Source of the DNA: Pseudarthrobacter sp. L1SW
Lineage (GTDB): Bacteria; Actinomycetota; Actinomycetes; Actinomycetales; Micrococcaceae
Length of the DNA: 64,000 bases
Reading direction: 5' to 3'
NCBI RefSeq assembly: GCF_020809045.1
Contig: NZ_CP078079.1
Coordinates: 3,968,001 to 4,032,000, forward strand
A program made the position numbers and the translations under genes. Below, one piece after another: positions 1 through 64,000 of this stretch. Every line of letters begins with the position of its first letter. Positions within the stretch are counted from its first letter, which is position 1. The notes under the pieces were generated by a model, which made no database searches, was not told the origin of the DNA, and saw only the letters and a list, made by a program, of their open reading frames with translations.

Positions 1-781
1 ACCACTTCTCGTTGGGAACCAGGGTGACGGTCTTGGCTGCGGTGTCGTACTGGTCCAGCTTGAACGGACCGGCCATCCACTCCGGGTGCAGTTCGCCGTT
101 GAAGCCCTCGTTGAAGACCTGGGGGCTGTTCACGGCGGGGTGGATCAGGCCAAAGAACAGGTCCTCCAGCGGATACACCGGCTGGCTGGTCTTGACGATT
201 ACTTCCTTGTCGCTGCTGCCGGCTTCGACGGATTCCACGAACTCGTACGCTCCCGAGCTGACGATGTCGTACCCGGCATCGGGGCTCTTCAGGATGTTCC
301 AGGTGTTTTGGAAGGCCTTGACGTCGATGGGGGTGCCGTCGTTGTAGGTGGCCTTCTCATTGACCTTGATGGTGATGGTCTGCTTGCCATCATTGACGTC
401 GTTTTCCACGGACTCGCAGAAGTCCCTGTTGGGGGACGCCTTGCCCTCGAAGTCGAGCTTCCAGCAGCCGCCGATGCCGCCGCTGTTCACGGCCACCGGG
501 TTCATCGGGATCTGCAGCGCGGAGTTGTCCGCGCTGTTGCCGTTGTTGGAGAACCCGTTGAAGTCCGGGCCGATGTTGCCCAGCGGAAGGGTGACCTTGC
601 CGCCCTGTTCAAGATCGGCTGCAGGCTTCTCATTGATGCTGATGAGCTTGGACAGGTCGCTGCCTGCCTCCTGGCCCTTGGCCGTTTCCGGCCCGGTGGA
701 CCCGCCACCGCCGCCGCAGGCCGTCAGCGCCAGAGCCGCGGCAATGGCCGCCGCCCCGCCGATCCTGTTCAGATTCCTCAT
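1..781 (-). CDS. Peptide ABC transporter substrate-binding lipoprotein (C-terminus cut by window edge)
   Basis: The first 260 residues of an SBP_bac_5 (DppA/OppA) family protein are visible; the gene runs off the left edge. A signal peptide ends in the lipobox LTAC near residues 19-22, followed by a glycine run, so it should be lipid-anchored outside the membrane. Typical family text such as YNDGTPIDVKAF lies around residue 145. It is the last visible gene of the minus-strand dpp operon, 52 nt after the ATPase, and would deliver peptides or a similar solute to DppBC. The substrate cannot be told from sequence. Confidence 0.85.
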   Translation of the reverse strand, partial: MRNLNRIGGAAAIAAALALTACGGGGGSTGPETAKGQEAGSDLSKLISINEKPAADLEQGGKVTLPLGNIGPDFNGFSNNGNSADNSALQIPMNPVAVNSGGIGGCWKLDFEGKASPNRDFCESVENDVNDGKQTITIKVNEKATYNDGTPIDVKAFQNTWNILKSPDAGYDIVSSGAYEFVESVEAGSSDKEVIVKTSQPVYPLEDLFFGLIHPAVNSPQVFNEGFNGELHPEWMAGPFKLDQYDTAAKTVTLVPNEKW

Positions 782-833
782 GGTGTTCCCTTCGTTGTTG
801 CGAGTGGTGGTGCTGGTGATGGGTCGGTTAAAC

Positions 834-3067
<2,234 letters not shown>

Positions 3068-3071
<4 letters not shown>

Positions 3072-4057
3072 GAGGCGTTCCCCTTCACACGGGTTTTCAG
3101 GGCGGTGCGCTTCCTGGCGCTGCCGGACGAACTGGAGCTGGGGTCGAAGGCGTCCCGCAGGCCGTCGTTCATCATGGCCAGGGATCCGGTCAGGAGGAAC
3201 ATAACGGTCAGCGGCACCCAGAACATCCAGGGGAAAGTCTGCACCTGGGACGTGGCTCCGCCGATCAGCACGCCGAGGCTCACGTCCGGAACCTTGATGC
3301 CGATGCCGATGAAGGAGAAGGCAACTTCCGCGAGGATGGCGCCGGTGACGCCCCGGGTGATGTCCAGGACCAGGAGTGAGCCGATGTTGGGCACCAGGTG
3401 CCGCCATACGATCCTGCCCGCCGGGACGCCCATGTACTGGGCAGCCTTGACGAAGTCCCGCTGCATCAGGGACATGGACAGCGACCGGATCAGCCTTGCC
3501 GTGCCCATCCAGCTGAAGACGAGCAGGACGATGATCAGCAGCAGCCACGAAGGCAGGTTCCGCCTGAGCCCTTCGCCTCCGCCGCTGGTGGCCACCGCCA
3601 CTACCAGGAGGGCCGGCATCATAATGAGCGCTTCGAGGATGAAGAGCATCACCTTGTCCACCTTGCCGCCAAAATAGGCCATGGTGCACCCGTAGACAGC
3701 GGCGACGAGGACCGAGACGAGCCCGACAATCAGGCCGATCAGGATGGAGATCCGCGTGCCTTCCACCGTCATTGCGTAGAGGTCGATGCCCGCCTGGGAG
3801 GTGCCCAGGTAATGCTCAGCGGACGGCGGCATGCCGATATTGAAGGGGTCGATGGTTTCCTTGTCCCACTGGGTGAAGTATCCGCCCACAAAGGAAAAGA
3901 GTGTCAGGGCAAGGAAGATGGCAAGGCCTGCCACGGCCGTCTTGTTCCGCATGAAGCGGCGGAAGATGATGGTGTTCTTGCCAATGACGACGTCGGCGTT
4001 CTCCAGGTGCGCGTCCTGGGCGACGGCGGCCGGATCCACGGCGTTGAGGTTGGTCAC
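3068..4057 (-). CDS. Peptide ABC transporter permease (DppC type)
   Basis: A 329-residue inner-membrane permease of the BPD_transp_1 family with the extended N-terminus usual for DppC/OppC. The first membrane helix is near residues 40-60 (TAVAGLAIFLALTLFSFVGG) and the EAA-type cytoplasmic loop follows the stretch around KAAQYMGVPAGRIVWRHLVP. It lies 2 nt after dppB and overlaps the ATPase gene by 4 nt, so the three are translationally coupled. The C-terminus is basic and Ser-rich. Confidence 0.9.
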
Positions 4058-4059
4058 GG

Positions 4060-5043
4060 TTACTGCACCCGCACTCTCGGGTCAACAAGGGTGGTGGCGA
4101 AATCCGCCAGGATGGCTCCCAGGGCGAAAATGACCGAGCCGTACGCCAGGGTGGCGGTGGCGGCATTCACGTCCTGGAGCGAGATGGCGTCGATGCTCCA
4201 CGAACCCACGCCGGGCCATGCGAAGATCTTCTCCGCGAAGAAGCCGCCGGCAAAGATGGCCGGGATGGTGAAGGCGATGCTTTGGGCCACCGGGATGAAG
4301 GAGACCCGCAGCGCATGCCGGGAGATCGCCTGGTTGCGGGTCAGGCCCTTGGCGCGGGCCGTCCGGACGAAGTCCGCGTTGACATTGTCCAGGAGGTACT
4401 GGCGCTGGGCGATCTGGTAGGACCCCCAGCCCACCAGCGTGATGGCCACGGTGGGAACCGCGTAGTGCGCAAGCATGTCGATGAACTGGGCCCAGCCAGG
4501 CTCCATCCCGGGAGTGGAGATGCCGGTCACGAAGAAAATCCGCTCGCCCACGGTTTCGTTGATGTTAATGGCGCCCAGCTGCACCAGGAAGTACGCAATC
4601 GGCGCGGGCACGATGTAGGCAAGGTAGCTGTACGAGGTGATGGCCCGGTCCTGGAACTTGTACTGGCGCGCGGCCGAGTAGACGCCCAGGGCCACCCCGA
4701 TCACCAGGGTCAGGATGATGGAGGCCAGGAAGAGCCGGGTGGAGATCCAGACGCGGTCCCCGAACTCGGCGTTGATGAAGGCTCCGTTGGGGCTGCGGCC
4801 CCAGTCCCAGCGCGTCACGATCGCGGTGAGCCATTCGACGTACCGTTCCCACGGGCTGAGATCCGGATCGAGGCCCTTCAGCCGCATGGAGTTTGCCACC
4901 TGCTCCGGGGTGGGACGGGGAATCCGTTCCTGCTCCAGCAGCGCGGGCTTCAGGGAGCTGACCGCCAGGAAATATCCCGCCGAGGTGGTCAGGAAGATCA
5001 TGAAGATGTACGTGATGCCGCGCTTGGCGAGGTACCTGAGCAT
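4060..5043 (-). CDS. Peptide ABC transporter permease (DppB type)
   Basis: A 327-residue permease with an N-terminal helix (TYIFMIFLTTSAGYFLAV), the periplasmic segment usual for DppB, and the EAA loop around ARAKGLTRNQAISRHALRVS. It is the first full-length gene of the dpp operon. The region before ATG 5043 has no good Shine-Dalgarno; the stop of a 45-codon leader ORF lies 6 nt upstream, which suggests translation by coupling. Confidence 0.9.
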   Translation of the reverse strand: MLRYLAKRGITYIFMIFLTTSAGYFLAVSSLKPALLEQERIPRPTPEQVANSMRLKGLDPDLSPWERYVEWLTAIVTRWDWGRSPNGAFINAEFGDRVWISTRLFLASIILTLVIGVALGVYSAARQYKFQDRAITSYSYLAYIVPAPIAYFLVQLGAININETVGERIFFVTGISTPGMEPGWAQFIDMLAHYAVPTVAITLVGWGSYQIAQRQYLLDNVNADFVRTARAKGLTRNQAISRHALRVSFIPVAQSIAFTIPAIFAGGFFAEKIFAWPGVGSWSIDAISLQDVNAATATLAYGSVIFALGAILADFATTLVDPRVRVQ

Positions 5044-5049
5044 GAGGCG

Positions 5050-5187
5050 CTATTTCCGTTTCGCCGCCACGGGCCGGGGGAAGGAGCACAGCGGTATCCA
5101 CTGGCGCGCCGGGGTGTTGGGCCTATCAACAATCACGTGCTGGATCCTTCCGTCATCCCCGGTTAAGCGGGGGTTGTGCCGCGTCAT
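5050..5187 (-). CDS. Short leader ORF upstream of dppB (45 codons, unknown)
   Basis: The ATG at 5187 is preceded by GGAGGA at 5-nt spacing, the best Shine-Dalgarno in the dpp leader, and the frame stays open for 45 codons to a TAG 6 nt before the dppB ATG. The product starts MTRHNPRLTGDDGRIQHV and is basic at the end (PVAAKRK). I do not recognise it. Placement and spacing suggest a translated leader that couples to dppB, though it may only be a chance ORF. The ribosome site sits in one arm of a predicted hairpin. Confidence 0.4.
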   Translation of the reverse strand: MTRHNPRLTGDDGRIQHVIVDRPNTPARQWIPLCSFPRPVAAKRK

Positions 5188-5194
5188 CGGGTCC

Positions 5195-5248
5195 TCCACC
5201 AGCGGGTAGCTGGCCTCCCGCAGCCTTGGCAGGCCAGGTCCTGGTGGA
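5195..5248 (-). promoter_or_regulatory. Nested inverted repeat in dpp leader
   Basis: Outer arms TCCACCAG (5195-5202) and CTGGTGGA (5241-5248) enclose inner arms CTGGCCT (5210-5216) and AGGCCAG (5231-5237). On the minus-strand transcript this folds into a two-part stem whose 3' arm overlaps the Shine-Dalgarno of the leader ORF. The rest of 5249-5400 shows nothing I can name. A regulatory fold is inferred, not shown. Confidence 0.4.
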
Positions 5249-5400
5249 CTATGTCGCGGGTCACATTCCAGAGGAAACTATCACAAGCCCGAAGCGAAAA
5301 TGCGGGCGCACGCGCGGAAAGTTACCCGCCCGTATCAGATCGTTATGAATAAGTTTGTGAAGTCCGTGTGACTGGACGGACGGTTCGGAAATGCCGTAAT

Positions 5401-6009
5401 CTACGCGCCGCGGACCACCCGTGTGACAAGCTCCCGCCACGAGGCTGCGAGGCGTTCGGGCGTGACGCCGTGGACCTTGACCAGGGTCAGCAGCCGTTCC
5501 GGATCAAGGGTGGCGCTCAAGGAGCCGGCCATCAGCCAGGGCTCCGGCTCGAATCCCTCTTCCCGGAGCAGCACCTCGATGTGGCGGTGCCAGAGTGCCG
5601 CCGGGGGCGCTTCGAAGCGTCCCCGCAGTGCGTTTTCCGCGGCGAGCACCAGCTCGCCGAATTCCATCACGTATGCGATTCTTTCGGCACCGAAGGCGAT
5701 GAGCCGCTCCAGTCCGGCTGCGCCCGGCCCCAGCGGCGGCGGCCCGAACATGAAGCGCGCTTGGAAGGCGGCCTCGGATTCGCTCAGGAGGGTCAGCATC
5801 AGCCCGGCCCGGCTGCCGAACCGGCGGAAAACGGTGCCTTTGCCCACACCGGCGTGTTCTGCGAGCCTGTCCATGGTCAGCCCCTGGGGGCCGCATTCCT
5901 CAATGAGCTCCTGCGCGGCCTTCAGCAGGCGCTCCCTGTTCCGGGCGGCATCGCGGCGTTCAGGGGAGGGCTCCGGGGTCAGTCCGGGCCGCAATGGGAT
6001 GAAGCTCAC
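5401..6009 (-). CDS. TetR/AcrR family transcriptional regulator
   Basis: A 202-residue TetR-type repressor. The N-terminal helix-turn-helix covers about residues 20-67 (LLKAAQELIEECGPQGLTMDR, then VGKGTVFRRFGS). The C-terminal ligand domain has the look of regulators paired with NAD(P)H-quinone or FMN reductases. It is divergent from the FMN reductase gene at 6134, and a palindromic operator lies between them, so it most likely represses that gene and itself. Confidence 0.9.
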   Translation of the reverse strand: MSFIPLRPGLTPEPSPERRDAARNRERLLKAAQELIEECGPQGLTMDRLAEHAGVGKGTVFRRFGSRAGLMLTLLSESEAAFQARFMFGPPPLGPGAAGLERLIAFGAERIAYVMEFGELVLAAENALRGRFEAPPAALWHRHIEVLLREEGFEPEPWLMAGSLSATLDPERLLTLVKVHGVTPERLAASWRELVTRVVRGA

Positions 6010-6036
6010 AACAGTTATTCTACGGCCCGGGAATAA

Positions 6037-6058
6037 TAAGCGGACCGCAGTCCGTTTA
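6037..6058. promoter_or_regulatory. TetR-type operator between regulator and FMN reductase
   Basis: TAAGCGGAC-N4-GTCCGTTTA is a 22-bp dyad with one mismatch, in the 124-bp divergent intergenic region. Size and form match TetR-family operators of the kind AACGGAC-N4-GTCCGTT. Confidence 0.7.
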
Positions 6059-6133
6059 GTCTGGTGAAGGCAGCAAATGCCTCAGCTTTCAACCCGGCCG
6101 CGGCCCTCCCGCAGCCCTGACCCAGGAGTTCCC

Positions 6134-6691
6134 ATGACCATGAGCACCGTCCTTACCCTCGTCGGCAGCCTCCGCGCCGACTCCACCAACCAGAAACTGG
6201 CCGAAGCCATCCAGCTGAACGCACCGGAGCAGGTGGACGTGGTGATCCACGAGAGCCTGGGCAACATCCCTTTCTACAACGAGGACATCGACGTCGAGGG
6301 CCAGGTACCCGAGGCAGCGGCCGCGCTGCGCGCCGCCGCCAATGAGGCCGACACGCTGCTGCTCGTGACTCCGGAGCACAACGGCACGGTGCCCGCCGCA
6401 CTGAAGAATGCCATCGACTGGCTGTCCCGCCCCTTCGGCGCCGGCGCCCTGGCCGGCAAGCCCACCGCCGTCGTCGGCACTGCCTTTGGCCAGTACGGCG
6501 GGGTCTGGGCGCAGGACGAGGCCCGTAAGGCTGCAGGCATCGCCGGCGCCCAGATCCTTGAGGACGTCAAGCTCGCCGTGCCCGGCTCCATGGTGCGCTT
6601 CGCCGAACTCCACCCCAAGGACGACGCAGAGGTAGTGGAGCAGATCAAGGGCGTTTTCGACGCCCTCGCAGCCTCCCAGCCCGCAGCCTAA
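6134..6691 (+). CDS. NADPH-dependent FMN reductase
   Basis: A 185-residue flavodoxin-fold reductase that passes electrons from NAD(P)H to FMN or quinones. The phosphate-binding N-terminal loop GSLRADSTNQKLA (about residues 10-22) and the TPEHNGTVPAALKNAIDW stretch are diagnostic. The ATG at 6134 is preferred over an upstream ATG at 6077 because CAGGAG lies just before it. It is divergent from the TetR gene and probably under its control, in response to an oxidant or electrophile. Confidence 0.88.
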   Translation: MTMSTVLTLVGSLRADSTNQKLAEAIQLNAPEQVDVVIHESLGNIPFYNEDIDVEGQVPEAAAALRAAANEADTLLLVTPEHNGTVPAALKNAIDWLSRPFGAGALAGKPTAVVGTAFGQYGGVWAQDEARKAAGIAGAQILEDVKLAVPGSMVRFAELHPKDDAEVVEQIKGVFDALAASQPAA

Positions 6692-6707
6692 CCAGCTGCC
6701 CTCCGCG

Positions 6708-6746
6708 GTGCCCGGTGCAGGGATCTGCGCCGGGCACTTCTGTTTG
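6708..6746 (+). terminator. Rho-independent-like terminator after FMN reductase
   Basis: GTGCCCGG (6708-6715) pairs with CCGGGCAC (6730-6737), with an inner GCAG/CTGC pair, followed by TTCTGTTTG. It lies 17 nt past the reductase stop. Confidence 0.65.
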
Positions 6747-6816
6747 CACCGGCACCTTCCACCCGCCGGCCGCGCCGGCTCTGGCTGCAGCGTACGTTCG
6801 TTGCTAGCGTGACGGA

Positions 6817-8061
6817 ATGAGCCCGTCGAAGACCCCGGCCGAGACCCTCACCATCGCCGGCACCGAGGTCCGCATCTCCAGCCCCGACAAGATGGTATTC
6901 CCGGAACCGGGGCTGACGAAGCTGGACCTGGTGCAGTACTACCTTTCCGTCGCGGAGGGCGCACTGCGGGGTGCGGGCGGGCGGCCGATGGTCCTCAAGC
7001 GCTTCCCCAAGGGCATCGGCGCCGAGCCGTTTTTCCAGAAGCGCGTGCCGGAGAACCACCCGGACTTCATCGAGACCGCAACACTGCACTATGCGTCCGG
7101 GACGTCTGCCGAAGAGGCGGTCATCCGCGACGCCGCGGGCCTGGCCTGGGTGGTGAACCTCGGATGCCTGGACCTCAATCCGCATCCCGTGCGCGCGGAG
7201 GACCTGGAGCACCCTGACGAGCTCCGCGTGGACCTCGATCCGATGCCGGGTGTGGACTGGTCGCAGATCGTCGACGTCGCCTATGTGGCGCGGGAGGTTC
7301 TCGGCGACGCCGGCCTGGTGGGCTGGCCAAAGACCAGCGGTTCGCGCGGCCTCCACATCCTGGTGCGCCTCGCGCCGCAGTGGTCCTACCGTGACGTGCG
7401 GCTCGCCGCCGAGACCCTCGCCCGCGAGGTGGAAAACCGCGCCCCCGGCCTGGCCACCGCGCGGTGGTGGAAGGAGGAGCGCGGGGAGAGCGTGTTTGTG
7501 GATTTCAACCAGAACGCAAAGGACCGCACCGTGGCATCGGCCTACTCCGTCCGGCCCCTGCCCGACGCCCGGGTCTCCACGCCGCTCACCTGGGACGAGG
7601 TCCGCACCGCCCGCCCGGAGCAGTTCACCGTCCGAACGGTGCCGGGACGCTTTGCCGAAACGGGTGACCCGCACGCCGGGATCGACGGTGCCGCGGGCAG
7701 CCTCGATGCGCTCCTTGCACTTGCTTCCGAGCTGGGCCCAGCCGAGAAAGCGCCGCGGGCCGGGGACGGCTCGGGCCGCCGCCAGTCCGTGATGCCGCTC
7801 ATCGAGGTGGCACGGACCAGGACCAAACCCGAAGCGCTGACTGCCCTTGAGGAATGGAAATCCCGGCATGCCGGCCTCGTTCCGGCCCTCCATCCGGCAG
7901 ATGTCATGGTGGACGGGATGCGCGGATCGAGCTCGCTCTGGTACCGGGTGCGGATAAACCTGCAGCACGTCCCCGAGGCGGAGCGTCCGGGCCAGGAGGA
8001 ACTCATCGCGGACTACGATCCCTGGGCGGGCAGGGAGTGGCCGGGCCAGCCAACTCCCTGA
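6817..8061 (+). CDS. Stand-alone LigD-type DNA polymerase domain protein (archaeo-eukaryotic primase family)
   Basis: The 414-residue protein matches the polymerase domain of NHEJ ligase D. Metal-binding acidic residues are visible in RVDLDP (Asp139, Asp141) and in VFVDF (Asp229), with the SGSRGLHILV motif (His180) between them. There is no ligase or nuclease domain. It should fill gaps, with a preference for ribonucleotides, during Ku-dependent end joining. A separate LigC-type ligase lies at 53606-54691. The C-terminal 100 residues extend past the core polymerase and are less conserved. Confidence 0.85.
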   Translation: MSPSKTPAETLTIAGTEVRISSPDKMVFPEPGLTKLDLVQYYLSVAEGALRGAGGRPMVLKRFPKGIGAEPFFQKRVPENHPDFIETATLHYASGTSAEEAVIRDAAGLAWVVNLGCLDLNPHPVRAEDLEHPDELRVDLDPMPGVDWSQIVDVAYVAREVLGDAGLVGWPKTSGSRGLHILVRLAPQWSYRDVRLAAETLAREVENRAPGLATARWWKEERGESVFVDFNQNAKDRTVASAYSVRPLPDARVSTPLTWDEVRTARPEQFTVRTVPGRFAETGDPHAGIDGAAGSLDALLALASELGPAEKAPRAGDGSGRRQSVMPLIEVARTRTKPEALTALEEWKSRHAGLVPALHPADVMVDGMRGSSSLWYRVRINLQHVPEAERPGQEELIADYDPWAGREWPGQPTP

Positions 8062-8091
8062 CTGCGGCCCTGACAGCGGCCCTGACAGCGG
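8056..8091. repeat. Three 12-bp direct repeats at end of polymerase gene
   Basis: CCCTGACTGCGG is followed by two exact copies of CCCTGACAGCGG, then a decayed copy. The array starts on the stop codon of the LigD-type gene; a one-unit change would not alter the protein. Confidence 0.75.
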
Positions 8092-8195
8092 CCTTGAGGG
8101 CCGCAGTTCCGTGACCAACTCTTGTCCCAACCGGTACCTTCCCGGCATTCCCGCCCCAAAACCCCGGCCGTAACGTTAATCCACCGGACCGGACG

Positions 8196-8999
8196 ATGGA
8201 TTGCGGTGCAGGCATGCCAGCAGGGTGGAGCGCAGGAAGACGCAGGGCAAGGCTGCGGGCAGTAGCCGCCAGCCTGATGCTTCCGTTGTGGCTCGGCGCC
8301 TGCGTGGTCCAGGGTTCCCAGGAGTCCACACAGCCTTCATCCGCCCCGCTGCCCCTCAACCGGAGCGCGCCGGCAGCAGGCCCGCAGTCCCTCACCCCGG
8401 CACCGCAGCCCCAGCCTGCCGCGGGGCAGGAGACCACTCCCGCCCCACCCGTGGACCAACCCCCTTCCAGCAACGGTGCGGGGACAGATGCGCCGGCCAC
8501 AGCTGCGCCCGCAACGGCCAGCACGCCCGGGAAGAGGGCAGCGAAAGGATCCCTCCCGGAAGGCCCCGCCACCGGCGAAGCGCCGGGAGGCACGGTGACG
8601 GCGTACTACGTCCTCGTGGACGACGGCGGCAGGAACGGAGTGCGTTTTGGCTGCAATGACAGCCTGGTGGGCATAGCCCAGGCGAGCTCCGCCGACGAGC
8701 CGCTTCCTGCTGCGATCGGCGCGCTGTTGGATTCTTCGGACGGAGCAATGCGGACGCACGAACCGGAGGCCTACAACGCCCTGGACCAGTCGCGGCTCAG
8801 GTTCCTTTCCGGCAGCTTCGACGGCACTACCGTCACTGTTTACCTCGCCGGGGTCCTGAGGCCCCGCGGAACCTGCGACGTGCCCCGCATGGAAGCCCAG
8901 CTGACGCAAACGGCTGTGGCTGCCACGGGCGCCATCAGGGCGGAAATCTACGTGAATGGTCGCAGCCTCGCGGAAGCCTTGAAGCTCGGCCAGGGCTGA
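8196..8999 (+). CDS. GerMN-domain lipoprotein
   Basis: A 267-residue exported lipoprotein: basic N-terminus, hydrophobic segment, lipobox LGAC near residue 35, then a Pro/Ala/Thr-rich linker of about 90 residues and a C-terminal GerMN-like domain from about residue 130 (VTAYYVLVDDGG, then LRFLSGSFDGTTVTVYLAG). GerMN domains occur in cell-wall-associated proteins; the binding partner is unknown. The start could also be the ATG at 8214. Confidence 0.75.
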   Translation: MDCGAGMPAGWSAGRRRARLRAVAASLMLPLWLGACVVQGSQESTQPSSAPLPLNRSAPAAGPQSLTPAPQPQPAAGQETTPAPPVDQPPSSNGAGTDAPATAAPATASTPGKRAAKGSLPEGPATGEAPGGTVTAYYVLVDDGGRNGVRFGCNDSLVGIAQASSADEPLPAAIGALLDSSDGAMRTHEPEAYNALDQSRLRFLSGSFDGTTVTVYLAGVLRPRGTCDVPRMEAQLTQTAVAATGAIRAEIYVNGRSLAEALKLGQG

Positions 9000-9043
9000 C
9001 TTACTTCCTGCGGCAACTACCCAAGGTGGCTCATAGATATACA

Positions 9044-9087
9044 AGTGTTGCCTTTTGGGCAACACTCCGCGGTATCCTGATGATGTG
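9044..9087 (+). promoter_or_regulatory. Promoter and dyad operator of the aminotransferase; probable leaderless start
   Basis: AGTGTTGCC-N5-GGCAACACT (9044-9066) is a perfect 9-bp-arm inverted repeat. It covers a candidate -35 (TTGCCT, 9048-9053); a -10 TATCCT (9073-9078) lies 6 nt before the GTG start at 9085. No Shine-Dalgarno fits, so the transcript probably begins at or next to the start codon. Confidence 0.5.
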
Positions 9088-10377
9088 AGCCACGAAACAC
9101 TTGACGCCGCAGCAGGGACGCTGCCGGCCGAAGCCATTGATGCCATTGAGCGGGCAGCAACCTCCGCCCACCGCCACGACGAGCTGTTCTCAGAGCGCGC
9201 CGCGAATATCCGCCAGTCAGCGGTGCGGGATGTCTTTGATATCTCCATGCGCCCAGGCCTCGTCTCGCTCGCCGGCGGCAGCCCCTACCTGCAGTCCCTC
9301 CCGCTGGAGCGGCTCGCCGCGACGGCCGCCCGGATCATCGCGGAAGACGGACTGACGGCCCTGCAGTACAGCAGCGGGCAAGGATCCGAGGAACTCCGCG
9401 CCCAGATCTGCGAACTGATGGCCGTCGAGGGCATCCTCGATGCCAGGCCGCAGAACGTGGTAATCACCGCCGGCTCGCAGTCCGCGCAGGATATCGCCAC
9501 GAAGCTCTTCTGCAATCCCGGCGACGTGGTCCTCGTGGAGGATCCCACCTACGTGGGTGCACTGAACACCTTTGAGGCGTACCAGGTGCAGGTGGAAACC
9601 GTCGAAATGGACGAGTCCGGCCTGGTGCCGGACCTGCTGGAGGCACGGATCGCGGCGCTCCAGATGGCCGGAAAGAACATCAAGTTCCTGTACACCATCC
9701 CCAACTTCAACAACCCCTCCGGAATCACCCTGGCGAGGGACCGGCGCCAGCAGGTGGTGGATATATGCCGCAACGCGAATATCCTGGTGGTCGAGGACAA
9801 CCCCTACGGCCTGCTTCGCTTCAGTGGTGAGCCGCTGCAGCCGCTCCGCGCCGAGAACCCGGACGACGTGATCTACATGGGTTCCTTCTCCAAGATTTTC
9901 GCTCCGGGACTCCGTATCGGCTGGGCCCTGGTTCCGGAGCACCTGCAGCGCCGGTACTACCTGGCGGCCGAATCCGTAACACTGTGCCCGCCGGCCTTCA
10001 ACCAGATGCTCATTTCGGCGTACCTCCGCGACTACGACTGGCGGGGCCAGATCGAGACCTACCGGAGGCTCTACGCCGAACGCTGCAGCGCCATGCTCGC
10101 TGCCCTGGCGGAAAACATGCCGGCCGGAACCACGTGGACCAGCCCCGAGGGCGGGTTCTTCGTGTGGGTGACGCTGCCGGAAGGCGTGGACACCTATCCC
10201 CTGCTGCACAAGGCGATCGACGCCGGAGTGGTGTTCATCCCGGGGGCCGCCTTCACGCCGTCTGACGAGCCATCCAACAAGCTGCGGCTGGCCTTCAGCG
10301 CCGTGCCCCCGGAAGCCATCGCCGAAGGGGTGCGCCGCCTGGCGCCGGTGCTTCAGGAAGCCATCGCCGCGCTGTAG
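9085..10377 (+). CDS. PLP-dependent aminotransferase, class I/II (2-aminoadipate/aromatic type)
   Basis: A 430-residue fold-type I aminotransferase resembling LysN and MocR-like catalytic domains but lacking a DNA-binding N-terminus. SLAGGSP near residue 60, the substrate loop YTIPNFNNPSG and the PLP-lysine stretch MGSFSKIFAPGLRIGW are all present. The GTG at 9085 is preferred to the TTG at 9055, which lies inside the operator dyad. The amino donor and acceptor cannot be set from sequence. Confidence 0.85.
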   Translation: MSHETLDAAAGTLPAEAIDAIERAATSAHRHDELFSERAANIRQSAVRDVFDISMRPGLVSLAGGSPYLQSLPLERLAATAARIIAEDGLTALQYSSGQGSEELRAQICELMAVEGILDARPQNVVITAGSQSAQDIATKLFCNPGDVVLVEDPTYVGALNTFEAYQVQVETVEMDESGLVPDLLEARIAALQMAGKNIKFLYTIPNFNNPSGITLARDRRQQVVDICRNANILVVEDNPYGLLRFSGEPLQPLRAENPDDVIYMGSFSKIFAPGLRIGWALVPEHLQRRYYLAAESVTLCPPAFNQMLISAYLRDYDWRGQIETYRRLYAERCSAMLAALAENMPAGTTWTSPEGGFFVWVTLPEGVDTYPLLHKAIDAGVVFIPGAAFTPSDEPSNKLRLAFSAVPPEAIAEGVRRLAPVLQEAIAAL

Positions 10378-10420
10378 CCTTGGCCTGACCAGCGCCAACG
10401 AAACCAAGCAAAGGAGCAAC

Positions 10421-10849
10421 ATGAGCGGAATCATCGTCGTCGGTGTGGACGGCAGCGCAACTGCAAAGAAGGCCGCAGGGCAGGCCCGGGACCTCGCGGC
10501 AGCCCTCGGTGCTTCCCTCCATGTAGTGTCCGCTTTCGACAGCGACCGCACGGAGGTCTTCGGCAGCGGCAGCGACCGGTGGATCGTGTCCGACGCTGAC
10601 GCCGCCGAGCATGTGGCACGGACCGTGGCGGAGTCCCTGGGCCGGGACATCAAGATCACGTACTCCGCCGCCCGCGGCAGGCCGGCCGACGCCCTCATCA
10701 AGGAAGCGCTGCGCACTGAAGCGCGGATCATCGTGGTGGGAAACCGCAGGATGCACGGGATTGGCCGCGTCCTTGGCAGCGTAGCCAACAGCGTTGCCCA
10801 CAACGCCCCCTGCGACGTGTACATCGCCAACACCTACGACGCCGACTAG
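10421..10849 (+). CDS. Universal stress protein (UspA family)
   Basis: A single-domain 142-residue Usp with VGVDGS at the N-terminus and the ATP-binding signature GNRRMHGIGRVLGSVANSV, so it is of the ATP-binding subtype. A good site, AAAGGAG, precedes the ATG. It lies 43 nt after the aminotransferase and a long hairpin follows it, so the two could share a transcript. Confidence 0.92.
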   Translation: MSGIIVVGVDGSATAKKAAGQARDLAAALGASLHVVSAFDSDRTEVFGSGSDRWIVSDADAAEHVARTVAESLGRDIKITYSAARGRPADALIKEALRTEARIIVVGNRRMHGIGRVLGSVANSVAHNAPCDVYIANTYDAD

Positions 10850-10860
10850 CAGTTACCGCC

Positions 10861-10900
10861 GACACTCCCCCTGGTGGCGCATATCGCCAAGGGGAGTGTC
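10861..10900 (+). terminator. Hairpin terminator after universal stress gene
   Basis: GACACTCCCC (10861-10870) pairs perfectly with GGGGAGTGTC (10891-10900), with an inner GGCG/CGCC pair. The tail TGTTCTC is only modestly T-rich. Confidence 0.55.
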
Positions 10901-11004
10901 TGTTCTCACGGCCTTTCCGGGGTTCCCGCCCGAGGCTCAAAGATAAAATTGGATAAGCCCCCAATGGTGCGGACACCCCCACCCGCCACCACCCAAAGGC
11001 TCGA

Positions 11005-11340
11005 ATGATTACTCTCCAGCGCCGCCATCTGGCAGGCCACGACATTCTCCTGGCCCGCCACGGCAACCACATCTGCTCCATGCGGGTTGACCGGACCAAT
11101 GACCGGGTGGTTGCCCTGCTGGACGACGGCAGCGTGGACAGCGCGCCGAACCTCATCGCCCCCGGCCTGAGGCTTCCCGAGACCATGGGCAGCGTGCTGC
11201 GCGAGGACTGGAAGCTCCTCACCGCCTGGGCCGGAATGGCGGCGGCCATGGCAGTACTCCTGACGGGCGCGGCAGTGGTTCTGGGGACCACCGCGGACCC
11301 CGCCGCCCTGGAGATGCTGGCTGCGTACACGTCCTACTAG
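11005..11340 (+). CDS. Small membrane protein, unknown function
   Basis: 111 residues: a basic and polar N-terminal half (ITLQRRHLAGHDILLARHGN), then one hydrophobic helix near residues 75-97 (AWAGMAAAMAVLLTGAAVVLG) and a short outside tail. I do not recognise the family. It converges on the PAP2 gene with 31 nt between them. Confidence 0.6.
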   Translation: MITLQRRHLAGHDILLARHGNHICSMRVDRTNDRVVALLDDGSVDSAPNLIAPGLRLPETMGSVLREDWKLLTAWAGMAAAMAVLLTGAAVVLGTTADPAALEMLAAYTSY

Positions 11341-11371
11341 GGGCGAAACCCACCTCCTGCGGGACGTCGGC

Positions 11372-11989
11372 CTAGGGCACCATCCAGCCGTCCAGCGCCC
11401 ACCAGATCCCGGCCATTACCACACCGCCGAACAGGGATCCGGCTATTACCTGCGCCCGCGAATGCGCCCGCAACACCACGCGGGACCAGCACACGGCAGG
11501 CACCAGGAGCAGCAGCGGAAGCCACGCCGGGCCGAGCATGAGCACCGCGATCACGGCTGAAGAGGACACCGCCGCCGCATGCCCGCTGATCTTCCAGAAG
11601 GGGCTCACGGCGGCCAGCACCACCACCCCCGCCACCACGGCAAGGACCATTGCCACCACGCTCTGCGGCGCCCCGGCCGCTTCCAGTACCAGGAGCCCGG
11701 CCAGGATAGACACCAGCGCCATGAGCAGCACAGGCGCACGCTGCCGGCGGTCGCTGACGTGGTGGTCCGTCACCTTCCCCATCCGCACCAGCAGGAGAAG
11801 CAGGAACAGCGGGAGCACGCAGACAAACAGGGCGGCCAGCGCGCCGTAGCCGAGGGTTCCGGGGAATCCCGGCTGCGTCATGGGGCTGATCAGCAGCTGG
11901 AGGCTCACCACCACGGGCGGCTGGAATGCCTCCGTCAGCCATCTCGCGGCCCGGTTTTTCAGCCGGATGGTGCTGCTGTTGACGGCCAT
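11372..11989 (-). CDS. PAP2-family membrane phosphatase (incomplete third motif)
   Basis: A 205-residue multi-helix protein. KVTDHHVSDRRQR fits motif 1, SGHA motif 2, and SRVVLRAHSRAQ aligns with motif 3 (SR-x5-H-x3-D) but carries Gln where the conserved Asp should be. The His nucleophile is kept, so dephosphorylation of a lipid phosphate remains possible. It starts 9 nt after the E2 stop and may be read from the dehydrogenase operon. Confidence 0.75.
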   Translation of the reverse strand: MAVNSSTIRLKNRAARWLTEAFQPPVVVSLQLLISPMTQPGFPGTLGYGALAALFVCVLPLFLLLLLVRMGKVTDHHVSDRRQRAPVLLMALVSILAGLLVLEAAGAPQSVVAMVLAVVAGVVVLAAVSPFWKISGHAAAVSSSAVIAVLMLGPAWLPLLLLVPAVCWSRVVLRAHSRAQVIAGSLFGGVVMAGIWWALDGWMVP

Positions 11990-11998
11990 GTGGTTGCC

Positions 11999-13531
11999 CT
12001 AGTCCAGGAGGAGCGCCGGCTCCTCCAGGATGGCGGCGACGTCGGCCATGAAGCGGGCGGACAGGTCGCCGTCCACCACGCGGTGGTCGAAGGACCCGCC
12101 TAGGGTGGTGATCCAGCGCGGGATCACTTCCCCGTCCAGGACCCAGGGCTTCTGCTTGATGGTTCCGAAGGCCACGATGGCTACCTCGCCCGGGTTGATG
12201 ATGGGTGTGCCGGTATCGATCCCGAGGGCACCAATGTTGGTGATGGTGAGCGTGCCGCCCTGCATTTCAGCGGGCTGGGTCTTCCCTGCCCTTGCGGTCA
12301 GGGCCAAATTGTTGAGCGCCAGGGCCAGTTCCTTCAGGGACAGGTCCTGCGCGTTTTTGATGTTCGGCACCATCAGCCCGCGCGGTGTTGCTGCCGCAAT
12401 ACCCAGGTTCATATAGTGCTTGACCTGGATTTCCGCGGCATCTGTCCCGTCCACGTTGTCCACCCACGTGGCGTTGACGCTGGGATTCCGCGCGGCTGCC
12501 CAGATCACAGCCTTGGCCAGGATGAGCAGCGGCGAGACTTTGATGCCCTCAAAGTCCCGTGAGGCCTTGAGTCGCTTGACGAATTCCATGGTGCGGCTGG
12601 CATCAACGTCCACGAAGATGCTGACGTGGGGTGCTGCGAACGCGGAGTCCACCATGGCCTTCGCCGTGGCCTTGCGGACGCCCTTGACGGGGATCCGTTC
12701 GATCCGCTGGTCCTGCGGCTTGCCGGCCTTGCCCCAGAAACCGTCCGCCTTGTCCAGTTCCGCGTCCCGCTGGGCCTGGTAGCTGACCAGGTCCTCCCGC
12801 GTGACCTCGCCGCGGGATCCTGTTGCCACCACGTCGGCCAGGTCGATGCCCAGGTCCCGGGCGATCTTGCGCACCGGCGGCTTCGCCAAAACCTTGTTCA
12901 CCAGGCCGGTGATGGTGCCGCCCAGCGTAGGGCGGTTGTCCACGGCACCGCCGGCAGTTTGGCCGGGCACCTGCGTCGCACTGCCTGCCGGCGTCCCCGG
13001 CCCTGCGGACACCTCTGCCGGCGTACGGGGCTGGACCGGCTCCACCTCCGGGGCATTGACGGACAGCGAGCCCGCCGGGCCGCTGGTGGTGGAGCTCGCC
13101 GAAACCCTTGGGCGCCGCTTGACGGCGTCCGCCTTCGGTCCCGAGCCAACCAGGGGGCCCCCGGCCAACGCACTGTCCGCGCCCGTGGCACTTCCTGTTG
13201 TGCCGCCGTCGGACGCCGGAAGCTTTCCGTAGAGCGGCTGGACGGGAGTCTCAGGCGCGGGGACGTCGGCGGGCGTGGGGTCCCCGGAGACGTCGTCGCT
13301 GACGCTGATGATGGCCGTGCCGACGTCGATGGTCACCCCTTCCGGCACCAGCAGTTCCGTGACGGTCCCCGCAAAAGGGGAGGGCAGTTCCACCAGGGAC
13401 TTGGCCGTCTCGATCTCGCACAGGACGTCGTTAATGGCGACGGCGTCGCCCGGCTTGACCTTCCAGGAGACGATTTCGGCCTCGGTGAGGCCCTCGCCGA
13501 CGTCGGGCAGGTTGAACTTGTTGAGAGTCAT
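11999..13531 (-). CDS. Branched-chain 2-oxo acid dehydrogenase, E2 dihydrolipoyl acyltransferase
   Basis: 510 residues with one N-terminal lipoyl domain (lipoyl-lysine in [14 protein letters not shown], about residues 41-54), a long Ala/Pro/Gly-rich linker, an E3-binding domain ([20 protein letters not shown]) and a C-terminal acyltransferase domain ending with the catalytic HRVVDG. It moves the acyl group from E1 to CoA. GAGGACACC precedes ATG 13531. E3 is not in the window. Confidence 0.93.
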
Positions 13532-13552
13532 GGTGTCCTCGGTTGGAGAGCC

Positions 13553-14533
13553 TCAGTAGGAGAGGGCGCGGTCCAGCGCCTCCAGGATGCGGTCGATGTC
13601 CGGAAGGTAGTCTTCCTCCACCTTGGCAACCGGGTACGGCATGTGGAATCCGCCCACGCGGATCACCGGGGCCTCAAGTGAATGGAAGGCGCGCTCACTG
13701 ATCCTTGCCGCAATTTCGCCGCCGATGCCGCCGAAGGTGGGGGCCTCATGGGCCACGATCAGGCGGCCCGTCTTCTGCACGGAGGCCGTGACGGTATCGA
13801 AGTCCAGCGGTGAGATGGACCGGAGGTCGATCACCTCCACGCTGTGCCCGTCCTCCTCCGCCGCGTTGGCAGCGGCCAGCGCAACCGGAACGAGGGGGCC
13901 GTAAGCCACCACGGTGGCGTCCGTGCCGCTGCGGAGGACGTGGGCCTTGAAGGGGTCCCCTGCCTGGCCCGGCGCCGCGACGTCCACCTCGCCCTTAAGC
14001 CAGTAACGGCGCTTGGGCTCGAAAATAATGACCGGATCCTGGCACTCCACGGCCTGCTGGACCATCCAGTACGCGTCATGCGCATTAGACGGCGTGATGA
14101 TGCGCAGGCCGGCAGTGTGCGCGAACAATGCTTCCGGGGACTCCGAGTGGTGCTCAACCGAGCCGATGCCGCCGCCGTACGGGATGCGGATGACCACCGG
14201 GACAGTGAGGTTGCCGTTGCTGCGGGCGTGCATCTTGGCCAACTGCGTGGTGATCTGGTTGAAGCCGGGGAACACGAATCCGTCGAACTGGATTTCGCAG
14301 ACGGGCCGGTAGCCGCGCAGCGCAAGGCCGATGGCGGTTCCGATGATCCCGGATTCCGCCAGCGGGGTATCAACCACCCTGTCCGGGCCGAACTCGCCGA
14401 TCAGTCCGTCCGTCACCCTGTAGACGCCGCCCAGGGGCCCGATGTCTTCACCCATCAGCAGTGATTTGGGATTTTGGGTGAGGGTCGCGCGGAGGCCTTC
14501 GTTGATGGCCTTGGCGATGGTCATGGTGGTCAT
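13553..14533 (-). CDS. 2-oxo acid dehydrogenase E1 component, beta subunit
   Basis: 326 residues typical of the E1-beta family: GEDIGPLGGVYRVTDGL near the N-terminus, PYGGGIGSVEHHSESPEALF in the middle, and a C-terminal transketolase-type domain ending GGFHMPYPVAKVEEDYLP. It pairs with E1-alpha for thiamine-dependent decarboxylation. Its ATG overlaps the E1-alpha stop by one base (TGATG), giving coupled, equal synthesis. Confidence 0.93.
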   Translation of the reverse strand: MTTMTIAKAINEGLRATLTQNPKSLLMGEDIGPLGGVYRVTDGLIGEFGPDRVVDTPLAESGIIGTAIGLALRGYRPVCEIQFDGFVFPGFNQITTQLAKMHARSNGNLTVPVVIRIPYGGGIGSVEHHSESPEALFAHTAGLRIITPSNAHDAYWMVQQAVECQDPVIIFEPKRRYWLKGEVDVAAPGQAGDPFKAHVLRSGTDATVVAYGPLVPVALAAANAAEEDGHSVEVIDLRSISPLDFDTVTASVQKTGRLIVAHEAPTFGGIGGEIAARISERAFHSLEAPVIRVGGFHMPYPVAKVEEDYLPDIDRILEALDRALSY

Positions 14534-15771
14534 CAGTGGCCTGCCTTTGCTGCTGCCCGGGCCTCTTCGCCAGGTTCCCCGTCTGCGAACCCTGCGCTGT
14601 ATTGCTCAAACCATGCAAGTTCCTCCGCCACCAGGGGGTGGGCTTCGGCGTAGGTGTTGGCGAACGCGGAGCGGATGTCGGGGGTTTCGAGGTCATGGGT
14701 GGTGCGCCGGACGTAGGCGGCGAGTTCATCGCCGTCGGCCTTCACCTTCGCGAAGAAGGCGTCGTCCGCCAGGCCCTCCGAGCGGAGGTATTTCTCCACG
14801 CGGGCCAGCGGGTCCTTGGCCCGCCAGGCGTCCTCTTCTGAGGACTGGCGGTACTTGGTGGGGTCGTCGGCAGTGGTGTGGGCGCCCACGCGGTAGGTGA
14901 AGGCCTCGATCAGGACCGGGCCCTTGCCTTGGCGGGCGTGCTCCAGGGCCCATTCCGTGACGGCGTGGACGGCGATCACGTCATTGCCGTCCACGCGGAT
15001 TCCCGGGAAGCCGTATCCCTTGGCGCGGTTGGACAGCGGCACGCGGGTCTGGACGTTGGTGGGCACCGAAATTGCCCAGTGGTTGTTCTGGCAGAAGAAC
15101 ACCACCGGGGCGTTGTAGGAGGACGCGAAAACCATGGATTCGTGGACGTCGCCCTCGGAGCTGGCGCCGTCGCCGAAGTAGGCGATGACGGCGGCGTCCT
15201 CCCCCGCACCGGCCGCGCCCGTTGCTGCTGCCAGCTTCTGGTCGCGCTGGATGCCCATGGCATAGCCGACGGCGTGAAGCGTCTGGGCGGCAAGGACCAG
15301 TGTGTAGAGGTGGAAGTTGGTGTCCTTCGGGTTCCAGCCGCCGTTGGAGACTCCTCGGAACTGCCTGAGGAGTTCGGCCAGGTCCACGTCGCGGGTGAGG
15401 GCCACGCCGTGCTCGCGGTAGGTGGGGAAGATGTAGTCCTGCGGCTGGCTGGCACGGCCGGAACCGATCTGCGCCGCTTCCTGTCCGGTCAGCGGGACCC
15501 AGAGTGCCAACTGCCCCTGGCGCTGCAGGGCCGTTGCCTCGACGTCGAACCGGCGGATGGCCGCCATGTCCGCGTACAGGCCGCGGAGGGCCTCCGGAGT
15601 GATCTTCTTCGCATACTCGGTGAAGACGGGATCGAAACCCAGCTTTCCGTCCGGGCCCAGGAGTTGGACCATCTGCGCCGGAGGCTCGCCCATGACTGCC
15701 TCGGCATCAGCCTCGCGCTGGTCGTCTACCGCTGTTTCGTCGAACTCGGTGGAAGGCAGATGTGTGCCCAT
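14533..15771 (-). CDS. 2-oxo acid dehydrogenase E1 component, alpha subunit
   Basis: 412 residues. The thiamine diphosphate motif begins at GDGASSEGDVHESM and ends at the NNHWAISVP stretch, and the phosphorylation-loop region YRVGAHTTADDPTKYR is present. I chose the ATG at 15771, behind GAGGAGA at good spacing, not the longer frame. It is the first gene of the alpha-beta-E2 operon. Actinobacteria use the homodimeric AceE for pyruvate, so branched-chain 2-oxo acids are the likelier substrates. Confidence 0.92.
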   Translation of the reverse strand: MGTHLPSTEFDETAVDDQREADAEAVMGEPPAQMVQLLGPDGKLGFDPVFTEYAKKITPEALRGLYADMAAIRRFDVEATALQRQGQLALWVPLTGQEAAQIGSGRASQPQDYIFPTYREHGVALTRDVDLAELLRQFRGVSNGGWNPKDTNFHLYTLVLAAQTLHAVGYAMGIQRDQKLAAATGAAGAGEDAAVIAYFGDGASSEGDVHESMVFASSYNAPVVFFCQNNHWAISVPTNVQTRVPLSNRAKGYGFPGIRVDGNDVIAVHAVTEWALEHARQGKGPVLIEAFTYRVGAHTTADDPTKYRQSSEEDAWRAKDPLARVEKYLRSEGLADDAFFAKVKADGDELAAYVRRTTHDLETPDIRSAFANTYAEAHPLVAEELAWFEQYSAGFADGEPGEEARAAAKAGH

Positions 15772-15818
15772 ACCGTCTCCTCGCTTGCCGCATGCGGATG
15801 CAGTGCAATGTCGCTGGG

Positions 15819-15860
15819 ATATATGCCTCAAGAGGAATAGATTCCCGGCGCGGCATATAT
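15819..15860. promoter_or_regulatory. Inverted ATATATGCC/GGCATATAT sites upstream of E1-alpha
   Basis: ATATATGCC (15819-15827) and GGCATATAT (15852-15860) are exact inverted copies 24 nt apart, 48-89 bp before the E1-alpha ATG. They are the only AT-rich block nearby. A regulator site is likely; the regulator is unknown. Confidence 0.45.
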
Positions 15861-15920
15861 ATTGCTGTACTGATCCTAACTTTATCTTCAGTAGGTAGCC
15901 GCAGAGCTACTTGTTAAGCG

Positions 15921-17039
15921 CTAGGAACCCCGTGGCGCCTTTGTATAGTTCGCACACAGCTGGAGGAACCGGGTGTTCGCCTCGACCTCGCCGATGCTCA
16001 CCCTGACCCCTTCGCCGGGGAATGCGCGGACGGAAAGGGCCCGAGACCCGGCCAGCTCGGCGAACTCGGCACTATCGGCGCCCAGGTCGAGCCAGACGAA
16101 GTTCCCCTGGGCGTCGGGAACAGCCCAATCCAGGCTCCGCAGTCCTGCCGTGACCCGCTCGCGCTCATCAACCAGGCTTTGTACCCTTTCTACAACCTGG
16201 GGGTAGTTCTGCAGCGAAACAATCGCGGCCTTTTCGGCAATCTGCGACACGGCAAAGGGGGTTGCGGCCACCCTGAGGTGCTGCGTCAGCCCGGGGTTGG
16301 CCACGCTGTACCCCACCCGCAGCCCGGCCAGCCCGTGCGCCTTGGAGAAGGTCCGGAGTACCACCACGTTGGGGTACTTGCGGTACATGTCGAGTCCGTC
16401 CACCGCTTCGTCGTCCCGCACGAACTCCTGGTAGGCCTCGTCAATCACCACCACCACGTGGGGTGGGACGAGCCGGATGAATTCCTCGGTCTCGGCTGTG
16501 CGGAGGGCTGGGCCGGTGGGGTTGTTGGGTGTGCAGAGGAGGACCATCTTGGTCCGGGCTGTCACTGCCGCGGCCATCGCGGGGAGGTCGTGGCGGCCGT
16601 CCGGGGTGACGGGGATGCGCACGCTTTCCGCGCCGGAGAGGCCCACGCTGACGGGGTAGGCCTCAAAAGAGCGCCAGGCATAGACCACCTCGTCCGGCGT
16701 GCCGTCGTCGTTCCGTCCCGCGAACGTGGCCAGGAGCTGGTTCAGGGCGCCAAGGCTGCCCGCGCCGGTGACGATGTCCTCCGCGGGGACCCCCAGGAAC
16801 GTGGACAGCTCGCCGCGCAGCCTGCTGCTGAGCGGGTCCGGGTACCGGTTGAAATCGGTCTGGTGGGCAATGGCTTCCAGGACCGCGGGAAGCGGGGGCA
16901 GCGGATTCTCATTGGAGGACAGCTTGTAACTGGCCAGCCCGTCAACGGCGGCGGGGGGCTTTCCGGCGGCGTAGCGGGGCAACCGGGCCACCACCGGACG
17001 GGGCTGGACACCGCCCGTCACAGTCTCAGATGACGTCAT
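15921..17039 (-). CDS. Histidinol-phosphate/aromatic aminotransferase (HisC/Pat family)
   Basis: 372 residues of fold-type I aminotransferase: YKLSSNENPLPP near residue 37, CTPNNPTGP, VVIDEAYQEF, and the PLP-lysine stretch RTFSKAHGLAGLRVGY. In actinobacteria a second HisC copy often acts as an aromatic aminotransferase (Pat), which would fit this stand-alone place far from his genes. The ATG at 17039 is used rather than the longer open frame, since the family begins there. Confidence 0.85.
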   Translation of the reverse strand: MTSSETVTGGVQPRPVVARLPRYAAGKPPAAVDGLASYKLSSNENPLPPLPAVLEAIAHQTDFNRYPDPLSSRLRGELSTFLGVPAEDIVTGAGSLGALNQLLATFAGRNDDGTPDEVVYAWRSFEAYPVSVGLSGAESVRIPVTPDGRHDLPAMAAAVTARTKMVLLCTPNNPTGPALRTAETEEFIRLVPPHVVVVIDEAYQEFVRDDEAVDGLDMYRKYPNVVVLRTFSKAHGLAGLRVGYSVANPGLTQHLRVAATPFAVSQIAEKAAIVSLQNYPQVVERVQSLVDERERVTAGLRSLDWAVPDAQGNFVWLDLGADSAEFAELAGSRALSVRAFPGEGVRVSIGEVEANTRFLQLCANYTKAPRGS

Positions 17040-17167
17040 GCAGACCAGCCTACTTCGCAGCACCCGCCTCCCGAGGGCCCTCCGGGGTTCACCGCCCCTT
17101 AACCGCTGGGTCATCCGCCACTGGTGGGCTGGGAATCCCACGTGGACCAAGCAGAAAGACAACCTCA

Positions 17168-18043
17168 ATGATGCGAAAACTTGCCGCAACGCTCTCCGTG
17201 GTTGCTCTGGCCGTCACTGGCATGCTCAGCGCCGGCTTATCTGCCACTGCCGCCGAGGACGAGGTGAAAAGGACCGGGCTTAGCGATCTCCGGGTCATGT
17301 CCTACAACATCCACCACGGTGCCAGCGGCGATGACGTGCTCGACCTGGACCGGATTGCGGAGGAGATCGAATCCAGTGGCGCGCAGATCGTCGGCCTCCA
17401 GGAAGTGGACAGGCACTGGTCCGCGCGCAGCAATTACCAGGACCAGGCCGCGTGGCTCGCTGAGCGCCTCGACATGCACTATGCCTACGCAGCGAACCTT
17501 GACCTTGGCCCGGAACCGGGACGTACTGACCGGCGGCAGTACGGCACGGCCGTCCTCAGCAAATACCCAATTCTCAGTTCGCAAAACCACCTGCTCACCA
17601 ACATCCAGTACGCAGAGAAGCCGACAGAGCAAAGGGGCCTGCTGGAAACGGTCATCAATGTCGAGGGCAACCACATCGGCTTTTACAACACGCACCTGGA
17701 CCACCGCCGGAGCGAGCAGCGCCAACTGCAGGTCAAGGAAATCCTGGACATCACATCCGAATCCGCCCGTCCCTCGTTACTCGTGGGTGACCTGAACGCC
17801 GTTCCGGCCTCCACCGAGATGCAGCAGCTTATGACACGCTTCACGGACGTTTTCGCAGCGCTCGGCCAGGACCAGGCCTACACGATGCCGGTGGAGAATC
17901 CTGACCGGCGGATCGACTACATCCTCGGCAGCGGTGACATCCAGCCTCGTTCCGCAGAGGTCATCAGCAGCATGGCGTCCGACCACCTGCCAATCGTCGC
18001 CGACGTTTCGGTGGCACAGAAGCCGAACGGCCTGGTGCGCTAA
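17168..18043 (+). CDS. Secreted endonuclease/exonuclease/phosphatase-family hydrolase
   Basis: 291 residues starting with a signal peptide (MMRKLAATLSVVALAVTG, predicted cut after ATAA). The EEP fold motifs are all there: NIHHG, LQEVD, THLDHR, GDLNAVP and the final SDHLPI. It may cleave phosphodiesters or phosphoesters outside the cell; nucleic acid, sphingomyelin or inositol substrates cannot be separated here. It is divergent from the HisC gene. The ATG at 17171 is an equal start. Confidence 0.85.
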   Translation: MMRKLAATLSVVALAVTGMLSAGLSATAAEDEVKRTGLSDLRVMSYNIHHGASGDDVLDLDRIAEEIESSGAQIVGLQEVDRHWSARSNYQDQAAWLAERLDMHYAYAANLDLGPEPGRTDRRQYGTAVLSKYPILSSQNHLLTNIQYAEKPTEQRGLLETVINVEGNHIGFYNTHLDHRRSEQRQLQVKEILDITSESARPSLLVGDLNAVPASTEMQQLMTRFTDVFAALGQDQAYTMPVENPDRRIDYILGSGDIQPRSAEVISSMASDHLPIVADVSVAQKPNGLVR

Positions 18044-18157
18044 CAACGGGTTGCATGGCAGGGCCACGACGATCGCCGGTGGTGTGGACGACCGTGCCAC
18101 CGGGCGTTTCCGCTTGTGGGTGCGGCGCCCATGCTAACGCTGTGACAGCATAGGACC

Positions 18158-18583
18158 ATGCGTTCATTCATTGGCCGGGTCCTTATCAACGCACTCGCTT
18201 TGTGGATTGCCAGCTGGGTTCTTCCCGGCTTGGACATCACCACCTCGGCCGCCACAGACGCGGTAGCCAAAACCGGTGTTGAAGAAGGAACGGACGTGGC
18301 AGGAACTACCCTGGCGTACTTGTTCATCGGCCTGATCTTCGGATTAGTCAATGCGTTTATCCGCCCCTTGGTGAGTTTCCTGTCCCTCCCGATCACCATC
18401 CTGACGCTGGGCCTCTTTACCATCGTCATCAGCGCCGCGATGCTGTATGTGACGTCTTGGATCAGCAGTTTCACGCCCGTGCATTTCACCATTGATTCGT
18501 TCTTCTGGACAGCAGTGCTCGCGGCCATCATCATTACCCTGATCTCGCTGGTGGCCGGGCGGCTTACCGGCATCCGCCGGTAG
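18158..18583 (+). CDS. Phage holin family IV-like membrane protein
   Basis: 141 residues with four hydrophobic segments (about 5-25, 50-70, 80-105, 112-135) and the family stretch VNAFIRPLVSFLSLPITILTLGLF. Members of this family are common single genes in actinobacterial chromosomes, and nothing phage-like surrounds it. Function unknown. Confidence 0.8.
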   Translation: MRSFIGRVLINALALWIASWVLPGLDITTSAATDAVAKTGVEEGTDVAGTTLAYLFIGLIFGLVNAFIRPLVSFLSLPITILTLGLFTIVISAAMLYVTSWISSFTPVHFTIDSFFWTAVLAAIIITLISLVAGRLTGIRR

Positions 18584-18614
18584 CCGGCACTCTCCCTTGC
18601 CGAACCCGGCGCAC

Positions 18615-19994
18615 CTAGCGCCCGGCATAACCACGTGCTGGTTTTTTGTCATCAGCGGGAGCCGGGGCAGGACCCGGTGCCGGGGCGGCCTTCATCCGCG
18701 ACAAGGAAAACCGGGTGGCCGTGGCGCCGCCTCCCGTGCCGAGTATGGCGCCCAGAGCGGCGGTGGACTCCACAAGCGAAGGGTCGCCACTATGTGACAC
18801 CAGCCGGGCACCGTCCTGGTAGGTGCTGAGCGCGTGGCCGGGTCCGATCCCGCCCTCCCCCTCCGCGACCCTTGGGGTGTTGGTCAGGGTAACTGTCACA
18901 CGGTCCTTCGTGTCCGGATTAGGCGCCCCGTCCGAACCCGGCACCCAGTCGCCACGGTGCTCAAGATGCAGCGACTGCACCCCCGGCACGGGAGTGATCC
19001 CAGCCACGGGGGAACCGGCGGTCAGGACATACTGAAGGTCGTAGTTGCCGAGGAAACGGGGATCCGCTGCGAGGTTCATGGCATGGATGCCGCCCTGGCT
19101 GTAACCTACTGCCACCACGGCAGATCCGTGCTCCGCCCCAGCTGCCTGGAGGGCCTGGAGCGTCGCAACGCTCACTTCGTCGGAGTTGTACACCATTGCC
19201 TCCGCTATGCCCACCTCATCAAACGGGTTCTCCCCACCGGCGCCGTAAAGGGCAGGCTGGGTGCCCGGCACCAAAAGCACATACGCTTTGTTGCCGCCAT
19301 TGGAGATTTCGACAATCTCAATAAATCCTGCACCCCGCGCATCCAATTGCCGGATGCGCTCAAGCAGGCCGGCCGGAGAGGAGTCCAGGTCCACTTGCAC
19401 TGACTCTTCCTGATGCACGGCCAAGGGGCGGCTGAAGACACCGGCCTGCTCTAGAGCGTCGCAAGCCCAGGGTTCCATCTCAGCCCGCCGCTTCACATCT
19501 GCGGCCTGAAGACCAAGACTGGCCACGATGGTTTCCGTCATCTTGCCGTCGGGGAAGCGGGTGGCGGCTATATCGGTCATGGAATGATGGATATCTTCGA
19601 AGCTGACTATTCCAAGCGACCGCGCAGCGCCCGCCAACCACTCCGCCATTTCATACTCGTGCTTGGAAGCCCGGACCTGGCTGCTGATGCGCTGCAGTTC
19701 GGTCCGGACCGCCCGGACGCTCCGCTCGGCTTCCCCCACCGCTGTCAGGGCCATGGTTCCCGTCCACCTGGGCAGGTCCTGGTAAGGAGTGAGGTCCTCC
19801 CAGATGCGGCGGACCTCAACCTCGATCCCGGCCAGCCTGCCTGCGAGGCCATCCAGCTTCTCGGCACCTCCGGCGAGCTCCTCCAGCTGGAAGCTGATAC
19901 CGCCCACACCTCCCCGGATGGCCAGGGCTCCATCGTCTGCCGGCCCGGAAACCCGGATGGGGCCGCCGCTGCCTGAAGGGGTAGCCTCGGCCAT
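18615..19994 (-). CDS. WXG100-like N-terminus fused to an alpha/beta serine hydrolase
   Basis: 459 residues. About residues 30-120 form a helical, WXG100-like region (long heptad-like runs, Trp in RRIWEDL). The rest looks like an alpha/beta hydrolase: nucleophile elbow GYSQGG with Ser near 299, an Asp in EHRGDWVPG and a His in GIGPGHAL, giving a plausible triad. The tail is Ala/Pro-rich. Its ATG overlaps the stop of the small upstream gene (TAATG), so the two are coupled. No ESX secretion genes are nearby. Confidence 0.7.
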   Translation of the reverse strand: MAEATPSGSGGPIRVSGPADDGALAIRGGVGGISFQLEELAGGAEKLDGLAGRLAGIEVEVRRIWEDLTPYQDLPRWTGTMALTAVGEAERSVRAVRTELQRISSQVRASKHEYEMAEWLAGAARSLGIVSFEDIHHSMTDIAATRFPDGKMTETIVASLGLQAADVKRRAEMEPWACDALEQAGVFSRPLAVHQEESVQVDLDSSPAGLLERIRQLDARGAGFIEIVEISNGGNKAYVLLVPGTQPALYGAGGENPFDEVGIAEAMVYNSDEVSVATLQALQAAGAEHGSAVVAVGYSQGGIHAMNLAADPRFLGNYDLQYVLTAGSPVAGITPVPGVQSLHLEHRGDWVPGSDGAPNPDTKDRVTVTLTNTPRVAEGEGGIGPGHALSTYQDGARLVSHSGDPSLVESTAALGAILGTGGGATATRFSLSRMKAAPAPGPAPAPADDKKPARGYAGR

Positions 19995-20296
19995 TACGGC
20001 GTGCCGCCGTAGGAACAGGCAGCCACCAAGGTCTCCTGGCTGTGCCTGGCCACGGCGGACCTTGCCTCAACAAGGGATTCGAGCGAACGGCGCAGGGCAG
20101 CGGCCTGGAGTGATACAGAGTCCCGGTATGCCCGGCCAGCCGGTGATTCCCACTGCAGCAACTGGATATCCCTGAACCCTGCAAGGACTTCCTCTGCGCC
20201 GACCAGGCAGGCCGCCACGCGATCCGCCAGCTGGTCCACCTGGGAAGCGCGCAGCATGCCCGCCCGCAGGTCGGTGCCTGCCAGTTCGCTGCTCAT
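19994..20296 (-). CDS. Small WXG100-like helical protein
   Basis: 100 residues, almost wholly helical and rich in Ala, Leu and Arg, with WES at the turn position where WXG proteins have Trp-x-Gly. The size and the partner gene suggest an ESX-type dimer with the N-terminus of the downstream hydrolase. The ATG at 20296 sits behind GGAAGGA; an upstream ATG at 20311 is less likely. Confidence 0.6.
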   Translation of the reverse strand: MSSELAGTDLRAGMLRASQVDQLADRVAACLVGAEEVLAGFRDIQLLQWESPAGRAYRDSVSLQAAALRRSLESLVEARSAVARHSQETLVAACSYGGTP

Positions 20297-20482
20297 TGTC
20301 CTTCCCACCACACCTTTGCCCGTTGCATCGATGAGTCCCCCGTTCCGCCCGGCGTTGCCCTTCCCTGCTCCGACGCTACGGAGGGACTGCCCCTGACCTG
20401 AAGAACCGCCGTCGGCTATGTGGACAAGTAACGCGGAGGCAGCCGCTTAAGGGGCTGCCGGACTTCGTGAAAGAATCAGCAC

Positions 20483-21925
20483 ATGCCTGAAACTGCCGCC
20501 ACAGCTGACACCCGTACGCCCTCAGGACGCCTGGCCCTTGCCGCGTCCCCGGAAAGAATTGCGCTCGGCCCGCTGGACGGCCGCTACCAGTCGGCTGTCG
20601 CACCCTTGGTTGACTACCTCTCGGAGGCTGCCCTCAACCGGGACCGCGTGGCAGTTGAAGTTGAGTGGCTCATCCACCTGACCAGCAACAGCGTCCTTCC
20701 CGGCGCCGGCCCGCTCACCCCGGAACAGCAGGAGCAGCTGCGTGCGATCGTCACCGAATTCGACGCCGCCTCCGTGGCCGAACTTGCTGAAATCGAAGCC
20801 GTCACGGTCCACGACGTCAAGGCCGTGGAGTACTACATCGGCCGGCGCCTGCCCGCCATCGGGATCGAAAACCTGACCGCCCTGGTCCACTTCGGCTGCA
20901 CGTCCGAGGACATCAACAACCTTTCCTACGCCCTGGGCATCAAGGGGGCTGTGGAGGACGTATGGCTGCCCGCCGCCCGTGCCCTGGTGGCCCAGATCAG
21001 CAAGATGGCTGAGGAAAACCGGGCCGTTCCCATGCTGTCCCGCACCCACGGCCAGCCTGCCACCCCCACCACCCTGGGCAAGGAGCTGGCGGTCATCGCG
21101 CACCGCCTCACCCGCCAGCTGGACCGGATCGCCAAAACCGAATACCTCGGCAAGATCAACGGCGCCACCGGAACCTACGCCGCGCACGTGGCATCGGTCC
21201 CCGGCGCCGACTGGCAGCAGGTGTCCAAGTCCTTCGTCGAAGGGCTGGGGCTGGCCTGGAACCCGCTGACCACGCAGATCGAAAGCCACGACTGGCAGGC
21301 AGAACTGTACGCCGACGTTGCGCGCTTCAACCGCATCCTGCACAACGTCTGCACGGACATCTGGAGCTACATCTCCATCGGCTACTTCGCGCAGATCCCG
21401 GTGGCCGGCGCCACCGGTTCCTCCACCATGCCGCACAAGGTGAACCCGATCCGCTTCGAGAACGCGGAGGCCAACCTGGAGATCTCCAGCGGGTTGCTGG
21501 ACGTCCTGGGCTCCACCCTGGTCACTTCCCGCTGGCAGCGCGACCTCACCGACTCCTCGTCCCAGCGCAACATCGGCGTGGCGTTCGGCCACTCCCTGCT
21601 GGCCATCTCCAACGTCGCCAAGGGCCTGGAGCGCCTGGATGTGGCCGAGGACGTCCTGGCCGGGGACCTGGACACCAACTGGGAAGTGCTGGGCGAGGCG
21701 ATCCAGATGGTCATGCGCGCCGAGGCGATTGCCGGCGTCGAAGGCATGGAGAACCCCTACGAGCGGCTCAAGGACCTCACGCGGGGCCAGCGGGTGGACG
21801 CCGCCCGCATGCAGGAATTCGTGCAAAGCCTCGGCCTGTCACCGGAAGCCGAGGCCCGGCTGCTCGCCCTGACGCCCGGGAAGTACACCGGCATCGCGGA
21901 GCAGTTGGTGGACCACCTTAAGTAA
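20483..21925 (+). CDS. purB: Adenylosuccinate lyase
   Basis: 480 residues of the fumarase/aspartase superfamily, matching PurB: LGPLDGRYQ near residue 30, CTSEDINN, RTHGQPATPT, and the signature GSSTMPHKVNP near residues 312-322. It acts twice in purine synthesis, releasing fumarate from SAICAR and from adenylosuccinate. A GGCAGCC-N8-GGCTGCC hairpin (20438-20459) lies just upstream. A clear terminator follows. Confidence 0.95.
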   Translation: MPETAATADTRTPSGRLALAASPERIALGPLDGRYQSAVAPLVDYLSEAALNRDRVAVEVEWLIHLTSNSVLPGAGPLTPEQQEQLRAIVTEFDAASVAELAEIEAVTVHDVKAVEYYIGRRLPAIGIENLTALVHFGCTSEDINNLSYALGIKGAVEDVWLPAARALVAQISKMAEENRAVPMLSRTHGQPATPTTLGKELAVIAHRLTRQLDRIAKTEYLGKINGATGTYAAHVASVPGADWQQVSKSFVEGLGLAWNPLTTQIESHDWQAELYADVARFNRILHNVCTDIWSYISIGYFAQIPVAGATGSSTMPHKVNPIRFENAEANLEISSGLLDVLGSTLVTSRWQRDLTDSSSQRNIGVAFGHSLLAISNVAKGLERLDVAEDVLAGDLDTNWEVLGEAIQMVMRAEAIAGVEGMENPYERLKDLTRGQRVDAARMQEFVQSLGLSPEAEARLLALTPGKYTGIAEQLVDHLK

Positions 21926-21937
21926 AAGTACGACGAC

Positions 21938-21972
21938 GGCGCCGGCACCGAAGGGGTCCGGCGCCTTTGTTT
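21938..21972 (+). terminator. Rho-independent terminator after purB
   Basis: GGCGCCGG (21938-21945) pairs with CCGGCGCC (21958-21965), then TTTGTTT. It begins 12 nt past the purB stop. Confidence 0.8.
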
Positions 21973-22011
21973 ATGGTCATCCGGGCCCGCCGGGAGTGCG
22001 AAACTGGAACC

Positions 22012-22683
22012 ATGAAGCTGCTGCTCATCCGCCACGGCCAGACTCCCGGCAACGTGCTGGGCCAACTCGATACGGCGCATCCGGGCCCCGGGCTTACGGA
22101 ACTCGGCGAACGGCAGGCCGAGGCCATGGCCCGCTCGCTGGCGAACGAGCCCATCGGTGCCCTGTACGCGTCCACGCTGATCAGGACCCAGATCACGGCC
22201 GCACCGCTGGGCCGGGTGCACAGCCTGGACGTTGAGATACTGGACGGCCTGCACGAAATCGAAGCCGGCTCCCTTGAGAAGCTGACGGACCAGGAAGCCC
22301 ACAAGCGCTACATGGGGACCGTCTTCTCCTGGGCCGCCGGGGACCTGGACCGGCGGATGCCGGCAGGTCCGGACGGGCACACATTTTTTGACCGTTTCGA
22401 CGCTGCCATCCGCCAGGTTGTGGACCGGGCACTGGACCAGCGGCATGAAGCCGCTGCCGTTGTCAGCCACGGCGCGGCGATCCGCACCTGGGCGGGACGC
22501 CGGGCCGAGGATGCGGACCACGAATTCGCCGCGCGGCATGTGCTGGCCAATACCGGGATCGTGGCGCTGGAAGGCGATCTTGACCGCGGGTGGAAGCTTA
22601 TCCACTGGGACGGAAGCCCGGTGGGCGGACTTTCCCTCGCGGACCCAACCGCGGAAGACCCCACGGGCCGGGACGTGGCCTAG
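22012..22683 (+). CDS. Histidine phosphatase family protein
   Basis: 223 residues with the phosphohistidine motif LIRHGQTPGN at the N-terminus, SHGAAIRTW for the second His and EIEAGSLE for the acid residue. The family includes phosphoglycerate mutases and many small-molecule phosphatases; the substrate is unknown. The ATG at 22012 puts RHG at residues 6-8, as is usual. Its stop overlaps the stop of the convergent kinase by two bases. Confidence 0.88.
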   Translation: MKLLLIRHGQTPGNVLGQLDTAHPGPGLTELGERQAEAMARSLANEPIGALYASTLIRTQITAAPLGRVHSLDVEILDGLHEIEAGSLEKLTDQEAHKRYMGTVFSWAAGDLDRRMPAGPDGHTFFDRFDAAIRQVVDRALDQRHEAAAVVSHGAAIRTWAGRRAEDADHEFAARHVLANTGIVALEGDLDRGWKLIHWDGSPVGGLSLADPTAEDPTGRDVA

Positions 22684-23600
22684 GCCAGCTGGCGGATCCG
22701 CCGGGCCGGGAAAACCGCCATCCCGCGGCAGGGGATGGCCGCTTCGCCGGCGGGAACGGGAACGAGTCGAGCGGCCATGCCCGCCGCCTCCCCCGCCGTC
22801 GGACGTTCTCCGCTGTCCATGGCCGTCAGGGACCGGAGGAAGGAACACCAGCCGGGACCCAGGGACTCCGGCACTTGCGGACTGCGGAGGGTCCTGGCCA
22901 CAAGGGACTCGATGGCAGTGCCGGGAAACGCCTTGGCTCCGGTGAGCAGCTCCAGCAGGACCAGTCCCATGGCGTAGACGTCCCAGGAGGCCCGCGCCGG
23001 CCCTCCCGATGCCTGCTCCGGGCTCATGTAGTGCACAGTTCCTGATGAGATGCCTGGTTCCGGCGCCGAGCCGGCAGGCGCCACGATGCCGAAATCGATG
23101 ATGCGGACAGGGCTCCGCCGCAGGCCGCTCAGCATCAGGTTGGCGGGCTTGATGTCGCGGTGCACCAGCCCCTGCCCGTGCAGGTGGGCCAAGGCTTCGA
23201 AGAGTCCCCGGGCCCACCCCGCAACAACGTCGGGGTGGTACTGGCTGGTGCGGGCAGCCTCCGAGAGGCTGGGTCCCAGGGCAAGTTCCTCAACAAGGAA
23301 AGGGCGCCCGGCGAGGGCAGAGCTGCCGGGCACCACGCCCTTGCCGATGAACCGGACAATTGAAGGATGCTGCAGGGATGCCAGGATGGCCGCCTCGGTG
23401 TGGATCCTCTCAAAGTGTTTGGCTGACACGCCCACTGCCACCTTCACCGCCACATCGGCCCCGCCTTCGAGGTCCGCAGCGCGGAAAACCTGCGCGAGCG
23501 CACCGCGGCCCAGCAGGTCCCTGAGTTCGTAGCGTCCCGCCACCACGGGCTTGGCGGCGTGGAGTGCCGCAGCCGATCGAAGGAGCACGGGCGCGGTCAT
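22680..23600 (-). CDS. Soluble Ser/Thr protein kinase (PknB-like catalytic domain only)
   Basis: 306 residues with the Hanks motifs: glycine loop LGRGALAQVF, Lys53 in VAVKV, HRDIKPAN with Asp149, DFG with Asp169, and SGTVHYMSPEQ. There is no membrane helix or PASTA domain, so it is a cytosolic kinase. The ATG overlaps the stop of the upstream small gene (ATGA). Targets are unknown. Confidence 0.88.
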   Translation of the reverse strand: MTAPVLLRSAAALHAAKPVVAGRYELRDLLGRGALAQVFRAADLEGGADVAVKVAVGVSAKHFERIHTEAAILASLQHPSIVRFIGKGVVPGSSALAGRPFLVEELALGPSLSEAARTSQYHPDVVAGWARGLFEALAHLHGQGLVHRDIKPANLMLSGLRRSPVRIIDFGIVAPAGSAPEPGISSGTVHYMSPEQASGGPARASWDVYAMGLVLLELLTGAKAFPGTAIESLVARTLRSPQVPESLGPGWCSFLRSLTAMDSGERPTAGEAAGMAARLVPVPAGEAAIPCRGMAVFPARRIRQLA

Positions 23601-23965
23601 GCGGGGAGCGCCGCGGAATGTGCTGGGCCCGCCACTGTCCCGTCCTGCGAACCGTAGGCATAAGGGGACTGGATCCAGGCATCCAGCTGGAAACCGCACC
23701 CGCACCGCCACACGGGCGGCAGGTACACGGGGCGGCCGTCCTCGGCTTCGAAGGAATAGCCGACGGCGGCCGGCCCCACGGCGGGGGTGACAAGGTCCAT
23801 GGCGGAGCCGCAGTGGGTGGCGGGGTCGCCGACGGCCGCGCCGTCGCGGGGCGATGGGTGGAAGGACGCGCTGGGCGGAAGGGGTTCCAACGGGAACAGC
23901 TCAGTAAAGGTAACCAACACGCTCACGACTCCGGTGTAAGGATTACGGGGAATAATCGTAAGCAT
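23597..23965 (-). CDS. Small protein coupled to the kinase, unknown function
   Basis: 122 residues with a central region rich in Gly, Ala and Pro and a Cys pair in VWRCGCGFQLDAWIQSP. I do not recognise it. It ends in an ATGA overlap with the kinase gene, which argues for a joint role, perhaps as substrate or adaptor. A cluster of CTAG tetramers lies just before its ATG. Confidence 0.6.
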   Translation of the reverse strand: MLTIIPRNPYTGVVSVLVTFTELFPLEPLPPSASFHPSPRDGAAVGDPATHCGSAMDLVTPAVGPAAVGYSFEAEDGRPVYLPPVWRCGCGFQLDAWIQSPYAYGSQDGTVAGPAHSAALPA

Positions 23966-23973
23966 ACATATTG

Positions 23974-23999
23974 CTAGCCGGTCTAGCTAGCTAGCCTAG
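23974..23999. promoter_or_regulatory. Cluster of five CTAG sites before the kinase operon
   Basis: Five CTAG tetramers fall within 26 nt, including the palindrome CTAGCTAGCTAG (23983-23994). CTAG is usually rare in high-GC genomes. It lies between the MarR stop and the small-gene ATG and recalls the CTAG pair in front of marR itself. Confidence 0.5.
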
Positions 24000-24506
24000 T
24001 TACTTTTCTTCGTGTTGCGCGCGTTGCAGGGCGTCGGTCATCCGCTCGAGGAACTTGACCACCACGCGCGCCTCCTCCGCCGTCAGTCCTTCCGCCACGG
24101 ACATCATCTCCCGGTGCATGGCGCCGAGCGTTACGCGGACTTCCTTGTCAGACTCGACGGTGGGAACCACCACCACTGAGCGCCTGTCCGTGGGATGCGC
24201 CTCCCGGCGCACATGGCCGCTGGCCACAAGCCTGTCGATAAGGGACGTGGTGGAGGCGCTGGTGATGCCCAGGAACTGGCTGATGTCTTTGGGAACCACG
24301 GCCTTGCCGGATGCCTGGACGCGCAGCAGGTAGCGCAGGGCGAGGATATCCGTTTCGCCCATCCCCATGGAGTCCCGGGTGGACCTCCGGACGGCCGTTT
24401 CAGCGGTCCGGTAGTCCCGCAACGACTTCAGCACCGCCGCGCTGTAATCCAGTTGACCGTCCGGCCCATACCAATACCCGGAGCCTTCGTTACCCGTAGA
24501 GCGCAT
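24000..24506 (-). CDS. MarR family transcriptional regulator
   Basis: 168 residues with a winged-helix core: ISQFLGITSASTTSLIDRLVASGHVRREAHPTDRRS, about residues 75-112 (helix, recognition helix, wing). It lies directly upstream of the kinase pair on the same strand with only 34 nt between. No Shine-Dalgarno is seen and a TAGTAT -10 lies 6 nt before the ATG, so the start may be leaderless. Confidence 0.88.
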   Translation of the reverse strand: MRSTGNEGSGYWYGPDGQLDYSAAVLKSLRDYRTAETAVRRSTRDSMGMGETDILALRYLLRVQASGKAVVPKDISQFLGITSASTTSLIDRLVASGHVRREAHPTDRRSVVVVPTVESDKEVRVTLGAMHREMMSVAEGLTAEEARVVVKFLERMTDALQRAQHEEK

Positions 24507-24515
24507 GGAATCATA

Positions 24516-24535
24516 CTAGACCAGCTGATAACTAG
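24516..24535. promoter_or_regulatory. Candidate MarR operator (CTAG-N12-CTAG) at its own promoter
   Basis: Two CTAG tetramers 12 nt apart overlap the marR promoter region, a size usual for MarR sites. Dyad symmetry between them is partial. Confidence 0.4.
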
Positions 24536-24662
24536 ACAGCCAAGTGACTTGCCCTGGCCGGCGTGAACGGGACGTTATCCCGGAGCTAACCGGCAAGAAA
24601 CACCGGCGTAACGGCTGCCTCTTACTCTAGGTTTGCATAACCCTTCGGCGAATCGAGGCAGA

Positions 24663-25166
24663 ATGCAGACCAACCCCCGCCTTAACATCAGGCAGGTCCC
24701 CTGGTCCAACCCCGTGGGCGCCGACCTGCGCCGGGCCCAGCAGGCCGAACTGGACGCCCGCTTCGGCACCCCGGACCACGAACCGGGGCCGCCGCCGTCG
24801 GGCGCCGACTGCGCAGTGTTCCTGGTGGCGTACGACAAGGGCTCGGGCCAGCCGGTGGGTTGCGGCGGACTGCGGATGCTGGACTCGACCACGGCGGAGA
24901 TCAAGCGGCTGTACGTCCTTCCCTACACCCGGGGTTCGGGCGTGGCCAGTTCAATCCTGGCAGCCCTTGAGGCGGAGGCCTTCAAGCAGGGGATCACGCG
25001 GATCAAGGCGGAAGCAGGGTCGGCGCAGCCGGACGGGCGGAACTTCTACGAAAACTCAGGCTTTGAGGCAGTTCCGAACTTCGGACCCTACATCGGGGTT
25101 GCGCACTCCTACTGCTACGCGAAGAGCATCAACGCGCGCAGCGCAGCCCACACCGCCATGGCCTAG
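24663..25166 (+). CDS. GNAT family N-acetyltransferase
   Basis: 167 residues. The acetyl-CoA pyrophosphate loop is visible in IKRLYVLPYTRGSGVASSIL (R-x2-G-x-G/A type) and the last motif in GRNFYENSGFEAV. The substrate is unknown. The ATG at 24663 fits the family N-terminus better than the open frame upstream. Confidence 0.85.
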   Translation: MQTNPRLNIRQVPWSNPVGADLRRAQQAELDARFGTPDHEPGPPPSGADCAVFLVAYDKGSGQPVGCGGLRMLDSTTAEIKRLYVLPYTRGSGVASSILAALEAEAFKQGITRIKAEAGSAQPDGRNFYENSGFEAVPNFGPYIGVAHSYCYAKSINARSAAHTAMA

Positions 25167-25254
25167 GCCGCGCCGGTCCCCTGCCGGATTCCCCGGCAGG
25201 GTGCGGCTGCGTCACACTGGGTGCGCCTGCGCTGCCTTCCGCTAACCTCGCCCT

Positions 25255-25689
25255 ATGGAAACAGCAGACATCACTTTCCGCACACGCAAGTGGGTCCGGC
25301 CCGAGGACCTCAACGCGAACGGGACGCTGTTCGGGGGCAGCCTGCTGAAGTGGATTGACGAGGAAGCGGCCATCTACGCCATCCTCCAGCTCGGCAACGG
25401 CCGTGCCGTCACCAAGTACATCTCGGAAATCAACTTCGTCAGCTCCGCGGTGCAGGGCGACCTGATCGAGATGGGGCTGACCGCCACGCGCTTCGGCCGG
25501 ACCTCCCTGACCATGCGCGCCGAAGTCCGCAACATGATCACCCGCCAAAGCATCCTCACCATCGAGGAGATCGTCTTCGTGAACCTCAACCCGTCCGGCA
25601 AGCCGGAGCCGCACGGGTACACCGAGATCACGTACGACCGGGACAGGATCCCCACGCACCACCTCACGGAGACCCTGAGCCAGGACTGA
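25255..25689 (+). CDS. Acyl-CoA thioesterase, hotdog fold
   Basis: 144 residues close to the YciA/BFIT-type hotdog thioesterases: NANGTLFGGSLLKWIDEEAA carries the Asn and Asp-Glu usual at the active site, and INFVSSAVQGDLIEMG follows. It hydrolyses acyl-CoA to free acid and CoA in the cytoplasm; chain length is not evident. A small hairpin follows its stop. Confidence 0.88.
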   Translation: METADITFRTRKWVRPEDLNANGTLFGGSLLKWIDEEAAIYAILQLGNGRAVTKYISEINFVSSAVQGDLIEMGLTATRFGRTSLTMRAEVRNMITRQSILTIEEIVFVNLNPSGKPEPHGYTEITYDRDRIPTHHLTETLSQD

Positions 25690-25690
25690 C

Positions 25691-25713
25691 CGGGCAACTT
25701 TTACTGCCCGTTC
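25691..25713 (+). terminator. Weak hairpin terminator after thioesterase
   Basis: CGGGCA (25691-25696) pairs with TGCCCG (25705-25710), followed by TTC. The stem is short. Confidence 0.4.
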
Positions 25714-25762
25714 ACCCGCAAACCCCCGATCGTTTTCCCATCTGGACCAGAGTGGACAGCCG

Positions 25763-25794
25763 GGCTGTTTATCGAATCGATAGCCATAACAGCC
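25763..25794. promoter_or_regulatory. Nested dyad upstream of ABC importer operon
   Basis: TATCGA-A-TCGATA (25770-25782) is a perfect palindrome inside outer arms GGCTGTT (25763-25769) and AACAGCC (25788-25794). It lies about 70 bp before the solute-binding gene. The form suits a GntR- or LacI-type operator; no such regulator is next to it. Confidence 0.5.
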
Positions 25795-25865
25795 GTGAAT
25801 TCCGCATGCCCGGCGTTAGGCTTGCCGGACATGCTCCGATTCCAGTCCAGAAATGAGTCCTGATC

Positions 25866-26939
25866 GTGCGTAAATTCCAAGCTTTGGTCGCCGCCGCCGT
25901 CGCCGCCACCCTCCTTGCCGGATGCGGCGGAGGATCAGCTACCCCCGCCGCTTCGGGCGACGCCTCCTCGGCGCCTGCCGCCAGCGGTGAAACCCTGGTT
26001 GTCTACACCAACTCCAACGGCGAGGGCCGCGGGGACTGGCTGACCGCCAAGGCAGCCGAGGCGGGCTTCAAAATCGAGATCGTCGGTGCCGGCGGCGCAG
26101 ATGCCACCAACAAGCTGATTGCCGAGAAGAACAACCCGATCGCCGACGTCGCGTTCGGACTGAACAACATGTACTTCTCGCAGGTCAAGGCTGCAGACGC
26201 CCTGGAACCCTACGAACCGGCCTGGGCTGGCGATGTGGACAAAGAACTGGGCGACGGCGAGGCCTACTGGCCCCTGGTAAAGCAGGCTATTCTCCTTGGC
26301 TACAACTCGGACAAGATCTCCAAGGACAAGGCCCCGCAGGACTGGACCGACCTGTGGACCAAGGACGAGTTCAAGTCGCGCTACGAGCGGGTGACCGGCC
26401 TTGGCACAGCAACGGCACAGCTCGTCTTTGCAGGGATCCTGAGCCGCTACCGGGACGATTCCGGCGACCTTGGCATCTCCGATGAGGGCTGGAAGCAGGT
26501 GGAGCAGTACTTCCAGAACGGCAGCCCGGCGGTGGCAAAGACGGACCTCTTTGCCCGGATTGCTTCCGGCGAAGTGGACATGGGCCAGATGCCGTCCTCG
26601 ATCATCGCCGAGCGCGAGAAGTCCTTCAAGGTGAACGTCGAAGCAGTGGTCCCGTTCGTGGGTGTCCCCCTGGCCGTGGAACAGATCGCCCTGGTGAAGG
26701 GAACGAAGAAGGAGGAGCAGGCCAAGAAGTTCGTCGACTGGTTCGGCAGTGCCCAGGTCCAGGGCGAGTTTGCCAAGCAGTTCAACTCCATGCCGGTCAA
26801 CAAGCAGGCCGAAGCCCAGGCAAACCCCGAGGTGGTGGACTTCTTCGCAAGCGTCAAGCAGCAGGACATCGACTGGGAGTTCGTGCGGGAGAACATGGGC
26901 GCCTGGGTGGAGAAGATCGAGCTCGAATACATGACGTAA
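25866..26939 (+). CDS. ABC importer solute-binding lipoprotein (family 1, Fe3+/thiamine/phosphonate type)
   Basis: 357 residues from a GTG start. Signal peptide with lipobox LAGC at about residues 17-20, then an Ala/Ser linker and a type II binding-protein fold starting ETLVVYTNSNGEGRGDW. IADVAFGLNN resembles thiamine- and phosphonate-binding members. I do not see the tyrosine pair of the Fe(III) binders, so iron is not assured. First gene of a three-gene importer operon. Confidence 0.82.
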   Translation: MRKFQALVAAAVAATLLAGCGGGSATPAASGDASSAPAASGETLVVYTNSNGEGRGDWLTAKAAEAGFKIEIVGAGGADATNKLIAEKNNPIADVAFGLNNMYFSQVKAADALEPYEPAWAGDVDKELGDGEAYWPLVKQAILLGYNSDKISKDKAPQDWTDLWTKDEFKSRYERVTGLGTATAQLVFAGILSRYRDDSGDLGISDEGWKQVEQYFQNGSPAVAKTDLFARIASGEVDMGQMPSSIIAEREKSFKVNVEAVVPFVGVPLAVEQIALVKGTKKEEQAKKFVDWFGSAQVQGEFAKQFNSMPVNKQAEAQANPEVVDFFASVKQQDIDWEFVRENMGAWVEKIELEYMT

Positions 26940-26994
26940 CCGGTCCGCTGCCGGCCCCGTCAACCCGATCCTCGCTTCCCCAGACAGGTTTGCC

Positions 26995-28062
26995 ATGATC
27001 CGCTTGGACAACATCGAAGTTTCCTTTGGTGATTTCACCGCCATCCCCCACCTTGACCTGCACGTGCGCCCGGGGGAGTTTTTTACTCTCCTGGGGCCGT
27101 CCGGCTGCGGGAAAACGACGGCGCTCCGCACCCTGGCGGGATTCATCCAGCCCACCAGGGGTACGGTGCACGTGGACGGCAAGGATGTCACCCGGCTTCC
27201 CAGCGACAAGCGGCAGGTGGGCATGGTGTTCCAGAACTATGCCCTCTTCCCCAGCATGAGCGTGTGGGAAAACATCGCCTTTGGCCTCCGGGTCCGGAAG
27301 GAGAAGCCGGCGGACAGCGACCGCCTGGTCCGGGACATCGCGCGGCGGGTAGAGCTCAGCGATGAGCAGTTGTCCAAGAATGTGGCGGAGCTGTCCGGCG
27401 GGCAGCAGCAGAGAGTCGCAGTGGCCCGGGCGCTGGTGCTGCGGCCCAAGATCCTCCTGCTGGACGAGCCGCTGTCCAACCTGGACGCCAAACTGCGCCA
27501 CCAGCTCCGGCAACAGCTCAAGGACCTGCAGAGCGAGTTTGGGATCACCACTGTGTACGTCACCCATGACCAGGACGAGGCCCTGGCCATGAGCGACCGT
27601 GTGGCCGTGTTCAACAAGGGCGTGGTGGAACAAGTGGGGACGCCGCAGGAAATCTACGACCACTCCGCCACTGAGTTCGTCTGCAACTTCATCGGTGACA
27701 GCTCGGCCCTGACGCCGGAATTCGTGGCCGAACTCAACCGGCTCGCCGGGGCGGACCTTAGCACCGATGCCAAGTCCTACCTTCGGGTGGAAAAGGCGTC
27801 CCTGGCCCGTGGGGCTGAAGGAGGCGGCGCCGTCGGACTTTCCGGCGCGGTAATCTCACGCACCTACCATGGCCTGCACAGCCGCTATGTGGTGCGCAGC
27901 CATGGCGCGGAGATCCGCCTGCTGGTGAAGGAGGACGGGGCTGCCCACCCGGAACCGGGCACAGACACCACGGTCTACCTCCAGCCTGGGCACGTCCTGC
28001 AGTACCACCCGGAAACGGGCGCCGCCCTTCGGCAGCAGGACCCGGCAGCAGTCCTGCCATGA
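26995..28062 (+). CDS. ABC importer ATPase (PotA/FbpC type)
   Basis: 355 residues: Walker A GPSGCGKT near residue 36, Q-loop in VFQNYALFP, signature LSGGQQQR, Walker B ILLLDEPLSNLDAKLR and H-loop VTHDQDEA. A C-terminal TOBE-like regulatory domain follows from about residue 275. It drives uptake through the fused permease, whose ATG it overlaps by 4 nt (ATGA). Confidence 0.92.
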   Translation: MIRLDNIEVSFGDFTAIPHLDLHVRPGEFFTLLGPSGCGKTTALRTLAGFIQPTRGTVHVDGKDVTRLPSDKRQVGMVFQNYALFPSMSVWENIAFGLRVRKEKPADSDRLVRDIARRVELSDEQLSKNVAELSGGQQQRVAVARALVLRPKILLLDEPLSNLDAKLRHQLRQQLKDLQSEFGITTVYVTHDQDEALAMSDRVAVFNKGVVEQVGTPQEIYDHSATEFVCNFIGDSSALTPEFVAELNRLAGADLSTDAKSYLRVEKASLARGAEGGGAVGLSGAVISRTYHGLHSRYVVRSHGAEIRLLVKEDGAAHPEPGTDTTVYLQPGHVLQYHPETGAALRQQDPAAVLP

Positions 28063-29888
28063 GCGGCACCGGAGTCCGGAGCATGGCCCGCTCCCCGTTC
28101 GTCCTGGTGGTCGGCGCGGTCCTGACCTGGTTCATTGCGGCGTTCCTGGTATGGCCCAACATCAACGTCCTGATCGCCACGTTCTTTCCGGACGGCAGCT
28201 TCTCCGGGCGGGCAGCAGAAAAGCTCTTCACGTCCCAGCGGGCCATGAAGGCGCTCGGCAACAGCTTCCTGCTGGCGCTGGCCCTGTCCATCACCGTGAA
28301 CCTGGTGGGCGTGTTCATCGTCCTGGTGACGCACTATTTCCGGATCCGGGGTTCGCGGATCCTGTTCCTGGGTTATGCGTCCACTTTCATCTACGGCGGC
28401 ATTGTCCTTGCTGCCGGGTACAAGTTCATCTACGGGGACAAGGGAATCGTCACGTCACTGCTGGTGAGGGTGTTCCCCGGGATGGACCCGGGCTGGTTCT
28501 CCGGATTCTTGGCCGTCCTGGTGGTGATGACGTTCGCCACCACCACCAACCACATGCTGTTCGTGGCCAACGCGCTGAAGGGCATCGACTACCAGACCAT
28601 TGAAGCGGCCCGGAACCTGGGGGCCTCAACCTGGACCATCCTCCGGCGGATCGTGCTGCCCATGCTCAAGCCCACCCTGTTCGCCGTCACCATCCTGTCC
28701 TTCCTCACCGGGCTGGGCGCACTGAGCGCCCCGCAGGTGCTGGGGGGCCGCGACTTCCAGACCATCACCCCGATGATCCTGACCTTCACCAACAGCCCCA
28801 CCTCCAGGGACCTGGCGGCGCTGCTGGCGGTGATCCTTGGGCTGGCCACCATCCTGATGCTCGCCGTGATGTCACGCCTGGAGAAGGGCGGCACCTACTT
28901 CTCGGTGTCCAAGGTGTCCTCGGCCCTGCAGAAGCAGGACATCACCAACCCGGTGGCCAACGCGGTTGTCCACGCCGTGGCCTACCTGCTGTTTGCCGTG
29001 TACACGCTGCCGGTGGTGCTGATTGTCCTGTACTCGTTCGCCGACGGCGCCGCCATCCAGACCGGCCAGCTGTCGCCCGGCAGCCTGACGCTCGAGAACT
29101 ACCAGCGGGTCCTGACCCAACAGTCGGGCCTGCGGCCGTTCATCGTGAGCGTGGTGTACAGCGCCCTGGCGGCGGTGATCGCCGTGGGCGGGCTGCTGTT
29201 TGTGGCCCGGCTGCTCCAGAAGTACAAAAACTGGGTGGCGTCGGTCTTCGAATACCTGCTCCACATTCCGTGGATCCTGCCGTCCGCGCTGCTGGCCCTG
29301 GGCCTGATCATCAGTTACGACCACCCCAATCCCCTGGTGGGCGGAGCGGTGCTCACGGGCACAACCGTGATCCTGCTGATCGCGTTCGTCACGGTGAAAA
29401 TCCCGTTCACGCTGCGCATGCTCAAAGCGTCCTTTGCCTCCGTCAACTCCACGCTGGAGGAAGCCGCAGCCATCATGGGAGCCAAGACGCTTTACGTGTT
29501 CCGGCGGATCCTCCTGCCGCTGGTGCTCCCGGCCGCTGCCGCCGTCACCGCGCTGAACTTCAACAGCCTGCTCGACGACTACGACACCGCGATCTTCCTG
29601 GCCCACCCCCTGGTTCAGCCGCTGGGCCTGGTGATCAAGGCGAACACGGACGGCGCGGAAGGCGTTGACGGAGTCGGCAACACCTTTGTGTACACCGTGC
29701 TCCTAATGGTCATCACCGGGGTGACCATGTACCTCGTGTACGGACGCTCCAGCAGGGGCCGCTCCAAGCGGAAGCGGCTGCCGGCCGTTCCGCCCGCATC
29801 GCCGGTGCCGGGGCCGGGGCCGGGGCCGGGACTTCCCGGAAGGCCCGCCGCGGAGGATGCCGCGCAGCCGGCAGCTCCGGCGCGCTGA
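28059..29888 (+). CDS. ABC importer permease, two permease domains fused
   Basis: 609 residues, about twice a normal permease. Two EAA-type loops are seen: ALKGIDYQTIEAARNLGAST in the first half and NSTLEEAAAIMGAKTLYVFR in the second, each inside a six-helix unit. This FbpB-like fusion means one chain forms the whole channel. The last 40 residues are basic, then Pro-Gly rich (GPGPGPGLPG), encoded by a CCGGGG repeat at about 29807-29830. Confidence 0.9.
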   Translation: MSGTGVRSMARSPFVLVVGAVLTWFIAAFLVWPNINVLIATFFPDGSFSGRAAEKLFTSQRAMKALGNSFLLALALSITVNLVGVFIVLVTHYFRIRGSRILFLGYASTFIYGGIVLAAGYKFIYGDKGIVTSLLVRVFPGMDPGWFSGFLAVLVVMTFATTTNHMLFVANALKGIDYQTIEAARNLGASTWTILRRIVLPMLKPTLFAVTILSFLTGLGALSAPQVLGGRDFQTITPMILTFTNSPTSRDLAALLAVILGLATILMLAVMSRLEKGGTYFSVSKVSSALQKQDITNPVANAVVHAVAYLLFAVYTLPVVLIVLYSFADGAAIQTGQLSPGSLTLENYQRVLTQQSGLRPFIVSVVYSALAAVIAVGGLLFVARLLQKYKNWVASVFEYLLHIPWILPSALLALGLIISYDHPNPLVGGAVLTGTTVILLIAFVTVKIPFTLRMLKASFASVNSTLEEAAAIMGAKTLYVFRRILLPLVLPAAAAVTALNFNSLLDDYDTAIFLAHPLVQPLGLVIKANTDGAEGVDGVGNTFVYTVLLMVITGVTMYLVYGRSSRGRSKRKRLPAVPPASPVPGPGPGPGLPGRPAAEDAAQPAAPAR

Positions 29889-30944
29889 TCAGCCTGCCGG
29901 ACCGCTGACGACGGCGGCGCGTCCGTTCCGCCGTCGGGCAAGGTTGAGCAGGCGGTCACGGAAGGGCTGGGCGGCGTCCGCGAGGGCCACTTTCATGAGT
30001 GCCGCAGATGCGAGGCTCAGCGCCTGGGTGCGGAGCCGACGCCGGCGGTCGTAGGACCTGAGGGCTTCCCCAACCGGCCTCGTGTTCAGCAGCCCTGCGA
30101 GCGTGACAGCGTCCACCAGCGATTCGCAGGCTCCCCTGCCGAGGTTGGGCGTCATGGCGTGTGCGGCGTCGCCGACCAGGACTGCGTTGCCACGGACATA
30201 GGACGCCAGCGGCGGTGTGGTCCAGATGCGCTGGGCGAGTGAAAGCTCGGGGGTGGCTGCGGCAAGCACACTGCGGATGGCAGGTGCGTGCTGGGCAAAG
30301 TGGTGCCTCGCCTCCTCAAGGGTTGACGCGACGTCAATGCCGGCAGGACCGAGGTCGGAACGGTAGCTCGCGTACCAGTTTGTTCCCCCGGCTGCATTCG
30401 CCAGGCCGAACAGGTCGCCGCGCCCCCAGTACTCGCCCACGTCCGCAGGGTTAACCGGGGCAGGAAGGACACCGCGCACGGCGAGGTAGGGCGTAAGCCT
30501 GGCGGCAGTCCTTCCGCCCCAGATGCCCCTGCGGACGGCACTGTGCACACCATCGGCACCCACCACGATGTCCGCGCCGGACGGGACGGCATCCACCCGC
30601 CTGGTGATCCGGCTGACCGACTGCGGGACCGAGGCTCCGAGCAGGCGGAGGAGGTCAATCCTGGAAACGCCAAACATGTCGCCGCCGTTCACGGTAATCC
30701 ACGGCTCGCCCGCGGCGTCCCGTATCGATCCGCTGCCGATCACCGGGCTCACGGCACGGGCCTTGTCGAGGACACCAACTTCTGCCAGCGCACGCTGGGC
30801 ATTGGGCCACATAGCCAGCACGGTGCCCACTACCGGCAGCTCCGGCCGTTTCTCGATGACCGTCACCTCGAAGCGGTCCTCATCAAGGCATGCAGCGAGC
30901 GCCAGGCCCGCTATCCCTCCGCCAACGATCGAGATTGTTTCCAT
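29889..30944 (-). CDS. FAD-dependent monooxygenase
   Basis: 351 residues of the PHBH-like class A flavin monooxygenases: GGGIAG at residues 7-12 for ADP binding, VVGADGVHSAVR (DG motif), and VLVGDAAHAMTPNLGRGAC for the ribityl contact. It hydroxylates an unknown, probably aromatic, substrate. It is divergent from a TetR gene with an operator between them. Its stop is 1 nt from the end of the convergent permease gene. Confidence 0.88.
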   Translation of the reverse strand: METISIVGGGIAGLALAACLDEDRFEVTVIEKRPELPVVGTVLAMWPNAQRALAEVGVLDKARAVSPVIGSGSIRDAAGEPWITVNGGDMFGVSRIDLLRLLGASVPQSVSRITRRVDAVPSGADIVVGADGVHSAVRRGIWGGRTAARLTPYLAVRGVLPAPVNPADVGEYWGRGDLFGLANAAGGTNWYASYRSDLGPAGIDVASTLEEARHHFAQHAPAIRSVLAAATPELSLAQRIWTTPPLASYVRGNAVLVGDAAHAMTPNLGRGACESLVDAVTLAGLLNTRPVGEALRSYDRRRRLRTQALSLASAALMKVALADAAQPFRDRLLNLARRRNGRAAVVSGPAG

Positions 30945-30955
30945 GCCGCAATTTT

Positions 30956-30969
30956 ACTACTTTTGTAGT
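30956..30969. promoter_or_regulatory. TetR operator candidate between monooxygenase and regulator
   Basis: ACTAC-N4-GTAGT is a perfect dyad in an AT-rich stretch in the middle of the 54-bp divergent region. It must cover both promoters. Confidence 0.55.
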
Positions 30970-30998
30970 GGTTCGCTAGGGGCAATTACACTGGGGCC

Positions 30999-31538
30999 AT
31001 GCCTGACCGCCGCACGGAACTGATGGATGCCGCCCTGACGGTGGTGGCGGATAAAGGAATGAAGGGTCTCACGCACCGTGCCGTTGACGCGGCGGCACAG
31101 TTTCCTGAAGGCACCACCTCCAACTACTACCGGAGCCGCGCCGCCCTCGTGGAGGCCGTACTGGAGCGTTTGCTGGAGCTGGACGCGGCACTCCTGGAGG
31201 AGCAGGGCCCGGCCGGACCGCCCCAGGACATCGAGGAGCTGGCAGACCAGCTTTCCAGGCTGGTGCTGGCCCTCGCCGAGCGGCAGGCGGGCCTCACCCG
31301 GGCGCGCATGGCCCTCTCGCTGGACCGGCCGGAGTCGGTGACGGCCGGGCATTTTCGACTGGTGGGCGGCCTGGAGCAGGCCCTCGCCGCTTTGGGGGTT
31401 GCGGACGCGTCCGCCCGGGCCCGGGACGTTGCGGACTACGGCGACGGCGTCCTGCTCCACCTGCTCACCGTCAGGCGGGACGAACAGCCCGACGCCGCAG
31501 CCATCGCCGCAGCGGTCCGGCGGCTGCTTGCGCCCTGA
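30999..31538 (+). CDS. TetR family transcriptional regulator
   Basis: 179 residues with an N-terminal helix-turn-helix (RRTELMDAALTVVADKG to SNYYRSRAALVEAVLER, residues 4-55). The C-terminal domain binds an unknown ligand. Divergent from the FAD monooxygenase, which it most likely represses. The short, PLP- and membrane-free context suggests a one-enzyme detoxification or catabolic switch. Confidence 0.88.
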   Translation: MPDRRTELMDAALTVVADKGMKGLTHRAVDAAAQFPEGTTSNYYRSRAALVEAVLERLLELDAALLEEQGPAGPPQDIEELADQLSRLVLALAERQAGLTRARMALSLDRPESVTAGHFRLVGGLEQALAALGVADASARARDVADYGDGVLLHLLTVRRDEQPDAAAIAAAVRRLLAP

Positions 31539-31626
31539 GGCCAAAGTCGCCTTCCACCCCCGGCACGACGGCGACCTGCCGCCTCAGCCGGCGCCAGCAC
31601 CGCCGTCGTACTCCCGGGAGTCCTTG

Positions 31627-32814
31627 TCAGGGCTGTCCCGGCCAGCCGGTGTAGGCCTCGGCAAGGTAGGCCATGCCGTGCCTGGACGACACCACGGAGT
31701 TCAGCTCACCCAGCTGGCGGGCGCGGGAGAAGTCATCCGCGTCCGCAGGGGTGTGCAGCATGGTGGTCATCCAGTAGGAGAACTGCTGCGCTTTCCACAC
31801 CCGCTCCAGGGCGCGGTCGCTGAACGCGTCCAGCAGGTGGCCGGACCCGGAGTTGTAGTGGGTGTCCAGCCCCTCGAAGAGCATTTTGACGTCATGGATG
31901 GCCAGGTTGAGGCCTTTGGCACCGGTGGGCGGGACCGTGTGGGCGGCGTCGCCGGCCAGGAACAGGTTGCCGTGGCGCATGGGCGTGTGGACGAAGCTCC
32001 GGAAGGGCAGGACCATCTTGTCGATGACGGGGCCTTCCTTGAGTTCAAACCCGTTGCCGTTCACCCGGCTGCGGAACTCGGCCCAGATCCTGTCGTCATC
32101 CCACTCCGCCACGTTCTCCTTTGGGTCGCACTGGAAGTACATCCGCTGGACCGTCTCGGTGCGCTGGCTGATCAGGGCAAAACCGTTCGCGGAGTTGGCG
32201 TAGATGAGCTCGTCCGCGCTGCGGGGGGCCTCGGCCAGGATCCCGAACCAGGCAAAGGGGTACTCGTGGAAGTACCACTTGCGGTGCGCCTCCGGGATCT
32301 GGAACCTGCAATGGCTGCGGGAACCGTCGGCCCCCACCAGGAAGTCGGCCTGGATCTCGAACTCCACGCCGTCCGCGTCCGTGAACCAGACCTTCGGCCT
32401 GCCCTCAAGGTCATGCACCGTGGTGTCCGTGACGCTGTACCGGACGTCCCCGCCGTCGGCCTTCCTGCGGGCGGCGAGGTCCAGGAAAACGTCCGTCTGC
32501 GGGTAGAGCCACACGGATTCGCCCACGAGGTCCTTGAAGTCCACGCGGTGGCTCTCGCCGTTAAAACGCAGCTCAATCCCGTCGTGCCGGTCGCCGTCGC
32601 GCAGCACGCGGTCCGAGACGCCGCTTTCCACCAGCAGGTTGACGGTGCCGTGTTCCAGGATGCCGGCCCGGACGGTCTCGGAGATCTCCTTGTGGCTGCG
32701 AACTTCGACGACACTGGACTCGATCCCGGCCTTGGCCAGCAGGTGGGACAGCATCAGGCCGGCCGGGCCTGCGCCCATGATGGCCACCTGGGTGGTGATG
32801 ATCTTCCGTGGCAT
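31627..32814 (-). CDS. pobA: 4-hydroxybenzoate 3-monooxygenase
   Basis: 395 residues matching PobA over its length: GAGPAG near residue 11, YRYSV-type middle with VGADGSRSHCR, and FLAGDAAHTVPPTGAKGLNLA. It makes protocatechuate from 4-hydroxybenzoate using NAD(P)H and O2, feeding the pca operon 10 kb away. An IclR gene lies upstream on the same strand, with a strong dyad between. Confidence 0.93.
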   Translation of the reverse strand: MPRKIITTQVAIMGAGPAGLMLSHLLAKAGIESSVVEVRSHKEISETVRAGILEHGTVNLLVESGVSDRVLRDGDRHDGIELRFNGESHRVDFKDLVGESVWLYPQTDVFLDLAARRKADGGDVRYSVTDTTVHDLEGRPKVWFTDADGVEFEIQADFLVGADGSRSHCRFQIPEAHRKWYFHEYPFAWFGILAEAPRSADELIYANSANGFALISQRTETVQRMYFQCDPKENVAEWDDDRIWAEFRSRVNGNGFELKEGPVIDKMVLPFRSFVHTPMRHGNLFLAGDAAHTVPPTGAKGLNLAIHDVKMLFEGLDTHYNSGSGHLLDAFSDRALERVWKAQQFSYWMTTMLHTPADADDFSRARQLGELNSVVSSRHGMAYLAEAYTGWPGQP

Positions 32815-32902
32815 GGCATTCTCGCTTCGTTGCGGGGCCGCTGCCGGCCCGTGGGTGCTTCTGCCTCCAGTGTGCGCGCGGGCCGTTCAGCTCGGTACAT
32901 CA

Positions 32903-32919
32903 ATTCCGTTGAACGGAAT
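32903..32919. promoter_or_regulatory. IclR-type operator upstream of pobA
   Basis: ATTCCGTT-G-AACGGAAT is a perfect 17-bp palindrome 89 bp before the pobA ATG. A close copy lies before the IclR gene (33691-33705), which ties both to one regulator. Confidence 0.7.
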
Positions 32920-32934
32920 CAAGATTCCTCCGCT

Positions 32935-33678
32935 TTACCGTTCCGCAAGCCTTCGGGCAATGCCCCTGGCAGCTGTCTGCAGGGCGGGCACCAGGGCCTG
33001 CAGGCGCATCTCCTGCAAGGGAACCACGACGCCGAGCGAGGCCACCGCACGCTGGCGCGGGTCAAGGACGGGGACGGCGATGCCCCAGGTGTCCGGATCC
33101 ACAACGCCCTTCAGCTGCGCAAAGCCTTGGTGGAAGGTCTCGCTGAGCAGCATCCGGACGGCGTCGGTGCTGACCTTCCCTTCGGGGTCTTCGAACTGAT
33201 CGAGATACAGGCTTTGCAGCAGCTTGTCCTGGTGCGCCATCAGCGCCAGGCCGGCGGACGAGGTGTGGACGGGCATCCGGCCCGCCACCTTTGCCCGGTT
33301 GGCGACCGAGCCGCGCCGGGACAGCCGCTCGACGAACAGGGCTTCCCAGCCATCCAGCACGGCCAGGTTCACGTTTTGGTTGAGGACCTGCTGGATATCC
33401 TCCATGAACGGCATGGCCGCCTGGCGCAGGGCAAGGGTGGGGGCGGTGCGGTTGACCAGCTCCCACAGCCGCAGGCCGGGCCGCACCAACCCTCCCGGAG
33501 CAGCCTCCAGCAGGCCGTGGCCGGCAAGCTGGCGGACCAGCCGGTGGGCGGTGGTAAGCGGTAAGCCCGCGCGTTCGGCGAGGTCCGCCAACTGCAGGGC
33601 GCTGACGTCCTCGGGAAAGGCGGAGATCAACCGGACAATCCGGTCCACCACCGAGTCACCCGAGGCAGAATTGGCCAC
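32935..33678 (-). CDS. IclR family regulator, probable PobR
   Basis: 247 residues: N-terminal winged helix (LQLADLAERAGLPLTTAHRLVRQL, about residues 24-47) and a C-terminal IclR effector domain (TSSAGLALMAHQDK, then the AVPVLDPRQRAVASLGVVVP ending). Its position 120 bp before pobA, together with shared operator copies, suggests control of pobA in response to 4-hydroxybenzoate, plus self-control. Confidence 0.85.
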   Translation of the reverse strand: MANSASGDSVVDRIVRLISAFPEDVSALQLADLAERAGLPLTTAHRLVRQLAGHGLLEAAPGGLVRPGLRLWELVNRTAPTLALRQAAMPFMEDIQQVLNQNVNLAVLDGWEALFVERLSRRGSVANRAKVAGRMPVHTSSAGLALMAHQDKLLQSLYLDQFEDPEGKVSTDAVRMLLSETFHQGFAQLKGVVDPDTWGIAVPVLDPRQRAVASLGVVVPLQEMRLQALVPALQTAARGIARRLAER

Positions 33679-33690
33679 CGCACACCGCTC

Positions 33691-33705
33691 TTCCGTTGAA
33701 TGGAT
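33691..33705. promoter_or_regulatory. Second copy of the PobR-type operator, before the IclR gene
   Basis: TTCCGTTGAATGGAT matches 13 of 15 bases of the core of the pobA dyad and lies 13 bp before the IclR ATG (33678). Confidence 0.5.
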
Positions 33706-33730
33706 GGTACAAGCCTACCCATGCCCCGGT

Positions 33731-34819
33731 TCAGGTGGGCCGCGCGCCCCTGCCAGGCGCCGTCGTCGTGCGTTCCCTTAAGCGGCGCCACGCTCCGGGG
33801 GCAAGCACCACGGCAATGCCGACGACGGCCCCGATCACCGTCTCGACGATGCGGTCGCGGAGGAGGATGCCGGGCGAGGACGGGACCACCAGCAGCGTGG
33901 ACACCAGTGCGAGCGGCGTGACGAAGACTTGGGCCAGCAGGTACTGGCGGATGATGAACATCTCGGCGCCGAACTGGCACAGGGCCATGACCAGCACGGT
34001 CTGCCACGGCTGTAGGCCCAGCACCAGGATCCCAGCCATCAGCACCAGCCCGAGCACGGTGCCGATGATCCTCTGGACGCCACGGCGGACGCGGTGCCGC
34101 GTGGTGTGCCCCACGAGCGGAACGACGGCGGCAACCATGGCCCAGTAGTTGTGGCCAAACCCGAGGCGGCTGCCTGCCCAGGTGGCAAGTGCGCCGGCCA
34201 GCCCGGCGGCCACCAGGTAGCCGAGGCCCTCAAGCCGGGCCGCACGCTTTTCTTCCGCGGTGCGACGGATGGGCCGCGGCCGCACCCACGGCGTGCGTCG
34301 GCTGGGCAGCACCCGTGAGGAGAAGCCGACCAGCAGGGAAAAAGCCGTGGTGGCGACGGCGACCAGCATGCCCTCCCACAGCGGCGGCTGGTTGGGGATC
34401 GAGGCAATGGCCGCGAAGGCGAAGATGTGGAAGAGGGATCCCGCGGGCCGCAGCCGGAACCAGGAAATGGCAACGGAGCAGCCGCCGGCCACCAGCGTGG
34501 TGGCAAGGACCAGGAGCCAGGTGGCGCCGGCGTCATCCAGCCCCCAAGCCGCACCGGCGCGGGCAGCGAGCGCAGCGAGGAGGATCACCAGCAGCATGAG
34601 CACGCCCGCCCGCAGCTGCAGCGCAAAACGGGTGCCGTGCGGTTCGCCGCGGCCGTAAATCCCGGTGAAGGCACCAAAGGACGCGAAAATGGCCAGGTCC
34701 AGCCGGCCCAGCAGCACCAGGGTGAAGAGCGGAACGAAGACGCCCACCGCGCACCTCAGGGCCGGCTGGTGGTCCTTATTGCCGGGAGCAATGCTGAACA
34801 TCTCAGCGAGCAGCTTCAC
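33731..34819 (-). CDS. FUSC family membrane protein (aromatic acid exporter type)
   Basis: 362 residues with two hydrophobic blocks of several helices each (about 25-160 and 205-350) and a basic loop between them, as in FUSC/ArAE proteins. MVAAVVPLVGHTTRHRVRRGVQRIIGTVLGL carries the usual G/R-rich loop. Lying next to pobR and pobA, it could bleed off aromatic acids; that role is inferred. Confidence 0.8.
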   Translation of the reverse strand: MKLLAEMFSIAPGNKDHQPALRCAVGVFVPLFTLVLLGRLDLAIFASFGAFTGIYGRGEPHGTRFALQLRAGVLMLLVILLAALAARAGAAWGLDDAGATWLLVLATTLVAGGCSVAISWFRLRPAGSLFHIFAFAAIASIPNQPPLWEGMLVAVATTAFSLLVGFSSRVLPSRRTPWVRPRPIRRTAEEKRAARLEGLGYLVAAGLAGALATWAGSRLGFGHNYWAMVAAVVPLVGHTTRHRVRRGVQRIIGTVLGLVLMAGILVLGLQPWQTVLVMALCQFGAEMFIIRQYLLAQVFVTPLALVSTLLVVPSSPGILLRDRIVETVIGAVVGIAVVLAPGAWRRLRERTTTAPGRGARPT

Positions 34820-34984
34820 GTGGAATAGCGCCTTTCCTGCGGGACAGTGTGCCTGGGGAGGCCCAGTTTCCGGTTTGACGGGCGGCCGCGCTGACGTTCC
34901 TCCAGAATCCTACGCCCGGCACGCGTCGCGAAATCGGAACGGCCGGGCAACACCCCTGAAACAGCGCCGCGCAATCCTTGGACC

Positions 34985-35824
34985 ATGAAGTCCCCTGCAA
35001 GGACCACCCCCGAGGCTGAGCTGAGTTGCGAGGTCTGCGGCCTGATGCCGGAGCCGACCCGGACGCGGCTGACCTTAGCCAACGTGGCCGTGATGCTTCC
35101 GATCGAGCTCCTGGTCCATGCCCTGGTGGTGGGCACCGAGCTTCCCTACCTGGCCAAGGTGCTGGTGCTGACTGTCACCGCCACCGTCCTGGTCATTTGG
35201 GTGGCGGAGCCCTCCGCCGCCCGGGTGCTCCGCGGCTGGCTGCATGCTCCGGCCCTGCGGCAGCGGCGGCGGCTCGCCGTGGCCCCCGCGTTGTGGCGGG
35301 CCCGCACCGTCCTGCGGGATGAGCCGGGATCATTGCAGAAGGTCACCAAGGCCCTGGCCCGGCTGGACACGAATATCCTGAGCATCCACGTGCACCCGGT
35401 GGCCGGCGGCGTGCTGGACGAGTTTGTTCTGTCCACGCCCGGCGACGTGGATGAATACCAGCTGCTCGAGGCGCTGCAGCAGGCCGGCGGTACCCGGTCC
35501 CGCGCCTGGCCCACAACAGCGCTGGCCATGGCGGACGGGCAGACGAAGGCGCTGAGCCTCGCGGCCCGGATCGCCGACGCGCCGGATGAGCTTCCGCTCG
35601 CGGTGGCGGAACTGCTGCGGGCACGGATCCTTTCCCCGTCGGAGGCGCTGTTGGAAAGGCACGACGCCGGCACGCGGCTCAAGATTCCCACGGCCTGGCA
35701 CGGCCCCATCACCTTTGCGCGTCCCGGGGAGCCGTTCACCCCGGCGGAATCCGCCCGCGCCCACCGGCTGGCCGAGCTCGCCGAGATCCTGGCTCACCGC
35801 CCGGCCCCGGGCCTCCCCAGTTAG
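34985..35824 (+). CDS. Membrane-anchored ACT-domain protein
   Basis: 279 residues. Two hydrophobic segments lie near residues 36-80, followed by a basic stretch and an ACT domain from about residue 110 (GSLQKVTKALARLDTNILSIHVHPVAGGVLDEFVL). ACT domains sense amino acids. The C-terminal 100 residues are not recognised. It is divergent from the FUSC gene. TAGGTAGCGC at its stop codon matches part of the pca hairpin arm. Confidence 0.7.
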   Translation: MKSPARTTPEAELSCEVCGLMPEPTRTRLTLANVAVMLPIELLVHALVVGTELPYLAKVLVLTVTATVLVIWVAEPSAARVLRGWLHAPALRQRRRLAVAPALWRARTVLRDEPGSLQKVTKALARLDTNILSIHVHPVAGGVLDEFVLSTPGDVDEYQLLEALQQAGGTRSRAWPTTALAMADGQTKALSLAARIADAPDELPLAVAELLRARILSPSEALLERHDAGTRLKIPTAWHGPITFARPGEPFTPAESARAHRLAELAEILAHRPAPGLPS

Positions 35825-35846
35825 GTAGCGCAGTTCCGGGCGGGGG

Positions 35847-36767
35847 CTACATGCGGACGGTCAGCGCGGACGGGTCCATGGTCATCAGGACGTGCTTGCC
35901 CTGGCCTTCGTGGTCGCCGTCCAGCTGGTAGTCGTCGTTGTGCTCGAGGGTGATCTCCACGGTCTTGCCCTGGAAATACTCCACCGCCGTGTCCTTGCCG
36001 CGGCCCTTGCCGATCATCCCGGCAACCACGGAGAGCCAGCCCAGTTTTCCGTGGTGCGGGGCCAGCACGGCCACATCCAGCAGGCCGTCGTCCATTTTGG
36101 CTTCGGGGAAGATCTCCAGGCCGCCCTGGACCTTGCCGCAGTTGCCCACCATGACGCTGCGCACCCCGCGGTGCACGGCAGTCTTCCCGTCAATCACAAT
36201 GGTGGCCTTCACCGGTTTGCCCGGAAGGTTGCGGATGCCCGCGTCCACATAGGCCAGCCAGCCCACTTTGTCCTTCAGGTCCTCGTTGGTGTCGGCCATA
36301 ATGGTGGCGTCGTATCCAACCCCGGCCATGACCAGGAACAGCTGCTCCTTGTCGGGGTCGCTGCGGCGGGCCCGGACGACGTCGATCTTCCGCTCGGTCC
36401 CAATCAGGGCACCGGCCATGGCGCCGTCGTAGTCCGTGACGTCCATGCCCAGGTTGCGGGCCAGGAGGTTGCCCGTGCCGAGCGGGAGCAGGCCCATCGG
36501 GACGTCGCCACCGGACAGGACCTCGGCGACGCACCGCACGGTTCCGTCGCCGCCGGCCGCGATGACAATATCGGCACCCTGGGCGAGTGCTTCCTTGGCC
36601 TGGCCGACGCCGGGATCCTCCTTGGTGGTTTCGAACCAGAGCGGTTCGCCCCAGCCGTTTTCCACGCAGTGCTTTGCCACCAGGCCGCGCACGTCGATGT
36701 CCACGGGCTTGGCAGGATTGACGATGATTGCGGCGCGCTGGAGTGAAGTGGAGCTGTTGGCAGTCAT
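35847..36767 (-). CDS. Diacylglycerol/lipid kinase family protein
   Basis: 306 residues with the DAGK catalytic core: IIVNPAKPVD at the start, AAGGDGTVRCVAEVL near residue 70 (GGDGT nucleotide site) and PLGTGNLLARNLG. The C-terminal part has the YegS-like beta sandwich. It phosphorylates a lipid or related substrate with ATP. Confidence 0.88.
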   Translation of the reverse strand: MTANSSTSLQRAAIIVNPAKPVDIDVRGLVAKHCVENGWGEPLWFETTKEDPGVGQAKEALAQGADIVIAAGGDGTVRCVAEVLSGGDVPMGLLPLGTGNLLARNLGMDVTDYDGAMAGALIGTERKIDVVRARRSDPDKEQLFLVMAGVGYDATIMADTNEDLKDKVGWLAYVDAGIRNLPGKPVKATIVIDGKTAVHRGVRSVMVGNCGKVQGGLEIFPEAKMDDGLLDVAVLAPHHGKLGWLSVVAGMIGKGRGKDTAVEYFQGKTVEITLEHNDDYQLDGDHEGQGKHVLMTMDPSALTVRM

Positions 36768-36860
36768 GGCGTCCTTTGGTGGCGAATGGAAAGGCTACTT
36801 CTGAAAGAAGACTAGCCTGCCCCGCGGCGGGTTCGAAGCAGGCGGGCAGCGGGACGGTAG

Positions 36861-38234
36861 CTACAGCGCCTTGACCGCCCCGAGCACCTGCGCCAGTGAG
36901 TCCTTGGCGTCGCCGAACAGCAGCGAGGTCTGGGGCTCGTACAGCAGGTCGTTCTCGATCCCGGCGAAACCCGGCCGCATGGACCGCTTGAGGAAAATCA
37001 CCTGACGGGCCTCGGCCACTTCCAGGATGGGCATGCCGTAGATGGGGGATCCCTGGGACGTCTTGGCCGCGGGGTTCACCACGTCGTTGGCACCCACCAC
37101 CAGGGCAACGTCCGCGGTTTTGAACTCCGGGTTGATCTCGCCCATTTCCTTCAGCGACTCGTACGGCACATTCGCCTCGGCCAACAGCACGTTCATGTGC
37201 CCGGGCATCCGGCCCGCCACGGGATGGATGGCGAAGTCCACCTCGATGCCCCGCCCCTCCAGGGCCAGCGCCAGTTCGGCGGCGGTGTGCTGGCCCTGCG
37301 CCACCGCCAGGCCGTAGCCCGGAACAATGATCACCCGCTGCGCGTAGCCCAGGAGCACCGCCACGTCCTCCGCGCTGGAGGACCGTACCGGACGCTCGCT
37401 CACGGCGGTGGATCCCGCCGTCGAACCTCCCCGGAAGGCACCGAACAGGATGCCCGCGACGCTCCGGCCCATGGCGGCGGCCATGGCACGGGTGAGGATG
37501 GTACCCGACGCACCTACCAACGTGCCGGCGACCACCAGCAGCACGTTGCCGAGCACCACGCCGGAGGCCGCCACGGCCAGGCCCGTGAAGGCGTTCAGCA
37601 GCGAGATGACGATCGGGACGTCGGCCCCGCCCACGGGCAGCACCAGCAGGATGCCCGCCGCGAGGCCAAGCACCAGCAGCAGCACCGCCAGCGGCAGCGA
37701 GCCGGTGACAACGACGGCAGCGGCGGACGCGACAGCGGCGAGCAGCACCGCGGCCATCACCACGGGGAGGCCCGGGAACAGTACCGGGCGGGTGGTCATC
37801 AGTTCCTGCAGCTTGGCGAACGTGACCCCCGAGCCTGCGAAGGACACGGCGCCCACCAGGAGCGTGAAGACAATTGCCAGCCGCATCCAGGGGTCACCGG
37901 CATGGCTGAGTTCCAGGAGCGCCACCAGCGCCGCCGCCCCGCCGCCCACGCCGTTGAACAGCGCCACAAGCTGCGGCATCTGGGTCATCTTGACCCGCCG
38001 CGCCACCGGGGCGGCAACGGCTGACCCCACGGCGATCGCAGCGATGATCCACGGGATGTTCTCCAGCCGCGCGGACAGGAACACCGTGACGACGGCGATC
38101 AGGGCGCCCGCGGCACCGACCAGGTTGCCGCGGCGGGCCGTCCGGGGGGAGCTGAGCCCGCGCAGCGCCAGGATGAAGAAGACGGCGGCAATGAGGTACA
38201 GGAGCGAGGTCCAGACGGGATCGAGGAGGCTCAT
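36861..38234 (-). CDS. pntB: NAD(P) transhydrogenase, beta subunit
   Basis: 457 residues: about nine membrane helices, then the NADP(H)-binding domain III with VIIVPGYGLAVAQGQHT, HPVAGRMPGHMNVLLAEANVPY and VGANDVVNPAAK. Along with PntA it couples proton flow to hydride transfer from NADH to NADP+. Its ATG overlaps the stop of the small middle gene (ATGA). Confidence 0.95.
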   Translation of the reverse strand: MSLLDPVWTSLLYLIAAVFFILALRGLSSPRTARRGNLVGAAGALIAVVTVFLSARLENIPWIIAAIAVGSAVAAPVARRVKMTQMPQLVALFNGVGGGAAALVALLELSHAGDPWMRLAIVFTLLVGAVSFAGSGVTFAKLQELMTTRPVLFPGLPVVMAAVLLAAVASAAAVVVTGSLPLAVLLLVLGLAAGILLVLPVGGADVPIVISLLNAFTGLAVAASGVVLGNVLLVVAGTLVGASGTILTRAMAAAMGRSVAGILFGAFRGGSTAGSTAVSERPVRSSSAEDVAVLLGYAQRVIIVPGYGLAVAQGQHTAAELALALEGRGIEVDFAIHPVAGRMPGHMNVLLAEANVPYESLKEMGEINPEFKTADVALVVGANDVVNPAAKTSQGSPIYGMPILEVAEARQVIFLKRSMRPGFAGIENDLLYEPQTSLLFGDAKDSLAQVLGAVKAL

Positions 38235-38551
38235 CTGCCGTCCACCTTCCCCGCCGGCGCTTTGGCGCCCAGCGGTTTCTTCGCGTGGAACATGTGCAGC
38301 ATCCGGTCCGTCACCACGAAGCCGCCCACCAGGTTGGCAGTAGCGAGGACGACGGCGAGGAGGGCCACCGCGAGCACCCACGGGTCCGCTGCCTGGCCGG
38401 CCACAATGATGGCGCCCACCAGGATGATCCCGTGGATGGCGTTGGCGCCGGACATCAGGGGCGTGTGCAGGGTGCTGGAGACCTTGGAAACCACCTCGAA
38501 ACCGACGAACACGGCCAGTACGGTAATGGTCAGCAGACTGATTCCGTCCAT
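38231..38551 (-). CDS. pntAB: NAD(P) transhydrogenase, small alpha-2 membrane subunit
   Basis: 106 residues with three hydrophobic helices, equal to the C-terminal membrane part of E. coli PntA. SGANAIHGIILVGA is a family mark. The split alpha subunit (three genes rather than two) is usual in actinobacteria and in Rhodospirillum. Joined to pntAA by TGATG. Confidence 0.92.
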   Translation of the reverse strand: MDGISLLTITVLAVFVGFEVVSKVSSTLHTPLMSGANAIHGIILVGAIIVAGQAADPWVLAVALLAVVLATANLVGGFVVTDRMLHMFHAKKPLGAKAPAGKVDGR

Positions 38552-39720
38552 CAGAGCACCCCTTCCCGCCGGCTGCCGGCCCGCTCCGCCAGCAGATCCG
38601 CCGTCGGCCGGTGCCGCACTTCCCCGTCGTGCGTCAGGCAGGCGCCGGCCAGCACTTCGTCCCCAAAGTCGGGGACCAGGGCCCCTTCCCGGACCATGAG
38701 CGCCACCAGGTTGGCAACGTTCTTGGCGTAGAGGCGGGAGGCGTCGGAGGCCATGGCCGAGGGGGCGTCCTTCAGGCCCACCAGCGTGACGAAGCCGGAA
38801 CCGTCCGCCGTGGGCACCGGGATGTCCTGTCCTGGAACCACTGACTCCACGTTGCCGCCGGACTCTGCGGCGAGGTCCACGACGACGGATCCGGCCCGCA
38901 TGCCCTGGACCATCTCGGTGGTGACCAGGAGGGGTGCGCGCCTGCCCGGGACGGCCGCCGTCGTAATCAGCACGTCCGCCTGGGCCACATGCGGGGCGAG
39001 CAGCTGCCTCTGCCGGGTGCCGGCGTCCGAACTGAGCTGGCGGGCATAACCACCGGCTGCTTCCGCGGTTTCCAGGTCCAGCCGGATGAAGGTGCCGCCC
39101 ATGGAGGCCACCTCGTCCGCTGAGGCGGGGCGGATGTCGTTGGCGAAGACGCGGGCGCCCAGGCGTTTGGCGGTGCCGATGGCCTGCAGGCCGGCCACGC
39201 CGGCGCCGAGCACCAAGACCCGGGCGGGCGGGACGGTGCCGGCGGCGGTCATGTACAGCGGGAAAAACCTGGGCAGCCGGATGGCCGCTTCCAGGACGCA
39301 GCGGTAGCCGGCCACCAGGGCCTGGGAACTGAGGGCGTCCATGGACTGGGCGCGGGAGATGCGGGGCACCAGTTCCAGGGCGAAGGCCGTGACGCCGGCG
39401 TCTGCGAGCGCCTCCACCGTTGGGAGTTCGGACGACGGCGACGCGAGCCCCACGGTGACGGCGCCCCTTTTCAGGGACCGGGCGGTTTCCGGGTCGAGGG
39501 GCCGGACGTGGGCGAGGACGTCCAGTTGGGCGAGGTCGAGGTCATGGACGAGGTGCGCCCCGGCCTGGGTGTATGCCAGGTCCGGGTATCCCGCCGCCGC
39601 GCCGGCGTCTTCCTCCAGGAGTATCTCGACGCCGAGCGCCGCCAGTTGCTTCACCGTTTCCGGTGTGGCGGCCACGCGGCGTTCGCCCTCCCGACGTTCC
39701 CGCGGTATACCCAGTTTCAC
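38551..39720 (-). CDS. pntAA: NAD(P) transhydrogenase, alpha-1 NAD(H)-binding subunit
   Basis: 389 residues of the alanine dehydrogenase/PNT family. It starts MKLGIPRERREGERRVAATPE, has RAQSMDALSSQALVAGYRC for domain dimer contact, and VLVLGAGVAGLQAIGTAKRLGA for the Rossmann NAD site near residue 170. First gene of pntAA-pntAB-pntB. Confidence 0.95.
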   Translation of the reverse strand: MKLGIPRERREGERRVAATPETVKQLAALGVEILLEEDAGAAAGYPDLAYTQAGAHLVHDLDLAQLDVLAHVRPLDPETARSLKRGAVTVGLASPSSELPTVEALADAGVTAFALELVPRISRAQSMDALSSQALVAGYRCVLEAAIRLPRFFPLYMTAAGTVPPARVLVLGAGVAGLQAIGTAKRLGARVFANDIRPASADEVASMGGTFIRLDLETAEAAGGYARQLSSDAGTRQRQLLAPHVAQADVLITTAAVPGRRAPLLVTTEMVQGMRAGSVVVDLAAESGGNVESVVPGQDIPVPTADGSGFVTLVGLKDAPSAMASDASRLYAKNVANLVALMVREGALVPDFGDEVLAGACLTHDGEVRHRPTADLLAERAGSRREGVL

Positions 39721-39891
39721 CCGCCGTCTCCCCTCGTTGCACGGGTGCGGCAGCGCCGCCCTGCTGGGACGTTGGCCTGTGTGGACCGTGGGTCTTCGCG
39801 GAGCGGCGCTGCTGCACGTAGTTGGCTAGAGTCTATGGCCCGCACCGCTGCCGCGGGAGTGGGGCGGCGTTCTTGGTGGTAAACAGTTACC

Positions 39892-40224
39892 TTACGGGTC
39901 CCCCGCGTGCCGGCGGCTGCCTTGTTCCCCGCCCGCCAGCCGGTAGGAATCCTGGAGCAGTTCCGCCAGCAGCTTCCCGTCGATCCAGTCCAGCCGCACC
40001 AGCACCAGTTGGGGAGAGCGTTCGTGATGCGGGGTCCAAAAGAAGGTTTCCGGCTCCGTTCCTGCCAGGGCCTCGCGCTCTTCGGTCTTGACGGTGAGGA
40101 CTCCCGGTTCCCAGATCCGGCCCATCAGGGTCTTGGCGAACCAGGCGGGCCGGCCCCAGCTCAGCCGCTCCGTGACGCCCGGGAGTGCCAGGGAAATCCT
40201 GCGGACGTCGTCTTCCGTTGCCAT
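39892..40224 (-). CDS. MmcQ/YjbR family DNA-binding-like protein
   Basis: 110 residues of the MmcQ/YjbR fold: DDVRRISLALPGVTERLSWGRPAWFAK at the start and RSPQLVLVRLDWIDGKLLAELLQDSYRLA near the end. The family has a CyaY-like fold and is of unsettled function. I chose the ATG at 40224, where the family begins. Confidence 0.8.
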   Translation of the reverse strand: MATEDDVRRISLALPGVTERLSWGRPAWFAKTLMGRIWEPGVLTVKTEEREALAGTEPETFFWTPHHERSPQLVLVRLDWIDGKLLAELLQDSYRLAGGEQGSRRHAGDP

Positions 40225-40350
40225 GGGCCACAGTCTGCCTGCGCGCCAGCCGCCGGACAAGAGACGGCGTGGCAAAGCGTTTTTGTCCAGATATGCCGGC
40301 TTCCGCACGTCTGAGGCCTGCATACGTGCACAAAACTCCAGCAGACCCGC

Positions 40351-41172
40351 CTACCCCCGGGCGGTCAGGTCGGCCGAGACGAGTTCCGCCGTCGCCACAA
40401 TCTCCTGCGCCACCGAAGCCAGGAAGGCTTCCGGGTCCGGCTTGGCGGCCACGGCCTGCGCCTGCAGGGAAACGTTCACGGCGGCCACCACCTTGGATCC
40501 GTCATAGACCGGCGCGGCCACGGACATGAGCCCGAGCTCCAGCTCCTGGTCCAGCAGGCACCAGCCCTGGGCCCGGACCGTGTCCAGGACGGCCAGGAGT
40601 TCCTTGGCGCTGCCCAAAGCGCGTGGGGTGAGCGGCTTGATCTCCGCCTCCGCCAGGTACGCCTTGAGGTCGGCAGGAGGCAGCGCGGCAAGCAGTACCC
40701 GGCCCATCGACGTGGCATAGGCGGGGAAGCGCGTGCCCACCGTAATGCCCACGTTCATGATCCGGCGCGTGGTCACCCGGGCGATGTAGGCGATGTCCGT
40801 CCCGTCGAGCACGGCCGCGGAGGTGGATTCGCCCAGCTTCAGTGACAGTTCCTCAAGGTGCGGCTGGGCCAGCTGCGGCAGCGACAGCCCGGACAGGTAC
40901 GCATACCCGAGCTGGAGCACCTTCGCCGTCAGCGCGAATGTCTTGCCGTCGGTCCTGACATAGCCCAGCTCCACCAGGGTGTGCAGGAACCGCCGGGCTG
41001 TGGCCCGCGTCAGCCCGGTGCGCGCAGCCACTTCCGTCAGGGTCATGACCGGATGGACCGTGTCGAACGCACGGATAACGGCGAGCCCGCGGGCCAGGGA
41101 CTGGACATACTGGTCACTGGCCTGCGGGGCAGGCTGGCTGTCTGAACTGACGGCGTCGGTCATGGTTACCAA
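40351..41172 (-). CDS. pcaR: IclR family regulator of the pca pathway (PcaR type)
   Basis: 273 residues with a winged helix at about 45-75 (LTEVAARTGLTRATARRFLHTL) and an IclR effector domain (SLKLGESTSAAVLDGTDIAYIARV). Text and position after pcaJ match PcaR/PcaU-type regulators, which answer to beta-ketoadipate or protocatechuate. It follows pcaJ by 15 nt and so is made with the pathway it controls. The ATG at 41163 is an alternative start. Confidence 0.85.
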   Translation of the reverse strand: MVTMTDAVSSDSQPAPQASDQYVQSLARGLAVIRAFDTVHPVMTLTEVAARTGLTRATARRFLHTLVELGYVRTDGKTFALTAKVLQLGYAYLSGLSLPQLAQPHLEELSLKLGESTSAAVLDGTDIAYIARVTTRRIMNVGITVGTRFPAYATSMGRVLLAALPPADLKAYLAEAEIKPLTPRALGSAKELLAVLDTVRAQGWCLLDQELELGLMSVAAPVYDGSKVVAAVNVSLQAQAVAAKPDPEAFLASVAQEIVATAELVSADLTARG

Positions 41173-41187
41173 TCCTAGGGCCGCCGG

Positions 41188-41865
41188 CTATGGCGTGGCA
41201 GCCGCCGCCTTGAGCGGGACGGGCACAAGTTCCTGCAGCTCTTCCAGGGTGCAGCCGAAGGTCTCGCGGACGGTGACGCCGCCGGGTCCGGTGAGGAACA
41301 CGGCCTTGTCCGTGTAGACGCGGGTGACGCAGCCGACGCCGGTGAGCGGGTAGGTGCAGGACTCCACGAGCTTGGAGGCGCCTTCGCGGGTGAGGAGGGT
41401 CATCATGACGAAGACGTCCTTGGCGCCAGTGGCGAGGTCCATGGCGCCTCCGACAGCGGGGATCGCCCCGGGTGCGCCGGTGTGCCAGTTGGCGAGGTCG
41501 CCGGTGACTGATACCTGGAACGCGCCGAGCACGCAGATGTCCAGGTGCCCGCCGCGCATCATCGCGAAGGAGTCGGCGTGGTGGAAGTACGAGGCGCCGG
41601 GGAGCTCCGTGACGGGGATCTTGCCGGCGTTGATGAGGTCCTCGTCGATCTGGTCCCCCTTGGCTTCGGGGCCCATGCCGAGCATCCCGTTCTCCGTGTG
41701 CAGCGTGATGTTCTGCTCCTCGGTGAGGTAATTGGAGACAAGGGTGGGCTGGCCGATGCCCAGGTTCACAAAGGATCCCGGTGCGATGTCCCGGGCCACC
41801 AAACGGGCGAGGTCGTCCCGGCCCAGCGGGGTGGCGGAGGTCTGGAGGGTTGTTGCGGTGCTCAT
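41188..41865 (-). CDS. pcaJ: 3-oxoadipate CoA-transferase, subunit B
   Basis: 225 residues of the CoA-transferase beta family: VNLGIGQPTLVSNYL and the catalytic glutamate in HTENGMLGMGP. With PcaI it moves CoA from succinyl-CoA to beta-ketoadipate. It lies 2 nt after pcaI. Confidence 0.93.
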   Translation of the reverse strand: MSTATTLQTSATPLGRDDLARLVARDIAPGSFVNLGIGQPTLVSNYLTEEQNITLHTENGMLGMGPEAKGDQIDEDLINAGKIPVTELPGASYFHHADSFAMMRGGHLDICVLGAFQVSVTGDLANWHTGAPGAIPAVGGAMDLATGAKDVFVMMTLLTREGASKLVESCTYPLTGVGCVTRVYTDKAVFLTGPGGVTVRETFGCTLEELQELVPVPLKAAAATP

Positions 41866-41867
41866 TG

Positions 41868-42578
41868 TCAGGCCACCTTCTCGCTCATGCCGGCGGTGCT
41901 GCCGGCGGCGGTGTTGTCGGCGGCCACGCGGACCACTGTGTTGACGTAGATGCCGGGGGTGACTACGTTTTCCGGGTCCAGCGCCCCGACGGGGACAATC
42001 TCGGAGACCTGGACGATGGTCTGCTTCGCTGCAGCGGCCATGATCGGGCCAAAGTTCCGGGCCGTCTTCCGGTAGACCAGGTTGCCCTTGCCGTCGGCCT
42101 TGAGCGCTTTGATCAGGGCGACGTCGGCGTGGATGGGGGTTTCGAAGACCTGGCCGCGGCCGTCAATGATGCGGGTTTCCTTGCCCTCGGCGAGCATGGT
42201 GCCATATCCGGTGGGGGTGAAGAACCCGCCGATCCCGGCCCCGGCCGCGCGGATCCGCTCCGCCAGGTTGCCCTGCGGTACGAGTTCCAGTTCGATCCCG
42301 CCGGCCTTGTACTTGGCGTCGAAGTGCCAGGAATCGGACTGACGCGGGAAGGAGCAGATCATCTTCCGCACGCGGCCTTCCTTGATCAACAGCGCGAGCC
42401 CCTGGTCGCCCTGGCCGGCGTTGTTGTTCACCACGGCCAGGTCCGTGGCGCCGCATTCCAGCAGTGCGTCGATCAGTTCGAACGGCTGCCCGGCGTTGCC
42501 GAACCCGCCGATCATCACGGTGGAGCCGTCCTTGATGCCGGACACGGCCTCCCGGACAGTATCTACAAAATTCAGCAT
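41868..42578 (-). CDS. pcaI: 3-oxoadipate CoA-transferase, subunit A
   Basis: 236 residues of the CoA-transferase alpha family: TVMIGGFGNAGQPFELIDAL with the CoA-binding GGF-x-G motif, FPRQSDSWHFD, and GGFFTPTGYGTMLAEGKE. The ATG at 42578 fits the family start and lies 4 nt after the pcaF stop. Confidence 0.93.
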   Translation of the reverse strand: MLNFVDTVREAVSGIKDGSTVMIGGFGNAGQPFELIDALLECGATDLAVVNNNAGQGDQGLALLIKEGRVRKMICSFPRQSDSWHFDAKYKAGGIELELVPQGNLAERIRAAGAGIGGFFTPTGYGTMLAEGKETRIIDGRGQVFETPIHADVALIKALKADGKGNLVYRKTARNFGPIMAAAAKQTIVQVSEIVPVGALDPENVVTPGIYVNTVVRVAADNTAAGSTAGMSEKVA

Positions 42579-42582
42579 TCGC

Positions 42583-43794
42583 TTAGGCCTTTCCTGTGTT
42601 GTTTCCGGAGGCGGTGACGTTTTCGAGGACCACGGCCAGCCCCTGCCCGACGCCGATGCAGATCGCAGCGACACCCCAGCGTTCGCCGGAGGCCTGCAGC
42701 GACCGCGCCAAAGTGCCCAGGATCCGGGTGCCGGACGCGCCGAGCGGGTGGCCCATGGCGATGGCCCCGCCATGCCGGTTCACGATCGAGGGATCGATGC
42801 CCCAGGCGTTGATGCAGGCCAGGGACTGGGCGGCGAACGCTTCGTTAAGTTCGACGGCGCCCACCTGGTCCCAGCCAATCCCCGCCTTTGCGAGGGCTTT
42901 GTTCGCCGCCTCGACCGGCGCGTAGCCGAAGTACTGCGGATCGTTCGCGTGCGCCCCGCGTCCGGCGATGCGGGCCAGGGGCTCCAGCCCCAGCAGCCCG
43001 GCGGCAGCCTCGGACCCCACCCAGGCCGCGGAGGCGCCGTCGGACAGCGGCGAAGCATTGCCCGCGGTGACGGTCCCGTCCTCGGTCCGGAAGACCGTCT
43101 TCAGCCCGGCGAGCTTCTCTGCCGACGAACCTGCCCGGATGCCTTCGTCCCGGACCAGGTCCGTGCCCGGAACCGGGGCCACGAGGTTGTCGTAGAAGCC
43201 CTCATCCCAGGCGGCGGCGGACAGGTTGTGGGAGTTCGCGGCGAACTCGTCCTGGGCCTCACGGGTCACACCGTACTTCTCCCGCAGCCGTTCGGTGGCC
43301 TCGCCCAGGGAAATGGTCCACTCCTTCGGCATGGCCTTGTTCACCAGGCGCCAGCCGAGCGTGGTGGAAGCCAGGGTCATGTCCCCGGCCGGGTAGGGCT
43401 TCTCCGTCTTGGGCAACACCCAAGGGGCCCGGGACATCGACTCCGCCCCGCCCACCAGCATCAGGTCGGCGTCGCCGGCGTTGATCTGGCGGGAGGCGAT
43501 GATCGCGGCGTCCAGCGAGGAGCCGCAGAGCCGGTTCACCGTGGTGCCCGGGATGGACACCGGCAGGCCGGCCAGCAGGGTGCCCATCCGGGCGATGTTC
43601 CGGTTCTCCTCGCCGGCGCCGTTGGCGTTGCCGAACACCACCTCGTCAATCCGCTCCGGATCCAGCGCCGGGGCGCGCTTCACGGATTCCTTGATCACGT
43701 GCGCGGCAAGGTCGTCGGGGCGGACGGCGGCAAGGCCGGAGCCGAATTTGCCGAACGGGGTGCGCACGGCGTCGTACACAAAAGCCTGGTTCAT
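42583..43794 (-). CDS. pcaF: 3-oxoadipyl-CoA thiolase
   Basis: 403 residues of thiolase with the acyl-enzyme Cys90 in NRLCGSSLDA, the His in NRHGGAIAMGHPLGASG, and the second Cys in CIGVGQGLAVVLE. It splits beta-ketoadipyl-CoA to succinyl-CoA and acetyl-CoA. AAGAGGAG precedes the ATG. A long hairpin separates it from pcaC upstream. Confidence 0.94.
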   Translation of the reverse strand: MNQAFVYDAVRTPFGKFGSGLAAVRPDDLAAHVIKESVKRAPALDPERIDEVVFGNANGAGEENRNIARMGTLLAGLPVSIPGTTVNRLCGSSLDAAIIASRQINAGDADLMLVGGAESMSRAPWVLPKTEKPYPAGDMTLASTTLGWRLVNKAMPKEWTISLGEATERLREKYGVTREAQDEFAANSHNLSAAAWDEGFYDNLVAPVPGTDLVRDEGIRAGSSAEKLAGLKTVFRTEDGTVTAGNASPLSDGASAAWVGSEAAAGLLGLEPLARIAGRGAHANDPQYFGYAPVEAANKALAKAGIGWDQVGAVELNEAFAAQSLACINAWGIDPSIVNRHGGAIAMGHPLGASGTRILGTLARSLQASGERWGVAAICIGVGQGLAVVLENVTASGNNTGKA

Positions 43795-43824
43795 GGTGCT
43801 CCTCTTAATTCTGTCGGTGCCCCT

Positions 43825-43890
43825 CCCAACTAGGTAGCGCTAAGTGTCGTTTTGGAGGCTCATAACGACACTTGGCGCTACCTAGTTGGG
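43825..43890. repeat. 27-bp-arm inverted repeat between pcaC and pcaF
   Basis: Left arm 43825-43851 begins CCCAACTAGGTAGCGC; right arm 43864-43890 ends GGCGCTACCTAGTTGGG. They pair over 27 bp with one mismatch (a G-U pair in one RNA strand) around a 12-nt loop. No T tract follows on the operon strand. It may stabilise or process mRNA, or be a dispersed REP-like element. Confidence 0.85.
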
Positions 43891-43900
43891 CGGGCGGGGT

Positions 43901-44347
43901 TTAGTCGGTGTGGGTTGTGTCCAGCTCGCGGAAGACTTCTTGGGCTGTTTTGAAGGCGGTGTTGGCCGAGGGCACTCCGCAGTAGATGGCGGTCTGGAGC
44001 AGGATTTCCTTGATCTCGTCCCGGCTCAGGCCGTTCCGGACGGCGGCGCGGATGTGCATGGCCAGCTCTTCCCAGTGCCCGTGGGCTACCATCGCCGTGA
44101 TGGTGACGGCGGAGCGCATCTGGCGGGTCAGGCCGGGCCTGGTCCAGATGCCACCCCACGCGATCCGCGTGATCATGTCCTGGAAGTCCTCGGTGAACTC
44201 GTCCTTGTTGGCGTTGGCCCGGTCCACGTGAGCATCACCCAGGACTTCGCGCCGGACCTTCATGCCGCCGTCGTAAATGTCCTGGCTGGTGGCGTCCGGC
44301 CGGACCACACCGTGCCGCTCCGCGCCCGCCTGTCCAAAGCTGCTCAC
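43901..44347 (-). CDS. pcaC: 4-carboxymuconolactone decarboxylase
   Basis: 148 residues of the CMD family: FTEDFQDMITRIAWGGIWTRPGL, TITAMVAHGHWEELAMHIRAA and the ending LLQTAIYCGVPSANTAFK. It decarboxylates gamma-carboxymuconolactone to beta-ketoadipate enol-lactone. It is a separate gene here, overlapping pcaD by 4 nt (ATGA), while many actinobacteria have the fused pcaL. Confidence 0.93.
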   Translation of the reverse strand: MSSFGQAGAERHGVVRPDATSQDIYDGGMKVRREVLGDAHVDRANANKDEFTEDFQDMITRIAWGGIWTRPGLTRQMRSAVTITAMVAHGHWEELAMHIRAAVRNGLSRDEIKEILLQTAIYCGVPSANTAFKTAQEVFRELDTTHTD

Positions 44348-45174
44348 TTGGCTGCCCCCTGCGATTCGGCCCAGGAGATCAGGCCGCGCATCAGTTCCGC
44401 CACGTGGGCCGGCGCCTCGGCGGGGGCCAGGTGCGCCACGCCCTCCAGCGTGACGGCGGTTGCGGTGCCGCCCCCTGCGGTGATGCCCGCGGCCACTTCC
44501 TCCGCGAACGACGGCGGGGCCACCCCGTCCAGCGCGCCGGCTATGACCTGGGTTGGGACCTGGATGCTGCCCAGTTCGCCACGCACGTCAAAGGCGGCAA
44601 GGGCCTCGCAGCAGAACGCGTAGCTGAAACGGTCGGCGTCGCGCAGGGCGTGCAGGAGCCGGCTGCTGAGTTCGGGCTCACGCTCCATGAAGCCCGGCGC
44701 GAACCAGCGCTCCGCAGAGCCCTGGATCATCACGGGCGTGCCCTGGCTGCGGACGGTTTCGGCGCGCTCCAGCCACCCCTCCGGGGTGCCCAGCTTGGCG
44801 CCGCTGCACTGGACGGAAAGGCTCTTGAGCCGCTCGCCATGCTTGATGCCCAGCTGCAGGCCGGTGGCGCCGCCCAGGGAGACGCCGGCGTAGTGGAAGG
44901 ACGCGCCGGGGGCGATGGAATCGACGAGGTCCACCACGGCGTCAGCCAGCGCGGCGACGTCGAACGTCTCGGTGGCGGCGGGCGAGACGCCGTGGCCGGG
45001 CAGGTCCCAGGCCACCACGTCGTAGTCGTTGCCCAGCACGGAAGCAGTGCGGTTCCAGAGGATGGTGGAAGTGCCCAGGGACGGACCCACCACCAGCAAG
45101 GGGTGGTCTCCGAGGGGACGTTGGGGTGACAGCAGCGCTGCCTTCAGGGCCGGCTTAGCCACGGGAAGCTCCAT
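44344..45174 (-). CDS. pcaD: 3-oxoadipate enol-lactonase
   Basis: 276 residues of alpha/beta hydrolase: VVGPSLGTSTILWN near the oxyanion hole, nucleophile elbow GVSLGG, Asp in VIAGALDGVAPP and His in LEGVAHLAPAEAP. It opens the enol-lactone to beta-ketoadipate. The ATG at 45174 lies 20 nt inside the end of pcaB. Confidence 0.92.
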   Translation of the reverse strand: MELPVAKPALKAALLSPQRPLGDHPLLVVGPSLGTSTILWNRTASVLGNDYDVVAWDLPGHGVSPAATETFDVAALADAVVDLVDSIAPGASFHYAGVSLGGATGLQLGIKHGERLKSLSVQCSGAKLGTPEGWLERAETVRSQGTPVMIQGSAERWFAPGFMEREPELSSRLLHALRDADRFSYAFCCEALAAFDVRGELGSIQVPTQVIAGALDGVAPPSFAEEVAAGITAGGGTATAVTLEGVAHLAPAEAPAHVAELMRGLISWAESQGAAK

Positions 45175-46642
45175 TCGGATCGGTGTCTGCAGATGGGTTG
45201 GCGGCGAAGTCCGGGTAGGCGGCCAGGATCCGCCGGGAAATCTCCGGAGCCTCGCCCAGGTAGCTGCCCGGGTTGAGGAGTTCCTCGAGCCGGAGGTCGC
45301 TGAGGATCCCGGCTGGAACGGCTTCGCGGAGCAGCTTGCGGTACGTGGCGGCCTGGTCCGCGGGCGGCGCCTGGAGCGTCCGGTCCACAACAGCCTGGAG
45401 CTGCTGCTTCCCGCTGGTCCCGCCCTTGTCCGAAAGCAGCGGGGCCACAGCGGCACCCACGCCTTCCGCCAGCAGCAGCGGACCGGCAAGGTCAAGGTTC
45501 CGGCGCATCGCGTCCGGGAAGACCTGCAGGCCCTCGGCCAGCTCACGGATATGGCCGGCCGCGCCGAGCGCCAGTGCCAGGAGCTGCCGGAGCGCAGGCC
45601 ACTCGGTGTGCCACGCGGCGTCCGGGCGTTCATCGTTGAAACTGGCGGCGGCCAGGTGCAGCTGGGCGGCCAGCGCCGGGGCCTGCAGCGCCGCGCTGCG
45701 GACCAGCACGGACAGTACCGGGTTCTGCTTCTGCGGCATGGCCGAGGAAACCCCCCGGCCGGCGGCCCGCGGCTCAGCCAGCTCGCCGACCTCGGGCCGG
45801 CTCAGGAACAGGACATCCGCCGCGATCTTGCCGAAGGCGTCCAGCACCGCAGCCAGGGCGTTGCCCAGCGACGTCACGGCCAGCCGGTTGGTGTGCCACG
45901 GTGCGGGCGCTGAAGCGAGGCCCAGCTGGGATGCCAGGGCGCCCGCGAGTCCAAACGGAGTGGCGGATGAGCCCGATGTCAGGACAGTTCCCGCAGCCAG
46001 CGTTCCCGCCGCGCCGCCGAACTGGACCGGGAAGTCCAGGCCCGCCAGCTGCCGGCCCGCAGCGGCCGTGCCGTGGAACCACTGGGCGGCCCGCAGGCCA
46101 AACGTGAAGGGCAGGGAATGCCGCGTCAGGCTCCTGCCCACGCACAGCGTGTCCGCATGCCGTTCCGCCAGGGCCGCGAGCGCCGCCGTCGCGCCTCTTA
46201 AGTCACCCAGCACCGCCTCCACGGTGTTGCGGGCCACCAGCATCAGCGCCGTGTCCAGGACGTCCTGGCTGGTCAGGGACGTGTGCACCGCTTTTCCTGC
46301 CCCGACATTGGCCGCATCCAGCGCCGCGACCTGCGTCCGCAGGTCCGCCAGCAGAGGGATGACCGGGTTGCCGCCGCCCTGGGCACGCCGGGCGATGGCT
46401 GCCACGCTGTACCGGCCGGGCTCCGCGGCAGCGGACACGACGGCGGCGGAACCGGCAGGTGCCAGGCCCGCCTTCTCCAGCACGGCGGCCCAGCCGGACT
46501 CGACGGCGAGGATCGCCGCCAGGACAGCGCGGTCCCCCGTCAGTGCCCCCACAAGGGGCGACGCTGAGACGGGACTCAGCAATCCGGCGTCGCCCTCCAT
46601 CTCGAAAGCGGCCGGGGATCCCAGGCTGGCGGCTCCGGTCAC
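45155..46642 (-). CDS. pcaB: 3-carboxy-cis,cis-muconate cycloisomerase
   Basis: 495 residues of the fumarase superfamily: VHTSLTSQDVLDTALML, the signature GRGVSSAMPQKQNPVL near residue 300, and a long Ala-rich C-terminal part. It closes the carboxymuconate ring to gamma-carboxymuconolactone. It is longer than Pseudomonas PcaB by roughly 40 residues, mostly at the C-terminus. It overlaps pcaG by 4 nt (ATGA). Confidence 0.92.
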   Translation of the reverse strand: MTGAASLGSPAAFEMEGDAGLLSPVSASPLVGALTGDRAVLAAILAVESGWAAVLEKAGLAPAGSAAVVSAAAEPGRYSVAAIARRAQGGGNPVIPLLADLRTQVAALDAANVGAGKAVHTSLTSQDVLDTALMLVARNTVEAVLGDLRGATAALAALAERHADTLCVGRSLTRHSLPFTFGLRAAQWFHGTAAAGRQLAGLDFPVQFGGAAGTLAAGTVLTSGSSATPFGLAGALASQLGLASAPAPWHTNRLAVTSLGNALAAVLDAFGKIAADVLFLSRPEVGELAEPRAAGRGVSSAMPQKQNPVLSVLVRSAALQAPALAAQLHLAAASFNDERPDAAWHTEWPALRQLLALALGAAGHIRELAEGLQVFPDAMRRNLDLAGPLLLAEGVGAAVAPLLSDKGGTSGKQQLQAVVDRTLQAPPADQAATYRKLLREAVPAGILSDLRLEELLNPGSYLGEAPEISRRILAAYPDFAANPSADTDPNGASRG

Positions 46643-47211
46643 TGGAAGTCCAGGAAGACTGTCTCGCCCTCACCCTGCAGGCGGATGTCCCAGGTGAGGC
46701 CGCCATCGGGGTCGCGGCGGGCGATCAGCGTCTTGCGGCGCTGCGGATCCAGGGAACTCAGCAGGGGATCGTTGGCCAGCGCCTCGGTGTCCTCCGGGAG
46801 GTAGATGCGGGTGAAGAGGCGGTTGGTCAGCCCGCGGGCAAAAAGCGCCACGGAAATGAACGGTGCCGCCGCTCGTTTTCCAGGGACCGGCCTGGTGGGC
46901 CCCGGGTTGACGGTGGTGAAGGTGAAGACGCCCGTGTTCCCGACGGCGCCGCGGCCCCAGCCAGTGAAGGTGTAGCCGTCCCGGACCAGGGAACCGGTCT
47001 TTTGGACCACGTTGCCCTCGGCGTCGGGCTGCCAGATTTCCAGGATGGCGTCGGGGATGGTGTGGCCGGCTCCGTCATAGACGGTGCCCTGGAGCCGGAT
47101 GGAGCCGGGCGAGCCCGGGGCCACGAGCTCGTTGTCCTTCTCGAAGGGCAGGGCGTAGCCGTAGAACGGGCCGACGGTCTGGCCGGGCGTGGGTACCAGT
47201 TTGGTGCTCAT
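46639..47211 (-). CDS. pcaG: Protocatechuate 3,4-dioxygenase, alpha subunit
   Basis: 190 residues of the intradiol dioxygenase fold: PTPGQTVGPFYGYALPF at the start, DAILEIWQPDAEG, and ARGLTNRLFTRIYLPED. The alpha chain lacks the iron ligands and completes the active site with PcaH. The ATG at 47211 is 5 nt after pcaH. Confidence 0.93.
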   Translation of the reverse strand: MSTKLVPTPGQTVGPFYGYALPFEKDNELVAPGSPGSIRLQGTVYDGAGHTIPDAILEIWQPDAEGNVVQKTGSLVRDGYTFTGWGRGAVGNTGVFTFTTVNPGPTRPVPGKRAAAPFISVALFARGLTNRLFTRIYLPEDTEALANDPLLSSLDPQRRKTLIARRDPDGGLTWDIRLQGEGETVFLDFQ

Positions 47212-47216
47212 CTTTC

Positions 47217-48089
47217 CTACTCCTCGTCGCCTGCGGCGCCGAGCGCCTCGTTTTCGGTCCAGGTGCGCTTTGGCCCGGTGAGGACGATGTCCCAGTTGTA
47301 GCCCAGGGCCCACTCCGGCTCCGTGATGCTGTGGTCGTACGTGGCCACGAGCCGGTCGCGGGCGTCCTGGTCCACGATGGTCTGGTAGATCGGGTCCAGC
47401 GGGAAGAGCTGGTCGCCGGGGAAGTACATCTGGGTGATGATGCGCTGGGTGAACTCGGTGCCGAACAGGGAGAAGTGGATGTGCGCGGGGCGCCAGGCGT
47501 TCAGGTGGTTCTTCCAGGGGTACGCGCCAGGCTTGATGGTGATGAACCGGTAGGAGCCGTCCGGGCCGGTGATGCAGCGGCCGATGCCCGTGAAGTTGGG
47601 ATCGATCGGCGCGGGGTGCTGGTCACGCTTGTGGATGTAGCGGCCGGAGGCGTTGGCCTGCCAGATCTCCACCAGCTGGCCTGCCACCGGGCGGCCGTCG
47701 CCGTCCAGGACCTTGCCGGTCACGATGATCCGTTCACCCTGGGGCTCGCCGTTGTGCTGGATGGTGAGGTCGGACTCGAGTGCGTGCACGTCCTGGTGGC
47801 CGAACGCGGGCGAGTAGAGCTCGATGGTCTCCGGGTCCGCGTGCTGCAGGCTCTTGGTGGGGTGCCGCAGGATGCTGGAGCGGTAGGGCGGATAGTCCAG
47901 CCGGGGCTGGGTCTCGGCGGACGCACCGTCTTTGAGGGCCCGCGCGTAGGCCTCGCCCAGGGCATTGATCTCCGCGCTGAGGTCGGCCTGGGTTTCGATG
48001 GCGAGGTCCAGTGGCAGGTGGGCGGCCTTCGGCTCGGCGGGCGGTACGAATTCGTCCGTTTCGAGCTCGGCGCTGGTGTCTTCCGGCAC
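47217..48089 (-). CDS. pcaH: Protocatechuate 3,4-dioxygenase, beta subunit
   Basis: 290 residues carrying the Fe(III) ligands: the Tyr in KPGAYPW and the two His in WRPAHIHFSLFG, with EIWQANASGRYIHKRD supplying another Tyr. It cleaves protocatechuate between the two hydroxyls. The start is a GTG at 48089 behind AAAGGAG; ATG codons further up have no ribosome site. Confidence 0.94.
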   Translation of the reverse strand: MPEDTSAELETDEFVPPAEPKAAHLPLDLAIETQADLSAEINALGEAYARALKDGASAETQPRLDYPPYRSSILRHPTKSLQHADPETIELYSPAFGHQDVHALESDLTIQHNGEPQGERIIVTGKVLDGDGRPVAGQLVEIWQANASGRYIHKRDQHPAPIDPNFTGIGRCITGPDGSYRFITIKPGAYPWKNHLNAWRPAHIHFSLFGTEFTQRIITQMYFPGDQLFPLDPIYQTIVDQDARDRLVATYDHSITEPEWALGYNWDIVLTGPKRTWTENEALGAAGDEE

Positions 48090-48147
48090 GGCTGGCTCCT
48101 TTCTGGTTTTTCGGATGGATGGGGTTGTCAGGTGTACAGGGAGCGAT

Positions 48148-50052
48148 TCAGGTGCGGTGCAGCGAGTCGTACTGCACTGCGTGGCGGACCGGGGCGTTGG
48201 GCGCCCCGTAGCCGTCGTAGCTGCCGCGGCGCTCCACCATCTCGAAGAACACGCTGCCAACCGTGGCGGTGTAGAAGTGGAGGAATTCGCCGTCGGCGTC
48301 GCGGTCGTACAGGAGGTTGAGGTCCTTGAGGGTGGCCAGGAATCCGGGGTCGAGGTCGAAGCGGGCGTCCAGGTCCTCGTAGTAGTTCGCGGGGATCTGC
48401 AGGAATTCCAGCCCCCGGTCCCGGGCCGCCAGGGCGGCAGCCACGAGGTCGTCCACGGCGAAGGCGATGTGCTCCTGGTAGGTCTTGCGGACGCTCTGCG
48501 GACCCTGTTCGGCAGCCTGCTGCACCGGTGCCAGGTTCAGCACCAGCCGCACGGCGGCGTCGGACGTCTGCATGACCTGCGAGCGCACCAGCCCGCTTGG
48601 GCTGGGAACCTCCGCGAACGGCTGCGGCTCAAGTGCCAGGGCGCTGGTGTAGAAGAGGACGGCCTCGTCGAAGTGCTGCCAGGGCTGGGCCAGGTTGACG
48701 TGGTCGATCACGGCGGCAGCGGCGGCGGACGGGTGTTCCAGCCCTTCCCCGGAGTCCCGCGCCTGGCCGAATTCAGCAGTCCACGCGGCGGTGCCGTCCG
48801 GGCTGCCCTGGCAGAGGAAGATCTCGGTGGAGTCCGGGGCCGAGATGCCCTGGAACACCTCCTCGTCGGCCTGCACCTTGCGGGCCACCACAGGCGCCTT
48901 CAGCTGCTGCGCCCGGGCTGAGGCAATTACGGGGGAATCGACGTCGAACCCCAAAGCGGCGATGGCAGGCTCAGCGTGCTGCGCCGCCTGCTCGTTGATG
49001 ATCACGCGGGCCTGGCCCATGGTCCACAGCTGGACGTCCTTGGTGCGGTGCCGGCCCTCGAATCCGAAGCCGAGCTGGCCCAGGAGCTTCTCGAGCTGCG
49101 CCGTGTCGTCCGCCTTGACCTCGGCGAAGTTGAAGCCGGCGGGTTCGTTCACCTTGGGCAAGGTGGCCAGTTCCATGGGATAACGACGGCGGCGCGCGGC
49201 GACGCTGCCCTCCGTACCGTCCGTGTCGTTCACGGCCAGCCATGTGGCGCTCTGCTCCTCGAGCCAGATCAGCGAACGCATGGCATCAACGGCTGTCCGT
49301 TCGACGTCGGACTGGCGGAAGACGTCATTAAAGACTTCCAGGGAGACCGGCCCGGTGTAGCCGGCGCGGACCACATGGCCCATGAACTTGGCGAGCTCGA
49401 ACTGCCCTTCGCCGGGAAATACGCGGTAGTGCCGGCTCCAGGAGAGCACGTCCATGGAGAGCTTGGGGGCGTCCGCCACCTGGACAAAAAAGATTTTCTC
49501 CGCGTTGATCTTCTCGATGGGAGCCGTGTCCCAGTCGCGGGAGAGGATGTGGAAGGAGTCCAGGCACGTGCCGAAGTTGGGGTGGTCCACCATCTCCACC
49601 AGCTTGTACGCGTGCTCGTAGTCGTTGACGTACTTGCCCCAGGCCAGGGCCTCGTAGGCCACCTTGACGCCGTGGTCCCCGGCCAGTTCCGCAAGTTCGG
49701 CAAGCTGGGAGGCGCGGAGGCCGTCGTCGTCGATTGTTGCCGTGGCCACGTTCGAGCAGACGAGGATGGTGTCCATGCCCAGCCGGGACATCAGCTTGAA
49801 CTTTGCCTCGGCCCGGCGGAGGTTGGCTTTGAGCAGGTCCGGCGTGACGCCGTCGAAATCCCGGAACGGCTGGTAGAGGTCCAGCCCCAGGCCGAGGTCG
49901 GCGGCCATCTTGCGGACGTCCTCGGGGCTCAGTGGCGAGGTGACCAGGTCCTGCTCGAAGATCTCGATGCCGTCGAAGCCCGCGATGGCGCAGGCCTGCA
50001 TCTTTTCCTTCAGGGTGCCGGAGAGGCAGACCGTCGCGATTCCGGTGCGCAT
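48148..50052 (-). CDS. qsuB: 3-dehydroshikimate dehydratase with C-terminal HPPD-like domain (QsuB type)
   Basis: 634 residues in two parts. Residues 1 to about 290 form a sugar phosphate isomerase-type TIM barrel (FDGIEIFEQDLV, GTCLDSFHILSRDWD, SLEVFNDVFRQ) that dehydrates 3-dehydroshikimate to protocatechuate. Residues about 310-634 are two VOC modules like 4-hydroxyphenylpyruvate dioxygenase, keeping the iron triad His451, His528 and Glu604. Its ATG overlaps the qsuD stop by one base. Confidence 0.88.
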   Translation of the reverse strand: MRTGIATVCLSGTLKEKMQACAIAGFDGIEIFEQDLVTSPLSPEDVRKMAADLGLGLDLYQPFRDFDGVTPDLLKANLRRAEAKFKLMSRLGMDTILVCSNVATATIDDDGLRASQLAELAELAGDHGVKVAYEALAWGKYVNDYEHAYKLVEMVDHPNFGTCLDSFHILSRDWDTAPIEKINAEKIFFVQVADAPKLSMDVLSWSRHYRVFPGEGQFELAKFMGHVVRAGYTGPVSLEVFNDVFRQSDVERTAVDAMRSLIWLEEQSATWLAVNDTDGTEGSVAARRRRYPMELATLPKVNEPAGFNFAEVKADDTAQLEKLLGQLGFGFEGRHRTKDVQLWTMGQARVIINEQAAQHAEPAIAALGFDVDSPVIASARAQQLKAPVVARKVQADEEVFQGISAPDSTEIFLCQGSPDGTAAWTAEFGQARDSGEGLEHPSAAAAAVIDHVNLAQPWQHFDEAVLFYTSALALEPQPFAEVPSPSGLVRSQVMQTSDAAVRLVLNLAPVQQAAEQGPQSVRKTYQEHIAFAVDDLVAAALAARDRGLEFLQIPANYYEDLDARFDLDPGFLATLKDLNLLYDRDADGEFLHFYTATVGSVFFEMVERRGSYDGYGAPNAPVRHAVQYDSLHRT

Positions 50053-50933
50053 CAGGCGGCCACCTCCTCGGCGGCCACAAGTTCCAGGAAGTGGCTCCGC
50101 ATGCGGTCGGGGTCCGCTTCGAGGCCGGTGAAGATGCGGAAGGCGTCGGCGGCCTGGCCCACGGCCATACGGCCGCCGTCCAGCACGTCGCAGCCCCTGG
50201 CGCGGGCACCGCGGACCAGTTCGGTGTCAATGGGGCGGTAGACGATGTCCGCAACCCAGTGCCGGGGCTCCAGCAGGTCCAGGTCCACGGGGACGCCGGG
50301 GTGCGCGGCCATGCCCACCGGGGTGCAGTGCACCAGTCCGTCAGCCAGCCGCATCAGCTGCGGCAGCTCCGTCGTCGTCCGTGCCGCCACGGTGCTGTCC
50401 GGAAAGAAGCCGGCCAGTTCAGCCGCGCGGGCGGCGCCGCGCGCTGCGTCCATGTCCACGAGGTCCAGGTGGCGGACGCCTGCGGTGAGCAGGGCGTAGG
50501 CGACGGCGGACCCGGCACCGCCGGCGCCGAGCTGCACCACGCGGTCCAGCTTCACACCGGGTAGGCCGGCGGCGAGAGCCGCGGCAAAGCCGGAGAAGTC
50601 AGTGTTGTGGCCAACGAACCGGCCGTCCTCGATCACCACCGTATTGACGGCCCCCAGCCGGCGGGCGTCCGGGGACACCTCGTCCAGGTGCTGCAGGACC
50701 AGCTGCTTGCAGGGGTGGGTGATGTTCAGGCCGTTAAAGCCAAGGTTCCGTGCGCTCTTCAGGAGCTCTCCCACGGATTCCCCGGAAAGGCCCAGCTCGA
50801 GCAGGTCGATGGGCCGGTAAAGGTAACGCAGGCCCTGCACATCACCTTCGCGTTCGTGCATGGGCGGGGTGAGTGACGGCATCACGCCGTCGCCGACCAG
50901 TCCCACAAGGTAGGACTCAGTGCGATTACTCAT
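50052..50933 (-). CDS. qsuD: Quinate/shikimate dehydrogenase (AroE/QsuD type)
   Basis: 293 residues of the shikimate dehydrogenase family: SLTPPMHEREG carries the substrate serines, NITHPCKQLVLQHLDE has the catalytic Lys, and VVQLGAGGAGSAVAYALL is the NAD(P) site. SLTPPMHE differs from the biosynthetic AroE, as in catabolic QsuD. First gene of the qsu-pca run; oxidises shikimate to dehydroshikimate or quinate to dehydroquinate. Confidence 0.85.
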   Translation of the reverse strand: MSNRTESYLVGLVGDGVMPSLTPPMHEREGDVQGLRYLYRPIDLLELGLSGESVGELLKSARNLGFNGLNITHPCKQLVLQHLDEVSPDARRLGAVNTVVIEDGRFVGHNTDFSGFAAALAAGLPGVKLDRVVQLGAGGAGSAVAYALLTAGVRHLDLVDMDAARGAARAAELAGFFPDSTVAARTTTELPQLMRLADGLVHCTPVGMAAHPGVPVDLDLLEPRHWVADIVYRPIDTELVRGARARGCDVLDGGRMAVGQAADAFRIFTGLEADPDRMRSHFLELVAAEEVAA

Positions 50934-51041
50934 CCGTGCAGCTCCTTTGGTACGGCACCCGGCGGGCGGCGTTGCTTTTGGGCGTACGCTGGCACCAGGT
51001 GACTGGAATAACGATATAACAAATGTTCACTTCTCGCACTC

Positions 51042-51060
51042 TTGTTCTACATACGAACAA
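51042..51060. promoter_or_regulatory. TTGTTC-N7-GAACAA dyad before the qsu-pca operon
   Basis: A perfect 6-bp-arm dyad 109 bp before the qsuD ATG, in the only AT-rich stretch of the 172-bp gap. TATA-like sequences downstream on the minus strand (about 51012-51022) could be the -10. The form suits an IclR-family site. Confidence 0.5.
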
Positions 51061-51105
51061 TCATGCTTTGTTCCGCGGCTTCCCGGGCGTGGTGGCACGC
51101 CCGGG

Positions 51106-51933
51106 TCAGCGCTGCGGAAGCCGCGCGGCGAGTTCCGCAGCCGCGTCCTGCAACAGTGGGACGTGGGCCTCCAGGCCTTCAAGGCTCAGGCGGAAGACAG
51201 GAACCGCCGTGGCCAGCGAGGCGAACGCATGGCCCTGGGAGTTGAGCAGCGGAACCGCGACGGCGCGCATGCCCGTCTCGTTCTCCTCATCCATCACCGC
51301 AAACCCCTGGCGCCGGACCTTCTCGATTTCGGCGCGGAAAGCGTCGCGATCGGTAATCGACTTTTCCGTGAGCCGCTCAAGCGGAAGCTCCGCCAGCAGC
51401 TTCTCCCGCTCGGCATCCTCGGCGAAGGCCACCAGGGCCTTTCCGACGGCGGTAGTGGAGAGGGAGCCCAGGTGGCCGGGGTCGCTGGTCACCCGGAACA
51501 TCTGCGGCCCGTCCACTTTGTTCACCGTGAGGTGGTGGTGGCCGTCCCGGACGCTCAGGATGGTTGCCTCACCCGTCTGTTCCGTCACGCGGCGCAGGAC
51601 CGGCATGGCCGTTCCGGCGAACCCGTGATGGTTTGAGACCCGCTGGCCCAGCTGGAAGATCCGCAGGCCCAGGTGGTACCGCCGGCCGTCCGGCTCATAG
51701 TCAACGAACCCGTCCCGCGTCAGCGAGCCCAGCAGGCGGTAGGTGGTGCTGAAGGGCAGGTCTGCGCGGCGGGAGATTTCCGCGGCACTGGCTCCGCGGG
51801 GCTCATCCCCCAGCAGTACCAGGAGGCCCAGGGCCTTGCCCACCATGTCGGTACGGTCCGCCTTGGTGGCCTTGGCGTCCGCATTGGTCTCGACAGCTAC
51901 ATCATCGTCAGCTGTGGTTTGATTCACACTCAT
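51106..51933 (-). CDS. IclR family regulator of the shikimate/quinate genes
   Basis: 275 residues: winged helix at about 35-75 (GASAAEISRRADLPFSTTYRLL) and an effector domain (GHLGSLSTTAVGKALVAFAED, GMRAVAVPLLNSQGHAFASL). It sits between the qsu-pca operon and the divergent permease, the usual place for a QsuR-like control gene. The ATG at 51933 agrees with a promoter 23-58 bp upstream. Confidence 0.85.
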   Translation of the reverse strand: MSVNQTTADDDVAVETNADAKATKADRTDMVGKALGLLVLLGDEPRGASAAEISRRADLPFSTTYRLLGSLTRDGFVDYEPDGRRYHLGLRIFQLGQRVSNHHGFAGTAMPVLRRVTEQTGEATILSVRDGHHHLTVNKVDGPQMFRVTSDPGHLGSLSTTAVGKALVAFAEDAEREKLLAELPLERLTEKSITDRDAFRAEIEKVRRQGFAVMDEENETGMRAVAVPLLNSQGHAFASLATAVPVFRLSLEGLEAHVPLLQDAAAELAARLPQR

Positions 51934-51944
51934 ACTTCGATGTT

Positions 51945-52048
51945 GCCACATAGTGAGAGCTATTTCTAGATGGTGATTATTTTCTTGACAAGTGACTCCA
52001 CTCACAGTCATCATTGCTGTATCGCACAAGTAGCTCTCACAATGTGGC
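51945..52048. promoter_or_regulatory. Divergent promoter region with two inverted operator copies
   Basis: GCCACATAGTGAGAGCTA (51945-51962) and TAGCTCTCACAATGTGGC (52031-52048) are inverted copies with 17 of 18 bases in common. Between them TTGACAA (51985-51991) holds -35 hexamers for both strands; on the minus strand TTGTCA is 17 bp from TAGAAA (51963-51968). Each operator lies at or just past a start site, as in repression. Confidence 0.6.
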
Positions 52049-52163
52049 TACTCGTCCGGGTCTTCTATCGGACTCCAGCCGCAACGCGCCCCGCCCGCAC
52101 CAAGGCAGCGGCGGCTGCACCCCCAGATCCATCCGCGACAATGTCGTCACACAAAGGAACTCC

Positions 52164-53483
52164 ATGAGCCAGACACTTCCGTCCGCCGGAACGGACACTG
52201 CCACCCACGGCCGAACGCCCAAGAAAGCAGCCGTTGCCAGCTTCCTGGGCAGCGCCGTCGAGTACTACGACTTCTTCATCTTCGGTTCCGCCGCCGCCCT
52301 GATCTTCCCCAAGGTCTTCTTCCCCGACGCCGATGCCAACGCCGCCATCATGTCGTTCGCAACCTTCGGCTTCGCCTACGTGGCCCGTCCCGTGGGCGCC
52401 GTCATCCTGGGCCACTTCGGTGACCGGGTGGGCCGCCGGAAGGTCCTGATGTTCACCCTCCTGCTGATGGGTGCCTCCACCTTCCTGATCGGCTGCCTGC
52501 CGGACTTCAACACGGTTGGCTGGTGGGCACCCGCCCTGCTGGTGCTGGCCCGGCTGTGCCAGGGCCTGTCCGCCGCCGGCGAGCAGGCCGGCGCCTCCTC
52601 CATGACGCTGGAGCACGCTCCGGACAACCGCCGTTCCTTCTTCACCTCCTGGACCCTCACCGGCACCCAGGGCGGCCAGATCCTCGCCGCCCTCGTCTTC
52701 ATCCCCGTCCTGGCCCTCCCGGACGACATCAAGTACGGCATCGGCTGGCGCATCCCCTTCTGGCTCAGCGCCGTCGTCGTTGTTGTTGCATTCATCATCC
52801 GCCGCACCCTGCACGAGCCGCCGGCCTTCGAGGAAGCACAGAAGTCCGCACAGATTTCCAAGCTGCCCGTCGCCGACCTGCTCAAGGGCCACTGGCGCGA
52901 CGTCCTCCGCGTCATCTGCTGCGCCTTCATCGCCGCCGTCTCCACCGTGTTCGGCACCCTGGCCATCAGCTACGCCAAGACCGTTGCCGGCGTGGACGGC
53001 ACCACCACGCTGTGGCTCGTTGTCGGAGCCAACCTGGTGGCACTGGGCACCCAGCCGCTGTTCGGCATGCTGGCGGACAAGATCGGCCGAAAGCCCGTGT
53101 TCATCTACGGCGCCGTGGCCAGTGCCACCCTGACGCCGGCGTTCCTGCTCAGCCTGGAATCCGGCAGCGTGCCACTGATGTTCCTGGCCGCCATCGGCAT
53201 GTTCTCCTGCGGTTACGCTGCCTCCAACGCTGTCTGGCCGTCCTTCTACGCCGAGATGTTCAGCACCAAGGTGCGCTTCTCCGGCCTGGCCATCGGCACC
53301 CAGCTGGGCTTCCTGATGGCAGGGTTCGCACCGGCAATCGTGGCGGCCATGGGCGGCATCAAGCCCGGCGGCTGGGTACAGATCAGCATCTTCACCGCGG
53401 TCATCGCCGGCATCGCGGCAATTTCCGCCCTGACTGCCAAGGAATCCTTCCGGACCCCCACCAGCCAGCTCGGCCTCAAGTAG
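52164..53483 (+). CDS. MHS-family MFS permease (ShiA-like, shikimate/quinate or aromatic acid uptake)
   Basis: 439 residues with 12 predicted helices. The N-terminal GSAVEYYDFFIFGSAAAL and the loop GHFGDRVGRRKVL mark the metabolite:H+ symporter group. Divergent from the IclR gene and the qsu-pca operon, it probably imports their substrate. The start at 52164 has AAAGGAAC in front; the open frame before it is leader. A bidirectional terminator follows. Confidence 0.88.
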   Translation: MSQTLPSAGTDTATHGRTPKKAAVASFLGSAVEYYDFFIFGSAAALIFPKVFFPDADANAAIMSFATFGFAYVARPVGAVILGHFGDRVGRRKVLMFTLLLMGASTFLIGCLPDFNTVGWWAPALLVLARLCQGLSAAGEQAGASSMTLEHAPDNRRSFFTSWTLTGTQGGQILAALVFIPVLALPDDIKYGIGWRIPFWLSAVVVVVAFIIRRTLHEPPAFEEAQKSAQISKLPVADLLKGHWRDVLRVICCAFIAAVSTVFGTLAISYAKTVAGVDGTTTLWLVVGANLVALGTQPLFGMLADKIGRKPVFIYGAVASATLTPAFLLSLESGSVPLMFLAAIGMFSCGYAASNAVWPSFYAEMFSTKVRFSGLAIGTQLGFLMAGFAPAIVAAMGGIKPGGWVQISIFTAVIAGIAAISALTAKESFRTPTSQLGLK

Positions 53484-53526
53484 CGGCCAGCCGGGCCGGA
53501 GGCACACTCGGCCCGTTTTCACGCCC

Positions 53527-53560
53527 GAAAGCCCGCCATTCCCCCAAATGGCGGGCTTTC
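53527..53560. terminator. Bidirectional terminator between MFS and ligase genes
   Basis: GAAAGCCCGCCATT (53527-53540) pairs perfectly with AATGGCGGGCTTTC (53547-53560) over 14 bp with a 6-nt loop, in the gap between two convergent genes. Confidence 0.85.
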
Positions 53561-53605
53561 CCTGTTGAAAAACGGGCTGGCGTGGCGGCCGGCGGACAGA
53601 AAGCC

Positions 53606-54691
53606 CTACGGCCGGCCGGTCTCCAGTACCGACCCCAGGTCGAAGCTGACCGGCTCCTCCAGCTGGGCGTAGGTGCATGATTCCGGGTCCCGGTCCGGCC
53701 GCCAGCGGTTGAACTGGGCAGTGTGGCGGAACCTGTCGCCTTCCATGTGGTCGTAGCGGACCTCCACCACGAGCTCCGGGCGCAGCGGCACGAAGGACAG
53801 GTCCTTGCCGGCGCTCCACCTGCTGCCTTCGGCGTTCCGGGGAGTCCGTTCGCCCTCTTCCTGCTTCGCCCACGCCCACGGGTGGTCGTCAAAATCGGTC
53901 ACCAGCGGCTGGAGCTGCTCGAACAGTTCCTGCCGCCGCTTCATCGGGAAGGCGCCGATCACGCCCACGCTGGCCAGGCCGCCGTCGTCCTTGTACAGGC
54001 CCAGCAGCAGCGAACCGATGGCGTCCGGCCCGCTCTTGTGCAGCCGGTAGCCGGCCACCACGCAGTCCGCCGTGCGTTCGTGCTTCGTCTTGAACATCAC
54101 CCGCTTGTCCGGCTCATACCTGCCGTCCAGCCGCTTGGCCACCACGCCGTCCAGCCCTGCCCCCTCGAACTGCCGGAACCACTGCTCCGCCGTGTCCTTG
54201 TCCGTGGTGGCGGCCGTGAGGTGGACAGGGGCCTTGCTGGCGGCGAGGGCCTTCTCAAGGGCCGCCCGCCGTTCCGTGAAGGGCCGGCCGGTGTAGTCGT
54301 CATCGTCCATGGCCAGCAGGTCGAAGGCCACGAACGAGGCCGGCGTCTGCGCCGCGAGCAGCTTCACCCGGCTGGCCGCAGGGTGGATGCGCTGCTGCAG
54401 GGCGTCGAAATCCAGCCGGTCGCCGGAGGAACCGATCAGGATGATCTCTCCGTCCACCACGCAGCGCGGCGGAAGGTTCTCCTTCAGCGCCTCAACAAGC
54501 TCGGGAAAGTACCGGGTCATGGGCTTCTCGTTGCGGCTGCCGATCTCCAGCTCGTCGCCGTCACGGAAGATGATGGACCGGAACCCGTCCCACTTCGGTT
54601 CGTAACTCAGCTCCCCCTCGGGGATGCCGCTGACGGCCTTGGCGAGCATGGGCGGGACAGGCGGCATCACGGGAAGTTCCATGTGCCCCAT
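53606..54691 (-). CDS. ligC: ATP-dependent DNA ligase (LigC type)
   Basis: 361 residues: adenylation lysine Lys33 in YEPKWDGFR, VVDGEIILIG, LDGVVAKRLDGRYEPDKR (motif IV) and VMFKTKHERTADCVV (motif V), then an OB-fold domain. It seals nicks and may join ends with Ku and the stand-alone polymerase at 6817. An internal ATG at 54682 is a possible start. Confidence 0.9.
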   Translation of the reverse strand: MGHMELPVMPPVPPMLAKAVSGIPEGELSYEPKWDGFRSIIFRDGDELEIGSRNEKPMTRYFPELVEALKENLPPRCVVDGEIILIGSSGDRLDFDALQQRIHPAASRVKLLAAQTPASFVAFDLLAMDDDDYTGRPFTERRAALEKALAASKAPVHLTAATTDKDTAEQWFRQFEGAGLDGVVAKRLDGRYEPDKRVMFKTKHERTADCVVAGYRLHKSGPDAIGSLLLGLYKDDGGLASVGVIGAFPMKRRQELFEQLQPLVTDFDDHPWAWAKQEEGERTPRNAEGSRWSAGKDLSFVPLRPELVVEVRYDHMEGDRFRHTAQFNRWRPDRDPESCTYAQLEEPVSFDLGSVLETGRP

Positions 54692-54727
54692 CTTGCCGGG
54701 CGCCGGCCGCTCACGGAAGACCGCCGC

Positions 54728-55651
54728 TTACCCGGCCAGCAGCCAAACAGTGAGGATCAGCACCGGAGCCGCGGCCGCCGTCGAGAGCAGGATGGTCTCC
54801 CTCGCCACCGCAACACCGCGCCCGTATTTCCCCGCGAACAGGAACACGTTCTGCGCCGAAGGCAGCGCCGCCATCAGCACCACACCCAGCAGCATGTGCT
54901 GTTCGAGGTTGAACACAAAGCGGCCGACGACGTAGGCCACCATGGGCATCACCGCGGACTTCAGCGCGGTGGCAGTAAGGATTTCCGCCGTGTGGCCACC
55001 GCTTTGGAGCATCCGGGTCCCGTGCAGGGACATGCCGAAGGCCAGCAGCACCACCGGTACCGCGGCGCCGCCCAGGAGCGCCAGCGGCGCCATGACGGGT
55101 TCGGGAAGTTCAACGTTGAACGCGGCGAGGACCACGCCCAGCAGGGACGCGATGATCATGGGGTTCCGGAAGGGCTGGGTGAGCAGCAGGCGCGGCGAAA
55201 CCCGGCCGGCCGCGGAAAGGTCCAGCAGGGTGAGGACCAGCGGGGCGAACAGGAGCAGCTGGACCAGCAGCACCGGCGCCACGGGGGTCGCGTCGCCCAG
55301 CGCGTACAGCGTCATGGGAATGCCGATGTTGTTCGCATTGACGTAGGAACTGGCCATCGCCCCCACCGCGGTCTCCGCCAGCGGCCGCCGGAACCACACC
55401 CGGCTGGCCAGCACGTACAGCAGGGCGGTGGCGGCGGCCGTGATCATTGCCAGCGGTACGTAGGCAGAAAACACCACGGTGAGGTCTGACTCCAGCACCA
55501 CGGTGAACAGCAGGACGGGGTTGGTGATGAAGAACGCGGTTCGCGTCAGTGCCGAAACGGTGGGCTCGCCTCCCAGCCCGCACCGCGCGGCGATGTATCC
55601 CACCGCAATGACGACGCCGATCACCGCCAGCCCGACCAGCACACCGCCCAC
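54728..55651 (-). CDS. AEC family transporter (auxin efflux carrier type)
   Basis: 307 residues with about ten helices; SYVNANNIGIPMTLYALGD carries the N-N-x-G-I-P motif of the family and AFGMSLHG another conserved part. Substrates are often organic acids. The start is uncertain: the GTG at 55651 follows AAGGAAG and gives a normal first helix, whereas the longer frame adds an atypical 48 residues. Confidence 0.82.
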   Translation of the reverse strand: MGGVLVGLAVIGVVIAVGYIAARCGLGGEPTVSALTRTAFFITNPVLLFTVVLESDLTVVFSAYVPLAMITAAATALLYVLASRVWFRRPLAETAVGAMASSYVNANNIGIPMTLYALGDATPVAPVLLVQLLLFAPLVLTLLDLSAAGRVSPRLLLTQPFRNPMIIASLLGVVLAAFNVELPEPVMAPLALLGGAAVPVVLLAFGMSLHGTRMLQSGGHTAEILTATALKSAVMPMVAYVVGRFVFNLEQHMLLGVVLMAALPSAQNVFLFAGKYGRGVAVARETILLSTAAAAPVLILTVWLLAG

Positions 55652-55824
55652 AGGGGTACTTCCTTCCGCTTCCGCCGCCTGCGCCGGAGTTTCCGCATGC
55701 GCACTGCTACAAGTTACAAACTTATCTGACAAGTGGCCGGCCGCCGGACAGGCGCCTCGCCCTGCACTGCTGGACGCCGGCCGGCCCCTCGACACAACAC
55801 CTCCCCGGACGGTAGAGGTTAACG

Positions 55825-56841
55825 ATGGTTACTGTCGGCTTCCACGCCTCGCACGAACAGATCAGTCCCGGGCAGCTGCTCAAGGACGTCCAGCACGCGG
55901 AACGGGCAGGGTTCGATGCCGCCATGTGCTCTGACCACATAGAGCCCTGGTCCGCCCGGCAGGGGCATTCCGGGTTTGCCTGGTCCTGGCTGGGTGCCGC
56001 GCTGGCCACCACCTCCCTCCGGTTCGGCGTGGTGACGGCCCCGGGCCAGCGGTACCATCCGGCCATCATCGCCCACGCCTCTGCGACCCTTGCCGGCATG
56101 TTCCCGGGCCGGTTCTGGATGGCCCCCGGCAGCGGCGAGAACATGAATGAGCACGTTACCGGCGACGCGTGGCCGCCCAAGGAAACGCGGCAGCGCCGGC
56201 TGGAGGAATGCGTCGAGGTGATCCGGCGGCTCCACCGGGGCGAGGACGTCACGCACCACGGCCTGGTCACCGTGGAGCAGGCGCGGATCTGGGACGTGCC
56301 GGACTCCCCGCCGCCCCTCATCGCTCCCGCGATCAGCGTGGACACCGCCCGCCGCGCCGCCGTGTGGGCGGACGGGCTTGTCACCGTGAACCAGCCGGCC
56401 GCCAAACTCAAGGAGATGCTGGCCGCCTACCGGGACAACGGCGGCCGCGGCAAGGCCGTGCTGCAGGTCCACCTGTCCTGGGCGCCCCGCGAACAGGATG
56501 CGGCAGCGATCGCCCTGGACCAGTGGCGGACCAACACCTTCGCCCCGCCGGTCCCGTGGGACCTTCCCACTGCCGGACATTTCGACGGCGTCAGCGGGCA
56601 GGTGGGCGAGGAACAGGTCCGCTCGGCCGTCAACGTTTCGGCGAGCCTGGACCAGCACGCCGAGTGGCTGGCCGGCTACTCCGCCCTGGGCTTCGACGAG
56701 CTCTACCTGCACTTTGTGGGGCAGGAGCAGGCGCCGTTCATTGACGCGTTCGCCTCGGAGGTCCTTCCGCAGCTGCGCGGTTCGCGGCTCCAGGCACAGA
56801 CGCAGGCGCAGGCGCAGGCGCAGGCGCAGGCGCAGGCATGA
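55825..56841 (+). CDS. LLM-class flavin/F420-dependent oxidoreductase
   Basis: 338 residues of the luciferase-like TIM barrel: GFHASHEQISPGQLLKDVQHAERAGFDAAMCSDH at the start and GMFPGRFWMAPGSGENMNEH in the middle, as in the G6PDH-like F420 subgroup. Such genes often stand beside GH13 genes in actinobacteria. The last 16 residues are Gln-Ala repeats from a GCAGGC array, and the stop overlaps the GH13 ATG (ATGA). Confidence 0.85.
   Translation: MVTVGFHASHEQISPGQLLKDVQHAERAGFDAAMCSDHIEPWSARQGHSGFAWSWLGAALATTSLRFGVVTAPGQRYHPAIIAHASATLAGMFPGRFWMAPGSGENMNEHVTGDAWPPKETRQRRLEECVEVIRRLHRGEDVTHHGLVTVEQARIWDVPDSPPPLIAPAISVDTARRAAVWADGLVTVNQPAAKLKEMLAAYRDNGGRGKAVLQVHLSWAPREQDAAAIALDQWRTNTFAPPVPWDLPTAGHFDGVSGQVGEEQVRSAVNVSASLDQHAEWLAGYSALGFDELYLHFVGQEQAPFIDAFASEVLPQLRGSRLQAQTQAQAQAQAQAQA
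56802..56837. repeat. Six GCAGGC units at end of LLM gene
   Basis: Six exact 6-bp units, preceded by degenerate copies from 56791, code for the Gln-Ala tail and run up to the GH13 start codon. Unit gain or loss keeps both frames. Confidence 0.9.
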
Positions 56842-58532
56842 GGATCGCCGAGACCTCGGACCTCTGGTGGAAGAACGCGGTGGTCTACTGCCTGGACGTC
56901 GAGACGTTCTTTGACGACGACGGCGATGGCACCGGTGATTTCGCGGGCCTCACCCAGCGCGTGGACTACCTCGCGGCACTGGGCGTGACCTGCATCTGGT
57001 TGATGCCGTTCTACCCCTCGCCGGACCGGGACGACGGCTACGACGTCACGGATTTCTTCACCGTGGACCCGCGGCTGGGCACCCTGGGGGACCTGGTCGA
57101 GTTCATGAGGGCCGCCAAGGACCGCGGCATGCGGGTCATCGCCGACTTCGTGGTGAACCACACCTCGGACCAGCACCCGTGGTTCGTGGAGGCCCGGAAG
57201 TCCACGGACAACCGGTACAGGGACTACTACGTCTGGCGGAGCGACACTCCCCCGGACACGTCCTCCGAGGTGGTGTTCCCCGGCGAAGAGAACTCTCTCT
57301 GGACCAAGGATGATGCCACCGGCGAGTGGTACCTGCACATGTTCGCCAAGCACCAGCCGGACCTGAACGTGACCAACGCGTCCGTGCGGAATGAAATCGC
57401 CAAGGCCATGGGCTTGTGGCTGGAGCTGGGCCTGGACGGGTTCCGCCTGGACGCGGTGCCCTTCTTCCTGGAAACCCGGGGCCAGCCCAAGGACGAGGCC
57501 GCCAACCTGGATCCGCACGAATACCTGGCGGCACTGCGAAGTTTCGTGAGCCGCCGCAACGGGAGCGCGGTCCTGCTGGGCGAGGTGAACCTTCCCTACA
57601 AGGAGCAGGTGGAGTACTTCGGCGGGCACGAGGGCAATGAGCTCAACATGCAGTTCGACTTCATGTCCATGCAGCACATCTACCTTTCGCTGGCCCGGCA
57701 GGACGCCCGCCCCCTGGCCGAGACCCTGAAGAGCCGGCCGCCGCTGCATCCCGATAACCAGTGGGCCATGTTCGTGCGCAACCATGACGAACTGACCCTG
57801 GACAAGCTCAGCGACGGCGAGCGCGGGGAAGTCTTTGCGGCGTTCGGGCCCGAGAAGAACATGCAGATCTACGGACGGGGGCTGCGCCGGCGCCTTCCCC
57901 CGATGCTTGGCGGCGACCAGGAACGCATCAGGATGGTGTACTCTCTGATGTTCTCCCTGCCCGGCACTCCGGTGCTGTTCTACGGAGAGGAGATCGGGAT
58001 GGGTGAGGACCTGCGGCAGAAGAGCCGCGCCGCCGTTCGCACCCCGATGCAGTGGAATGCCGAAAAGAACGGTGGGTTTTCCGCCGCCAACGTATCCCAG
58101 CTGGTGGCGCCCGTAGTCCGGGGTGACTATGGCCCGGAGAACGTAAATGCCGCCAAGGCCAAGCGGGACCCGGGTTCGCTGTTCAATTTCATGGTTACGT
58201 TGATCCGCCGCTACCGCGAGTCGGCGGAGCTGGGCTGGGGCAGGTTCGCCATCATCGACCAGCCGGAACCGGCCGTCTTCGCCCATACGCTCAGCTCCGA
58301 CGGCGGCACGCTGGTGCTGCTGCACAATTTCGGGGAAGAGCCCGTGAAGGTCAGCGGCTCCGTGGGCGCCGAGGATGGGCCGCGGAATGCTTTCAGGGAC
58401 GCTGTCCTGCTGGACCTGTTCGACGGCGACAACTCACCGCTGGATCCCGACGGCGGCTTCACGGTTGAGCTGGGACGCTACGGCTACCGCTGGTTCCGCC
58501 TCCACCGCAAGGGCGACCGGCTGGCACCTTGA
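56838..58532 (+). CDS. GH13 alpha-glucanotransferase/trehalose synthase-like enzyme
   Basis: 564 residues: DGYDVTDFF, VVNHTSDQHPWF, nucleophile Asp205 in GFRLDAV, acid Glu249 in LLGEVNLP and NHDELT with Asp317, so the active site is whole. Text fits GH13 subfamily 16 (TreS) rather than a secreted amylase, and no signal peptide is seen. No maltokinase domain is attached. Expected to turn over maltose or trehalose in the cytoplasm, coupled with the LLM oxidoreductase. Confidence 0.85.
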   Translation: MRIAETSDLWWKNAVVYCLDVETFFDDDGDGTGDFAGLTQRVDYLAALGVTCIWLMPFYPSPDRDDGYDVTDFFTVDPRLGTLGDLVEFMRAAKDRGMRVIADFVVNHTSDQHPWFVEARKSTDNRYRDYYVWRSDTPPDTSSEVVFPGEENSLWTKDDATGEWYLHMFAKHQPDLNVTNASVRNEIAKAMGLWLELGLDGFRLDAVPFFLETRGQPKDEAANLDPHEYLAALRSFVSRRNGSAVLLGEVNLPYKEQVEYFGGHEGNELNMQFDFMSMQHIYLSLARQDARPLAETLKSRPPLHPDNQWAMFVRNHDELTLDKLSDGERGEVFAAFGPEKNMQIYGRGLRRRLPPMLGGDQERIRMVYSLMFSLPGTPVLFYGEEIGMGEDLRQKSRAAVRTPMQWNAEKNGGFSAANVSQLVAPVVRGDYGPENVNAAKAKRDPGSLFNFMVTLIRRYRESAELGWGRFAIIDQPEPAVFAHTLSSDGGTLVLLHNFGEEPVKVSGSVGAEDGPRNAFRDAVLLDLFDGDNSPLDPDGGFTVELGRYGYRWFRLHRKGDRLAP

Positions 58533-58542
58533 GCGGCTGGGT

Positions 58543-58959
58543 TTACCCGGTTGCTTCTCCCAAGTCCGCCAGGGCCTTCCGGAGGCGGGCACCGGCGTCG
58601 TCGGCTACTTCCTTGACCGCCGGGGCGCCGCTGAGCTGGACCATGGTTTGGGGGTCGATTGCCTCCACCGTGGTGACGTTCGCATCCTTGCTCCGGCGCA
58701 CCACCACATTGCACGGCAGCAGGGCACCGATTTCGGGTTCGGCGGCGAGGGCGCGGCTGGCCAGCGCAGGGTTGCAGGCGCCGAGGATGACGTAGTCGCC
58801 GACGGCGTCCGCAGCTTCGGCTCCAAGCTTGGCTTCGAAGGTGGAGCGGACATTGATTTCCGTGAGGATTCCGAAGCCCTGGGCTGACAGGGCCTCCCGC
58901 GCGCGGTCCAGGGCTTCGGTCCATGGAAGGGCGACGGTGGTGGTGAGGGTGTACGTCAT
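58543..58959 (-). CDS. DUF302 domain protein
   Basis: 138 residues. The N-terminal 60 residues vary; the core GAEAADAVGDYVILGACNPALASRALAAEPEIGALLPCNVVVRR is typical of DUF302, including the conserved Cys pair region. Function unknown, though the family often goes with copper or sulfur-stress regulators, and two CsoR-like palindromes lie upstream. AAGGAGAACC precedes the ATG. Confidence 0.88.
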   Translation of the reverse strand: MTYTLTTTVALPWTEALDRAREALSAQGFGILTEINVRSTFEAKLGAEAADAVGDYVILGACNPALASRALAAEPEIGALLPCNVVVRRSKDANVTTVEAIDPQTMVQLSGAPAVKEVADDAGARLRKALADLGEATG

Positions 58960-59007
58960 GGTTCTCCTTGGGTTGCCCGGATGCCGGTGGTGGACCTTTG
59001 ACCACGT

Positions 59008-59044
59008 TATACCCCTGGGGGTGTCTTGGCTACCCCATGGGGTA
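59008..59044. promoter_or_regulatory. Two CsoR-like operators upstream of DUF302
   Basis: TACCCCATGGGGTA (59031-59044) is a perfect palindrome and TATACCCCTGGGGGTGT (59008-59024) a near-perfect one; centres are 21 bp apart, two helix turns. C4/G4 dyads of this type are bound by the CsoR/FrmR/CstR family. Confidence 0.65.
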
Positions 59045-59092
59045 TTAGGTTAGCCATTCCGGGATGGTACCGGCCGCTGCCCGCGCCCGTTT

Positions 59093-60337
59093 GTGAAAAA
59101 ATCAACCATGCGCCCCATGCAGCACTCCAGCAAGCTCCAGAACGTGCGGTACGAACTCCGCGGACCCATCCTCCAGGCCGCCAAGAACATGGAGGCCGAG
59201 GGGCACCGGATCCTCAAGATGAACCTCGGGGACACCGCCCCGTTCGGTTTGGAGACGCCCGAATCCGTGGTGGTGGACATGATCCACCACCTCCGCGGGG
59301 CCCAGGGCTACAGCGACTCGAAGGGCATCTTCACCGCGCGCACCGCCATCTCCCAGTACTACCAGACCCGCGGCCTGATGCAGATCGGGGTGGAGGACGT
59401 CTTCATCGGCAACGGCGTCAGTGAGCTCATCTCGATGTGCCTGCAGGCGTTCATGGAAGACGGCGATGAAATCCTGGTCCCGGCACCGGACTACCCGCTG
59501 TGGACCGCCGCCGTCACCCTGACCGGCGGGAAGCCGGTGCACTACCTCTGCGACGAGGCAGAGCACTGGTGGCCGGACATGGCCGACGTGGAGTCAAGGA
59601 TCACCAGCCGCACCAAGGGGATCGTGATCATCAATCCCAACAACCCCACCGGCGCCGTCTACCCGCGCCACATCCTGGAGCAGTTTGCCGAGCTGGCGAG
59701 GAAGCACCACCTGGTCCTGTTCTCCGACGAGATTTACGAGAAGGTGCTGTACGGGGACGCCCAGCACATCCACACCGCTGCCGTGGCCGGAGACGTCTGC
59801 TGCCTGACCTTCAGCGGCCTGTCCAAGGCCTACCGCATGCCCGGTTACCGGGCAGGCTGGGTGGCCGTGACCGGGCCGCTCGCCGCCACCGCGGCCTACC
59901 GTGAAGGGCTGGAACTGCTCGCATCCCTCCGCCTCTGCCCCAATGTCCCTGCCCAGCACGCCATCCAGACGTGCCTCGGCGGCTACCAAAGCATCGACGC
60001 GCTGGTGCGGCCCGGCGGCAGGCTCCGTGAACAGCGGGACCTCGCCTATCGGCTCCTGACGGAGATTCCCGGTGTGACCTGCGTGCCCGCGGCCGGAGCG
60101 ATGTACCTGTTTCCGCGGCTGGACCCCGATCTCTACCCCATCACCAGCGACGAGCAGTTTGTCCTGGACCTGCTGCGGGACCAGAAAATCCTCGTCTCGC
60201 ACGGTTCAGCGTTCAACTGGCCGGCGCCGGACCACTTCCGGTTTGTGATCCTCCCCTCCGTCCTGGACATCCGGGAGGCCGTACGGAGGATCTCCACCTT
60301 CCTGGCCGCCTACCGCGCCAGCCTGGAACTGCCGTAG
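59093..60337 (+). CDS. PLP-dependent aminotransferase (AlaT-like)
   Basis: 414 residues: VRYELRGPILQAAKNMEAEGHRILKMNLGDTAPFGL is the AlaT-type start; GNGVSELISMCLQAFME, IINPNNPTGAVYP and the PLP-lysine segment TFSGLSKAYRMPGYRAGW follow. It likely makes alanine from pyruvate and glutamate. The start is the GTG at 59093 or the ATG at 59108. Confidence 0.9.
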   Translation: MKKSTMRPMQHSSKLQNVRYELRGPILQAAKNMEAEGHRILKMNLGDTAPFGLETPESVVVDMIHHLRGAQGYSDSKGIFTARTAISQYYQTRGLMQIGVEDVFIGNGVSELISMCLQAFMEDGDEILVPAPDYPLWTAAVTLTGGKPVHYLCDEAEHWWPDMADVESRITSRTKGIVIINPNNPTGAVYPRHILEQFAELARKHHLVLFSDEIYEKVLYGDAQHIHTAAVAGDVCCLTFSGLSKAYRMPGYRAGWVAVTGPLAATAAYREGLELLASLRLCPNVPAQHAIQTCLGGYQSIDALVRPGGRLREQRDLAYRLLTEIPGVTCVPAAGAMYLFPRLDPDLYPITSDEQFVLDLLRDQKILVSHGSAFNWPAPDHFRFVILPSVLDIREAVRRISTFLAAYRASLELP

Positions 60338-60467
60338 GCGAGGAAACAGCTCCGGCGCGAAAAGCTAACCCGCGCCTAACCGAGGGGAAACGCGCGCGCA
60401 ACATTGCTTGGGCACACTTGATCCTGCAGGCAAGAGCCGGCACCAGCCCCAGCCAGGAGGCCACGCC

Positions 60468-60704
60468 ATGAAGCAGAAAGCGACACCACATGTGACCAGA
60501 GTCCGCGCCTTGGACCAGCTCCACCGCGGCGATGAGATCGAAGCCCGCCTATCCGTCGGCCCCTCCTACGACGACGTGGTGATCCGCCGCGGCCGTGTCC
60601 AGGAAACGGCGCCGGGCATCGGCGTCGTATGGATCCTGGACCGGCTCACCGGCCTGCGCAAAGCCATCAATACGGACGAATGCAGTGTTTGGCGGGTGGC
60701 CTGA
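60468..60704 (+). CDS. Small conserved-looking protein, unknown function
   Basis: 78 residues behind a perfect AGGAGG. Text such as TRVRALDQLHRGDEIEARLSVGPSYDDVVIRRGRVQET suggests a small beta-barrel. No motif, signal peptide or membrane helix. I do not recognise it. Confidence 0.65.
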   Translation: MKQKATPHVTRVRALDQLHRGDEIEARLSVGPSYDDVVIRRGRVQETAPGIGVVWILDRLTGLRKAINTDECSVWRVA

Positions 60705-60788
60705 CCACATCCGGAAACCGCTGCCGCGGGCGTAGCCAGTAAGGGCTGCCCGCCGCAGCGGACACCCCCTGCCGGCTGACGTGCGGAG

Positions 60789-61088
60789 CTAACCCCCGGC
60801 CACGGACTGGATGACCAGCACTTCCTGGCCCGGGGCCACCTCCGTGTCCAGGCCCTGCAGCCGGCGCACCTCGTCTCCGCCCACGTAGACATTCACGAAG
60901 CGCCGCAGCGCGCCCGTCTCGTCGCGGAGCCGCCGCGCGAGAACCGCGAAGTCCGAAGTCACCGCATCCAGCAGCTTTCCCACCGTTACCGGCCCCTCGG
61001 CGGGCGCAGTCAGGACCGACTGCCCGCCGGCCAGCGGCTGCAGGATGCTGGGGAGCACCACCGTGATGTCCCGCGCGTTGTCAGCCAC
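60789..61088 (-). CDS. MoaD/ThiS-family ubiquitin-like sulfur carrier
   Basis: 99 residues from a GTG start: beta-grasp pattern, VTVGKLLDAVTSDFAVLARRLRDE, RFVNVYVGGDEVRRLQGLDTEV, and the C-terminal QSVAGG. The terminal Gly-Gly is where such proteins are adenylated and thiocarboxylated. It overlaps the BNR gene by 8 nt. No E1-like activating enzyme or molybdenum gene is near. Confidence 0.88.
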   Translation of the reverse strand: MADNARDITVVLPSILQPLAGGQSVLTAPAEGPVTVGKLLDAVTSDFAVLARRLRDETGALRRFVNVYVGGDEVRRLQGLDTEVAPGQEVLVIQSVAGG

Positions 61089-62184
61089 CGGCGATCACGG
61101 CTGCCCGGACACACAGCACGTCCGGGAGGTGGGACACCACTTCCTGGAACACCTCACCCTCGTCCGCGCTGGCATAGACGCTTCCGCCGCGGGTGCCGAA
61201 GTAGACCCCTGCCGGTTCCGCTGTGTCCACGGAGGCAGCATCACGCAGCACGCTGTTGTACTCACGCGTGGGCAGGCCGTCGCTGAGCCTCTTCCAGGTG
61301 CTGCCGGCGTCATCCGTGCGGTGGACTGCCAGTTCGCCGTCCGGCGGGATGCGCTCTCCGTCGGCCTTGAGCGGAACTACCCACGCCGTGCCTTCGCGGC
61401 GGGGATGGGTCAGCATCACGAACCCGAAATCGGCGGGCAGGCCCTCCGCTATGGAGTTCCAGTTCTCCGCATTGTCATCCGTGCGGTAGACGCCATGGTG
61501 GTTCTGGGCGTACAGGCGCCCGTCGACGGCGGCATCCGCCGCGATCTTGTGCACGCACTGGCCGAACTCCGGGTTGGGGTCGGGCATGAAGTAGGCGGAA
61601 ATGCCGCGGTTGCGCGGCTCCCAGGAGGTGCCGCCGTCGAGCGACCTGTACACGCCGCCCGTGCTCATGGCTACATGGACCGTCTCCCCCGCCGGATGGA
61701 CCACGATGGAGTGCGCGGCGGCGCCGCCGTACCCGGCACCCCACTCGCTGCGGTGGGGATGGTCCCAGAGCCCCCGGTTCAGTTCGAAGTGTTCACCGCC
61801 GTCCGTGGACTTCCACACAGAAATGGGTTCCGCTCCTGCCCAGACGACGCCCGGACGGGACGCTGCATCCGGGTAGATCTGCCAGATGCGCTCCAGCGCC
61901 GCGCCGGTGTCCTCCGGGAACCTGACAGCGCCCTGCTCCGGCTCGGACCAGCTGGCCCCCAGGTCATCGGAGTGCGCAATGGTGGGCCCCCAATGCTCGC
62001 TGCGGACCCCAACCATGATCCGGGTCCGGCCTTCCCGGGTATCTATCCCGATGCTGGGGATCTCACTCATCAGGAAATGCGGGCCGGTGAAGGACCATTG
62101 GCGCCGGTCCTGGCTCGTGGCAAGCCACAAGCCCTTTTTGGTCCCGATCGCCAAGACAAAACTCTCTGCGGTTGCCATGCCCAC
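61081..62184 (-). CDS. BNR-repeat beta-propeller protein ending in Gly-Gly
   Basis: 367 residues with several Asp-box/BNR repeats (SxDxGxxW type): SDDLGASWSEP, STDGGEHFELN, SLDGGTSWEPR, TDDNAENWNS, TDDAGSTWKRL, SADEGEVFQEV. No signal peptide, so cytosolic; the sialidase catalytic Arg triad is not evident. It ends VIAGG, like a ubiquitin-like protein tail. The ATG at 62184 or 62175 may be the start. Operon with the ThiS-like gene. Confidence 0.78.
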   Translation of the reverse strand: MGMATAESFVLAIGTKKGLWLATSQDRRQWSFTGPHFLMSEIPSIGIDTREGRTRIMVGVRSEHWGPTIAHSDDLGASWSEPEQGAVRFPEDTGAALERIWQIYPDAASRPGVVWAGAEPISVWKSTDGGEHFELNRGLWDHPHRSEWGAGYGGAAAHSIVVHPAGETVHVAMSTGGVYRSLDGGTSWEPRNRGISAYFMPDPNPEFGQCVHKIAADAAVDGRLYAQNHHGVYRTDDNAENWNSIAEGLPADFGFVMLTHPRREGTAWVVPLKADGERIPPDGELAVHRTDDAGSTWKRLSDGLPTREYNSVLRDAASVDTAEPAGVYFGTRGGSVYASADEGEVFQEVVSHLPDVLCVRAAVIAGG

Positions 62185-62249
62185 CATGCAACCACCGCCC
62201 ACAGCAGCCCGCAACGCTTTTCTTGCCGCCGGGCAGGCCTGCCGAGCTG

Positions 62250-62450
62250 CTAGTCCACGAACTCCGACTGGGTTTCAATGAAATCCCAGTCAGCGGCCGT
62301 GAGGACTGCCGCAGGATTCTCCGGATGCGGACCGCCGGCCTCCGCGATCCCCTGGAGCACCGGAAGGGGCAATTCCTCGGCCCGGAGGTTTTCCCGCAGC
62401 CATTCCTTGCTGGCCAGGTCCAGGTCCAGCCACCACATGAAGATTTCCAT
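62250..62450 (-). CDS. Small acidic protein heading the BNR/ThiS-like operon
   Basis: 66 residues, acidic and Trp-rich at the start (MEIFMWWLDLDLASKEWLRE), then LPLPVLQGIAEAGGPHPENPAAVLTAADWDFI. AAAGGAG lies 11 nt before the ATG. I do not recognise it. It is 65 nt before the BNR gene on the same strand. Confidence 0.6.
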   Translation of the reverse strand: MEIFMWWLDLDLASKEWLRENLRAEELPLPVLQGIAEAGGPHPENPAAVLTAADWDFIETQSEFVD

Positions 62451-62601
62451 GGCTCTACGCTCCTTTACGTGTGCTTCAACGTTAGGCCCGGCCGCATCCG
62501 CGGACAAGATACTCCCCCGGCAGGCAGGTAGCCAAGACAGGTAGTCCCTCGCTGATGCGGGTACCCGCAAGTAACCATGTCGGCGGAGGGCGGCAAAAGA
62601 C

Positions 62602-62616
62602 GAGTACCCCCTACTC
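62602..62616. promoter_or_regulatory. GAGTA-N5-TACTC dyad upstream of the Gly-Asn protein gene
   Basis: A short perfect dyad with a C5 centre, 132 bp before the ATG. A response-regulator site is possible. The rest of 62451-62748 holds the two divergent leaders and no other signal I can name. Confidence 0.35.
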
Positions 62617-62748
62617 AGGACTGCGCGGGGGCCGTCCGCCTAGCCTGAAAACTCACGCAAGCTGACCGTGTTGCTGGGGCAATCGGCGCAAGCCCTGTCC
62701 CTCCTCAGCATGGTCCGTTTCACCATCAAAAAACCTGGGGAGAAGACA

Positions 62749-63684
62749 ATGAAACGTACCTTAGCCACACTGGGGGTGGTGGGACTGGGTTTGATCAGCC
62801 TCACGGCCCCTGCCCTGGCCGCAGATGGCATCAACGTTTGTCACAAGAACGGGTGCGTGGCACCATCCGTCGTGCAGCTGGTCGACGCTGCCGGCAACGG
62901 GGGAACCGGGAACGGCGGCGGCGGCAACAACGGCGGCGGCAACAACGACGGCGGCGGCAACAACGGCGGCGGCAACAACGACGGCGGCGGCAACAACGGC
63001 AACGACGGCGGCGGCAACGGCAACGACGGCGGCAACAACGGCGGCGGCAACAACGACGGCGGCGGCGGCGGCAACGGCGGCGGCAACGGCAACGACGGCG
63101 GCGGCGGCAACGGCGGCGGCGGCAACGGCGGCGGCGGCGGCAACGGCGGCGGCAACGGCAACGGCGGCGGCAACGGCGGCGGCAACGGCGGCGGCAACGG
63201 CGGCGGCAACGGCGGCGGCAACGGCGGCGGCAACAACGGCGGCAACGGCAACGGCGGCGGCAACAACGGCGGCGGCAACGGCGGCAACGGCGGCGGCAAC
63301 AACGACGGCGGCGGCGGCGGCGGCGGCGGCAACAACGACGGCGGCGGCGGCGGCGGCAACAACGACGGCGGCGGCGGCGGCGGCAACAACGACGGCGAAA
63401 CCGGTAACGACGGAACCGGCGGAACCGGTAACGGCGGTAATGGCGGCAACGGAGAAACCGGTGGTACCGCTGTAATTCCCGCGCAGTCTTCGGCAGCACA
63501 GCCGGCGGCACGCACCGGTGTTCCGGCAGCAGCCTCTACCAGCCTCGGCACCAACCAGGGCTACAACGCACAGACCGCCGTGGGCGGCGCCGAAGGTTCG
63601 CCCGCCTGGCTTGGCGGACTGGGCGCACTGGCAGCAGCAGGAGCGGCAGTAGCAGTGCGCCGCCGGTCCGGCGCCACCAACTGA
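62749..63684 (+). CDS. Exported Gly-Asn repeat protein, probable wall- or membrane-anchored
   Basis: 311 residues. Signal peptide (MKRTLATLGVVGLGLISL, cut after ALA), a short CHKNGC segment, then about 170 residues made almost only of Gly, Asn and Asp (GGNN, GGGNNDGGG), a Thr/Gly stretch, and a C-terminal hydrophobic helix AWLGGLGALAAAGAAVAV followed by RRR. That tail is like a sortase sorting signal, yet LPXTG is absent; YNAQTA lies before the helix. A probable sortase gene follows. Confidence 0.8.
   Translation: MKRTLATLGVVGLGLISLTAPALAADGINVCHKNGCVAPSVVQLVDAAGNGGTGNGGGGNNGGGNNDGGGNNGGGNNDGGGNNGNDGGGNGNDGGNNGGGNNDGGGGGNGGGNGNDGGGGNGGGGNGGGGGNGGGNGNGGGNGGGNGGGNGGGNGGGNGGGNNGGNGNGGGNNGGGNGGNGGGNNDGGGGGGGGNNDGGGGGGNNDGGGGGGNNDGETGNDGTGGTGNGGNGGNGETGGTAVIPAQSSAAQPAARTGVPAAASTSLGTNQGYNAQTAVGGAEGSPAWLGGLGALAAAGAAVAVRRRSGATN
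62889..63404 (+). repeat. 516-nt thymine-free GGC/AAC repeat tract
   Basis: Units of GGCGGCGGCAACAACGAC and shorter forms repeat with no T on the plus strand from 62889 to 63404. All six frames are open through it because every stop codon, on either strand, needs a T on the plus strand. Confidence 0.95.
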
Positions 63685-63720
63685 CAAGACAGCCCACGCC
63701 GCGCCACGCGGCCATCGACA

Positions 63721-63759
63721 AGGAAGGCGTCCCGCCAGTGCCCGGCGGGGCGCCTTCCT
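63721..63759 (+). terminator. Hairpin terminator after Gly-Asn protein gene
   Basis: AGGAAGGCG (63721-63729) pairs with CGCCTTCCT (63751-63759), with CCCGCC/GGCGGG inside; the tail is TCCTTC. The sortase-like gene starts 33 nt later, so read-through may be partial. Confidence 0.65.
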
Positions 63760-63791
63760 TCCTTCACCACCGCAAATATGCAAGGAGCATC

Positions 63792-64000
63792 ATGGCCGAA
63801 GCCCGCAGGCAGCACGCGGCAGACACAAAACGTCCCCGGTGGCGCTTGAACCGCGCAGATCTGGCCATCCTCCTGTGCGGCGTGCTGGCCTTCCTCTCCA
63901 TCACCTTTGGTGCACCCCTGGTCAACCACCCACACCCCGCCTCGGCGGGCGGCATGCTGGGGTCGGCTGTCACCGGATCCGCCGCAGGTGTCATTCCACC
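63792..64000 (+). CDS. Probable class F sortase, N-terminal part (cut by window edge)
   Basis: The first 69 residues are visible: a basic N-terminus, one membrane helix (LAILLCGVLAFLSITFG) and a Pro/Ala/Gly-rich start of the outside part. The catalytic Cys and Arg would lie beyond the edge. The layout and the preceding surface-protein gene suggest a class F sortase. AAGGAG precedes the ATG at 63792. Confidence 0.45.
   Translation, partial: MAEARRQHAADTKRPRWRLNRADLAILLCGVLAFLSITFGAPLVNHPHPASAGGMLGSAVTGSAAGVIP

Follow-up and report, generated by a model that had tools for sequence, protein, structure and literature searches.

Is the long hairpin between the pcaC- and pcaF-like genes a private signal of the pca operon, or does it belong to something larger? 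A sequence-only reading of the window (the whole 64,000-nucleotide stretch analysed here) had described 27-bp arms with one mismatch, a 12-nt loop and no T run behind the hairpin, and inspection of the sequence confirmed this description. The inverted-repeat finder extended the structure to 43821-43894, with 34-nt arms that are 91% complementary, and ranked it first among the 37 inverted-repeat pairs of the window; longer arms were found only in the pair 53503-53584 (38 nt, merely 71% complementary). RNA folding of 43805-43910 gave -64.6 kcal/mol (z -8.56), a value that none of 200 shuffled sequences equalled. A known Rfam RNA was ruled out, as a search with positions 43700-44000 gave no match above the curated threshold and four below it (two microRNA families, one lncRNA and one mRNA element). 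The features of the window considered here are:

43825..43890, no strand: 66-bp palindromic element, a copy of what we call family A, with two 30-nt arms and a 6-nt centre
43825..43854, no strand: left arm, made up of CCCAAC, TAGGTAGC, the lineage-specific mid-arm GCTAAGT (type AAGTG) and GTCGTTTTG
43855..43860, no strand: central hexamer GAGGCT
43861..43890, no strand: right arm, the reverse complement of the left arm with two differences
43901..44347, minus strand: pcaC-like gene, stop 10 nt from the element (putative name, from the sequence-only reading)
42583..43794, minus strand: pcaF-like gene, downstream in the same direction, start 30 nt from the element (putative name, same origin)
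35815..35846, no strand: scar that a lost copy left at a convergent-gene junction, retaining CCCCAGTTAGGTAGCGC (from comparison with relatives)

The hairpin at 43825-43890 belongs to a family of extragenic 66-bp palindromes spread across the genus. When the element was searched as DNA against G000, the genome that contains the window (4,096,555 bases in a single contig), it gave 79 matches at no fewer than 40 places, and a one-arm pattern found 120 arms, compared with 10 for the reversed control. Aligning copies drawn from 100 listed of these 120 arms and from the places found by DNA search gave at least 56 copies of the palindrome, a lower bound. Their consensus reads CCCAAC, TAGGTAGC, GCYAAGT, GTCGTTTTG, a hexamer and then the reverse complement, with near-invariant arms. 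The hexamer varies between copies and is mostly R V S S B Y: across positions 31-36 it tends to run from purines through G or C to pyrimidines, and no matching base pairs form within it. Length is near-constant at 66 bp, with one 67-bp copy in the relative G360. The dispersed family at which the sequence-only reading had hinted was thus recovered. That reading had also posed an alternative, a single pca copy meaning operon control or many copies meaning a mobile family; the many copies are there, and mobility did not come with them, the copies being fixed in place and their arms changing concertedly by lineage.

Arms outside complete copies were rare. With 120 arms, 56 copies and about 10 control matches, G000 showed no clear excess of unpaired arms, and 116 stretches of named genomes (928 kb) held 131 complete elements and 1 solo outer arm. 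An autonomous MITE parent with the same terminal repeats was not found among the G000 arms or in these named stretches, and these arm counts ruled out a parent element with single arms.

We then followed the family across genomes with a type-blind pattern that takes the outer 14 bases of each side around 38 free bases and allows at most 3 mismatches. It found copies in 58 of 101 genus genomes, up to 45 per genome, with 0 control matches; since it fixes outer arms and length, and undercounts copies with other outer arms (the CTAGCTCGC forms at pca) or lengths (the 67-bp copy of G360), the 58 genomes are a lower bound. The arm type of G000 itself matched in 7 of 295 genomes of the taxonomic family, six of them in the genus (G000 included) and the seventh, with a single match, in another genus. 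All 80 matches listed in an exact scan of named genomes came from Arthrobacter, Pseudarthrobacter or Paenarthrobacter. The element was also present in three plasmid records, in two of which (conjugative plasmids) it lies 8 nt behind aceA. Phage records searched with the element gave no match, ruling out a phage source. No description of family A was found among the titles, abstract openings and passages of open-access papers that were searched, and literature searches with parts of the family A and family B sequences returned only papers unrelated by title.

Family B is a second palindrome of the same design, 67 bp long and composed of AGCAACGCGGGGTCACT, 33 bases and AGTGACCCCGCGTTGCT. It occurs in 60 of the 101 genus genomes, with up to 64 copies per genome and 1 in G000, and its inner block, in the rows listed, seems lineage-dependent (GCCCAT; mostly GCCCAAT in G009). 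Competition between families A and B was ruled out by a Spearman coefficient of -0.02 over the 101 genomes. The stretches of G360 contained further recurring long hairpins, of a GCTCTATCACCT type and an AAGCG..ACGACG type, which perhaps represent more families:

L417:9008-9074, L421:6404-6470, L408:10119-10185 and L411:14155-14221: family B copies in G360
L421:13498-13544, L426:5431-5483, L423:15123-15176 and L424:90-143: further long hairpins in G360

Placement at gene ends, like the family itself, is well supported. Gene calls were made by our own codon-usage script rather than taken from annotation, and they put 25 of the 56 G000 copies between convergent genes, 25 between tandem genes and 6 between divergent genes; for the window, 755 of 6964 intergenic bases lie between convergent genes. 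Distances to stop codons were taken from a second gene prediction on 600-base flanks, in which 51 G000 copies had a facing gene end. Forty-six of the 51 lie -16 to 30 nt from the stop (median 7 nt), 43 lie -16 to 15 nt from it, and the gene end overlaps the element in 12; for comparison, a stop is no more than 30 nt away from 1036 of the 6964 intergenic bases of the window. The -16 to 30 nt range also held 32/34 copies in G360, 24/25 in G347 and 29/33 in G375. Named genomes yielded 96 placeable copies, 4 of them inside a predicted gene; a gene end faced 86, and 72 of these were equally close to the stop. The genes inspected beside G000 copies were various. At dnaN, the gene ends in Leu-Pro-Asn-stop in 30 of 30 genomes read, and its terminal bases, CCCAACTAG in most genomes, match the left end of the element also at junctions without one; G352 and G360 carry the element ~15 nt further on, with its own CCAACTAG.

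Comparison with relatives revealed that most copies occupy common loci. In G360, 34 of 37 pattern copies sit at the loci of G000 copies. When the likely places of the remaining 22 G000 copies were fetched from G360, 5 copies were present in diverged form, 7 were absent, 1 was ambiguous and 9 were not located, so that at least 39 of the 56 G000 copies lie at the same loci in this one relative. G347 has 15 loci in common with G000 (of 27 copies) and G375 has 24 (of 35 copies fetched; 42 in G375), one G375 copy that was assigned to two G000 loci being counted once. These fixed positions do not bear out the mobile family proposed by the sequence-only reading, and mobility is at most history. In chromosomal distribution, G360 has no family A pattern copy over 939 kb (1425668-2364855; p 0.005), and clustering was not detected in G000, where the largest gap is within chance (p 0.23).

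Sites that lack a copy were informative in their turn. At 1295922, G000 and G360 differ almost exactly by the element, and no target-site duplication is visible at this near-exact empty site (2 extra bases); the flanks differ more at the six other absent sites. Six of the seven G360 sites lacking a copy have no strong hairpin, from which we conclude that the junctions need none. The one exception (2905752) is occupied by a family B palindrome where G000 has family A, and with only 1/7 sites of this kind, functional replacement by other hairpins was ruled out. At dnaN, 12 junctions were flagged as element-free and one of them, G310, was left out as a plainly diverged copy; the other 11, including G384 with an inner element fragment further on, gave fold z values of -2.8 to +1.5 and are not strongly structured. 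Between pcaC and pcaF, some form of the element was present in all 29 best-matching relatives (four of them read in part) and absent in 16 of 20 further genomes from weaker matches, whose gaps measure -10 to 44 bases and hold some remnants. G329 lacks the element at this gap and yet has 36 pattern copies genome-wide.

A loss of this kind accounts for the second site in the window. The sequence-only reading had noticed that TAGGTAGCGC, from the hairpin arm, recurs at 35822-35831 and had taken it as a hint of a scattered family. A window search found the match to be exact, one of 4 at up to 1 mismatch, two of which are the hairpin's own arms; the shuffle mean was 1.55 and 7/100 shuffles reached 4, so that by chance statistics alone the match is weak. 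Relatives decided the matter. We examined the junction at 16 of 30 fetched loci; both sides were readable in 11 relatives, 8 of which have the element or an odd form of it. Of the rest, G344 has its two ends fused, G304 retains a fragment and G346 shows nothing recognisable; in G000 only the left end survives. By these alignments, the match at 35822 is the remnant of a lost family A copy, and the hint of a wider family was borne out at this site.

The arms of surviving copies differ by lineage. We compared mid-arms in detail in four genomes. The mid-arm 5-mer is AAGTG in 110/112 arms of G000 and 73/74 arms of G360, AGATG in 46/70 arms of G375, and in G347 either AACTG (26/54) or ATCTG (19/54). 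The copies listed for G300 are a mixture of several types, and listing by the type-blind pattern revealed further types in other genomes. Between G000 and G375, mid-arm identity is 0.369 for orthologous and 0.367 for non-orthologous copies, compared with 0.895 and 0.839 within the two genomes. Lineages therefore differ in their mid-arm even where the copies are orthologous, and within some genomes it is near-uniform. The G000 set was gathered with a type-specific query; however, 45 of its 56 copies meet the type-blind pattern, the same number that this pattern finds by itself, and other types are therefore not hidden in G000 at that stringency. Uniformity has its exceptions, as some genomes (e.g., G382 and G321) lack one common type at dnaN and pca. 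Type switches were not placeable on a 50-genome tree of 412 columns, in which 14 of 47 inner branches are starred for weak support.

The central hexamer, on the other hand, retains some locus identity. Agreement at the same locus exceeded that at other loci for the same-type pair G000-G360 (0.711 vs 0.464) and for the cross-type pairs G000-G375 (0.618 vs 0.500, p 0.0004) and G360-G375 (0.648 vs 0.528, p 0.0034). The signal is lacking in G000-G347 (0.433 vs 0.458, p 0.70) and falls short of significance in G360-G347 (p 0.08) and G347-G375 (p 0.056), so that it appears in 2 of 5 cross-type comparisons. It is small at pca and dnaN, where identity within the locus is 0.59 and 0.53 and that between loci, taken in the better of two orientations, is 0.52. 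At 2348704, an unusual end, GTTTCG, is present in both G000 and G347 despite their difference in type.

We looked for signs that the two arms of a copy change together. In G347, the arms match above shuffles at pairs 15, 16, 19 and 20; in G360 and G375, a few arm pairs do so; and G000 shows no pairing excess (1582 paired cells vs 1594 in shuffles). Orthologous copies gave 84 double-change cells at pca (shuffle mean 41.3, max 58) and 34 at dnaN (shuffle mean 19.5, max 30), counts that common ancestry inflates. In the 14 copies listed for G354, mid-arms are often unpaired. Paired changes in some genomes suggest that the arms form a hairpin or cruciform. On the sense strand of tandem copies in the four genomes, we counted 83 G.U vs 102 A.C mispairs, which does not favour folding as RNA in the transcribed sense; selection on the sense RNA is not supported by this test, which is weak because so long a stem may tolerate single mismatches. 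Paired changes without sense-strand bias therefore point to an element that is read strand-symmetrically and is capable of forming a hairpin or cruciform, with recognition of its sequence as a plausible further step. Finally, identical centres within a genome were more frequent than in column shuffles (52 vs 28 in G000, 65 vs 44 in G375, 19 vs 11 in G360 and 17 vs 12 in G347). Such an excess could reflect copying; the column shuffle also breaks correlations between columns.

How does family A compare with known systems? A RAYT transposase is the usual explanation for REP-type palindromes scattered through bacterial genomes. The sequence-only reading had pointed to a partner RAYT gene, and none was found: Y1_Tnp gave 0 matches in G000 even at E<=10 and a gene in 1 of 101 genus genomes (E<=0.001), with a control search that finds the E. 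coli protein in both cases. Given the missing RAYT and the 39 or more G000 copies whose loci G360 shares, the family is not mobilised by RAYT, and a RAYT-driven REP was ruled out. Integron attC sites end in RYYYAAC/GTTRRRY and lie in cassette arrays served by an integrase; the CCCAAC/GTTGGG ends of family A resemble these ends, but its copies are dispersed and its arms nearly symmetric. Uptake sequences of Neisseriaceae and Pasteurellaceae are ~10-12-mers in a thousand or more copies, with dialects that go with their reader. Family A is like them in being dispersed, often paired at gene ends and lineage-wise concerted, and unlike them in being a 66-bp palindrome in tens of copies, for which a reader is only postulated.

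Family A does consist of dispersed, extragenic, multi-copy hairpins of inverted pairs, as REPs and REPINs do. In the portions of the two sources cited here, REPINs and GTAG-type REPs are described as hairpins of two inverted conserved units associated with RAYT (Bertels and Rainey 2011, PMC3116915; PMC8049555). Against that description, family A shares the extragenic position, tens of copies or more, two inverted units, a variable centre, long-term inheritance and the occurrence as complete units rather than singlets (PMC3116915, PMC8049555); it differs in having no RAYT, a near-constant length of 66 bp and concerted arm differences at orthologous places. Its GTAG lies at element positions 10-13, inside the stem of both arms and not at the hairpin end as in GTAG REPs. 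CGTC-tagged REPs, in the part of PMC3733652 that describes them, are palindromic repeats apparently without a dedicated transposase; family A is similar in that none is apparent, and differs in lacking a CGTC end tag, its ends being CCCAAC...GTTGGG (PMC3733652). Of the 4,072 REPs of E. coli, 446 are found no more than 15 nt from a stop, where they are reported to stall ribosomes (as cited in a passage of PMC12306157), and the family A copies at -16 to 15 nt resemble these in place. We conclude that family A represents dispersed extragenic palindromes in a variant that lacks RAYT and keeps to gene ends; it is REPIN-like in outline, and we file it as neither a REPIN nor a stop-proximal REP.

Several explanations compete for these observations. 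The best one, to which we assign a probability of roughly 0.42, is a gene-end family that is read strand-symmetrically by a postulated factor and acts as a boundary. Its main rival, which we consider somewhat improbable, is neutral homogenisation, in which the mid-arm of one copy overwrites that of another through template switching or short conversion, with the conserved blocks on its outer and inner sides as anchors, and is then copied from arm to arm within the palindrome; no reading factor is required. The variable block is indeed flanked by two conserved blocks, arm-to-arm copying would also yield paired changes, identical centres are commoner than the column shuffle predicts, and several types coexist in G347 and among the listed G300 copies. 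However, conversion of whole elements would take the centre along, yet the centre keeps its locus identity in 3 of 6 comparisons (G000-G360, G000-G375 and G360-G375), the GTTTCG end at 2348704 outlasts the type difference, and 9-14 bp is a very short anchor length for ordinary recombination. We regard as unlikely a REPIN- or MITE-like miniature element whose transposase is now lost or unrecognised and which, since inherited vertically, is tolerated only at gene ends. Such an origin would fit a hairpin that is extragenic, present in many copies and built from two inverted units around a variable centre, the almost exclusive occurrence of complete copies in the named stretches, the presence/absence differences (one nearly exact, at 1295922) and the plasmid copies; it fits poorly with the Y1_Tnp results, the lack of a clear unpaired-arm excess for a parent in G000 and the lack of a visible target duplication at 1295922, and it leaves the change in place of old copies unexplained.

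Two plainer accounts fare worse. Bidirectional intrinsic terminators with arms alike by descent would explain the position behind genes, the excess at convergent junctions and the very stable stem. We nevertheless think them distinctly improbable: the copy at 43825-43890 has no T tract and lies between two same-strand genes; the right-flank profile of the 56 copies is G-rich; there is no sense-strand bias; termination does not require a shared arm sequence; and both the six empty G360 sites and the 11 dnaN junctions do without strong structure. A hairpin that regulates the pca operon alone would agree with the presence of a form of the element at the gap in all 29 best-matching relatives, but it is refuted by the copy count, 55 further copies being present in G000, the inspected ones by various genes, and the element is missing at the gap in the 16 weaker-match genomes, G329 among them.

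According to the boundary reading, the arms would form a hairpin or cruciform bound by a postulated sequence-specific factor. We propose a strand-symmetric boundary because the palindrome reads alike from both sides and favours convergent junctions. The preference of the factor would drift and the sites would follow through selection, and the central hexamer, not read in detail, would retain part of the history of each locus. The likely effect would be at the end of a transcription unit, either by stopping or shielding transcripts or, as reported for E. coli REPs within 15 nt of a stop, by acting on ribosomes at the stop codon. Within the pca operon, the element would part the genes upstream of the gap from the putative pcaF and later genes. 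Y1_Tnp was the sole candidate reader searched for, and no candidate was found. The fuller proposal that a factor of the Arthrobacter group reads tens of gene-end palindromes, whose sites are rewritten in place, arm by paired arm, as the centres keep their ancestry, is one that we put forward tentatively and consider doubtful.

Family A is a large REP-like family without RAYT that keeps to gene ends, has mostly stayed in place and differs in concert at orthologous sites. With many sequenced genomes and culturable strains at hand, it offers a testable case in which the cause would be a gene-end reader of a new kind or else an uncommon process of homogenisation. If the proposal of a reading factor is true, these bacteria would possess a chromosome-wide system of gene-end marking with dialects.
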